Shown: in pieces, positions 1-37,601 of the stretch
How the letters are laid out: the number at the start of each line of letters is the position of its first letter
How positions within the stretch are numbered: the stretch's first letter is position 1
Assembly (NCBI GenBank): GCA_021323395.1
Contig: JAJONL010000026.1
Span: forward strand, 1 to 37,601
Reading direction: 5' to 3'
DNA length: 37,601 nt
Origin: Nitrospira sp.
Lineage (GTDB): Bacteria > Nitrospirota > Nitrospiria > Nitrospirales > Nitrospiraceae
Notes under the pieces: generated by a model
Databases searched by the model: none
What the model was told of the DNA's origin: nothing
What the model saw: the letters and a program-made list of their open reading frames with translations, nothing else
Program-made: the position numbers and the translations under genes

Positions 1-87
1 TTGCTCGTCCGCTGGGAATATTACGCGGCCAACTTTCTCGGCTTTGTCCAACTCGCATCCATCACGATGCTGCTAAAACGATTTTGA
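1..87 (+). CDS. IS transposase C-terminus (partial, 5' end outside window)
   Basis: An open frame runs from base 1 to a TGA at 85-87 and gives 28 residues, beginning LLVRWEYYAANFLGF and ending in KRF. The R-W-E...NFLGFVQLA pattern resembles the last helix of IS5/IS4-type DDE transposases, which often end this way just inside the right terminal repeat. Everything upstream is outside the window, so the catalytic residues cannot be checked. The short length makes the family call tentative, but the position of the stop next to a candidate IS end (88-101) supports it. Confidence 0.55.
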   Translation: MLVRWEYYAANFLGFVQLASITMLLKRF

Positions 88-101
88 GACAGGTTCTAGA
101 A
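82..101. mobile_element. candidate right end of an IS element
   Basis: Directly after the transposase stop lies TTTTGAGACAGGTTCTAG. Read inwards this is AACCTGTCTCAAAA preceded by CTAG. CTAR-type 4-bp targets and ends of this general look occur in the IS5 family. The matching left end is outside the window, so the exact boundary and the target duplication cannot be confirmed. Confidence 0.35.
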
Positions 102-356
102 ACAAAGCCATTCCTCACAACCTCGGCAGTCTCCCCAGGCATTCTGAATCGTGCCCGTTGTGTGAGCTGTCCTGACCTCTAGAAGGACCGCCTGGCCGAG
201 CTCGCTCCTATAGCGGTGAGCCGCCTGGCCCAGGGTAAGAGTAAGACGGCCGGACTCCTTCATTTCAGCCTATCGGGTAGGCATTAGAGGAATCGAGGAT
301 GCCGCGCCACTGTGTTCTTGACAGCAAGCGGGCCGCAGGACATAAGATTGAATGAT
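102..356. other. non-coding stretch between IS end and PCP_red gene
   Basis: No convincing gene is visible on either strand. The longest signal-like item is an 18-codon frame at 300-356 with a GAGG-like sequence upstream, which is too short to support. A GCCTGGCC octamer occurs twice, near 190 and near 222. The stretch is downstream of the minus-strand operon and downstream of the transposase, so it most likely holds 3' regions. Confidence 0.5.
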
Positions 357-374
357 GATCGCCCTAAAGCGATC
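357..374 (-). terminator. possible hairpin at the end of the aromatic/rpsA operon
   Basis: GATCGC (357-362) and GCGATC (369-374) form a perfect 6-bp stem with a 6-nt loop, overlapping the TAG stop of the PCP_red gene at 364-366. No run of T follows on the minus strand, so a classical Rho-independent terminator is not established. It could instead stabilise the mRNA 3' end. Confidence 0.3.
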
Positions 375-1359
375 CTTCCCCCTTGAGGAACTTTCGAAAC
401 CGCCCCATCAGGTCGGCCCCGAGCGTGCCGCCATCCGGCTTTTTTGTATCGGGGTCGCTGAAATGCGAGCGAATCTCCTGGAGTCTCTTTTCTGCCTGGT
501 CATTGCCCTGGAGGCGCTTCGTCTTTTGCAAAGCCGTGTCAAAGGCATCGAAGGTAAGTTCGTTATAACCAAAGGAGCGAATTCGTTTTACCGCCTTCAT
601 CATGGCCTGGTTGCGAAATGTCGTCAGGTGTTCCGAATCGACTTCTTTCAAGCCCAGCTTTCGAGCCCTTCGCTCCGCCGCCTTACGAATACCGCTGCGC
701 ACGAAATCAGGCGACGTCTGCAGGCGTTTCCAGGCTTCATCGCTCCAGGTCACGCGCTCTTGCGGCGCCTCCCACAGATCGACTGCCGTCCGTTCATCAA
801 TGCGAGTCAGGCCCTTCTCCCGCGCCAATTCCTCAGTATCGTGCCGGATCATATCGCTCACGAAGTCCATGGCGATCGGCGGAGACTCTTTGATCTTTTG
901 TTGAAGTAGCGCCAACGCCTCTTCGGTCCATTCCAACGGCGGCAGCTCGCGCTCGCGGAGGTCTCCCAAGGCTTCGACCTTTTCGAACAGATCGACGTTG
1001 ACTTCCATATGCCCGCCCTTGCGGGCAATCTCATCGGCAATTTGCTTAATCATGCCCCGCATGAACTCCGGCACGGCGGCCAGACGTTCCTTCGCGGCGG
1101 CAGTCCAGGGCAATTGTCCCTTCGCCATTTGATCGGCAGCCTCGGCCATGCCGCCTTCCCCGCCCATAGTTCCCATCATCTGGCTTTTGAACTGATCGAG
1201 GATGTCTTCGGTGATTTCGCCGTAGCCCAATTCGCGGGCTTTTTTTTCGGCTAAGCGACGGACCATCCCCCGCAAGAACAGCGGAGCGCGCTCCATACGT
1301 TTAAGCGCGCCGTCACTCCATCGAACCTCCTGGGCTGTTATGTCTGATGACTCTGCCAC
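364..1359 (-). CDS. multi-unit PCP_red domain protein (331 aa)
   Basis: The protein consists almost wholly of repeats resembling PCP_red, the small domain at the C-terminus of the light-independent protochlorophyllide reductase subunit BchB/ChlB. Four units can be read at about residues 13-58, 84-128, 143-196 and 204-250. Each opens with a W-[ST]-x2-A pattern, then P-x-F-[VML]-R, a basic helix, and a G-x-x-[EI]-[IV] ending. The third unit is more divergent. A basic tail (about 252-331) may hold a worn fifth unit. There are no membrane segments and no cysteines, so an Fe-S or heme-thiolate site is unlikely. The start is GTG at 1359, with AGGTGA six bases upstream. It lies 11 bp after the IHF gene and is the last gene of the operon. 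The function is unknown. Confidence 0.75.
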   Translation of the reverse strand: MAESSDITAQEVRWSDGALKRMERAPLFLRGMVRRLAEKKARELGYGEITEDILDQFKSQMMGTMGGEGGMAEAADQMAKGQLPWTAAAKERLAAVPEFMRGMIKQIADEIARKGGHMEVNVDLFEKVEALGDLRERELPPLEWTEEALALLQQKIKESPPIAMDFVSDMIRHDTEELAREKGLTRIDERTAVDLWEAPQERVTWSDEAWKRLQTSPDFVRSGIRKAAERRARKLGLKEVDSEHLTTFRNQAMMKAVKRIRSFGYNELTFDAFDTALQKTKRLQGNDQAEKRLQEIRSHFSDPDTKKPDGGTLGADLMGRFRKFLKGEGSL

Positions 1360-1370
1360 GGTATCACCTG

Positions 1371-1649
1371 TTACTTATTGAGTAATTCCTTCAGCTCCTT
1401 GCCTGCCTTGAAAAACGGCACGCGCTTGGCCGGTACGGCCACAGTCGCCCCGGTTTTCGGATTGCGGCCTTCCTTCATGCGTCTCGCACGGAGACGAAAG
1501 CTGCCGAATCCTCGGATTTCTGTTTTGTTGCCGCTGCGAAGCGAATCACGAATGCAGTCAAAAATGGTATTCACCACCACTTCGGCTTGCCGCTTGGTCA
1601 AAGTCGTTACTTGCTCCGAAACCCGCTCGATAATCTGCGCTTTAGTCAT
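1371..1649 (-). CDS. IHF/HU-family DNA-binding protein
   Basis: This 92-residue protein has the full HU/IHF fold signature: an N-terminal dimerisation part, then FGSF near residue 50, and the beta-arm motif GRNPKTG containing the proline that intercalates into DNA. It ends with KELKELLNK. It should bend DNA as a homo- or heterodimer. Placement directly downstream of rpsA and sppA recalls the rpsA-ihfB order of Proteobacteria, which suggests an IHF-beta-like role. HU and IHF cannot be separated from the sequence alone. GAGGAGAGGG just upstream gives a strong ribosome site. A second HU-family gene lies at 25701. Confidence 0.9.
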   Translation of the reverse strand: MTKAQIIERVSEQVTTLTKRQAEVVVNTIFDCIRDSLRSGNKTEIRGFGSFRLRARRMKEGRNPKTGATVAVPAKRVPFFKAGKELKELLNK

Positions 1650-1722
1650 CGTCCCTCTCCTCGTGGGTGGGGGTTACGCTTCACTGCAAACTGCCCCTGA
1701 CAAACGGAGGCGATCAGGCCGC

Positions 1723-2622
1723 TCAGAACGCCATCAGGTACTTGAGTTTGACGCCGGTCTCGAGCTCGAGCTTCGGAAACACCGACGACCAACGCGACTC
1801 GATGAGGTCGCGGAATGAAAACCGCTTGCGCGGCTCCACCACCTTGGGCTCGCCTTCCATGCCGGCGATATCCGCCGCGATATGAATCGCATCGTCAAGG
1901 TCGCCCAATTCATCGACCAATCGTGCCTCTTTGGCCTGGCGTCCGGTAAAAATCCGCCCGTCCGCCAGCGGTTCCACGTCGGACAATTCCAACGACCGGC
2001 CGTCGGCAACCGCCTGAATAAATTGATGATGCACATCGTCCATGACCGACTGCAACAGCTTACGCTCCTCATCACTCATTTTTCTCAATGGGGAACCGAC
2101 GTCTTTAAATCGCCCGCTCTTGATCACGATGCCTTCGACCCCAATCTTCTTCAACAGACCTTCGAGGTTTGCCGTTTCCATGATCACGCCGATGCTCCCG
2201 GTCAGCGTTCCCGGATTGGCGATAATACGGTCGGTTGCGGCGGCAATGTAATAGCCTCCGGATGCGGCCACCGTCCCCATGGATGCAATGATCGCCTTGT
2301 TACTCTTATTCTTCACCCGCTTGACGGCATCGTGGATTTCCTGGGATGGAACGACACCACCGCCAGGGCTGTCGATCCGCAAAACGATGGCCTTGACCAG
2401 GGGATTTTCGCTGTACTGCTTCAATTCACCGATCGTCGCCTGCGCATCAAGGATCACCCCTTCGACCCGAATGAGCGCGACCCGTTCCTGTCCCGAAAGA
2501 TCGAGATCCGGGAGGAGCGCGTTCAATACAAGCAGCGCTCCTCCCGCAATCACGATCGCCCAGACGATCCGGCGCGCGATGCTCCGTTTCGGCCTGCCAG
2601 TGGTCTCCACTTGTGGGCCCAT
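1723..2622 (-). CDS. sppA: signal peptide peptidase SppA, S49 family
   Basis: This 299-residue protein has an N-terminal membrane anchor at about 18-38, followed by a ClpP-like S49 protease domain. The predicted nucleophile is Ser121 in AASGGYYIA and the general base is Lys173 in SGRFKDVGSP. The 52-residue spacing matches the Ser/Lys dyad known for Bacillus SppA. The length is that of the short, single-domain SppA rather than the 67-kDa double-domain form. It would degrade leftover signal peptides in the membrane. The gene follows rpsA by 15 bases and has GGAG upstream of the ATG, so it is part of the same operon. Confidence 0.93.
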   Translation of the reverse strand: MGPQVETTGRPKRSIARRIVWAIVIAGGALLVLNALLPDLDLSGQERVALIRVEGVILDAQATIGELKQYSENPLVKAIVLRIDSPGGGVVPSQEIHDAVKRVKNKSNKAIIASMGTVAASGGYYIAAATDRIIANPGTLTGSIGVIMETANLEGLLKKIGVEGIVIKSGRFKDVGSPLRKMSDEERKLLQSVMDDVHHQFIQAVADGRSLELSDVEPLADGRIFTGRQAKEARLVDELGDLDDAIHIAADIAGMEGEPKVVEPRKRFSFRDLIESRWSSVFPKLELETGVKLKYLMAF

Positions 2623-2637
2623 GGATTCTCCAGCGAC

Positions 2638-4353
2638 CTAGGCTTCGGAATCGTTTTGGTTGCGCTTCCGGCTTTGCTTCGCTGCCCGTCCCAAGCTCTG
2701 ATCCAGCCCGCCCTGGGAAGCGTGGAACTCATCCACCTGTCGCCGATCGCTGTCGAGCTGATGATCGCGCAGGCTGAGTGCAATCTTCCGCTCGTCACGA
2801 TCGACCTTGATGATCTTCGCGGTCACGTCGTCCTGCGGCTTGAATTTATCTTCCATGCGAACGTTCGTATCAAGGCCGACCTCACTGATATGGATCAAGC
2901 CTTCCACGTCGCCGTCCAATTCGATGAAGAGCCCGAAATCGGCAATCTTGCTGACCTTCCCCGTGATGTTATCACCGACTCGATACCGGTTGGGAATCTG
3001 CTCTTCCCATGGATCACGGGACAATTGCTTATAGCCCAGCGAGAGCCGCTCCTTTTCCTTGTCGATCCGAATGACGACGGCGTCAACCTTCTGGCCTTTT
3101 TTGAAGAGCTCGGATGGATGTTTGATGTGCTTGGTCCAGGACATATCGGAAATATGGATCAACCCATCGATGCCCTCTTCCAAGCCGACGAATGCGCCGA
3201 AATCGGTCAGGCTCTTCACCTTGCCTTCAATACGCGTCCCGGCAGGGTACTTCGCTTCGATCATGTCCCAGGGGTTGGGGGCAGTCTGCTTCATCCCAAG
3301 GGAAATTTTTCGGCTTCCCGGATCGATGTTCAACACCGCGGCTTCGACCTGGTCACCGACGGACACCACGCGCGAGGGATGCCGGACCTCGTGCGTCCAG
3401 GACATCTCCGAAACATGGACCAAACCTTCTACACCAGGCTCCAACTCGACGAAGGCCCCATAGTCGGTCAAACTCACCACCCGGCCACGCACCCGCGTGC
3501 CGATGGGGTACTTGGCCGCCACGCCGGTCCAAGGATCCGCCGACTTTTGCTTAAGGCCGAGAGAAATTCGTCCGGTCTCGCGGTCGTACTTCAGCACCGT
3601 CACCTCGACCTTGTCGCTGACTTGGAACAATTCTGACGGATGACCCACGCGGCCCCAGGACATATCGGTGATATGCAGCAAGCCATCGATGCCGCCAAGG
3701 TCGATAAAGGCCCCGTAGTCGGTGATGTTTTTTACCGTGCCCTGGATCAACTGGCCTTCCTTCAGGGTCGCCAACGTCGTTTGACGGCGGCGGTCCCGAT
3801 TTTCTTCCAGCAGCACGCGGCGCGAGACGACCACGTTGCCCCGGCGATGGTTGATTTTGATGATCTTGAGGGGAAAGGTCTTGCCGACCAGCCCGTCCAG
3901 GTCGCGGACAGGATGCAGATCGATCTGGGAGCCGGGCAGGAAGGCCTTGACGCCGATGTCAACCATCATGCCGCCCTTGATGCGCGAAATGATCTTGCCC
4001 TCGATGCTCTTTTCCTCCTTGTGGAGTTTCTCCAATTCCTCCCAGATTTTCATCTTGTCGGCTTTTTCTTTGGAGAGCACCAGATTGCCGTCGGCGTCTT
4101 CGCATTCTTCGAGATACACTTGGAGCCGATCCCCGACTTTTAATTGTGCCAGTTCTTCATGTGAAAACTGGTCGCCCGGAATCATGCCTTCGGACTTGTA
4201 GCCGATATCGACGACGACCTTGTCTTTCCCGATGGCGACGACCATGCCTTCCGTGATGGTCCCTTCTTCAAAGTTGCGGAAGGTCTCCTCATACATAGCC
4301 GCTAAGGCGTCCCGATCGAGCTTGGGTTCACTTTCTGGTGTCACAGTACTCAT
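2638..4353 (-). CDS. rpsA: 30S ribosomal protein S1
   Basis: The protein (571 aa) contains six S1 RNA-binding domains at about residues 30-96, 117-182, 200-268, 285-355, 372-442 and 459-529. The last four carry the clear DYGAF/DFGAF and H[IV]S[ED]MSW signatures. The first two are the divergent ribosome-docking type. It brings mRNA to the 30S subunit. The ATG at 4353 is preferred over an in-frame start 54 bases upstream, because GGAGGACGAGGA ends seven bases before it and the protein then begins MSTVTPESEP. The length is close to E. coli S1 (557 aa). It lies between plsC and sppA in the operon, with a small hairpin just before its ribosome site. Confidence 0.97.
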   Translation of the reverse strand: MSTVTPESEPKLDRDALAAMYEETFRNFEEGTITEGMVVAIGKDKVVVDIGYKSEGMIPGDQFSHEELAQLKVGDRLQVYLEECEDADGNLVLSKEKADKMKIWEELEKLHKEEKSIEGKIISRIKGGMMVDIGVKAFLPGSQIDLHPVRDLDGLVGKTFPLKIIKINHRRGNVVVSRRVLLEENRDRRRQTTLATLKEGQLIQGTVKNITDYGAFIDLGGIDGLLHITDMSWGRVGHPSELFQVSDKVEVTVLKYDRETGRISLGLKQKSADPWTGVAAKYPIGTRVRGRVVSLTDYGAFVELEPGVEGLVHVSEMSWTHEVRHPSRVVSVGDQVEAAVLNIDPGSRKISLGMKQTAPNPWDMIEAKYPAGTRIEGKVKSLTDFGAFVGLEEGIDGLIHISDMSWTKHIKHPSELFKKGQKVDAVVIRIDKEKERLSLGYKQLSRDPWEEQIPNRYRVGDNITGKVSKIADFGLFIELDGDVEGLIHISEVGLDTNVRMEDKFKPQDDVTAKIIKVDRDERKIALSLRDHQLDSDRRQVDEFHASQGGLDQSLGRAAKQSRKRNQNDSEA

Positions 4354-4370
4354 GAGAAGATCCTCGTCCT

Positions 4371-4384
4371 CCGGCTCGCGCCGG
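4371..4384 (-). promoter_or_regulatory. stem-loop directly upstream of the rpsA ribosome binding site
   Basis: On the minus strand CCGGC and GCCGG form a perfect 5-bp stem closed by GCGA, a GNRA-type tetraloop. The 3' arm runs straight into the GGAGGACGAGGA ribosome site of rpsA, so the hairpin could hide or present that site. S1 represses its own synthesis in E. coli through a structured leader. A similar role here is inference. Confidence 0.35.
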
Positions 4385-4410
4385 GTGCTGAGTGTGAGAG
4401 CCACCAAATC

Positions 4411-5106
4411 TTACTCAGCGTTGCAAGACTTGGCTGTTGGTGTGGACTCAAGATCGTGACGTGGTCCGGCCTTTGCCGACCAGTCTCCGGGCCTCGGAAC
4501 CTGTCCGAGTTCCGCAATCTTTGCCATGACCGTTCGACTGACATGCTGATAAAATGCCTTTCCTTCCAACCGGGCGGCATCCGACGAAAAATCGATCGGC
4601 ATTCCATAGGCCACCGTAACTCGATGAAATCTGGGCCACCTGGCGCCGGGCGGTAATACGTTGAACGTCCCCCCGATATGGGCCGGCACAACCTGACAGC
4701 CGGTCTGGGACACGATCACCCCGATGCCCGGCTTGCCCGGCTTCAAGGCACCGGTCGTGGTCCGCCCTCCCTCAGGAAAGATCGCGACCGGCTTGCCTTC
4801 TTTGATGAGCGATACGGCCTTGCTGAAAGCGTCACGGTCGAGACGTCCCACCCGCAGGGGAATCCATCCCAGAGCCTGCAACAGTCCATTGAGCAAGGGA
4901 ACGGGAAACAAGTCATGTCGGCCCATGTACCAGACCCGCCGCGGAATCCCACATCCAAGCAGGGGAATATCTAAATAACTGGCATGGTTCGAGGCGATAA
5001 GAAAGCCGCCTTGCTGTGGAACCGTACCGACCGCTCGATAGCGAAAACACAACCAGCCGACCACTCGCGAGACGATCCACAAGAAACCGTACAACGCGGA
5101 GATCAC
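4411..5106 (-). CDS. plsC: lysophospholipid acyltransferase (PlsC family)
   Basis: This 231-residue protein has a hydrophobic N-terminus (about 3-22) and the acyltransferase motifs NH-x4-D (Asn40, His41, Asp46) and FPEGGRT at 110-116, which binds the phosphate of the acceptor. It most likely makes phosphatidic acid from lysophosphatidate at the inner membrane face. The family also contains enzymes with other acceptors, so the substrate is not proven. The start is GTG at 5106, overlapping the cmk stop by four bases (GTGA), which points to coupled translation. A cmk-plsC-rpsA order is common in bacteria. Confidence 0.88.
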   Translation of the reverse strand: MISALYGFLWIVSRVVGWLCFRYRAVGTVPQQGGFLIASNHASYLDIPLLGCGIPRRVWYMGRHDLFPVPLLNGLLQALGWIPLRVGRLDRDAFSKAVSLIKEGKPVAIFPEGGRTTTGALKPGKPGIGVIVSQTGCQVVPAHIGGTFNVLPPGARWPRFHRVTVAYGMPIDFSSDAARLEGKAFYQHVSRTVMAKIAELGQVPRPGDWSAKAGPRHDLESTPTAKSCNAE

Positions 5107-5801
5107 AATTTCGCCGTGATCACAGCCATCATGTGCTCGACGACCATCTCTGCGGGCATGCTCGAGGTATCGATGCGCTCGGCATCCGGCGCAGGCATCA
5201 ATGGCGCCACTGTGCGACTGCGATCGCGCTCGTCACGTCCGGTCAGATCGCGCTTAGTTTCATCCAATTGAACTGCATGGCCTGCAGCGACCAATTCACG
5301 ATGTCGCCTCGTGGCGCGAATCTCCGGATCTGCCTCAAGAAAAAACTTCATGTCCGCTTCGGGGAACACCTTCGTCCCGATATCGCGTCCCTCCGCCACG
5401 ACGCAGCCTTCGGCGCCGATCTGCCGCTGCACCGGCAGCAGCCATTCTCGCACGGCAGGAATCGCCGATACCATGGACGCAAGCGCCGTCACCGCCGGCG
5501 TTCGCAATTCGCCCGTAATATCCCGTCCATCCAGCAGAACGTGGGCCTGCTCGGGACCACATGCCATACGGAGCGTCGTCTCAGGAAGCAGCGCAGCAAT
5601 GCTGGCCCGGTCATCCGGACTCAGCCCCGCATCTCGGACCTTCCACGCGATGGCGCGATAGAGAGCGCCGGTATCCAGGTACAAATATCCGAGCCGTAGA
5701 GCCAGTAGTCTTGCGACCGTACTCTTCCCGACGCCGGCCGGACCATCAATCGCGATGATCAGCCCTTGCTTTCCCTGTCTTGACTCCGCCCTGTCCCTCA
5801 C
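5103..5801 (-). CDS. cmk: cytidylate kinase
   Basis: This 232-residue P-loop kinase carries GPAGVGKS at residues 20-27, then LDTGALYRA (monophosphate site), LDGRDIT and AEGRDIGTKVFP, all typical of bacterial CMP kinase. It converts CMP or dCMP to the diphosphate. The GTG start at 5801 has GAGG five bases upstream. There is no better in-frame start. The gene follows aroA after 12 bases. The C-terminus DTSSMPAEMVVEHM fits the usual end of the family. Confidence 0.95.
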   Translation of the reverse strand: MRDRAESRQGKQGLIIAIDGPAGVGKSTVARLLALRLGYLYLDTGALYRAIAWKVRDAGLSPDDRASIAALLPETTLRMACGPEQAHVLLDGRDITGELRTPAVTALASMVSAIPAVREWLLPVQRQIGAEGCVVAEGRDIGTKVFPEADMKFFLEADPEIRATRRHRELVAAGHAVQLDETKRDLTGRDERDRSRTVAPLMPAPDAERIDTSSMPAEMVVEHMMAVITAKL

Positions 5802-5813
5802 GCAATCCTCGCA

Positions 5814-7142
5814 CTATAGTCGTTTTTCAGGACCAGTCAACAGTTCCAATAACTTACGATCGAAATTCGGGAACGATGTCTCGATACAGGCCGTATCCTG
5901 AATGAGGGTTGACTGCGCAGCGGTCAAGGCTCCAATCGCGACGGACATGGCCACACGATGGTCGCTGTGACTGGCACAGGTCGCGCCGGTCAGCGCCCCA
6001 TTTACCCCCTTGCGCCCCAACCCTTGTATCACCATGCCGTCCGGCCGTTCTTCGATGCGCGCCCCCATCGCCCGCAGTTCCGTCGCCATCGTGGCGATAC
6101 GATCGCTCTCCTTCACCCGCAATTCCTCAGCGCCGGTGATCACCGTTTCGCCTTCTGCCACGGCTGCCGCCACACACAGAATCGGAAACTCGTCGATGGT
6201 CTGAGGAATCTGCTCGGGCCCGATCCGCACTCCCTTCAGCGGCCTGGCATGTACCCGCAGATCGGCGACCGGCTCACCGGCCTCCTCACGTGGATCGAGG
6301 ATGTCAATTTGAGCGCCCATGTGACGCAGGATCTCCAATAAGCCGGTCCGAGTCGGATTCATACCGACGCGGCGCACCGTCACATCCGACTCGGGCACAA
6401 TCGAGGCGCCGACCACAAAAAACGCCGCTGCGGAAAAGTCCCCAGGCACCACGACCTGTTTACCGCCCCAACGCACCGACGGGCGGCCTTCCAAGTGAAC
6501 CATACAACCGTCACGCCGCAATGGGATCTCGAAGTAGTCGAACATGCGCTCGGTGTGATCGCGCGAAAGTCGCGGCTCCGCGATGGTCGTCGCGCCGTCG
6601 GCATAGAGTGCGGCCAACAGCAGCGCCGATTTGATTTGGGCACTCGCGACCGGCGATGAATACGACATGCCTGTGAGCCTGGTCCCCGTGATCGCCAAGG
6701 GCGCCAGTTCCCCGCCTTTTCTGCCGGCGATCGTTGCGCCCATCGACCGCAACGGTTTCACGACTCGGCCCATCGGACGCCGTCTGATCGATTCATCTCC
6801 CGTGAGGACGGTAAAAAAATCCTGCCCGGCCAACAAGCCCGCCATCAACCGAATACCGGTGCCGGAGTTCCCACAATCAATGGGGCCGAAAGGTTCCGTG
6901 AGTCCCCACATGCCTTTTCCATGCACCTGCAACTGTTCAGCCGTTTCCTCGATCCGCACGCCGAGCGATCGAAATGCGCGCATGGTATTCAGACAATCTT
7001 CGCCGCGACAATAGTCCGAAACGATGCTGACCCCTTCGGCCAGAGCCGTGAGGATGATGGCTCGGTGCGTCACGGACTTGTCCCCTGGCACATCGATCGT
7101 GCCCTTCAACGGACGGCCGGGCGTAACAGTCAAGGATGCCAT
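5814..7142 (-). CDS. aroA: 3-phosphoshikimate 1-carboxyvinyltransferase (EPSP synthase)
   Basis: The protein (442 aa) begins with the PGDKSVTHRA motif of the substrate site and carries GNSGTGIRL, the PEP-binding loop. LRVKESDR lies in the C-terminal half. It makes 5-enolpyruvylshikimate-3-phosphate, the sixth step of the shikimate pathway in the cytoplasm. The GNSGT form of the loop is nearer to the Bacillus-type (class II) enzymes than to the GNAGT form of E. coli. The gene begins six bases after tyrA, in the middle of the Phe/Tyr gene run. Confidence 0.96.
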   Translation of the reverse strand: MASLTVTPGRPLKGTIDVPGDKSVTHRAIILTALAEGVSIVSDYCRGEDCLNTMRAFRSLGVRIEETAEQLQVHGKGMWGLTEPFGPIDCGNSGTGIRLMAGLLAGQDFFTVLTGDESIRRRPMGRVVKPLRSMGATIAGRKGGELAPLAITGTRLTGMSYSSPVASAQIKSALLLAALYADGATTIAEPRLSRDHTERMFDYFEIPLRRDGCMVHLEGRPSVRWGGKQVVVPGDFSAAAFFVVGASIVPESDVTVRRVGMNPTRTGLLEILRHMGAQIDILDPREEAGEPVADLRVHARPLKGVRIGPEQIPQTIDEFPILCVAAAVAEGETVITGAEELRVKESDRIATMATELRAMGARIEERPDGMVIQGLGRKGVNGALTGATCASHSDHRVAMSVAIGALTAAQSTLIQDTACIETSFPNFDRKLLELLTGPEKRL

Positions 7143-7148
7143 TGTCGG

Positions 7149-8045
7149 CTACACTCCCTCCGGCTTACGTGCGGTGAGCTGTTCCCGCTCATGTTTGGCT
7201 CGATCCAGCTGCTTCTCGATACCGGCAGAATCACCTGACGCGATCAGTCGTTTGAGCTCGCCGAGATGCCGTTCATAGGTCTCGATCAAAAATACGAGAT
7301 TGTCCCGGTTCCATAAGAAGATGTCTCGCCACATTTCAGGGGAACTCGCCGCAATGCGCGTGGTATCTCGCAAACCTCCGCCTGAATGGCCCGCCAGATC
7401 AAGTTCAGGCAGGCCATGGTCGCGCACATCCGCCAACGCCGTCATCAAGGCAAAGGCCGCCACATGTGGCAGATGGCTGACCGCTCCAAGAATCTTGTCG
7501 TGAAGATAGGGATCCATCTCCAGTACGATCGACCCGGCAATTTCCCAGATGGCGCGGACCGTGCTCAGCGCGTCGGGGTCTGTCTTGGCCGTGGGAGTCA
7601 GGATACAGCGTGCGCCCGCAAACAGTGTTTCTGATCCCGCAGCGACACCGGTCTTTTCCTTGCCGGCAATGGGATGCGCGCCGACGAACCGTACGGACGG
7701 CGGCAACAAAGCCTCTGCCCGCGCCACCAGATCACCCTTTACGCTTCCGACATCGCTCACGATGGCCCCCGGCATGAGGCAAGTGGCCCACTCCCGGAGG
7801 TGTCGTTCGTAGGTGTCTACCGGTGTCGCCAAGAGGACAAAATCCGATCCTTCCACGCCTTCTCGCGGGTCCGATACATATCTATCGATGGCGCCCATTT
7901 CCACGGCCGTCTTGAGATTTTCCACCCGTCGTCCGATGCCGACGACGGACGCGGCCAATTTCCGGCGGCGCAGGATCATCCCCAAAGAACCGCCGATCAG
8001 TCCGACTCCGATAATCGCGACTTGCTTAAACTGTGGTCTCATCAT
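7149..8045 (-). CDS. tyrA: prephenate (or arogenate) dehydrogenase
   Basis: This 298-residue protein has an N-terminal NAD(P)-binding Rossmann fold with GVGLIGGS at 13-20, then the TyrA signatures VLLATPVDTYE, SDVGSVKG and GAHPIAGKEKTG. The helical C-terminal dimerisation domain follows (SHLPHVAAFAL and GGLRDTTRIA). It carries out the oxidative decarboxylation that leads to tyrosine. It has no chorismate mutase domain and no ACT domain. The mutase activity of this operon sits on PheA instead. Whether prephenate or arogenate is the substrate cannot be told from the sequence. Confidence 0.93.
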   Translation of the reverse strand: MMRPQFKQVAIIGVGLIGGSLGMILRRRKLAASVVGIGRRVENLKTAVEMGAIDRYVSDPREGVEGSDFVLLATPVDTYERHLREWATCLMPGAIVSDVGSVKGDLVARAEALLPPSVRFVGAHPIAGKEKTGVAAGSETLFAGARCILTPTAKTDPDALSTVRAIWEIAGSIVLEMDPYLHDKILGAVSHLPHVAAFALMTALADVRDHGLPELDLAGHSGGGLRDTTRIAASSPEMWRDIFLWNRDNLVFLIETYERHLGELKRLIASGDSAGIEKQLDRAKHEREQLTARKPEGV

Positions 8046-8103
8046 TCGACGACATATGACTTTCGATACCTACCACTGTGCGCCAGCAGACTCCCGAACT
8101 GAA

Positions 8104-9117
8104 TCACAGTGTCCTGTCGACCGCCGCAGCAATTTTCTGCAGATCCCCCATCAGCTCCTTGAATTTAGAGGGACGGATCGACTCTTCGCCGTCGCAGAGC
8201 GCGCATTCGGGGTTGGAATGCACTTCGATCAAGAGTCCGTCGGCCCCGGCCGCGATCGCTGCCTTGGACATGGGCGCCACTAAATCCCACTTGCCCGTGG
8301 CATGGCTGGGATCGACGATCACCGGCAGATGAGAGAGATCCTTGAGGGTCGGAATGGCCGCCAGATCCAACGTATTTCGATACTGTGTTTCAAAGGTGCG
8401 GATGCCGCGCTCGCACAACATGACGTTACGATTGCCCCGCGACATGATGTATTCAGCAGACAGCAGGAATTCCTTGATCGTAGCCGACAGACCCCGTTTC
8501 AGCAGCACCGGCTTGTCATAGGCGCCGACTTCCTTGAGCAACTCGAAGTTCTGCATGTTCCGGGCGCCGATCTGGATGATGTCGGCTTTCTCAAGAAACA
8601 GTTCGATGTCCCGCGTGTCCAGGATCTCGCTCACCACCGGCAAACCCGTCTGTTTTTTCGCTTCGACCAAATAGTCGAGGCCTTCCCGTCCCAATCCTTG
8701 AAAGGAATAAGGCGAGGTCCGCGGCTTGTAGGCGCCTCCACGTAGAATGGTGGCGCCGGACGATTTGACCTCGTGGGCGATGCCCACGGTCAATTCCAAT
8801 CGTTCGACTGCGCAGGGGCCCGCCATGATGGTAATCTTCTTATCGCCGATTTTGACGCCGTTGACATCGATAATGGTGTTCTCTTTTTTGAACTCCCGGC
8901 TGACTAACTTCCAGGGAGCGAGAATCGGCAGGACACTCTCGACGCCAGGCAACGCCGTCAACGGCTGATTGTGCAGAATCCGATCGTCTCCAATCACCCC
9001 GATGATGGTCCGTTCCTGTCCGGTCGAGATATGCGACTTCAATCCGAGTTCGCGAAGCCGATCAATGATGTGGTCGACTTCCCGTTCCGAGGCTTCGGGT
9101 TTCAAGACTATAATCAT
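8104..9117 (-). CDS. aroF: 3-deoxy-7-phosphoheptulonate (DAHP) synthase, type I beta
   Basis: The protein (337 aa from the ATG at 9117) has an N-terminal ferredoxin-like regulatory domain of about 70 residues, then a TIM-barrel catalytic domain. Catalytic-domain motifs are MAGPCAVE (metal-binding cysteine), [13 protein letters not shown] and IGARNMQNF. It condenses PEP and erythrose-4-phosphate, the entry step of the shikimate pathway. The N-terminal domain is known in Thermotoga-type enzymes to bind Tyr/Phe, so feedback control is likely. An in-frame GTG at 9123 is the alternative start, with AAGGA closer to it. MIIVLKP is the more usual beginning for the family. Confidence 0.93.
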
Positions 9118-9130
9118 GGTCACATTTTCC

Positions 9131-10216
9131 TTATTGCGTCGCGCGCGTGACGTGCTGGAGCGCGCTCAGGAACAATTGATTTTCTTCCGGTAGTCCGATG
9201 GTGACCCGCAACATGCGGCCTTCGATGTGCCGCACGATGATGCCCTCTCGCAAGAGCGCGTTGAACACCTCGCGGCCGTCTCGTCCCACATCGAAATACA
9301 GAAAGTTGGTCTCACTCGGCAGCGCCTCGAATCCGAGCCGCTGCAAGCCCATGCGCACCTTATCCATTTCAGTGTGATTGAGGGTTCGGCTCGTCGTCAC
9401 ATGCGCCTCATCCTCCAAGGCCGCCAGCGCGGCCCGTTGGGCCATACTGTTCGCATTGAAGGGCGGACGGATTCGATTGAGGTAATTGGTAATCTCCGGC
9501 GTCGTAATGCCATACCCGATGCGAAGACCTGCCAATCCATAAATCTTGGAGAAGGTCCGCAACACAATGGCATGTCGCCCCCCCTTGACGTAGTCGATCG
9601 CCTCCGGGAACTCCGGATGCTGAACATACTCGTAATAGGCCTCATCGAACACCACCACCACATGGTCGGGCAGGCGCGCCATCAAGGCGGCGACTTCCGC
9701 CTTCGCCGCCATGGTGCCGGTCGGATTGTTCGGATTGCAGATGAAAAGCAGTCGCGTCCTGTCGGTGATCGCGGCGGCCATCGCAGGCAAATCATGGTGC
9801 CAATTTTTCTGCGGCACTTCGATCGCCACTCCGTGCGCCGCCTTCACCTCCATCTTGTAGATGACGAAAGTCTGCTCGGCCATCACGGCTTCATCGCCGG
9901 GCGACAGAAACGTCCGCGCCAGCAGCCCGAGGAGTTCGTCCGACCCGTTCCCCAGGATCACATGGTCCGGCGTGACCTTCCATCGTTCGGCCAACGCTCC
10001 ACGCAATCGAAACGCTCCCCCGTCAGGATACCGATGCAGCGTAGGGGCCGCCTCAGCCAACACGGCAAGCGCCTTCGGAGAGGGTCCGATGGGATTTTCA
10101 TTGGAGGCCAGCTTAATGGCGCGCGGCAGCCCTAATTCTCGCTGTAATTCTTCGACGGGTTTTCCAGGAACGTACGGCACGAGTGAAGCAATATCGGGAT
10201 GCACCTTCAACGCCAT
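9131..10216 (-). CDS. hisC: HisC-like PLP aminotransferase, probably for aromatic amino acids
   Basis: This 361-residue fold-type I aminotransferase carries LASNENPIGPSP, CNPNNPTGT, VVFDEAYYEY and the PLP lysine in FSKIYGLAGLRIGYG. The sequence is of the histidinol-phosphate aminotransferase family. No other his gene is nearby, and it lies between pheA and aroF. A role in the last step to phenylalanine and tyrosine (transamination of phenylpyruvate and hydroxyphenylpyruvate) is therefore at least as likely as histidine synthesis. Enzymes of this family are known to do both. The gene symbol reflects family, not proven substrate. Confidence 0.87.
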   Translation of the reverse strand: MALKVHPDIASLVPYVPGKPVEELQRELGLPRAIKLASNENPIGPSPKALAVLAEAAPTLHRYPDGGAFRLRGALAERWKVTPDHVILGNGSDELLGLLARTFLSPGDEAVMAEQTFVIYKMEVKAAHGVAIEVPQKNWHHDLPAMAAAITDRTRLLFICNPNNPTGTMAAKAEVAALMARLPDHVVVVFDEAYYEYVQHPEFPEAIDYVKGGRHAIVLRTFSKIYGLAGLRIGYGITTPEITNYLNRIRPPFNANSMAQRAALAALEDEAHVTTSRTLNHTEMDKVRMGLQRLGFEALPSETNFLYFDVGRDGREVFNALLREGIIVRHIEGRMLRVTIGLPEENQLFLSALQHVTRATQ

Positions 10217-10231
10217 GGTGTTACGTCATCC

Positions 10232-11308
10232 TCATGAATGGGCGGGATAGGATCCAAGTATTTTCATGAACAGACAACGGCTCTTAACTTCTTCGGCTGC
10301 CTTCTTGACCCGTTCTTCATCGATGTGCCCCTCGATGTCGACGAAGAAAATATATTCCCAGGCCTTGCGGCGGGAGGGACGGGATTCGATCTTGGTCATG
10401 TTGAGACCATGGGAGGCAAAGGGTCGCAAGAGATCGTACAGCGCGCCAACCTTATCCTTGATCGACAGCATGAGCGAGGTCTTGTCACGACCAGTCCGTT
10501 CCGGCGGTTTCTGCGACAATACGAGAAAGCGGGTAAAGTTATTGATGTTGTCTTCGATCCTGGCCGTAATGACCTTCAGCCCGTATAGCTGAGACGCCAG
10601 TTCAGAGGCGATGGCGGCGGCCGACGGATCGTCGACACACAACTCTGCCGCCCTGGCCGTACTTGCCACCTCCGATGCCGGCACCCGCGGCAGATTCGTT
10701 TCCAACCAGTTCCGACATTGCGCAATGGCGTGTGGATGCGAATAGATTCTGGCAATGTCCCCGATCACCCCATTTTTGGACATCAAGTGGTGCGCCACTT
10801 CCTGCAGCACCTCTCCATAGATCAAGAGGCTGGAATCGATGAACATATCCAGCGTGTGGTTCACCACGCCTTCAGTGGTGTTTTCGATCGGTACCACGCC
10901 AAAATTGGCGCGCCCCCGCTCTACTTCACTGAACACATCTTTGATGCTATTCACTGGAATGTATTGTGCGGACGACCCAAATTTCTGCATGCAGGCCATG
11001 TGGGTGAATGTCGCCCTCGGCCCAAGATACGCCACCTTCTGCGGGCCTTCGAGGGACAACGAGGCGGACATGATCTCCCGATAGACGGCTCGAATGGCGT
11101 CAGTGGGAAAGGGGCCGGTGTTTTGCTGGGTAAGTCGCTCGAAAATCGCCGCCTCACGGGCCGGTGTGTGCAGCGGGGCCTCGGCGTCCTTCAATTTCTT
11201 CAGCTTGCCGATCTCGATCACCGATTTCGAACGCTCGTTCAGCAGGCGCAAAATCTGATCGTCGATTCGGTCTATTTCCTGCCGATGTTCTCGCAAATCT
11301 TCCGACAT
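10232..11308 (-). CDS. pheA: chorismate mutase / prephenate dehydratase (P-protein)
   Basis: This 358-residue fusion has an AroQ-type chorismate mutase domain at about 1-88 (IDRIDDQILRLLNERSK). The prephenate dehydratase domain follows at about 92-270, with YLGPRATFTHMA and TRFLVLS. A C-terminal ACT domain spans about 278-355, with ESRPSRRKAWEY. It turns chorismate into phenylpyruvate and is normally inhibited by phenylalanine bound to the ACT domain. It is the first gene of the long minus-strand run, so its promoter (near 11401-11430) probably controls the aromatic genes downstream. Confidence 0.95.
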   Translation of the reverse strand: MSEDLREHRQEIDRIDDQILRLLNERSKSVIEIGKLKKLKDAEAPLHTPAREAAIFERLTQQNTGPFPTDAIRAVYREIMSASLSLEGPQKVAYLGPRATFTHMACMQKFGSSAQYIPVNSIKDVFSEVERGRANFGVVPIENTTEGVVNHTLDMFIDSSLLIYGEVLQEVAHHLMSKNGVIGDIARIYSHPHAIAQCRNWLETNLPRVPASEVASTARAAELCVDDPSAAAIASELASQLYGLKVITARIEDNINNFTRFLVLSQKPPERTGRDKTSLMLSIKDKVGALYDLLRPFASHGLNMTKIESRPSRRKAWEYIFFVDIEGHIDEERVKKAAEEVKSRCLFMKILGSYPAHS

Positions 11309-11400
11309 GATGGGGATATCCTCTTCGCGGATCCTGCCTCTGGAATCGGCGCGTTAGGGCAACGAATTTGGATTCACATCGTGAACTTGGGCAAGAGGGT

Positions 11401-11430
11401 ATCCTACAGGAGCCGGCAAGTCCATTGCAA
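11401..11430 (-). promoter_or_regulatory. candidate sigma-70 promoter upstream of pheA
   Basis: On the minus strand TTGCAA (11425-11430) is followed after 18 bases by TAGGAT (11401-11406), 93 bases or more upstream of the pheA start. Each box matches its consensus in four of six positions. It is the best pair seen in the 138-bp gap between ruvB and pheA, but it is not strong. No leader peptide rich in Phe was found. Confidence 0.35.
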
Positions 11431-11446
11431 GGATAGGCGTGGTGAT

Positions 11447-12484
11447 TCAAGGAGTTGTGAGCGATATGTCCTGGTCGGAGAGAGTCAGGAGATCTTTCCG
11501 TTTCTTCAGATGCTCGAAGGCTAACCTGGTCGCCTGGCGACCCCTGCCGGTCCGCTCAAGAAAGCCGGCTTGAATCAGGTAGGGTTCATACACGTCCTCC
11601 AGCGTACCCCTATCCTCCTGGACGGCCGCCGCCAAGGAATCCACACCGACCGGTCCCCCGTTGAATTTCTCAATCACCGTCAACAGGATCTTCCGATCCA
11701 TCCCGTCCAAGCCTGCCACATCGACGGCCAGCCAGACCAATGCATCCTGCGCCACCTGCTGCGTGATGCGCCCCTCAGCCTTGATCTCCGCATAGTCCCT
11801 GATACGCTTCACCAATCGATTCACAATGCGTGGGGTGCCGCGGGCTCGACGGGCAATTTCAGCAGCGCCGGCCGCGTCGATTGGAATATTCAGCAAGCCT
11901 GCCGACCGGGTGACGATGGCGGTGAGTTCCTGGGCGGAATAAAACTCCAACCGGTGCACGAGACCAAACCGGTCCCGTAGGGGGGAGGTCAAGGCTCCTG
12001 CCCTGGTCGTGGCTCCGACAAGGGTAAATCGCGGCAACTCCAACTTGATCGTCCTGGTCGAGGCACCTTGCCCAACCACGAGATCGAGCTGATAATCTTC
12101 CATCGCCGGATAAAGCGCTTCTTCCACAGAGGCCGGTAATCGATGGATTTCATCAATAAACAACACATCCCGTTCCTGCAAATTGGTCAGAATTGCGGCG
12201 AGATCGCCGGCATGACTCAGGACCAATCCGGACGTCGATCGAATCGCTGAACCCATCTCCCGCGCGATGACGTGAGCGATGGTCGTCTTGCCCAGGCCCG
12301 GTGGGCCGTAAAAAATGGCGTGATCCAAGGCTTCGCCTCGGCGCTTGGCCGCCTCGATGCAAATCTCCAAGGCTTCTTTCATGCGAGGCTGGCCGATATA
12401 GTCCCGCAAGCTCTGTGGACGGAGCGCGGCCTCGATGCCACGCTCATCGTCGGTCGCTTGATTGGTCACTGGGCGGTCGGACAT
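11447..12484 (-). CDS. ruvB: Holliday junction branch migration ATPase RuvB
   Basis: The protein (345 aa) is an AAA+ ATPase with Walker A GPPGLGKT at 60-67, Walker B FIDEIHRL around 109-116, the sensor motif GATTRAG, and a C-terminal winged helix containing GPVGVDSLA. It drives branch migration at Holliday junctions together with RuvA. I chose the ATG at 12484 (MSDRPVTNQ) over an in-frame GTG at 12514, because the ten extra residues do not look like RuvB. Neither start has a good ribosome site. The gene follows the Cys-rich secreted-protein gene, about 30 bases downstream of its stop. Confidence 0.96.
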
Positions 12485-12515
12485 GTAGAGAATCCGTGGG
12501 TCACACCATGTCACG

Positions 12516-13019
12516 CTACTTGCGTTCTGGTGCGGGCCTAAACTTTGGCGGCGGCGATGCGGCTCCTGATCCAGGCGCGGCCGTGCTCCCGCAATCGGGC
12601 GGGCATTTCACTCCGCCTTGGTTTGGATCGGGCATGCTCGATCCCATCTCTACCGACTGGCACTGTGACAGCAGGCCTCCATCTTTTGATCCGCAACGCG
12701 AGGGGAGGTTCGAATGACCGACCTCCGAGTACCCCTCTGGGCAGGGCCCGCACACCGAGAGCAGATTGCCGCCTAACGGTACGCATTGCACCAGGGTCGG
12801 CTCCCCATCCTTGCAAATCTCCGGCGCAGGGGTCACCCCGGTGGTGGCATAACCATCCGGGCATGAGCCGCAGGTTTTTCGAACGGACTTCGGCTCTTCT
12901 CCCTCGGCCGCGCGAACCAGGCTGGCCGCACAGGCCCATACCAGCAATCCGCATAACACGAGTCTCACGAGGCGATTGATTCCGCAGGAAGTCCATCTTG
13001 TGCGAGAGCTTGTCGACAT
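12516..13019 (-). CDS. small secreted Cys-rich protein within the ruvAB operon
   Basis: This 167-residue protein is unrecognised. Residues 15-37 form a signal-peptide-like hydrophobic stretch ending VRA-AEG, a likely signal peptidase I site. A Cys at 30 lacks a proper lipobox. The mature part has two related units of about 30 residues beginning CGSCPDGY (50-57) and CGPCPEGY (90-97), each closed by a Cys (79 and 120) with another inside. A Pro-rich tail with CPPDC at 139-143 follows. The even spacing suggests disulfide-bonded or metal-binding repeats outside the cytoplasm. It starts three bases after the ruvA stop and ends just before ruvB, so it is co-transcribed with them. An overlapping frame (12538-13026) is Arg-rich and looks like a shadow. 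Confidence 0.65.
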
Positions 13020-13022
13020 GCA

Positions 13023-13631
13023 TCACCCCTTGGCAAGATCTTTGAGCGCCTCGCGAATCACATCCTTCAACCCTTGGTCCGCGGTCCCTGCTCTCTCGAT
13101 TCTTTTGAGCGTGTCCTTGACATCCTGAAGTCGATAGCCGAGGTTTACAAGCGCCGACAGGGCGTCTTCATAGAGGGGATTGCCAACTGCCCCATTTTCC
13201 AAATCGATTGCTTCGCCGGCGGGATGCAGTCTTGCCACTTTGTCCTTCAACTCCAGCGCGATTCTCGCAGCAGACTTTTTCCCGATACCGGAGACCGTTC
13301 CCAGCTTCTCTGTGTCCCCGGTCTGAATGGCTGCGTACAGGTCGGGGACGGCCAGTGTGGAAAGAACGCTGAGGCCCAGCTTGGGCCCAATTCCAGAGAT
13401 CCCCGTCAGCAAGAGGAAGGCCTCTTTTTCTATTGGGCTCAAAAACCCATAGAGCTGGATGGCATCCTCTCGCACATGGGTATGGATGGTGAGTGTCACG
13501 CGCTCGTGCTGGTCGGGTAACGAATAATAGGTGCTCAGAGGGATCAATACCTCGTAACCGACGCCATGAACGTCAAGCGTCACGTGAGAAGGCGCCTTGG
13601 AGGCCAGGAGGCCTGTCAGTAAGGCGATCAT
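13023..13631 (-). CDS. ruvA: Holliday junction DNA-binding protein RuvA
   Basis: This 202-residue protein has an N-terminal OB-fold (about 1-64, with GVGYEV), tandem helix-hairpin-helix motifs (GISGIGPKLG and VSGIGKKSA), and a C-terminal three-helix domain that contacts RuvB (ALVNLGY). It binds four-way DNA junctions as a tetramer or octamer and loads RuvB. The gene lies 84 bases downstream of yebC. No ruvC resolvase gene is present between yebC and ruvA, where many bacteria have it. Confidence 0.96.
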   Translation of the reverse strand: MIALLTGLLASKAPSHVTLDVHGVGYEVLIPLSTYYSLPDQHERVTLTIHTHVREDAIQLYGFLSPIEKEAFLLLTGISGIGPKLGLSVLSTLAVPDLYAAIQTGDTEKLGTVSGIGKKSAARIALELKDKVARLHPAGEAIDLENGAVGNPLYEDALSALVNLGYRLQDVKDTLKRIERAGTADQGLKDVIREALKDLAKG

Positions 13632-13715
13632 GCGATCGACGGATGCAAGCAGAACGGCAGTCGGACCGTTGAACGAACTGGGCGAGATTCGATTCTCAGT
13701 GCCGAGACTCCCTGC

Positions 13716-14471
13716 TTAGGCGGTGGCGGCGGCGACTTTCTCCATGACCTCATCCGAAATATCGAAATTCGCGTGGACTTTCTGCACATCATCATGTTCG
13801 TCCAGAATTTCCATGAGTCTCAACATTTGTTCGGCCGGTCTCTCTTCCAATACAATCGTATTCTGCGGGATGAAGTTCAATTCGGCAAGTGAGCACTCGA
13901 TTTTGGCGTCGCTCAGCGCTTTTTTCACGGCCTCAAAATCATGCGGGTCGGTCAAGACTTCAAATGCTTTGTCCGTCACTTTGACGTCCTCGGCGCCGGC
14001 TTCCAAGGCAATGGTCAAGAGCGCGTCTTCCTCAACCCTTCCCTTTTCGACCACCAACATTCCCTTCTTGTGAAACTGCCAGGCCACGGCGCCTGCCTCC
14101 GCCATGTTGCCACCGTTCTTGGTCAACAAATTGCGGATCTCGGCCACCGTGCGATTGCGATTGTCCGACGTAATTTCCATCAATACGGCCGTTCCGCCGG
14201 GACCGTACCCTTCGAGAGTAAACTCCTCATAGGTGACCCCCGGCAATTCGCCGGTGCCACGCTGAATCGCCTTCTTCATATTGTCGCCGGGCATGTTGGC
14301 TTCTTTGGCCTTGGCAATCGCCAACCGCAACCGGGGGTTCCCGTCCGGATCACCGCCCGAGCGCGCCGCAATCGTCAATTCGCGGATAATGCGGGTAAAA
14401 ATCTTCCCCCGCTTTGCGTCGACAGCCGACTTATGCCGCTTGATCGTTGCCCAATGACTGTGGCCACCCAT
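13716..14471 (-). CDS. yebC: YebC/PmpR-family protein
   Basis: This 251-residue protein begins with the family hallmark MGGHSHWATIKRHK and carries RLAIAKAKEANMPGDN, YEEFTLEGYGPGG and the acidic EILDEHDDVQKV part, covering the usual full length. Members are DNA-binding regulators in some bacteria. Others have been linked to relief of ribosome stalling at prolines, so the role here is open. The ribosome site GAGGAG lies five bases before the ATG. It is the first gene of the yebC-ruvA-ruvB cluster. Confidence 0.95.
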   Translation of the reverse strand: MGGHSHWATIKRHKSAVDAKRGKIFTRIIRELTIAARSGGDPDGNPRLRLAIAKAKEANMPGDNMKKAIQRGTGELPGVTYEEFTLEGYGPGGTAVLMEITSDNRNRTVAEIRNLLTKNGGNMAEAGAVAWQFHKKGMLVVEKGRVEEDALLTIALEAGAEDVKVTDKAFEVLTDPHDFEAVKKALSDAKIECSLAELNFIPQNTIVLEERPAEQMLRLMEILDEHDDVQKVHANFDISDEVMEKVAAATA

Positions 14472-14490
14472 GGCGACTCCTCTTCCCTGA

Positions 14491-14515
14491 CCTGGGGCAT
14501 TGGTCCTGTCCCAGG
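14491..14515 (-). other. hairpin in the yebC leader
   Basis: CCTGGG and CCCAGG (14491-14496 and 14510-14515) form a 6-bp stem with a 13-nt loop, just upstream of the yebC ribosome binding site. The role is unknown. It may only stabilise the leader. Confidence 0.25.
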
Positions 14516-14544
14516 CTCGGATCCAAAGCTGATTAAAAAAGTAC

Positions 14545-14573
14545 AGCTAACACAGACCTGGCGGGGGTGTCAA
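14545..14573 (-). promoter_or_regulatory. candidate promoter of the yebC-ruvAB operon
   Basis: The minus strand has TTGACA (14568-14573), a perfect -35 box, then 17 bases and TTAGCT (14545-14550) as a weak -10. A run of T follows. It lies about 75 bases upstream of yebC, in the 203-bp gap to the preceding gene. The rest of that gap shows no gene. Confidence 0.4.
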
Positions 14574-14674
14574 CGCGACGAGAGCGCGCCAACTGTGCTG
14601 AGCAGCGGGGGCGCCTGATGGGTTGATAGGCGGTGGTTGCTCTGCAACCAGCATGGCCGGCGATGCCACATTGC

Positions 14675-15514
14675 CTACTCGGAGTACATAAGCAGCTGCA
14701 GGCCAATCACCAGCACAAGGCTTGCCCAGATGAGTTCCCAATAGGACCGCTCCCTGACCATTTGCCTGGCTCTCCAACCGGATACCAGCTTTGATGACCC
14801 GGCGGTGATAGCCATGGTCCCCATGATCGCATGGTGAACCGCAATTTTATAGGCAGCAGGATGATCACCATGGGAATGGCCGAACAGCATGAGGCCGCCC
14901 ACAATGGCAAAGAGCGGCAGCGGGACAGTCCAAGCCGCATGGGCGAACCAGCCGAGCCGTCGTAGGAATTCTATCGTGCCGACCGCAAACGCAAGAATGC
15001 CATAGGCCTTGTGTTGAAAGATTTCCTCATCATCGCCGAAGAAGGTCTGCGCGAAGGTAAGCGACCCGATGGGCCAGGAGTCGTGATCACTCCAAATGAG
15101 GAGAAAGATTCCCCCTATCGTCAAGGCACTGGGAAGCAGGAACCTGGTCCAGACAAGAGCCGGCCATCCCAGGGCCTGACGCACTTCGCTCAGTCCGATC
15201 AGGAGAAGGAATAGGCCGGCTAAATGGTGATTGAATTCAGAATAAGCGATGGCCTGTACCGAACCCTCCCACGAGGGCTTTGTCCCTCCCCTATGGTGGT
15301 GATGCTCACCGGCCACCCCAGAACCGAGCTGTTCTCCATGTTGCGCCCTTGCGGAGGGTGCCTCACTCACCGTCAGAATAAGGCAGAGCAATGCCGCGAA
15401 CCGCAGCCATGGCGCAGTATGCCTCAGACAACAAAACAGTCGAGAAAAAGAAGAAGGCGGGAATGGAACGGCCCATCCCGTCGGCTGGATGGGCCACACA
15501 TTCGTCTCACGCAT
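14675..15514 (-). CDS. His-rich polytopic membrane protein
   Basis: This 279-residue protein is unrecognised. Residues 38-57 resemble a signal sequence ending SARA-QHG. A HHHH cluster follows at 71-74. Hydrophobic segments lie at about 95-110, 122-141, 168-185, 194-212, 225-240 and 258-277. Histidines cluster at segment edges: EFNHHLAG, WSDHDSWPIG, EIFQHKAYG, FGHSHGDHP and VHHAIMG. This pattern suggests heme or divalent-metal (for example copper) binding in or near the membrane. The start at 15514 lacks a good ribosome site, and the first 35 residues look atypical, so the true start may lie further in. The gene begins ten bases after the zinc-ribbon PCP_red gene, which suggests a shared transcript. 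Confidence 0.6.
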   Translation of the reverse strand: MRETNVWPIQPTGWAVPFPPSSFSRLFCCLRHTAPWLRFAALLCLILTVSEAPSARAQHGEQLGSGVAGEHHHHRGGTKPSWEGSVQAIAYSEFNHHLAGLFLLLIGLSEVRQALGWPALVWTRFLLPSALTIGGIFLLIWSDHDSWPIGSLTFAQTFFGDDEEIFQHKAYGILAFAVGTIEFLRRLGWFAHAAWTVPLPLFAIVGGLMLFGHSHGDHPAAYKIAVHHAIMGTMAITAGSSKLVSGWRARQMVRERSYWELIWASLVLVIGLQLLMYSE

Positions 15515-15524
15515 GCAATGCCGG

Positions 15525-16280
15525 CTACATGAACTTCATGAATTTCTCTTTGGCTTCATCCATCACTTGGGCGGTGATTTCTGTCAGCCCGCGTTCCTTG
15601 GCAATCCGCTCAATCTCGCGTCGGGCCATCGGCCGAATGAAGTCGGGGATGTTGTCCATGCGCTGCTCGGCATCCTTCGTCCAGGCAATGCCGTTGGGGG
15701 AATCATTTTTCGAATCGTCCATGACTTGCAACGTAATGTTTTTATACCCCTGTTTGCGCGCATAGGCTTCGACACTGCTCTGGACCATCGGCTTCACAAA
15801 CGAGGGCAAGCGCTCCAATTTTTCTTTGGCATCGGCCGTCCAGGTGAATTCACTCGTGCCGTTTCCGTTTTGCGGCTTTCCCCCTGAGGTTAATCCCATT
15901 TCCGCCACCATCGCAGAGAATGGACAACCGCCGGAAGTCTTTTCTACATTGGACGGAGGTGCACTAGGCTTTTCCGAAGTCGTCGCCGGTTGCCCGCTTT
16001 GGATCTTTTCATTGAGGTAGGCGGCCATCTGCCCTGCGCCAGCCTGCGCTTCATCTTTCAGAGTCCCGCGAGTCATTTCGAACGGTTCAGCCGTCTCTGT
16101 ACGGCCTCCCAGCTTCACACCCAGCGAGGCGACCATTTGCGTCTCGCCCGGATTGGTCACCATGGAGAATTTGGCCTCACAGGATGGGCAGCCGAAAAAG
16201 ACCCCGAGTGAGCCCTCACCAGGTTTTTCGACCTTCTGAAACGTCATGTAGGTCTCGCAGTTCAGGCAAACGAACTTCAT
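15525..16280 (-). CDS. zinc-ribbon protein with two PCP_red domains
   Basis: This 251-residue protein opens with a CxxC...CxxC zinc ribbon (Cys5, Cys8, Cys31, Cys34). A Gly/Pro/Ser-rich linker containing GGCPF (Cys119) follows. Two PCP_red-like units lie at about 145-191 (FTWTADAKEKLERLPSF) and 198-248 (IAWTKDAEQRMDNIPDF), each ending in an ITxxVMD helix. Such units are known from the C-terminus of BchB/ChlB. Here they stand alone, apart from any nitrogenase-like subunit. GGAGGAGG before the ATG gives a strong ribosome site. It lies 26 bases after an Mrp-type ATPase and directly before a His-rich membrane protein. The function is unknown. A role in metal or tetrapyrrole handling is only a guess. 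Confidence 0.75.
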   Translation of the reverse strand: MKFVCLNCETYMTFQKVEKPGEGSLGVFFGCPSCEAKFSMVTNPGETQMVASLGVKLGGRTETAEPFEMTRGTLKDEAQAGAGQMAAYLNEKIQSGQPATTSEKPSAPPSNVEKTSGGCPFSAMVAEMGLTSGGKPQNGNGTSEFTWTADAKEKLERLPSFVKPMVQSSVEAYARKQGYKNITLQVMDDSKNDSPNGIAWTKDAEQRMDNIPDFIRPMARREIERIAKERGLTEITAQVMDEAKEKFMKFM

Positions 16281-16306
16281 AGGAATCCTCCTCCGGGCCG
16301 GTGCGC

Positions 16307-17233
16307 TTACAGCTTTTCCGCCAGGACTTTTTTGTAATCCAGTAACGATTGAATCCGCCCGACGATTTCCTGATATTTCTGAATCGTCGGATAGTCAGGA
16401 TCGAGGAGCGGCTGCCCCTTATCGAATGTCTTGGCTAATTTACGATCGAATGGGATGCGACCGAGCAGCGGCAAATCCAGCACATCGCACATTGCCTCGG
16501 TATTTCCCTCAAACAGTTCGTTCTCCGCCCCACAGGAAGGGCAGCGAAACTCGCTCATGTTCTCAACGATGCCCAAAACGCGTATCCCCATATCCCGCGC
16601 GTAGGTGACGGACTTCTGTACTACATCGGAAGCGACCTCAGAAGGTGTCGTCACGACGATCGCGCCAGCGAGATCGGGAATGAATCCCGCAATGACCGGG
16701 GGTTTATCGGCAGCGGCCCCTGGCGGGAGGTCTGCCAGCAAATAGTCCAGCTCTCCCCAGATCACATCGGCCAGGAATTCCCGGATGACGTTCATTTCCA
16801 TCAGGCCCAGCCATACGGGACTCAGATCCATCGGTCCCTTCCACCGCACCGGCGAGGCATCGTCGAGGAAAAAATCCATCGAAGCCACCTTGATGCCGAG
16901 CGGCCCGACAGGAGGCAACGCCCCCTCTGGGGTCATGGTCAATGACTGGCCATGAAGACCCATCATTCGCGGGACACAGGGGCCATTCAGATCGACGTCG
17001 AGCAAACCCACTTTCGCGCCCTGCCGTGCCAGCGCCAGCGCGAGATTGACGGTGGTCATGCTCTTCCCCACTCCGCCCTTTCCGCTCATCACTACTAACT
17101 TTTGCTTGACGCCGGCCATTCGCGCCTGCACCTGCTTCATCTGGGCGGTGATCTGCTGAACGACTTTGGCATCGTCCGAATATTGGAGCTTCGTGAGGAT
17201 CGATTTCAGATCCTTGCTGGCCGCGATGGTCAT
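16307..17233 (-). CDS. mrp: Mrp/ApbC-type P-loop ATPase (Fe-S carrier family)
   Basis: This 308-residue protein has the deviant Walker A GKGGVGKS at 51-58, then LLDVDLNGPCVPRMMG, a LADLPPGAAAD switch region, and a late CPSCG pair that in this family bridges an Fe-S cluster between two subunits. It belongs to the Mrp/Nbp35 group of Fe-S cluster carrier proteins. The MIP18-like N-terminal domain of many bacterial Mrp proteins is absent and is replaced by a short helical lead of about 45 residues. Context with two small genes of unknown role suggests delivery of clusters to, or cooperation with, the PCP_red protein. That is inference. Confidence 0.87.
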   Translation of the reverse strand: MTIAASKDLKSILTKLQYSDDAKVVQQITAQMKQVQARMAGVKQKLVVMSGKGGVGKSMTTVNLALALARQGAKVGLLDVDLNGPCVPRMMGLHGQSLTMTPEGALPPVGPLGIKVASMDFFLDDASPVRWKGPMDLSPVWLGLMEMNVIREFLADVIWGELDYLLADLPPGAAADKPPVIAGFIPDLAGAIVVTTPSEVASDVVQKSVTYARDMGIRVLGIVENMSEFRCPSCGAENELFEGNTEAMCDVLDLPLLGRIPFDRKLAKTFDKGQPLLDPDYPTIQKYQEIVGRIQSLLDYKKVLAEKL

Positions 17234-17312
17234 GAAAAACCCTCGAAATTGTTGATGAAGGACGCTACCACAGGGGTTTCGACGGAGTCAAACGACCCCG
17301 CTGCGCTTACTA

Positions 17313-19160
17313 CTAGATTGAATACTGAATGGGGGACTTTGTGCCGGCCGTTTGGAGCAACACGCCCCGCCGCTTCAACTCCTCAAGGATCTCGCGGGCA
17401 GCGCCATCGAAATCCTGGGGTCCGGCAAAGTGCAGATCGGTATTTGGCGGTGGCTCTTCCCCGGCCCTGCTCATATGCACGGCGATGACCGGAGCCGGCT
17501 GAACCAATGTCCTGATCATCTCCGCCATCCGCTGATAATTGATGCCGAAGGTCTTACTCGTTGACACCACAATGAGCCCCGTATCGATGAGAAGTCTGGC
17601 AACCTCGCCGTACCGGCGCACCCGTTCGGCCGCAAAGGACGGATCGGCAGCAGATAGATCCGCATCCAATCCCTGCAAAAGATTCTCGCCTTCCAACAAA
17701 TAGGCATGCCGGCTATCGGCGACCAATAATGCCTCTACCCGTCTGGCCAAAAATGTCTTCCCGGTCTGGGCCGATCCCGTGAACAACACAATGGCGGCCC
17801 GGTGCCCGTACTGTTCGGCTCGATCCTCTGACCGAACATCCCCTGTGAGCCAGGCATATTCCCGCTGCCGGGCCTCCTCGCGCAGGCCTTCCTGCTCATC
17901 ATGCACAAGCTCGGTGATAATTCCGCCGCCGGCAATGTCGTATTCATCCACCAGGACGAATCGCCCTGTCGATTCAAATGATGACGACAGATCGAAGGCC
18001 AGCGGCGCCTTGACGCGTAAGGTCAACTCGGCTACCTGATTCCTGGTCACCGACTGACTCTCTTGAAGCTGCGCCAGATCGGCGGTATCGATAATGCGGT
18101 GAATCGCGGCCACCTCACAAGCCACTTCTCGCGTGGCGAGCCGCAAAGAATATTTTCGCCCCTTTTCAAGCGGTCGGCGCCCCATCCAGAACAGGTTCAC
18201 GCGAATGGCCGTCGAGACCAAGGGAATCGAATCCCGATGCGAGGCAATTTCTCCACGCTCCACGAAGATCTGTTCGTCGAGCGTGATCCCGACCGACTGA
18301 CCGGCTAGCGCTTCACTGGGCGGCGGTTCGACATTAAATCCTTCGATCGACTGCACCAGGGCCGTTTTATTCGAGGGCGAGAAGACCAGCTGGTCTCCGA
18401 CCTTCAAGCGACCGGCCGTGATGCGTCCGGCCAGGATTCGTCGCGCGTCGAACTTATAGACGTCCTGGAGCGGAAACCGAAGTGGTTGCTCCGAGCGAAC
18501 CCGTTCTTTCTTGAAGAGAGCTAACGTCTCCAGCACCGTGGGGCCTTGATACCAACTCATGTTCCCGCTGCGCAACGCGATGTTATCGCCTTGCTTGGCG
18601 CTGACCGGAATCATCTGTTGCGGAACCGCCCTGAATTGACCCAAAAATTCGCGGTATTCTTTTTCGATCCCCTCGAACACATCCTGACGATAGCCCACCA
18701 GGTCCATTTTGTTGACGACCACTGCGAACTGCGTCACCCCCAGCAGCGACAACAAATAGCCATGTTTCTTCGACTGCTCGCGCACACCCTCCAGGGCATC
18801 GATCAACAAGAGTGCGGCTTCAGCCCGAGCGGCGCCCGAGATCATGTTCTTCAAAAACTCTTTGTGTCCGGGGGCGTCGATGATGATGTATTGTCGCCCG
18901 TTCCAGATAAAGAATGTGCGCGCCGTGTCGATCGTAATGCCCTGCTCCTGCTCTTCCAAAAATGCGTCGAACAAAAAGGCGTACTCAAACTCCTTGCCCT
19001 GCTGACGGCAAATGGCCTGGACCTTTTCCAGCTTGCCTTCCGGCAATGACCCAGTATCGGCGTAGAGTCGCCCCACCAAGGTGGACTTCCCATGGTCCAC
19101 ATGGCCCACGATGACGATGTTGAGACTTTCCTGCGGCTTGGTCTGTTCGTCCTGTGTCAT
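17313..19160 (-). CDS. cysN: sulfate adenylyltransferase subunit CysN fused to a degraded APS-kinase-like domain
   Basis: The N-terminal 430 residues (615 in all) are a full CysN GTPase: [25 protein letters not shown] and NKMD, followed by two beta-barrel domains. With CysD it makes APS from sulfate and ATP, driven by GTP hydrolysis. Residues from about 450 form a P-loop domain placed like CysC in CysNC fusions, but its motifs have decayed. The P-loop is GSAQTGKT, the usual DGDN is EGEN, and the KGLYKKAR region near the end is missing. APS kinase activity is therefore doubtful. The ATG at 19160 is preferred to a GTG at 19169. It lies downstream of cysD, as in cysDN operons. Confidence 0.9.
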
Positions 19161-19244
19161 ACGCTTCACTCGCTCAATGACGCCCTAATTTTATATGGTC
19201 GCGGTTCGTACACCCATCAGCCGCAGCGGCCTGCGCCAACCGGC

Positions 19245-20042
19245 TCACATGTAACCTTTCTTGCGGAGCATTTCCATGCCGCGCCCCGCGTCCTGCGCCC
19301 GACCCGCCCGCTCGGCCACATGGCTTCCACGGAGTTCTATGATAATCTCGTCGACCGTCTTCGCCGTGGATTTGATCGGCATGGTACAGGGCGCGCAGCC
19401 TAAGCTGCGATACCGTGTCCCGTCTCCCCTATCGAGGTAGAGATCCATGAAGGGAATGTTTTCGTGCTTGATGTATTCCCAAATGTTGATCTCAGTCCAA
19501 TCGAGAAGCGGATGAATTCGAATATGCGTGCCGGGCGGAAAAGTCGTTTTGAATTGATCCCACAACTCCGGTGGTTGATCGCGGAAATCCCAGTCCCCAT
19601 GTTTGTCGCGAGGCGAAAAGTACCGCTCCTTCGCCCTGGTGCTGTCCTCATCCGCGCGGACCCCGAGAATAATGCCCGTGTAGCCCTTTTCTTCAACCAA
19701 ATCCTTCATCGCATTTGTCTTCAACGCCGTACAGCAGACATCTCGGCCCAAGGTATGGTTCATGCCCGCCGCCAGCGCTGCCTTGTTTTGCCCCACGACT
19801 AAATTCAATCGCCACTCCCGGGCTATTCGATCGCGATATTCGATCATCGCGGGAATTTTGTAACTCGTATCCACGTGCAGCAACGGAAAGGGCACACTTC
19901 CGAAAAACGCCTTGCGCGCCAACCACAGCAGCACGGTGGAATCCTTCCCCATGGACCACAGCATGGCCAGGTGATTGAAATGTTTATAAGCTTCGCGAAG
20001 GATATAGACACTTTGATCTTCGAGCTGACGCAGATGTTTCAT
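19245..20042 (-). CDS. cysD: sulfate adenylyltransferase subunit 2
   Basis: This 265-residue PP-loop enzyme carries SMGKDST near residue 31 (the ATP pyrophosphate-binding loop), [30 protein letters not shown] and [12 protein letters not shown]. All are typical of CysD. It joins sulfate to ATP to form adenosine phosphosulfate, with CysN supplying GTP energy. The length is somewhat short of E. coli CysD (302 aa), with a compact C-terminus ending RKKGYM. It sits 17 bases after the TrpD-like gene and about 84 bases before cysN. Confidence 0.96.
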
Positions 20043-20059
20043 GGTTCACACTCTTTGGT

Positions 20060-21127
20060 TTACGCGGAAATGCCGACCCTTGTCGCAGCCCCAGCATCGG
20101 CTCCGGCAACGGCTGCCAATTCGCCCAGCTTGGCCTTGGCTTGCCCAGATTCGAGCGCGCGACGGGCTATCTCAAGATTTCCAGCGATGGAGGCTCCCTT
20201 ACCGGCGGCGTACAGCAACATGGCGGCATTGAGAAGCACCCAATCCCGCTGCCCTCCCTGAATCTCATTGGCCACCAGCCGCTTGATCAGATCAGCTTCC
20301 CGCTCCCGCTGTTCGACGGGAAACCCGGCCATTTCGCGGAAGGTGGCCATCGTCAGACTCGCATCTTTTGGCTGAAATGTGAACGGAGTGATCCGTTCAT
20401 CCTTGAGTTCCAGGAGCCGCGTGACGTTGCCGATCGAAAGTTCTGGATCGCCTTCCACCCCGCGGATCACCAACGCCCGCGGACAGCTCAACATGCGCAA
20501 CGCCTCAACGGTCTTTTCAAAATACGGCGGGTGCGACAGGCCGATCACCTGCGAGGTTGCGCGCGCGGGATTGAGCATTCTCGCTATGGGATGGAAGACA
20601 TTCCGCACGCCCAATTCTTGCCGCATTTCCAAAAACCGGCTTACCGGCGGGTGATACAGCGCTAGGTCCAAATAGGCTAGCCCTTTCTTCTCCAATTCAG
20701 CCCCGACCAATTTGGCAGTCAAATCGACCGGAATCCCCAACAGTTTCAGCACCGACGAAATGCCGCGCCGATCCGGCGGCCCATCCACTCCATGTAACAA
20801 GAACACCGCGCCTGCGGCTGCTGCGACAATCGCGGCCGGAATGATCGCGTGGAACGTTTCTCGCTTGCCGGCGTAGACAGGCACATCGACCACCCCCAGC
20901 CCGGCGCTAACCGGCACGGGAGGAACGTATTGTCGCGCCGTGGCGGTGAAGGCGGCTAATTCCGTGACGGATTCAGACTTGAAGCGCATGGCGATGAGAA
21001 AGGCCCCGATTTGCGCCGGCGTAGCGGTGCCTTCGATCATCAGGCGCATGGCCTGTTTGGCTTCTTCCCAGGTGAGATCTTTCGATGTCTTCTGGCCCTT
21101 GGCGACTTTGGCGAGCAGATGTTGCAT
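20060..21127 (-). CDS. anthranilate phosphoribosyltransferase-like protein of unknown substrate
   Basis: This 355-residue protein has the TrpD architecture: an N-terminal helical domain (WEEAKQAMRLMIEGTATPAQIGAFL), then an alpha/beta domain with RNVFHPIARMLNPA and RALVIRGVEGDPE. The residues TrpD uses for PRPP and anthranilate are altered. The GTGGD loop is replaced around 81-92 (DVPVYAGKRETF), and the KHGNR loop is replaced by LHGVDGPPDRRG at 111-122. It therefore belongs with TrpD-like paralogues (TrpD2/YbiB type), not with tryptophan synthesis. Its place between cysH and cysD, with gaps of 17 and 42 bases, implies a job linked to sulfate reduction or siroheme/nucleotide chemistry. What it does is not known. 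Confidence 0.75.
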   Translation of the reverse strand: MQHLLAKVAKGQKTSKDLTWEEAKQAMRLMIEGTATPAQIGAFLIAMRFKSESVTELAAFTATARQYVPPVPVSAGLGVVDVPVYAGKRETFHAIIPAAIVAAAAGAVFLLHGVDGPPDRRGISSVLKLLGIPVDLTAKLVGAELEKKGLAYLDLALYHPPVSRFLEMRQELGVRNVFHPIARMLNPARATSQVIGLSHPPYFEKTVEALRMLSCPRALVIRGVEGDPELSIGNVTRLLELKDERITPFTFQPKDASLTMATFREMAGFPVEQREREADLIKRLVANEIQGGQRDWVLLNAAMLLYAAGKGASIAGNLEIARRALESGQAKAKLGELAAVAGADAGAATRVGISA

Positions 21128-21169
21128 GTGAGGGTAATGACCTTGTCTGATTTCAGGGTGCCGATGATG

Positions 21170-21898
21170 TTATTTGTGCAGTCCGCACTCGGTCTTGCCG
21201 AAGTTCTTCCACCGACCCGAGCGAGGATCGTCTCCCGGAAGGACAGGCGCGGTGCAATGCGTGCAGCCGATGCTGGGATAGTTGCGATCGTGCAGGGCGT
21301 TATAGGGCACTTCGTGGAGTTGGAGATACGTCCAGACGTCTTCACTGCTCCATCGGGCCAGCGGGTTCACTTTGATGAGGTTGAATTTCTTATCCCATTC
21401 GATCAAACCAGCGTCGGCGCGGGTCGGAGCCTGGTCTCTCCTGATCCCGGTGATCCAGGCACGGTAGTTCGCCAGGATGCGGCTCAGCGGCTCGATTTTC
21501 CTCAGCTCACAACACTGGTCGGGCTTGCTCGCCCACAGAGCCGGACCGTGTTGCACGGCTTGTTGGTCGGGCGTCAACTGCGATTTCATCTGAATCACCT
21601 GCGCCGGCCTCAGCCCATAATGTGCGATGATGCGATCACGCACGTCGATGGTTTCGGGAAACAGAAAATCGGTATCCAAATAAAACAGCGGCGCGTCCGG
21701 ATCGATGCGGTGCATCATATCCACTAGCGCCACGTCTTCTGCTCCAAAGCTGCAGGCGAGCACAATCTGCCGCGGATACGTCTTCAGTGCGTACTCCAGC
21801 ACGTCCCATGGCTGCTTGGCCTCAAACGAGTCGCTGAGCGCCTTGAGATCCTCATCCGTCGGACGCCGAGTTGACGTGTGGCTGTTGTTCAGTTCCAC
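21170..21898 (-). CDS. cysH: assimilatory adenylylsulfate (APS) reductase
   Basis: This 242-residue protein has the PP-loop-like ACSFGAEDVALVD and DTDFLFPET. It carries the paired cysteines Cys129-Cys130 and the pair Cys212/Cys215 (GCTHC), which together bind a [4Fe-4S] cluster. The cluster marks the APS-using type; PAPS-only enzymes lack it. The catalytic Cys238 lies in ECGLH at the C-terminus. The enzyme reduces APS to sulfite with thioredoxin. Direct use of APS removes the need for APS kinase, in agreement with the decayed kinase domain on CysN. It begins 10 bases after the sulfite reductase gene. Confidence 0.94.
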   Translation of the reverse strand: MELNNSHTSTRRPTDEDLKALSDSFEAKQPWDVLEYALKTYPRQIVLACSFGAEDVALVDMMHRIDPDAPLFYLDTDFLFPETIDVRDRIIAHYGLRPAQVIQMKSQLTPDQQAVQHGPALWASKPDQCCELRKIEPLSRILANYRAWITGIRRDQAPTRADAGLIEWDKKFNLIKVNPLARWSSEDVWTYLQLHEVPYNALHDRNYPSIGCTHCTAPVLPGDDPRSGRWKNFGKTECGLHK

Positions 21899-21908
21899 TA
21901 GTTAATCC

Positions 21909-24275
21909 TTACGCTTCGACCTTCTCCACAAGAATCTTGAAATGCTTCGCTTCGGGCTCTAATGGTCCCTCATTGAGAATCTTATGTCCGTCGTTCCGCA
22001 AACTCACCGGCACATTTCGAATGGGCTCTCCCGCATCCAGCCACACTTCGAGTTGCTCCCCGTTGTCCATCATCTCCAGCTTCAATTTGGTCTTCACATA
22101 GTTCATTGGACAGGCGACGCCACGTAAATCATACACTGGCGCCTGAACGGCCGCGACAGGTGCGGGTGCAACTTTTGAAGCGGCAGCGGGCACGGGTTCC
22201 TCTTTCACTGGCGCCAATTTCAAATCTTTCCCCATCTGCTCTGTGGCCGCCCGACAGACAGCGAGGAATTGTTTGGCAAAGGCCATTTTCTCGTTTGCTG
22301 CTCCGGCTGTCGCATCCTTGGACCCGAGATCACCCACTTGCGCGCCGAGCTTTTGATACATGGCCGGCACACTGCCTTTGTTAGCCAGGCGTTGATCAAA
22401 CTCCTGGAATGTGTCGGCGTCAGTCGCGGGGTCGATCCCTTCGGTGACCAGCAAGGCCTTGGCGGCAGCCAAGACGGCGCGATAGGACTTGTTGACCGAT
22501 AGAGCATATTGATGTTTCTCGACGAGCAGTTTGGCCTGATAGAGTTCTTGATCGGCCTCCAGCATACGGTCGTCGATCATTTCCAACGCCCCGCCGGCGC
22601 ACTCGCCGGGCCCCAAATCCTCCAGCACGAATTCGGCCTCGCCCTCCCAATCATAGTAGTAGGTCTGGTCTTGATCGTAGGGCGGCACGATCGTATAGGG
22701 AATAAGTTCGTCCTTGAGCGCGGCTTTGCCGACCCGCTCAATGAAGTGTTGGAGAGTCTCCCCGCTTTTCCGATCGCGTCGATAGACGTCCACCAGGTGT
22801 CGAACGGCTGACGGAACACTCTTCGCCGGCAGTTTCACGGTCAGCTGTCCGATTTTCGGCGTGCCATCGACATGGCCGCCGAGATGCAATTCATAGTGCG
22901 GCGCCGTGTGTTCACCGAGCCGCTTGCCGACTCCATGCAAACCGATGGTCGCAATATGGTGTTGGGCACAGGAATTATGGCAGCCGCTGATTTTGACGCT
23001 CACATCCCTGAGATCTTCGGGCACCTCACCGGCAGGAAATACTTCGGCCAATGCCCTGGCCATTCCCTTGGACGAGGTGATGCCCAAGCCGCAGGTGTCG
23101 GTGCCGGGGCAGGCAATGATGTCTTCGACGAGTTCGGCGCCCGGGTCGCCCAAGCTATGTGTCACAAGTTCATCGTAGAATTCTTCCAGCCGTCCTTCGG
23201 TGATCCATCGGATGACCATGTTCTGATTGATCGTAGTGCGGATGTTTCCATTAGAATAACGCTCGGCCAGATCGGCGACTGCCCACATTTGGTCGCCCGT
23301 GAGGTCCCCCATCGGCAATTTAATCGCCGCTGTCGCAAAACCCGCTTGGCGTTGCGGCACCACGTTGGTGCGCTTCCAGGCTTGAAATGCCGTCAGATTC
23401 CCATTGAACGAAGTGCCTCCATTGCTGTGACCGTTCCCATTGGTATGGATCGGCGCCTTGGTCGGCATAAGCAATGGCGGCTCATCGGCATACTCCAGCA
23501 GCTTGATGGGCTCATGTGTCGGCACCGCATAACCCATGGCCGCATAGGCCGCTTCCCAGCGCCGCTTGAATTCATCGAATCCCAGCTTCTCGATCACGAA
23601 CTTCATGCGGGCCTTGTTGCGATTCTTGCGGTTCCCGAGCGTGTCGAACACCTTGATCACGGCTTCGATGGTGGGAAGCAGTTCGTCCATCGGCGTAAAT
23701 TCTCTAAGCACTTGAGCTATGCGAGGAGTCGATCCCACAATCTTAAATTTCCGAGGCAGGCTCTGGTTGAGCGGATTCCGCAGGAGATGCAAGGCCACGG
23801 TCTTTGCATAGGGCGTGACATCGAAGACTTCCCCTTGGCACACCCCGGCAAGATGGCAGGCCGTGACATTTCGCACCGTATTCGCGCAGGCTTCGCGAGT
23901 GGTCAGTCCCACGGAGGCCAGCAGGCGCATGATTTCTGGGACATGTTTGAGTTCGACAAAGTGGAGCTGAATATCCTGTCGGGTCGTGACATGACCCACG
24001 CCGGTGGCAAACTGATCAGCGATCTCGGCAACTTGGCGCAACTGGTTTCCCGTCAACCCTCCGAACGGGATCTTAATCCGCACCATCTGCACGCCGGGCT
24101 GTCGCTGGCCGTAAATGCCATATTGCAGCCGAAACGGCTTAAAAATATCGTTGGAGAGATCTCCGCCCAGCACACGTTCGGCTTCGGCTTCAAAGGTCTC
24201 AATTTCTTCAGCTATATGGGCTGGAATGGGCTCGGTCTTAATCGCCGGACGGAGACCCACGCTGTTAGGACTCAT
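21909..24275 (-). CDS. sir: ferredoxin-type sulfite/nitrite reductase with C-terminal TusA-like domain
   Basis: The protein (788 aa) begins with two ferredoxin-like/siroheme reductase halves, with CPGTDTC (Cys389, Cys395) and GCHNSC (Cys432, Cys436) binding the [4Fe-4S]-siroheme centre. This part (about 1-530) equals a normal NirA/Sir. Then comes a helical region (about 560-690), an Ala/Pro-rich linker, and a TusA-like domain (about 714-788) with RGVACPMN and its sulfur-accepting Cys722. With cysH and cysDN as neighbours, sulfite is the likely substrate and sulfide the product. Six electrons would come from ferredoxin. A TTG at 24281 is in frame, but the ATG at 24275 has GAGG eight bases upstream. 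Confidence 0.92.
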   Translation of the reverse strand: MSPNSVGLRPAIKTEPIPAHIAEEIETFEAEAERVLGGDLSNDIFKPFRLQYGIYGQRQPGVQMVRIKIPFGGLTGNQLRQVAEIADQFATGVGHVTTRQDIQLHFVELKHVPEIMRLLASVGLTTREACANTVRNVTACHLAGVCQGEVFDVTPYAKTVALHLLRNPLNQSLPRKFKIVGSTPRIAQVLREFTPMDELLPTIEAVIKVFDTLGNRKNRNKARMKFVIEKLGFDEFKRRWEAAYAAMGYAVPTHEPIKLLEYADEPPLLMPTKAPIHTNGNGHSNGGTSFNGNLTAFQAWKRTNVVPQRQAGFATAAIKLPMGDLTGDQMWAVADLAERYSNGNIRTTINQNMVIRWITEGRLEEFYDELVTHSLGDPGAELVEDIIACPGTDTCGLGITSSKGMARALAEVFPAGEVPEDLRDVSVKISGCHNSCAQHHIATIGLHGVGKRLGEHTAPHYELHLGGHVDGTPKIGQLTVKLPAKSVPSAVRHLVDVYRRDRKSGETLQHFIERVGKAALKDELIPYTIVPPYDQDQTYYYDWEGEAEFVLEDLGPGECAGGALEMIDDRMLEADQELYQAKLLVEKHQYALSVNKSYRAVLAAAKALLVTEGIDPATDADTFQEFDQRLANKGSVPAMYQKLGAQVGDLGSKDATAGAANEKMAFAKQFLAVCRAATEQMGKDLKLAPVKEEPVPAAASKVAPAPVAAVQAPVYDLRGVACPMNYVKTKLKLEMMDNGEQLEVWLDAGEPIRNVPVSLRNDGHKILNEGPLEPEAKHFKILVEKVEA

Positions 24276-24330
24276 GGTCAAGACCTCGTCGGTTGGTTGG
24301 TGATTCGGTGATACATGGCTGTGGTCATTC

Positions 24331-24783
24331 TCAGATATGGTACATCAGCGTATATTGTGCTTCGAGGGCTCGCTGGCGATTGGCCAGTTCTTCCACCGTC
24401 ACTTCGGACAGCACACTCAGCTCAGCACGTTTCACACGATCCCAGATGTGTGCCAGCAAGGCTTCTTGCTTGGCGCCACGTGAAGAAGCGGTCTTCGAAA
24501 CAGATACCCCGTTGTTTGCCAAGAGGGGGCCCTCCAAAGCATCCAGAATGTCGGCCACGGACACGTCCGAAGGTTTCCGACTGAGCACGTACCCGCCTTG
24601 AGCCCCGCGCTGGCTTGTCACCACCCCTGCCTTCTTCATGGCATGGAGCACCTGTTCGAGAAACCGAGACGGAATCGATTGACGTTTCGCGATCGATTTG
24701 GCGCACACTGGCTGTTCGGCATGGTGTAATGCAAGATCTACAGCGGCAATAATTCCATAGGTGGCTCGAAGACTAACCTTCAT
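24331..24783 (-). CDS. Rrf2-family transcription regulator, CymR-like
   Basis: This 150-residue protein starts MKVSLRATYGI and has the Rrf2 winged helix (IPSRFLEQVLHAMKKAGVV) and wing SQRGAQGGY, followed by LADI-type helices. The three clustered cysteines that bind Fe-S in IscR and NsrR are absent. Indeed the only cysteine is near residue 27. It is therefore of the cluster-free kind, like CymR, which in Bacillus controls cysteine genes together with a cysteine synthase. It is the first gene of the sulfate-assimilation run and sits 55 bases upstream of sir. It most likely regulates this operon and itself. Confidence 0.87.
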   Translation of the reverse strand: MKVSLRATYGIIAAVDLALHHAEQPVCAKSIAKRQSIPSRFLEQVLHAMKKAGVVTSQRGAQGGYVLSRKPSDVSVADILDALEGPLLANNGVSVSKTASSRGAKQEALLAHIWDRVKRAELSVLSEVTVEELANRQRALEAQYTLMYHI

Positions 24784-24812
24784 TTATGAGTATTCCGATG
24801 GGGATTAGAAAT

Positions 24813-24842
24813 TTTATACATGGCGTAGCGCACTACTGTCAA
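24813..24842 (-). promoter_or_regulatory. strong sigma-70 promoter of the rrf2-sulfur operon
   Basis: The minus strand has TTGACA (24837-24842), an 18-base spacer, and TATAAA (24813-24818), which predicts a start near 24806 and a leader of about 23 bases. The spacer contains an imperfect palindrome, GTAGTGCGCTAC (24824-24835 region), which could be an operator. The downstream leader holds ATTCC/GGAAT-containing AT-rich sequence. Binding by the Rrf2 protein is inferred from position only. Confidence 0.7.
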
Positions 24843-24962
24843 GCGAGACCCTGTCCATGGTCGGCCTCCATCGACTTTTTTCGCGCGGCCTTCTGAGACA
24901 ACCATGCGCGATCTTCAGCGCTGCAACGCCGCGCGCTCGGAATGTGCATGCATTTTTCTTGA

Positions 24963-24991
24963 TTGACATCATTTGAGGGCTGAGCAATAAT
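24963..24991 (+). promoter_or_regulatory. sigma-70 promoter of the Fis-type regulator gene
   Basis: TTGACA (24963-24968), a 17-base spacer and AATAAT (24986-24991) make a near-consensus promoter. The predicted start is near 24998, leaving only about 20 bases before the ATG at 25019. It is divergent from the rrf2 promoter 120 bases to the left. The gap between them (24843-24962) has no visible gene. Confidence 0.65.
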
Positions 24992-25018
24992 CCCGCCCTC
25001 TTCTTCGTCGGTACCTTC

Positions 25019-25603
25019 ATGCCGCTTCGTTCACCAACATTTAATATTCTATTGTTTAGCGCCGACAGCGAGATCCAGGCCCACTATCGAGGTCTTTTTG
25101 GCGAGCAGGCCATTACACTCGGCCAGGATGGATTAGCGCTGCCCAAAGACTATTCCAAGCGCGGTTATGACGCCGTGATCGTCGAATCCAAGGGACCGTC
25201 TCCGTCAGAAATCGGAAAATTGTTCGCAACGATTGATCCGGCGCATACACTCCTCTTGGTCGGGTCTCGAAGCGTTTTGAAACGGACGGCCGCGCTTCTG
25301 CAGAGCGCCAAAACATTCAAGCTGGACACCCCGCTGTCCAACGGGGCGGGGCAATCGGTCTGTCTGGAATCCTATTTGGAACATAAAGTCGGGGATTTCG
25401 TGAAGGGGATGCGGAACGGATCCGGCAGAAATCTCCATCCGATGTTGATTGCCGCCGTCGAGCGTCCGTTGATCCTGCTGACCCTACGGGAGACCAAAGG
25501 CAATCAAATCCAAGCCGCGGAACTATTGGGCCTGAATCGGAATACCCTGAGGAAAAAGATTCTTGATCTTCGTATCCCGGTGAAACGGGCAAGGGCCAAC
25601 TAG
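25019..25603 (+). CDS. Fis-type HTH regulator with receiver-like N-terminus
   Basis: This 194-residue protein ends in a clear Fis-type helix-turn-helix (about 155-188, RETKGNQIQAAELLGLNRNTLRKK), very close to the C-terminus of E. coli Fis and of NtrC-class activators. The first 110 residues have the alternating pattern of a response-regulator receiver (NILLFSADSE, then YDAVIVESKGP). The position of the phosphorylated Asp carries Glu56 instead, and the acidic pair is reduced. There is no AAA+ domain, so it should not activate sigma-54 promoters by itself. No Shine-Dalgarno sequence precedes the ATG and the leader is short. It is divergent from the sulfur operon, and an HU gene follows. Confidence 0.78.
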   Translation: MPLRSPTFNILLFSADSEIQAHYRGLFGEQAITLGQDGLALPKDYSKRGYDAVIVESKGPSPSEIGKLFATIDPAHTLLLVGSRSVLKRTAALLQSAKTFKLDTPLSNGAGQSVCLESYLEHKVGDFVKGMRNGSGRNLHPMLIAAVERPLILLTLRETKGNQIQAAELLGLNRNTLRKKILDLRIPVKRARAN

Positions 25604-25700
25604 CCCGGCGCACTTCGGAACCCATCAGCACCTCAATTGGGATCATACAGCCAGTCAGCCTACGCATCGACAGGTCGCCAATCACAACTGGAGGGAGCCA

Positions 25701-25979
25701 ATGACCAAAGAAGAATTGATTGCGAAGATGGCCAACAGTGCCGGAATTACCAAAGTCGCAGCGACGGTGGCACTCGAAGCTTTCACCGGAGCGGTCACCA
25801 CCTCGCTCAAGAAAGGCAAGCGCGTCACATTAGTCAATTTTGGCACATTTACCATCTCAAAACGGAAGGCCCGAATGGGGAGAAATCCGCGAACCGGCGA
25901 AGCGTTAAAGATTCCCGCCGCCCGCATTCCCAAATTCTCGGCAGGCAAAGAGCTCAAGGCAGCCGTCAAGCAGTCGTAG
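25701..25979 (+). CDS. hup: HU-family DNA-binding protein
   Basis: This 92-residue protein has the HU/IHF signature: MTKEELIAKMA, NFGTFTISKR, the beta-arm GRNPRTGEALKIP with the intercalating proline, and the end GKELKAAV. It bends DNA and helps compact the nucleoid. It differs from the IHF-like protein at 1371 in the arm and dimer helix, so the two are separate family members. GGAGGGAG before the ATG is a strong ribosome site. It lies 97 bases after the Fis-type gene, with no clear promoter in between. Confidence 0.92.
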   Translation: MTKEELIAKMANSAGITKVAATVALEAFTGAVTTSLKKGKRVTLVNFGTFTISKRKARMGRNPRTGEALKIPAARIPKFSAGKELKAAVKQS

Positions 25980-26059
25980 CCCTTTAGAAGCGACAAGGTG
26001 AATTCTGATGCCCCTTCGCGTTGAAGGCCGAAGGAAAAGCTTGTCTGCCGTCTCATTCC

Positions 26060-26089
26060 TTGACACCCCAGGTTACGCTGTATTAGCAT
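26060..26089 (+). promoter_or_regulatory. promoter of tRNA-Val / thrS operon
   Basis: TTGACA (26060-26065) is a perfect -35 box. Possible -10 boxes are TAGCAT (26084-26089, 18-base spacer) and TATTAG (26081-26086, 15-base spacer). The first would start transcription about five bases before the tRNA. No separate promoter can exist between the tRNA and thrS because they overlap. Confidence 0.55.
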
Positions 26090-26100
26090 CGCCGGGCGAT

Positions 26101-26175
26101 AGGCGCGTAGCTCAGGGGGAGAGCGCTACCTTGACACGGTAGAGGTCGACGGTTCAAGACCGTCCGCGCCTACCA
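26101..26175 (+). tRNA. tRNA-Val (anticodon GAC)
   Basis: The acceptor stem pairs AGGCGCG (26101-26107) with CGCGCCT (26165-26171), followed by discriminator A and an encoded CCA (26173-26175). The D arm is GCTC/GAGC. The anticodon arm CTACC-TTGACAC-GGTAG shows anticodon GAC. The T arm carries GGTTCAAGAC. The length is 75 nt with CCA. The last A of CCA (26175) is the first base of the thrS start codon. Confidence 0.96.
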
Positions 26176-28121
26176 TGTTCATCCACATCACCCTTCCTGA
26201 CGGAACTCGCAAACAAGTACCAGCAGGATACTCTGTTCGAGATGCCCTCACAGCAACCGGGGAACGTCTCGATGCCAAGGTGCTTGCCGCCAAGGTCAAT
26301 GGCGAGCCGGTGGACCTGTCACGCCCGCTGAACCATGACGCCACGATCGAACCCTTGACCTTTGAGTCTGCTGAGGGACGAGAAGTCTACCGCCATAGCA
26401 GCACTCACATCATGGCGCAGGCGGTGAAGGAAGTGTTTCCGACCGCGCAGTTGACGATCGGCCCGGCATTGGACGAAGGCTTTTATTATGATTTCGCGTT
26501 CGAGCGCCCCTTTACTCCTGAAGATCTGGAAAAGATAGAAGCGCGGGCCAAAGAGATCATGAAACGTGGCCTGACCGTCACGAGATCAGAACTTTCCAAA
26601 CAGGACGCCATCAAGTTTTTTCAGGGCCGCGGAGAAGCGTACAAGGTTGAATTGATCCAAGGTTTCGATGACCAATTGCCCATATCACTCTACAGCCAAG
26701 GCGAGTTCGTCGATCTCTGCCGGGGACCGCACCTCCCCACCACCGGTCATGTCGGGGCATTCAAGCTCCTGTCGACCGGGGGTGCCTATTGGCGTGGCGA
26801 TGAGCGCAACCCAATGTTGCAACGGGTGTACGGCACCTCATTCCCCACGCAAAAAGAATTGGACGCGCATCTTGCGAAATTAGAAGAGATCAAGCGTCGA
26901 GACCACCGAAAACTCGGTAAAGAACTCGACCTGATTTCCACGCAGGACGAGATCGGTCCGGGCCTGGTCCTGTGGCACCCCAAGGGATCGCTCATCCGGT
27001 TGCTCATCGAAAATTTCTGGCGGGAACAACATCTCAAGGACGGCTACGAGCTCGTCTATTCGCCGCATGTCGCTCGGTTAGACCTGTGGAAAACCAGCGG
27101 CCACGTGGACTATTACCGCGAAAACATGTTCGCCACCATGCAGATCGAGGGCAGCGAATATCAGCTCAAGCCCATGAACTGCCCTTTCCATATCATGATC
27201 TACAAGTCGCATTTACGAAGTTATCGGGACTTGCCGATCCGGTATGGAGAACTGGGCACTGTGTATCGGTATGAACGGACCGGTGTGCTGCACGGCCTGC
27301 TTCGCGTCCGTGGATTTACCCAAGACGATGCCCATCTGTTTTGCCGCCCGGATCAGATCGAGACCGAAGTCAGCCGCGTGTTGGACTTCACGTTTTTTAT
27401 CCTGGGCACGTTTGGCTTCACGGAGTTCGAGGTTTATCTCTCCACTCGTCCGGAAAAGTCCGTCGGGTCCGACGAGAACTGGACCCTGGCCACCACTGCC
27501 TTGGAAGCGGCGCTCAAAGGACGTGGAGTCGCGTACCAAGTGGACCCCGGTGAGGGCGTGTTTTATGGCCCCAAAATCGATATCAAGATCAAGGACGTCC
27601 TCGGCCGCTCTTGGCAATGTTCGACCATCCAAGTCGACTTCAACAATCCCGAGCGGTTCAAGCTGGCCTATACGGGAGAGGACGGCAAGTATCATCAGCC
27701 GATCATGATCCATCGCGCGCTCATGGGTTCGATTGAGCGGTTTTTTGGCATTCTCATCGAACATTACGCCGGCGCCTTTCCGCTGTGGCTGGCTCCGGTG
27801 CAAGTAGTGGTGCTCACGATCACGGACAAGCAACATGAATGTGCGGCCAGGATCGTCTCCGAACTCAAAGGCCATGGGTACCGAGTCGAAGCGGATGTTC
27901 GGAACGAGAAGATCGGGTTTAAGATCCGCGAAGCGGAAAAGAACAAGATTCCCTACATGCTGGTGGTCGGAGAGAAGGAAGTGCAGAGCGGCACGGTCGC
28001 CGTCCGCGGCCGAAGCGGTGCGAATCACGGCACGATGCCGATCGAGGGCTTGCTCGCCCTTCTGCAAACGGAAACCAATCAAGTATTACGTGAAACGGCA
28101 ACCCACTCACAAACGAGGTGA
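26175..28121 (+). CDS. thrS: threonyl-tRNA synthetase
   Basis: This 648-residue enzyme has a TGS domain (about 1-62), an editing domain with HSSTH (His74, His78) plus Cys182 and His186 in LCRGPH, and a class II catalytic core. The zinc ligands Cys336 (MNCPFH) and His387 keep the same 51-residue spacing as in E. coli. Motif 3 is HRALMGSIERF and a C-terminal anticodon-binding domain follows. It charges tRNA-Thr and removes mischarged serine. MFIHITLPDG is the normal family beginning and no nearby Met could replace it, so the ATG at 26175 is very likely real. It shares its A with the tRNA-Val CCA, and any ribosome site would lie inside the tRNA. Confidence 0.96.
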   Translation: MFIHITLPDGTRKQVPAGYSVRDALTATGERLDAKVLAAKVNGEPVDLSRPLNHDATIEPLTFESAEGREVYRHSSTHIMAQAVKEVFPTAQLTIGPALDEGFYYDFAFERPFTPEDLEKIEARAKEIMKRGLTVTRSELSKQDAIKFFQGRGEAYKVELIQGFDDQLPISLYSQGEFVDLCRGPHLPTTGHVGAFKLLSTGGAYWRGDERNPMLQRVYGTSFPTQKELDAHLAKLEEIKRRDHRKLGKELDLISTQDEIGPGLVLWHPKGSLIRLLIENFWREQHLKDGYELVYSPHVARLDLWKTSGHVDYYRENMFATMQIEGSEYQLKPMNCPFHIMIYKSHLRSYRDLPIRYGELGTVYRYERTGVLHGLLRVRGFTQDDAHLFCRPDQIETEVSRVLDFTFFILGTFGFTEFEVYLSTRPEKSVGSDENWTLATTALEAALKGRGVAYQVDPGEGVFYGPKIDIKIKDVLGRSWQCSTIQVDFNNPERFKLAYTGEDGKYHQPIMIHRALMGSIERFFGILIEHYAGAFPLWLAPVQVVVLTITDKQHECAARIVSELKGHGYRVEADVRNEKIGFKIREAEKNKIPYMLVVGEKEVQSGTVAVRGRSGANHGTMPIEGLLALLQTETNQVLRETATHSQTR

Positions 28122-28124
28122 CCT

Positions 28125-28631
28125 ATCGTCCCTAAATTACGTGTAAACCGGGAAATCAGGATTCGGGAGGTTCGAGTCATTGGTCCGGAAGGCGAGCAAT
28201 TAGGAATACTGCCGACCGCAGAGGCCTTCAGTAAGGCACAGGAAGGGGGCTATGACCTGGTTGAAGTCGCCCCCACGTCCCAGCCGCCGGTTTGCCGCAT
28301 CATGGACTATGGGAAATATAAATTCGAGCTGAGCAAAAAAGATCATCAAAGCCGACGTCACCAGAAGTCTACGCAGGTGAAAGAGATCAAGCTTCGGCCA
28401 CGCACCGATAAGCACGATCTCGAAATCAAGATCCGACAAATCAAGGAATTTCTGGCGGACGGCAACAAGACCAAAGTGACGCTGACCTATCGTGGTCGAG
28501 AGATGGCGAATCAGGAAATGGGTCGGACGATCATGACGAGCGTGATTCAGCAATGTACGGAAGCGGGCACCGTGGAGTTTGCGCCGAGAATGGAAGGGCG
28601 GAGCCTGATCATGATTTTGGCTCCCAAATAG
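28125..28631 (+). CDS. infC: translation initiation factor IF-3, starting at AUC
   Basis: This 168-residue protein has the IF-3 N-domain ([37 protein letters not shown]), a basic linker, and the C-domain [17 protein letters not shown] through [13 protein letters not shown]. No ATG, GTG or TTG fits the beginning. The frame is closed upstream by the thrS TGA (28119-28121), and the N-terminal homology starts three bases later at ATC (28125-28127), with GAGGTGA just before it. IF-3 genes are known to use AUU/AUC/AUA starts, which IF-3 itself discriminates against (autoregulation). Taking the first ATG at 28302 would cut off 59 conserved residues. Confidence 0.93.
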
Positions 28632-28645
28632 TGCGCCCTGCGCAC
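28631..28645 (+). other. hairpin between infC and rpmI
   Basis: GTGCGC (28631-28636) and GCGCAC (28640-28645) form a perfect 6-bp stem with a CCT loop right at the infC stop codon, 21 bases before the rpmI start. L20 represses rpmI-rplT in several bacteria through leader structures. This one is short, and that role is unproven. Confidence 0.3.
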
Positions 28646-28666
28646 ACAAGGAAGGATGAGACGACC

Positions 28667-28864
28667 ATGAAAGTGAAAATGAAAACGCACAGCGGCGCTA
28701 AAAAGCGGTTCCGGCGTACGGGATCCGGAAAATTGGTCCGTCGAAAGGCCGGACGCCGGCATTTGCTGACTGGGAAAGCGCGAGACCGGAAGCGGCGGTT
28801 GAAAGGAACGGTCGAGGTGTCCTCGACCATGACCATGGCGTTAAACCGTATCCTTCCTCAATAA
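28667..28864 (+). CDS. rpmI: 50S ribosomal protein L35
   Basis: This 65-residue basic protein begins [18 protein letters not shown] and carries [13 protein letters not shown], the hallmark of L35, with the usual length. The ATG at 28667 follows AAGGAAGGATGAG, a good ribosome site. An upstream in-frame ATG at 28553 lies within infC and would add non-homologous residues. The position between infC and rplT is the standard one. Confidence 0.97.
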
Positions 28865-28910
28865 CGACGATGAAGATGTTGCGAACGGGATTTGAAAGGA
28901 GCAGTGACCC

Positions 28911-29279
28911 ATGCCTCGTACAAAAGGTGGTCCCAAAACACGACAGCGGCGGAAGAAACGCCTGAAACTGGCCAAAGGCCAGTTCGGAGCAAAGAGCCGG
29001 TTGTTTCGAACAGCAACCGAGTCGGTCGATAAGGGGCAGGCCTATGCCTATGTCGGACGCAAGAATCGCAAACGCGACTTTCGCCAACTGTGGATTGCCC
29101 GCATCAGCGCTGCGACCCGCATGCATGGAATGGCCTACAGCCGCTTCATGAATGCCCTTCGTAAGGCCAATATTCTCTTAGATCGAAAAGTTCTGTCCGA
29201 TATGGCGATCAAGGATATGGCAGGATTCGAGAAGCTCGTCGGAGTGGCGAAGCAACAACTCACACCCGCGACCAGCTAA
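28911..29279 (+). CDS. rplT: 50S ribosomal protein L20
   Basis: This 122-residue protein has an extended basic N-terminus (KTRQRRKKRLKLAKGQFG), then GRKNRKRDFRQLWIARI and the globular C-domain (NALRKANILLDRKVLSDMA). All are typical of L20 at its usual length. It binds 23S rRNA early in 50S assembly and represses its own operon in E. coli and Bacillus. AAAGGAG lies eleven bases before the ATG. It is the last gene of the thrS-infC-rpmI-rplT group. Confidence 0.97.
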   Translation: MPRTKGGPKTRQRRKKRLKLAKGQFGAKSRLFRTATESVDKGQAYAYVGRKNRKRDFRQLWIARISAATRMHGMAYSRFMNALRKANILLDRKVLSDMAIKDMAGFEKLVGVAKQQLTPATS

Positions 29280-29302
29280 CGTTTGCGATACGCCGACAGC
29301 CT

Positions 29303-29341
29303 GTGACGGGAAAGTCCTGATCGATCGGATTTTCCCGTCAC
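29303..29341. terminator. hairpin between convergent rplT and pheT
   Basis: GTGACGGGAAA (29303-29313) pairs perfectly with TTTCCCGTCAC (29331-29341), an 11-bp stem with inner TCC/GGA pairing in the loop. It lies between the ends of two convergent operons and overlaps the pheT stop codon. No T-run follows on either strand, so it may act as a bidirectional barrier or mRNA stabiliser as well as a terminator. Confidence 0.5.
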
Positions 29342-31056
29342 GCTTCATCCAGCAGCCGGTCAATCTCCAGCTCCAACGCGACGGTCGGCACCCCTATTTG
29401 CCAGTGGTCCAGCACCGCGGGATGCACCTCTCCCAACAGCCCCATCGTTCGACCATTGCAAACGATTCTTCCCGCTCGGCCGTCGAGAAATGATGGATGG
29501 ACCAGCGGCTCCAGGGCAAAAGGACGATCCAGGTAATACAGCAGCAGATCGAGGCAGGAATGAATTTCTGAAAAATTGGCCTCGGCATGGGCAATCACCG
29601 CCCCCAGCATCGTCACGGTGCGAGATCCCACGTCCACAACCTTATCAGGAACCGCCACCTCCCCGACCTCGAACAGGCGGTGGGGATAAAACGCGCGGCT
29701 TGAATTTGTCTCCACCTGCAGCAGCGATGGAGTGATCCATTGGCGCAGGCAGGAGTAACTGAGCGACATCACGTTATCCACTTCCACAACGTTCGCCCAC
29801 TCCGTACCATCCAGCCGCATCCTGGTGCAGAAGTCCTGGTGAGAACCCATGATATTGGAGATGATTTCCTGGAACTCCATGCCCACCATGAGATGACGCA
29901 CTCGGTCGGCCATCTGCTCCAAGCGTGACAGGCCGCCGACCGTGAATTGAGACGGCATCACCGGCGCAAAGCGCGCGTACCCTTGGCTGATCGCCACATC
30001 CTCCACTACGTCGACGGTCTGCAGGAGATCGTTTCGATAGGGCGGGAGCTGAACCGTTAACTTCTTCCCGACAGACTTCACCTCATAACCATAGGACTTC
30101 AGCGCCGCAGCCACCTCTTGCCCACCCAAGGCTTCTCCCAAGGCCGATTCAATAGCTTTGAGGGGAATCGAGCGAGGCTTCCCAAAATCGATGGGAGTAT
30201 TCCATCGCCGGCCAAAGGTCGTTTTCACCGGTGACTGGATCTCTACCGGCGTAATCACCGCACCACGATCGGCCAGATTGGCAGCAAATATATTCAGCGC
30301 CAAAGCGACCATCGGGAGATCGGTCCCCGTGACCTCGACGAATAGTTCGTGATCCCCAACCTGAACCTCGCCGACTTCCCGACTGTTGATGATTGGAGGA
30401 AACGATAACACTTGTCCCTTGGCATCCCGCAGCACCGGAAGGCGATCATGGCTCCCCACGATGGCCCCATACTCCACGCCCTTGGGATGAACCATGAGAA
30501 TTTCCCGCAATGTCAACAGCGTCTCCATCCCAAGCGGGGTAAACTTCACATCATCCGGTTTCACGAGGTCATACGAGACGGGAAAGCGGATGGGCGCCAA
30601 GCGGTACAATCCAATGGACACCGTTCGCCGCTTGCGCCCGAAAATATCGGCGAGCTTTTCCTGCGTCTGAATAAGTTGCGTCAGGCCAGTGGCCGTTACC
30701 CTGTAACCCACCGCCGCGCAGGCGGCGACGTAGGGGCGAATCTTCTCCATACCCGGCGCCACGAGCAATTTGCCGATCACAGGCTTCTGTTTGTCGAAGA
30801 AAGAATAGGGAATCGCCGCCCCGCGCTGCTTGATTCGAATCTGTCTGGCAATGCCTTCGCAACACCACAGGTCCGGCCGGTTGCTGTCCTGTAGCTCGAT
30901 GCGTAATTCACCCGTCTCCGGGTTGTGCCCCTTCAACTCTCCCTTCACCAGCATCAGCCAGTCTTCAAGCTGATCGGGTGGAATTCGATCGGCTGTCTCG
31001 CCTGGCCCGGCAATCAGGGCTTCGAGGTCTTCTCGTTGCACAGCGATAGTCGGCAT
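29338..31056 (-). CDS. pheT: phenylalanyl-tRNA synthetase beta subunit, archaeal/eukaryotic type
   Basis: This 572-residue protein is about 230 residues shorter than the usual bacterial PheT (about 800 aa). It begins directly with MPTIAVQREDLEAL and the motif DSNRPDLW, as archaeal and eukaryotic beta subunits do. The EMAP-like tRNA-binding domain at the N-terminus and the ferredoxin-like anticodon-binding domain at the C-terminus of bacterial PheT are both missing. It carries the B3/B4 editing region (about 100-260), B5, and a catalytic-like C-terminal domain. The partner alpha subunit, upstream by 12 bases, is of the same type. Archaeal-type PheRS is known in spirochetes, so transfer into bacteria has precedent. 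Confidence 0.9.
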   Translation of the reverse strand: MPTIAVQREDLEALIAGPGETADRIPPDQLEDWLMLVKGELKGHNPETGELRIELQDSNRPDLWCCEGIARQIRIKQRGAAIPYSFFDKQKPVIGKLLVAPGMEKIRPYVAACAAVGYRVTATGLTQLIQTQEKLADIFGRKRRTVSIGLYRLAPIRFPVSYDLVKPDDVKFTPLGMETLLTLREILMVHPKGVEYGAIVGSHDRLPVLRDAKGQVLSFPPIINSREVGEVQVGDHELFVEVTGTDLPMVALALNIFAANLADRGAVITPVEIQSPVKTTFGRRWNTPIDFGKPRSIPLKAIESALGEALGGQEVAAALKSYGYEVKSVGKKLTVQLPPYRNDLLQTVDVVEDVAISQGYARFAPVMPSQFTVGGLSRLEQMADRVRHLMVGMEFQEIISNIMGSHQDFCTRMRLDGTEWANVVEVDNVMSLSYSCLRQWITPSLLQVETNSSRAFYPHRLFEVGEVAVPDKVVDVGSRTVTMLGAVIAHAEANFSEIHSCLDLLLYYLDRPFALEPLVHPSFLDGRAGRIVCNGRTMGLLGEVHPAVLDHWQIGVPTVALELEIDRLLDEA

Positions 31057-31068
31057 CGTATGCTCGTC

Positions 31069-32613
31069 CTAAAAACTTCCGCGCATGGTGCGGATGAAAT
31101 CGAGATCCGCAGAGAACAGGTCACGGATGTCGTGAATGCCCAACGCCACCATCGCCATGCGATCGAGGCCCAGTCCCCAGGCAATGACCGGCACGGCCAC
31201 CCCAAGTGGGCAGGTCACTTCCGGTCGAAACAACCCGGCGCCACCCAGCTCCATCCAACCCAACTTGGGATGACGCACATGCATTTCGACAGAGGGCTCG
31301 GTGAAGGGGAAGTAGGCCGGCAGAAATTTGACCTCTTTGGCCTGCGCCACTTCCGTCGCAAACAGGTTCAGCAACCCAAGCAAGGTCCGAAAATTGATAT
31401 CAGCGCCTAACACAATTCCTTCCACCTGAAAAAAGTCGGTGGCATGGGTGGCATCGACCTGATCGTATCGAAAGCAACGCGCAATCGAAAAATACTTCCC
31501 CGGAACGGCGGCACCCCCGGCCAATGTACGGGCCGACACCGCCGTGCCTTGACTGCGCAAAACCAGACGCTTGGCGCGCTCCGCGTTAAAGGTATATCCC
31601 CACCCCGACGACTCGGCTCCCGTTCCCTGTTCATGCACCTGCGCGACACGCGTCAGATAGGGCTCGGCAATGGAGGGCGCATGGGTCGGGTTCTTCACGA
31701 AATACACATCGTGAATGTCGCGGGCCGGATGGAATTGCGGCATGAACAACGCATCCATATTCCAGAACTCGGTTTCGACGAGGGTCCCGCGCATCTCCTG
31801 AAACCCCATACTGACCAACTTCAGCTTGACGAGGTCGAGAAACTCTCGATAGGGATGCCGTTTCCCCGCGGCAATCCTCGGCGCCCGCAGGCTGATCGTA
31901 TATTTTCGGAATCGCTTGTTCCGCCAGGCACCCTCCTTGAGAAGGTCCGGCGTCAACTGCGAGACTTCTTCGGTCACCCCCTCTCGTGAGAGCTGCTGGG
32001 CCACAGCCTGCCCGCTGGTCGTCAGCAGGAACGACCGCGTGACTCGCTCGTCGATCCTGAATGGCTCTCGGGCATTCCCACGCTTCACGGCATGTTGCTG
32101 AAGAACATCCCGCAGCGGCTCGGCAAAAGTCTGCAGTTCCCGCTGCCCGCTCCGCAATTCCTGCAACAGGGCGCGCATGGCCTCCGCGGTGGGACTGGGC
32201 CGGCCGGTGCTTTCAATGCACCCCCCTTGCACGATCAGGATCGAGCCTTCTTTTTTAAGGCTCCCCACCGCCTTGCTGACATCCGACGGTTCGAGGCCTT
32301 GGTTGCACTGTATATCCTGAATCGTGAGGCGTTTTCCGGTCTGTCCGGCCTCTCGAGCTGCGGAGAGCACCCGCTCGATCGGGGAATATTTCTCAAAATA
32401 TAATTCGCCGATCGGCGTCAATGAAGCGAGATGCGCAACCGTTTCGGCATAAATCGCAATCAATGACTTGGCCAGCAGCCATTCGACAGCCATGCTCAGC
32501 TGGGATGGCTCCAACCCCGTGGACTCGGCAAGTTGATCAAGTGTGGGAGGCGAGTCTGGCTGTCGACTCAAGGCCAACAGCACGGTGCTTTCGAGGGGAT
32601 GAAGGTTATCCAT
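31069..32613 (-). CDS. pheS: phenylalanyl-tRNA synthetase alpha subunit, archaeal/eukaryotic type
   Basis: This 514-residue protein has two N-terminal winged-helix-like units (about 1-75 and 90-130, e.g. LDQLAESTGLEPSQLSMA and DVSKAVGSLKKEG) in place of the bacterial coiled coil. The class II catalytic core follows, with motif 2 FRYDQVDATHATDFFQVEG and motif 3 GLGLDRMAM. GGAGLFRPEVT is the archaeal/eukaryotic form; bacterial PheS carries a G-x-G-M-V-H-P form. The length also fits archaeal PheS (about 500 aa) and not the bacterial one (about 330-350). It charges tRNA-Phe together with PheT. It lies 30 bases downstream of rpe in an fmt-rsmB-rpe-pheST run. Confidence 0.92.
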   Translation of the reverse strand: MDNLHPLESTVLLALSRQPDSPPTLDQLAESTGLEPSQLSMAVEWLLAKSLIAIYAETVAHLASLTPIGELYFEKYSPIERVLSAAREAGQTGKRLTIQDIQCNQGLEPSDVSKAVGSLKKEGSILIVQGGCIESTGRPSPTAEAMRALLQELRSGQRELQTFAEPLRDVLQQHAVKRGNAREPFRIDERVTRSFLLTTSGQAVAQQLSREGVTEEVSQLTPDLLKEGAWRNKRFRKYTISLRAPRIAAGKRHPYREFLDLVKLKLVSMGFQEMRGTLVETEFWNMDALFMPQFHPARDIHDVYFVKNPTHAPSIAEPYLTRVAQVHEQGTGAESSGWGYTFNAERAKRLVLRSQGTAVSARTLAGGAAVPGKYFSIARCFRYDQVDATHATDFFQVEGIVLGADINFRTLLGLLNLFATEVAQAKEVKFLPAYFPFTEPSVEMHVRHPKLGWMELGGAGLFRPEVTCPLGVAVPVIAWGLGLDRMAMVALGIHDIRDLFSADLDFIRTMRGSF

Positions 32614-32643
32614 GAACCACGGTGCGGTCTGGCGCCTCCTCTA

Positions 32644-33348
32644 TCAATGAGCGGCTGTCACGCCGGTGACACGCGCGGCGGGTGGATGCCCGGCCCTCAA
32701 CGCTGTGATGGCTGCGGCATAATCATCCGTCGAGAACACGGCGGATCCTGCGACCAGCACCTCAGCGCCTGCTTCAAGGACGGCCTTGGCATTGTCCGGC
32801 TTGACGCCTCCATCTACCTCGAGGAGGGCACGACTGTGCGCGCGGTCGAGCATCCTGCGCACCTCGGCGATCTTCTCGAGCGACGAGGGAATGAATGTCT
32901 GACCACCGAACCCAGGACTGACCGACATGATGAGAATCAGGTCGGCATCACCAATGATTTCCGACAACATGACGGCCGGAGTGGCAGGATTTAACGTCAC
33001 GCCCGCCTTGACGCCCCGCTCTTTGATGGACTGAATCGTACGATGCAAATGCGGACAGGTTTCGACATGGACTGTGAGATAGTCGGCTCCCGCATCGGCG
33101 AATTCTCCGATAAAGGCATCGGGATTCGTAATCATCAGATGCACGTCCAGCGGCAACGTGGTCACCTTTCGTACGGCTTCGACGATCAGCGGGCCGACGG
33201 TCATATTCGGTACAAAGTGTCCGTCCATGACATCGATGTGCAGCCAATCGGCCCCTGCCTGCTCCGCCCGAGACACTTCGTCAGCAAGACGAGCAAAGTC
33301 CGCCGACAAAATGGACGGGGCGATACGAACGGTCCGGCCGGTGGTCAT
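32644..33348 (-). CDS. rpe: ribulose-phosphate 3-epimerase
   Basis: This 234-residue TIM-barrel protein begins IAPSILSADFARL and carries HIDVMDGHFVPNMTVGP (metal and catalytic residues), DVHLMI, SVSPGFGGQTF and EVDGGV. All are typical of Rpe. It interconverts ribulose-5-phosphate and xylulose-5-phosphate in the pentose phosphate and Calvin pathways. Its ATG overlaps the rsmB stop by four bases (ATGA), which indicates coupled translation. Pairing with rsmB is common in bacteria. Confidence 0.96.
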   Translation of the reverse strand: MTTGRTVRIAPSILSADFARLADEVSRAEQAGADWLHIDVMDGHFVPNMTVGPLIVEAVRKVTTLPLDVHLMITNPDAFIGEFADAGADYLTVHVETCPHLHRTIQSIKERGVKAGVTLNPATPAVMLSEIIGDADLILIMSVSPGFGGQTFIPSSLEKIAEVRRMLDRAHSRALLEVDGGVKPDNAKAVLEAGAEVLVAGSAVFSTDDYAAAITALRAGHPPAARVTGVTAAH

Positions 33349-34787
33349 GCGGTCCTCCGCACGCGGGCGGCAAAAAACGAGTCCATCTTATGCATATTGG
33401 TCATCGTAGACAGGTCCCCGCGAGGGGTCACGAACGGCAGACCGGCTGGGGGTAACCAGGGCGCGATCGACTCACGCTGAAATTCGGGATGCGACTTACA
33501 AAACTCATCGATGATCGAGTCGGTTTCTTCCGGCTCGATTGAGCAGGTACTATAGACCAACAGCCCGCCGGGCCGCAAGAGACGGCTCGTCGCGGCGAGC
33601 AACTCTCTCTGCACTTGTTGATGTTGGGCGATCGATTCTTGGGTTTTATACCACTTCCCTTCCGGATGACGCCGCAGCACACCGAGCCCGCTACATGGCG
33701 CATCAAGGAGAATCCGATCGAAGGGTTCGAGTAAAACCCTCTGCCGGGCAGACCGCCCTGCCAGAGATCCGCTTAACGACCGTCCTTGATTGATCAGCAT
33801 ACGTATATCACCGACAACCGGCGTGACCACAGTGACACCGAGGCGCCGACAATTGTCCATCACCAGGCCCAGACGTGCAGCAACCCGGTCCACGGCGACG
33901 ATTTCTCCTTGATTCGCCATGAGCGCCGCCAGGTGCGTCGCTTTCCCCCCAGGTGCAGCACAGGCATCCAGTACCCGTTGCCCCGGCTGCACATCCAACA
34001 ACAACGGAATAAGTTGTCCCGCTTCATCTTCCACATACAACCGTCCCTCGGCATAACCGGGCAGGCCCGTGACCGAACCACCGCGCCCCACCTGAATGCC
34101 CACAGGACTAACCATGGTCGGGCCGGCTTCCACCTGCGCTGCCGCGAATTCCTGCAGTAGTTCCCGTCGGGACGTCCGGAGCGTATTGACGCGCAAAGTG
34201 AGCGGAGGTGCCTCCACAGAAGAGCGGCACAAGGTCTCTGCTCGGTCGTTCCCCCACTGTCGACACCAGCGCTCAACGAGCCATTTCGGGCAGGAATAAC
34301 GAATGGCAAAGGCCTGGACAGGATCCTTGCTGACTTCGGGCCAAGCCGGTTCAGACGATCTGGTTAAGGTCCTGAGAACCGCATTGACGAACCCGCTCCA
34401 GTCTCGTCCTAACCGTTTGCTCTGTTGCTTCATCAGCTGCACAGACTCATTGACCGCCGCCGATTCCGGGACTCTATCCAAGTACAGCAATTGATAGCCG
34501 CCGAGACGCAAGATGTTTTGGACGAGCGTGGGTAGCCGCGCGATCGGTCGGTCCGAGAATAGACCCAGCCGCCAATCGAGCGTCCCGCGATAGCGTAAAA
34601 CACCACGCACCAATTCCACCATAAATGCACGTTCGCGTAGATCTAATGATTCTCTGGCAACCATCTGGTCGTACAAATCGTCAGCCAGGTGTCCCGCCTT
34701 TTCGACGGCCAGCAAGGCCTTCGCCGCCGCGCACCGCCCCGAGGGTTTGGGCACAAGGGATGGTTGTGTCGATTGATGAGAGACCAT
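33345..34787 (-). CDS. rsmB: 16S rRNA (cytosine-967-C5)-methyltransferase RsmB
   Basis: This 480-residue protein has a NusB-like RNA-binding domain at the N-terminus (about 18-150, with RAFMVELVRGVLRYRGTLDW). A SAM-dependent methyltransferase domain follows, with ACAAPGGKATHLA (SAM loop), DAPCSGLGVLRRHP and YSTCSIEPEE. The two cysteines are the base-attack and release residues of the m5C family. It methylates C967 of 16S rRNA in E. coli. The length is slightly more than the E. coli enzyme (429 aa). It is located 57 bases after fmt, the classical neighbour. Confidence 0.94.
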   Translation of the reverse strand: MVSHQSTQPSLVPKPSGRCAAAKALLAVEKAGHLADDLYDQMVARESLDLRERAFMVELVRGVLRYRGTLDWRLGLFSDRPIARLPTLVQNILRLGGYQLLYLDRVPESAAVNESVQLMKQQSKRLGRDWSGFVNAVLRTLTRSSEPAWPEVSKDPVQAFAIRYSCPKWLVERWCRQWGNDRAETLCRSSVEAPPLTLRVNTLRTSRRELLQEFAAAQVEAGPTMVSPVGIQVGRGGSVTGLPGYAEGRLYVEDEAGQLIPLLLDVQPGQRVLDACAAPGGKATHLAALMANQGEIVAVDRVAARLGLVMDNCRRLGVTVVTPVVGDIRMLINQGRSLSGSLAGRSARQRVLLEPFDRILLDAPCSGLGVLRRHPEGKWYKTQESIAQHQQVQRELLAATSRLLRPGGLLVYSTCSIEPEETDSIIDEFCKSHPEFQRESIAPWLPPAGLPFVTPRGDLSTMTNMHKMDSFFAARVRRTA

Positions 34788-34844
34788 AGGATTCTGAGTA
34801 GACGGAGATGGTTATGGCGCACGTGTCGACGACTCAGCCCGTCG

Positions 34845-35801
34845 TCAACCTTGCGTCGGAGAATTGGCTTGCAGACTGGTTCCCACCGCCAGACGATGGC
34901 CCGCCAAGTACTGTGTCACCGTCATGCGTCGGCTGTTCGATGGTTGGATTTCAAGGATCTGGATGGTCCCGTCCCCGGTCGCCACGTCGATTCTATCTTT
35001 GGCCACCTTCGTCACAACCCCAGCAGTCTCGCCCTGGGGTTCCTCGCTGACTGCCAGCCGCCACAAGATCCAGCGTTCACCGTTCACATACGTATAGGCG
35101 CCGGGCCAGGGTGACAACCCACGCACACGATTCGCAATGTCCCTGGCCGGCCAGGTCCAATCGATCAGACCATCTTCTTTCTTGAGTAGGGGCGCCAGGG
35201 TCGCCTGTGAATGGTCCTGTGGTTGGGGTTTGAGCGTCCCTGCCTTGAGCTGGCGTAAGGTCTCCACCAACAGCCGGCCGCCCACTTCCGCCAGTCGCGG
35301 GGCGAGGGTGCCGGCCGTATCGTTGGGATGGATCACCACCCGTTCCTGCAACAACATGGCGCCCGTATCCATGCCCTCGTCCATCAGCATAGTCGTGATG
35401 CCGGTCTCACGCTCGCCCCTGATGACAGCCCATTGGACCGGTCCCGCGCCACGGTATTTCGGTAAAAGTGACCCATGGACGTTGATGCAGCCGCGAGGCG
35501 GGAGCGTCAGAATCGCCGGCGGCAAAATGCGGCCGAAAGCAGTCACAGTAATGACATCGGGCTTCCATTGTCGCAATGCTTCTAAAAATTCCGGAGCCTT
35601 CATCTTGGACGGTTGCAGCAGGGGAATTCCCTCGCGCTGACAGACGACTTTTATCGGCGGTGGGATGATCTCCTGACCCCGGCCCTTCGGTCGATCGGGC
35701 TGGGTGACGACGCCGACCACCTGATCCTCCGACTTGACCAATGCTTCGAGCGACGGCACCGCGAAGGCCGGCGTCCCCATGAATACAATCCGCATGGTCA
35801 C
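34845..35801 (-). CDS. fmt: methionyl-tRNA formyltransferase
   Basis: This 318-residue protein begins MRIVFMGTPAFAVPSLEAL. It carries the formyl-THF site and catalytic residues Asn107 and His109 (NVHGSLLPKYRGAGP) and Asp145 (DEGMDTG). An OB-like C-terminal domain that contacts tRNA follows. It formylates initiator Met-tRNA. Two starts are possible: GTG at 35801, which sits at better distance from AGGAGGAG, and ATG at 35795. The former is given. Notably its substrate tRNA-fMet is encoded just 81 bases away on the other strand. Confidence 0.95.
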   Translation of the reverse strand: MTMRIVFMGTPAFAVPSLEALVKSEDQVVGVVTQPDRPKGRGQEIIPPPIKVVCQREGIPLLQPSKMKAPEFLEALRQWKPDVITVTAFGRILPPAILTLPPRGCINVHGSLLPKYRGAGPVQWAVIRGERETGITTMLMDEGMDTGAMLLQERVVIHPNDTAGTLAPRLAEVGGRLLVETLRQLKAGTLKPQPQDHSQATLAPLLKKEDGLIDWTWPARDIANRVRGLSPWPGAYTYVNGERWILWRLAVSEEPQGETAGVVTKVAKDRIDVATGDGTIQILEIQPSNSRRMTVTQYLAGHRLAVGTSLQANSPTQG

Positions 35802-35838
35802 GCTTTATCATTCTCCTCCTACGAATGCAATTGTGCCC

Positions 35839-35877
35839 CAAGGTTCCTTGACTCTCGTTTCAGACGCCTGTTACTAT
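35839..35877 (+). promoter_or_regulatory. candidate promoter of tRNA-fMet with overlapping palindrome
   Basis: TTGACT (35848-35853), an 18-base spacer and TACTAT (35872-35877) precede the tRNA. The predicted start (near 35884) falls at the tRNA 5' end itself, so the precursor would have almost no leader. A perfect palindrome, CAAGGTTCCTTG (35839-35850), overlaps the -35 box in the divergent gap to fmt and could be a protein site. Confidence 0.45.
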
Positions 35878-35882
35878 CCGGT

Positions 35883-37601
<1,719 letters not shown>

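Follow-up and report, generated by a model that had tools for sequence, protein, structure and literature searches.

Gene and domain organisation

On the minus strand of the window (the whole stretch of 37,601 nucleotides that was analysed), one open frame of 788 amino acids runs from an ATG at 24275 to a stop at 21909-21911, and its product consists of a sulfite reductase-type (Sir) module, a HEPN domain, an Ala/Pro linker, and a TusA domain, in that order. In a Pfam profile search, NIR_SIR and NIR_SIR_ferr (two repeats), HEPN, and TusA all scored above the curated cut-offs, with the HEPN match covering residues 570-619 (E 5.5e-6, 27 bits against a cut-off of 22) and the TusA match (PF01206) covering residues 715-785 (E 5e-15). 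The NIR_SIR repeats are whole in relatives and shortened in the window copy. An earlier note on this DNA had described a sulfite reductase fused to a helical module and a TusA-like domain, and this was confirmed by the single frame and the Pfam domains; the TusA cysteine lies in CPMN and is Cys722, in agreement with the note, and the domain search that it had proposed for the helical stretch (residues 560-690) returned HEPN. The note had given no strand, and it mentions neither the HEPN identity, nor Cys559 at the end of the Sir module, nor the second N-half cysteine set, nor the 38-residue loss in this copy. That the family is a siroheme sulfite reductase follows from homology, and its activity is predicted. 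The features of the gene and of its surroundings are as follows.

24331..24783, minus strand: Rrf2-family regulator, upstream gene
21909..24275, minus strand: Sir-HEPN-TusA fusion gene, 788 aa window copy (frame, Pfam, and surveys)
23913..24113, minus strand: first NIR_SIR_ferr ferredoxin-like half domain, residues 55-121 (Pfam)
23838..23858, minus strand: N-half Cys140-x5-Cys146, first half of a putative second siroheme/[4Fe-4S]-type cysteine set (alignment)
23742..23750, minus strand: Lys176-Phe-Lys178 (PRKFK), presumed two-lysine sulfite-type substrate motif (alignment)
23738..23739, minus strand: junction of the 38-residue (114 bp, in-frame) deletion, Ile179/Val180 (alignment)
22968..23111, minus strand: C-half siroheme/[4Fe-4S] cysteines 389, 395, 432, and 436 (CPGTDTC, SGCHNSC) (alignment)
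22599..22601, minus strand: Cys559 of GPGECAGG, end of the Sir module (alignment)
22215..22592, minus strand: predicted HEPN four-helix domain (Pfam and predicted structure)
22140..22211, minus strand: Ala/Pro-rich linker (sequence)
21912..22139, minus strand: TusA domain (Pfam and alignment)
22110-22112, minus strand: predicted TusA active cysteine, Cys722 in CPMN (Pfam and alignment)
21170..21898, minus strand: APS/PAPS reductase, CysH-like
20060..21127, minus strand: TrpD-like glycosyl transferase family 3 protein, conserved in the operon
19245..20042, minus strand: PAPS_reductase-domain protein in the position of CysD (sulfate adenylyltransferase subunit 2), named CysD from gene order and sequence
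17313..19169, minus strand: CysN GTPase fused to an APS-kinase-like domain
16307..17233, minus strand: Mrp/NUBPL Fe-S P-loop ATPase, next in the operon

Distribution of the fusion

The same three-part protein was found in 41/41 genomes of the first survey, a few copies being truncated by contig ends, and in 80 further GenBank loci, among them the complete genome of Nitrospira moscoviensis. When genomes were sampled across Nitrospirota, about 119 of 295 carried HEPN and TusA in one frame of roughly 800 residues; within Nitrospirales the fusion was present in every genome sampled, bar one in which it was truncated by a contig end. Outside the order, several families of the class and of the phylum Nitrospirota also had it. 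Since the fusion is found in all sampled Nitrospirales, in other Nitrospirota families, and in complete genomes, an artefact joining two genes was ruled out; the fusion is real and old.

Variants of the arrangement were also seen. In family f7, two genomes carry Sir-HEPN and TusA as adjoining separate genes, and in one genome (L134) two tandem TusA domains follow Sir-HEPN. Plasmid-borne relatives in Bacteroidota (Aureibacter, Persicobacter) consist of Sir and a HEPN-like region at which the protein stops, without TusA; this HEPN-like region rests on the alignment, because its Pfam HEPN scores are below the cut-off. When the whole protein was searched against plasmids, Sir-only and Sir-HEPN relatives were recovered and no TusA fusion was among the matches listed, and the HEPN-TusA part used alone as query against plasmids gave no matches. 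A second siroheme reductase, a DsrB/AsrC-like protein with two ferredoxin motifs, is independently fused to TusA (L150:5036-7550) and is followed by a Usp gene and then, two genes away, by a cysK-like gene.

Conservation of cysteines and motifs

Cysteines were surveyed in 113 aligned homologues, and residue numbers are those of the window copy unless stated. The C-half Cx5C...Cx3C siroheme-[4Fe-4S] cysteines (389, 395, 432, 436) are present in 113/113, and Cys130 is invariant or nearly so. A further four-cysteine set, also of the form Cx5C...Cx3C (residues 140, 146, 184, and 188 in the homologue L024), lies in the N-half and is complete in 111 of the 113, consisting of Cys140, Cys146, and two cysteines that are missing from the window copy; Thermus and one Nitrospirota family have part of this set, and Bacteroidota have none of it. 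The spacing and conservation of the set suggest a second site of the siroheme-[4Fe-4S] or [4Fe-4S] kind, comparable to DsrA/DsrB. The substrate-binding Arg and two Lys are invariant in the alignment, the lysines lying in Lys176-Phe-Lys178 (113/113), a two-lysine KFK which we take to be a sulfite-type substrate motif. Cys559 in GxGECA is likewise invariant (113/113), and since the Sir of Thermus oshimai (L267:5947-7671) ends in GRGECAV, the GECA cysteine is the tail of the Sir module itself.

In all 112 homologues with a TusA domain the motif Cys-Pro-x-Asn is invariant, Asn replacing the last Pro of the canonical Cys-Pro-x-Pro in 112/112, and a related free-standing TusA carries CPYN. The fused domain is read as working like TusA with the variant motif CPxN, and persulfide carriage is predicted. 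TusA is also the most conserved of the modules, the mean distance between homologues being 0.39 for TusA, 0.49 for Sir, and 0.67 for HEPN, and the distances obtained from the three modules correlate with one another (Mantel p 0.001).

The HEPN module

Structure prediction for the isolated HEPN region was confident (pLDDT 85, pTM 0.79), and the first structural matches of the model were solved HEPN domains (2hsb, Z 16.2, rmsd 2.5, 119 residues aligned); together with the Pfam match above cut-off (PF05168), this indicates that the helical part is, as modelled, a four-helix HEPN fold. The full-length AlphaFold model was poor (pTM 0.33, many segments with pLDDT <50) and was not used for the distance between Cys722 and siroheme. 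An RNase or toxin function for HEPN was ruled out by the lack of a conserved Rx4-6H motif, which is absent from the window copy and gave scattered, non-conserved matches in 9/114. HEPN domains often dimerise, and one improbable alternative is that TusA and HEPN are mainly structural or regulatory (dimerisation, or docking of ferredoxin or E1), with Cys722 carrying no sulfur. The retention of HEPN without TusA in the Bacteroidota relatives and the CPxN motif in place of CPxP favour this, but the Cys and Pro of the TusA motif are invariant and TusA is more conserved than the catalytic module.

A HEPN family that lacks the RNase motif and shows ‘fusions to a dyad of ferredoxin domains’ in Bacteroidetes and Nitrospirae was described by Anantharaman et al. 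in 2013 (PMC3710099). This family, HEPN-T (Cpin_6617), was probably Sir-HEPN seen at an earlier date, given that Sir holds two ferredoxin-like half domains and the HEPN is motif-less in both; sulfite reductase, TusA, and a function were not named there.

The window copy

An in-frame stretch of 114 bp, coding for 38 residues, is missing between Ile179 and Val180 of the window copy; the segment is present in every aligned full-length homologue and holds the second N-half cysteine pair, SGCxxDC. The NIR_SIR score of the window copy falls to 134 bits, whereas N. moscoviensis reaches about 196. Clean microhomology was not found at the deletion junction (23738/23739). The window lies on contig 21 of a single 3.5-Mb assembly of 234 contigs, and its relatives are all Nitrospira. 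The absence is either a true deletion or an assembly error: the allele was damaged recently or the copy was misassembled, and in either case the gene in the window may be inactive. We judge it somewhat probable that this gene lacks function or was misassembled, part of the N-terminal Sir lobe having been taken by the loss: among the aligned full-length homologues the segment is missing from this one only, the profile score is reduced, and there is a single assembly, in 234 contigs. Against this, the frame is preserved and the remaining gene differs from its relatives mostly by synonymous codons, which implies that any loss was recent. The functional reading given below concerns the Sir-HEPN-TusA family and not the window copy.

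Gene neighbourhood

The window operon is a sulfate-assimilation operon and is conserved in relatives. A protein with two PCP_red (protochlorophyllide-reductase-like) domains, at 15525-16280 of the window, is kept in this operon with the Mrp ATPase. Elsewhere in the window, at 29338-32613, pheT and pheS-like genes resemble the archaeal-type phenylalanyl-tRNA synthetase in length and sequence.

Other Nitrospirota have the fusion with Sat and AprAB in place of CysH/CysD/CysN. The gene order in one such locus (L134:275-9846) is Rrf2, TauE, AprA, AprB, Sir-HEPN-TusA-TusA, DsrH/DsrE-like genes, and Sat, and DsrE-type proteins are established TusA partners (see PMC3397948). The AprAB, Sat, TauE, and DsrE/DsrH-like neighbours in L134, L148, and L149 resemble sulfur-oxidation clusters, and in some lineages the direction might be reversed, with TusA giving sulfane sulfur to Sir for oxidation to sulfite and then, via AprAB and Sat, to sulfate. 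We regard this as highly improbable, because Nitrospirales pair the same fusion with the assimilatory set CysH, CysD, and CysN, and no Dsr, Qmo, or Hdr genes were seen beside the fusion.

Candidate acceptors of the sulfur

Complete Nitrospira and other fusion-bearing families contain a cluster of cysK, ThiF/E1, thrC, ThiS, NIL, ThiF/E1, and JAMM (in a complete Nitrospira, L207:6066-11153), in which the annotated E1 proteins have no rhodanese domain. Among the loci read, none had the ThiS cluster beside the fusion gene, the two being apart in all; in another genome (G117) a TusA gene directly adjoins the E1-JAMM-ThiS set. In the window's own assembly, the cysK and JAMM of the cluster were not found, most simply because the assembly is incomplete, and the idea that Nitrospira lacks cysteine synthase altogether was ruled out by cysK in the complete relatives. 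A search of the window's genome for the HcyBio/DUF39 homocysteine route gave no match. Almost every member of Nitrospirota that was tested has JAMM proteins, whether it carries the fusion or not, so their co-occurrence does not point to one acceptor.

Operons containing sulfite reductase, ThiS, JAB, and a rhodanese-less E1 were reported by Iyer et al. in 2006 always to contain SirA (TusA), which was proposed to act like rhodanese in them, and ThiS was found fused to Sir in some actinobacteria (PMC1779556). All parts of this class 4e (ThiS, JAB, rhodanese-less E1, and SirA/TusA) are present in the complete relatives, but in the loci read they do not share one neighbourhood with Sir.

A proposed tethered sulfur relay

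The reading that we put forward, and to which we give about an even chance, is that the proteins of this family are assimilatory sulfite reductases in which a built-in relay leads from Cys559 to Cys722 and on to a ThiS-like carrier. By homology, sulfite would be reduced at the C-half siroheme-[4Fe-4S] centre; Cys559, invariant in the GxGECA tail with which the Sir module ends, may then take up the reduced sulfur and pass it to Cys722 of TusA, which HEPN, as a scaffold or dimerisation module rather than an RNase, and the flexible linker would hold near the enzyme. TusA would hand the sulfur on, the likeliest final acceptor being a ThiS/CysO-like carrier activated by the rhodanese-less E1, a step suggested by the conserved cysK-E1-ThiS-JAMM cluster and the published operon logic. 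The ThiS-like thiocarboxylate would supply CysK for cysteine synthesis, and JAMM would release the product. Because TusA carries sulfane sulfur and full reduction gives sulfide, such a relay implies either interception after four electrons, as on DsrC, or reoxidation.

The earlier note had proposed that a carrier thiol tethered to the enzyme takes sulfur directly from the siroheme site; conservation and gene context support the tethered carrier in part, with a transfer of sulfur from siroheme to Cys722, its departure as persulfide, and the avoidance of free sulfide as putative consequences. In favour of the relay are the wide spread of the fusion in the phylum, the invariant TusA and GECA cysteines, the stronger conservation of TusA than of the other modules, the HEPN fold, the sulfate-assimilation genes around the fusion, the cysK-E1-ThiS-JAMM cluster with its rhodanese-less E1s, the TusA gene next to E1-JAMM-ThiS in G117, the 2006 prediction for SirA/TusA, the DsrE/DsrH-type neighbours, the split adjacent genes, and the independent siroheme-reductase-TusA fusion. 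Against it are the position of the ThiS cluster away from the fusion gene in all loci read, the near-universal JAMM, CPxN instead of CPxP, a Bacteroidota Sir-HEPN that works without fused TusA, and, in the window's own case, an assembly without the cysK cluster and a Sir copy short of 38 residues; moreover, CysK-type enzymes can use free sulfide.

The last point belongs to an alternative that we consider somewhat unlikely, namely that Sir releases free sulfide and that the fused TusA is a separate, IscS-charged persulfide carrier (for tRNA thiolation, molybdenum cofactor, or similar) which shares polypeptide and operon merely for co-expression or docking. In Escherichia coli, TusA is a general carrier charged from IscS, the window's genome also has two free-standing TusA proteins, and CysK in relatives scores as an ordinary cysteine synthase A. 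On the other side, the fusion is retained across the phylum and never without sulfite reduction, one of its versions is flanked by DsrE/DsrH-type genes, and TusA was joined to a second siroheme reductase independently. A stronger form of the tethered relay, unlikely as a whole, is that Sir releases no sulfide and halts at the persulfide level, with the sulfur on cysteines tethered to the enzyme in the manner of DsrAB and DsrC, and that this sulfur goes into cysteine synthesis by way of protein thiocarboxylates; Sir would also bind a second siroheme-[4Fe-4S] centre in the N-half and would then be a one-chain analogue of DsrAB plus carrier.

Comparison with known systems

Many of the main nitrite oxidisers belong to Nitrospira, as do the comammox organisms. 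If the relay were true, sulfate assimilation in Nitrospira would avoid free sulfide, and one purified protein would allow a test of the link between sulfite reductase and ThiS-type carriers through SirA/TusA that was predicted in 2006. The fusion also offers a covalent model of sulfur hand-over from a siroheme reductase to a cysteine carrier. In the CysO/CysM/Mec (Mycobacterium) and HcyS/HcyD/HcyF (Wolinella) pathways, a ThiS-like carrier, an E1, and a JAMM protein are grouped with a PLP sulfhydrylase, as in the Nitrospira cluster, and the sulfur comes from free sulfide or rhodanese; we know of no Sir-TusA fusion in either.

With the NirA/Sir-type sulfite reductases (NCBIfam PRK09567, PRK13504; PDB 1zj8, 1aop, 5h8v), the fusion has in common two lobes, the C-half cysteine motif, the KFK lysines, and a sulfate-assimilation operon, but it scores below the NCBIfam equivalog cut-offs and adds the GxGECA tail, HEPN, TusA, and the second N-half four-cysteine set. 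With the class 4e operons (PMC1779556), it shares a scheme in which SirA/TusA couples sulfite reduction to a ThiS-like carrier, and the actinobacterial Sir-ThiS fusions likewise carry a sulfur carrier at the Sir C-terminus; here, however, the fused carrier is TusA, attached via HEPN, and the ThiS cluster lies elsewhere in the genome. In the open-licence papers searched, no description was found of Sir fused to HEPN or TusA, or of the GECA cysteine; the coupling of sulfite reductase to a carrier was foreseen, and it is the covalent Sir-HEPN-TusA form and the GECA cysteine that were not found described. In the TusA-DsrEFH system, DsrE/DsrH-type proteins are linked to TusA, as in L134. In DsrAB-DsrC a cysteine protein takes sulfur at a siroheme reductase, as is proposed for Sir-HEPN-TusA; DsrC is a separate protein, whereas in the fusion the carrier is joined covalently to a Sir that consists of one polypeptide.
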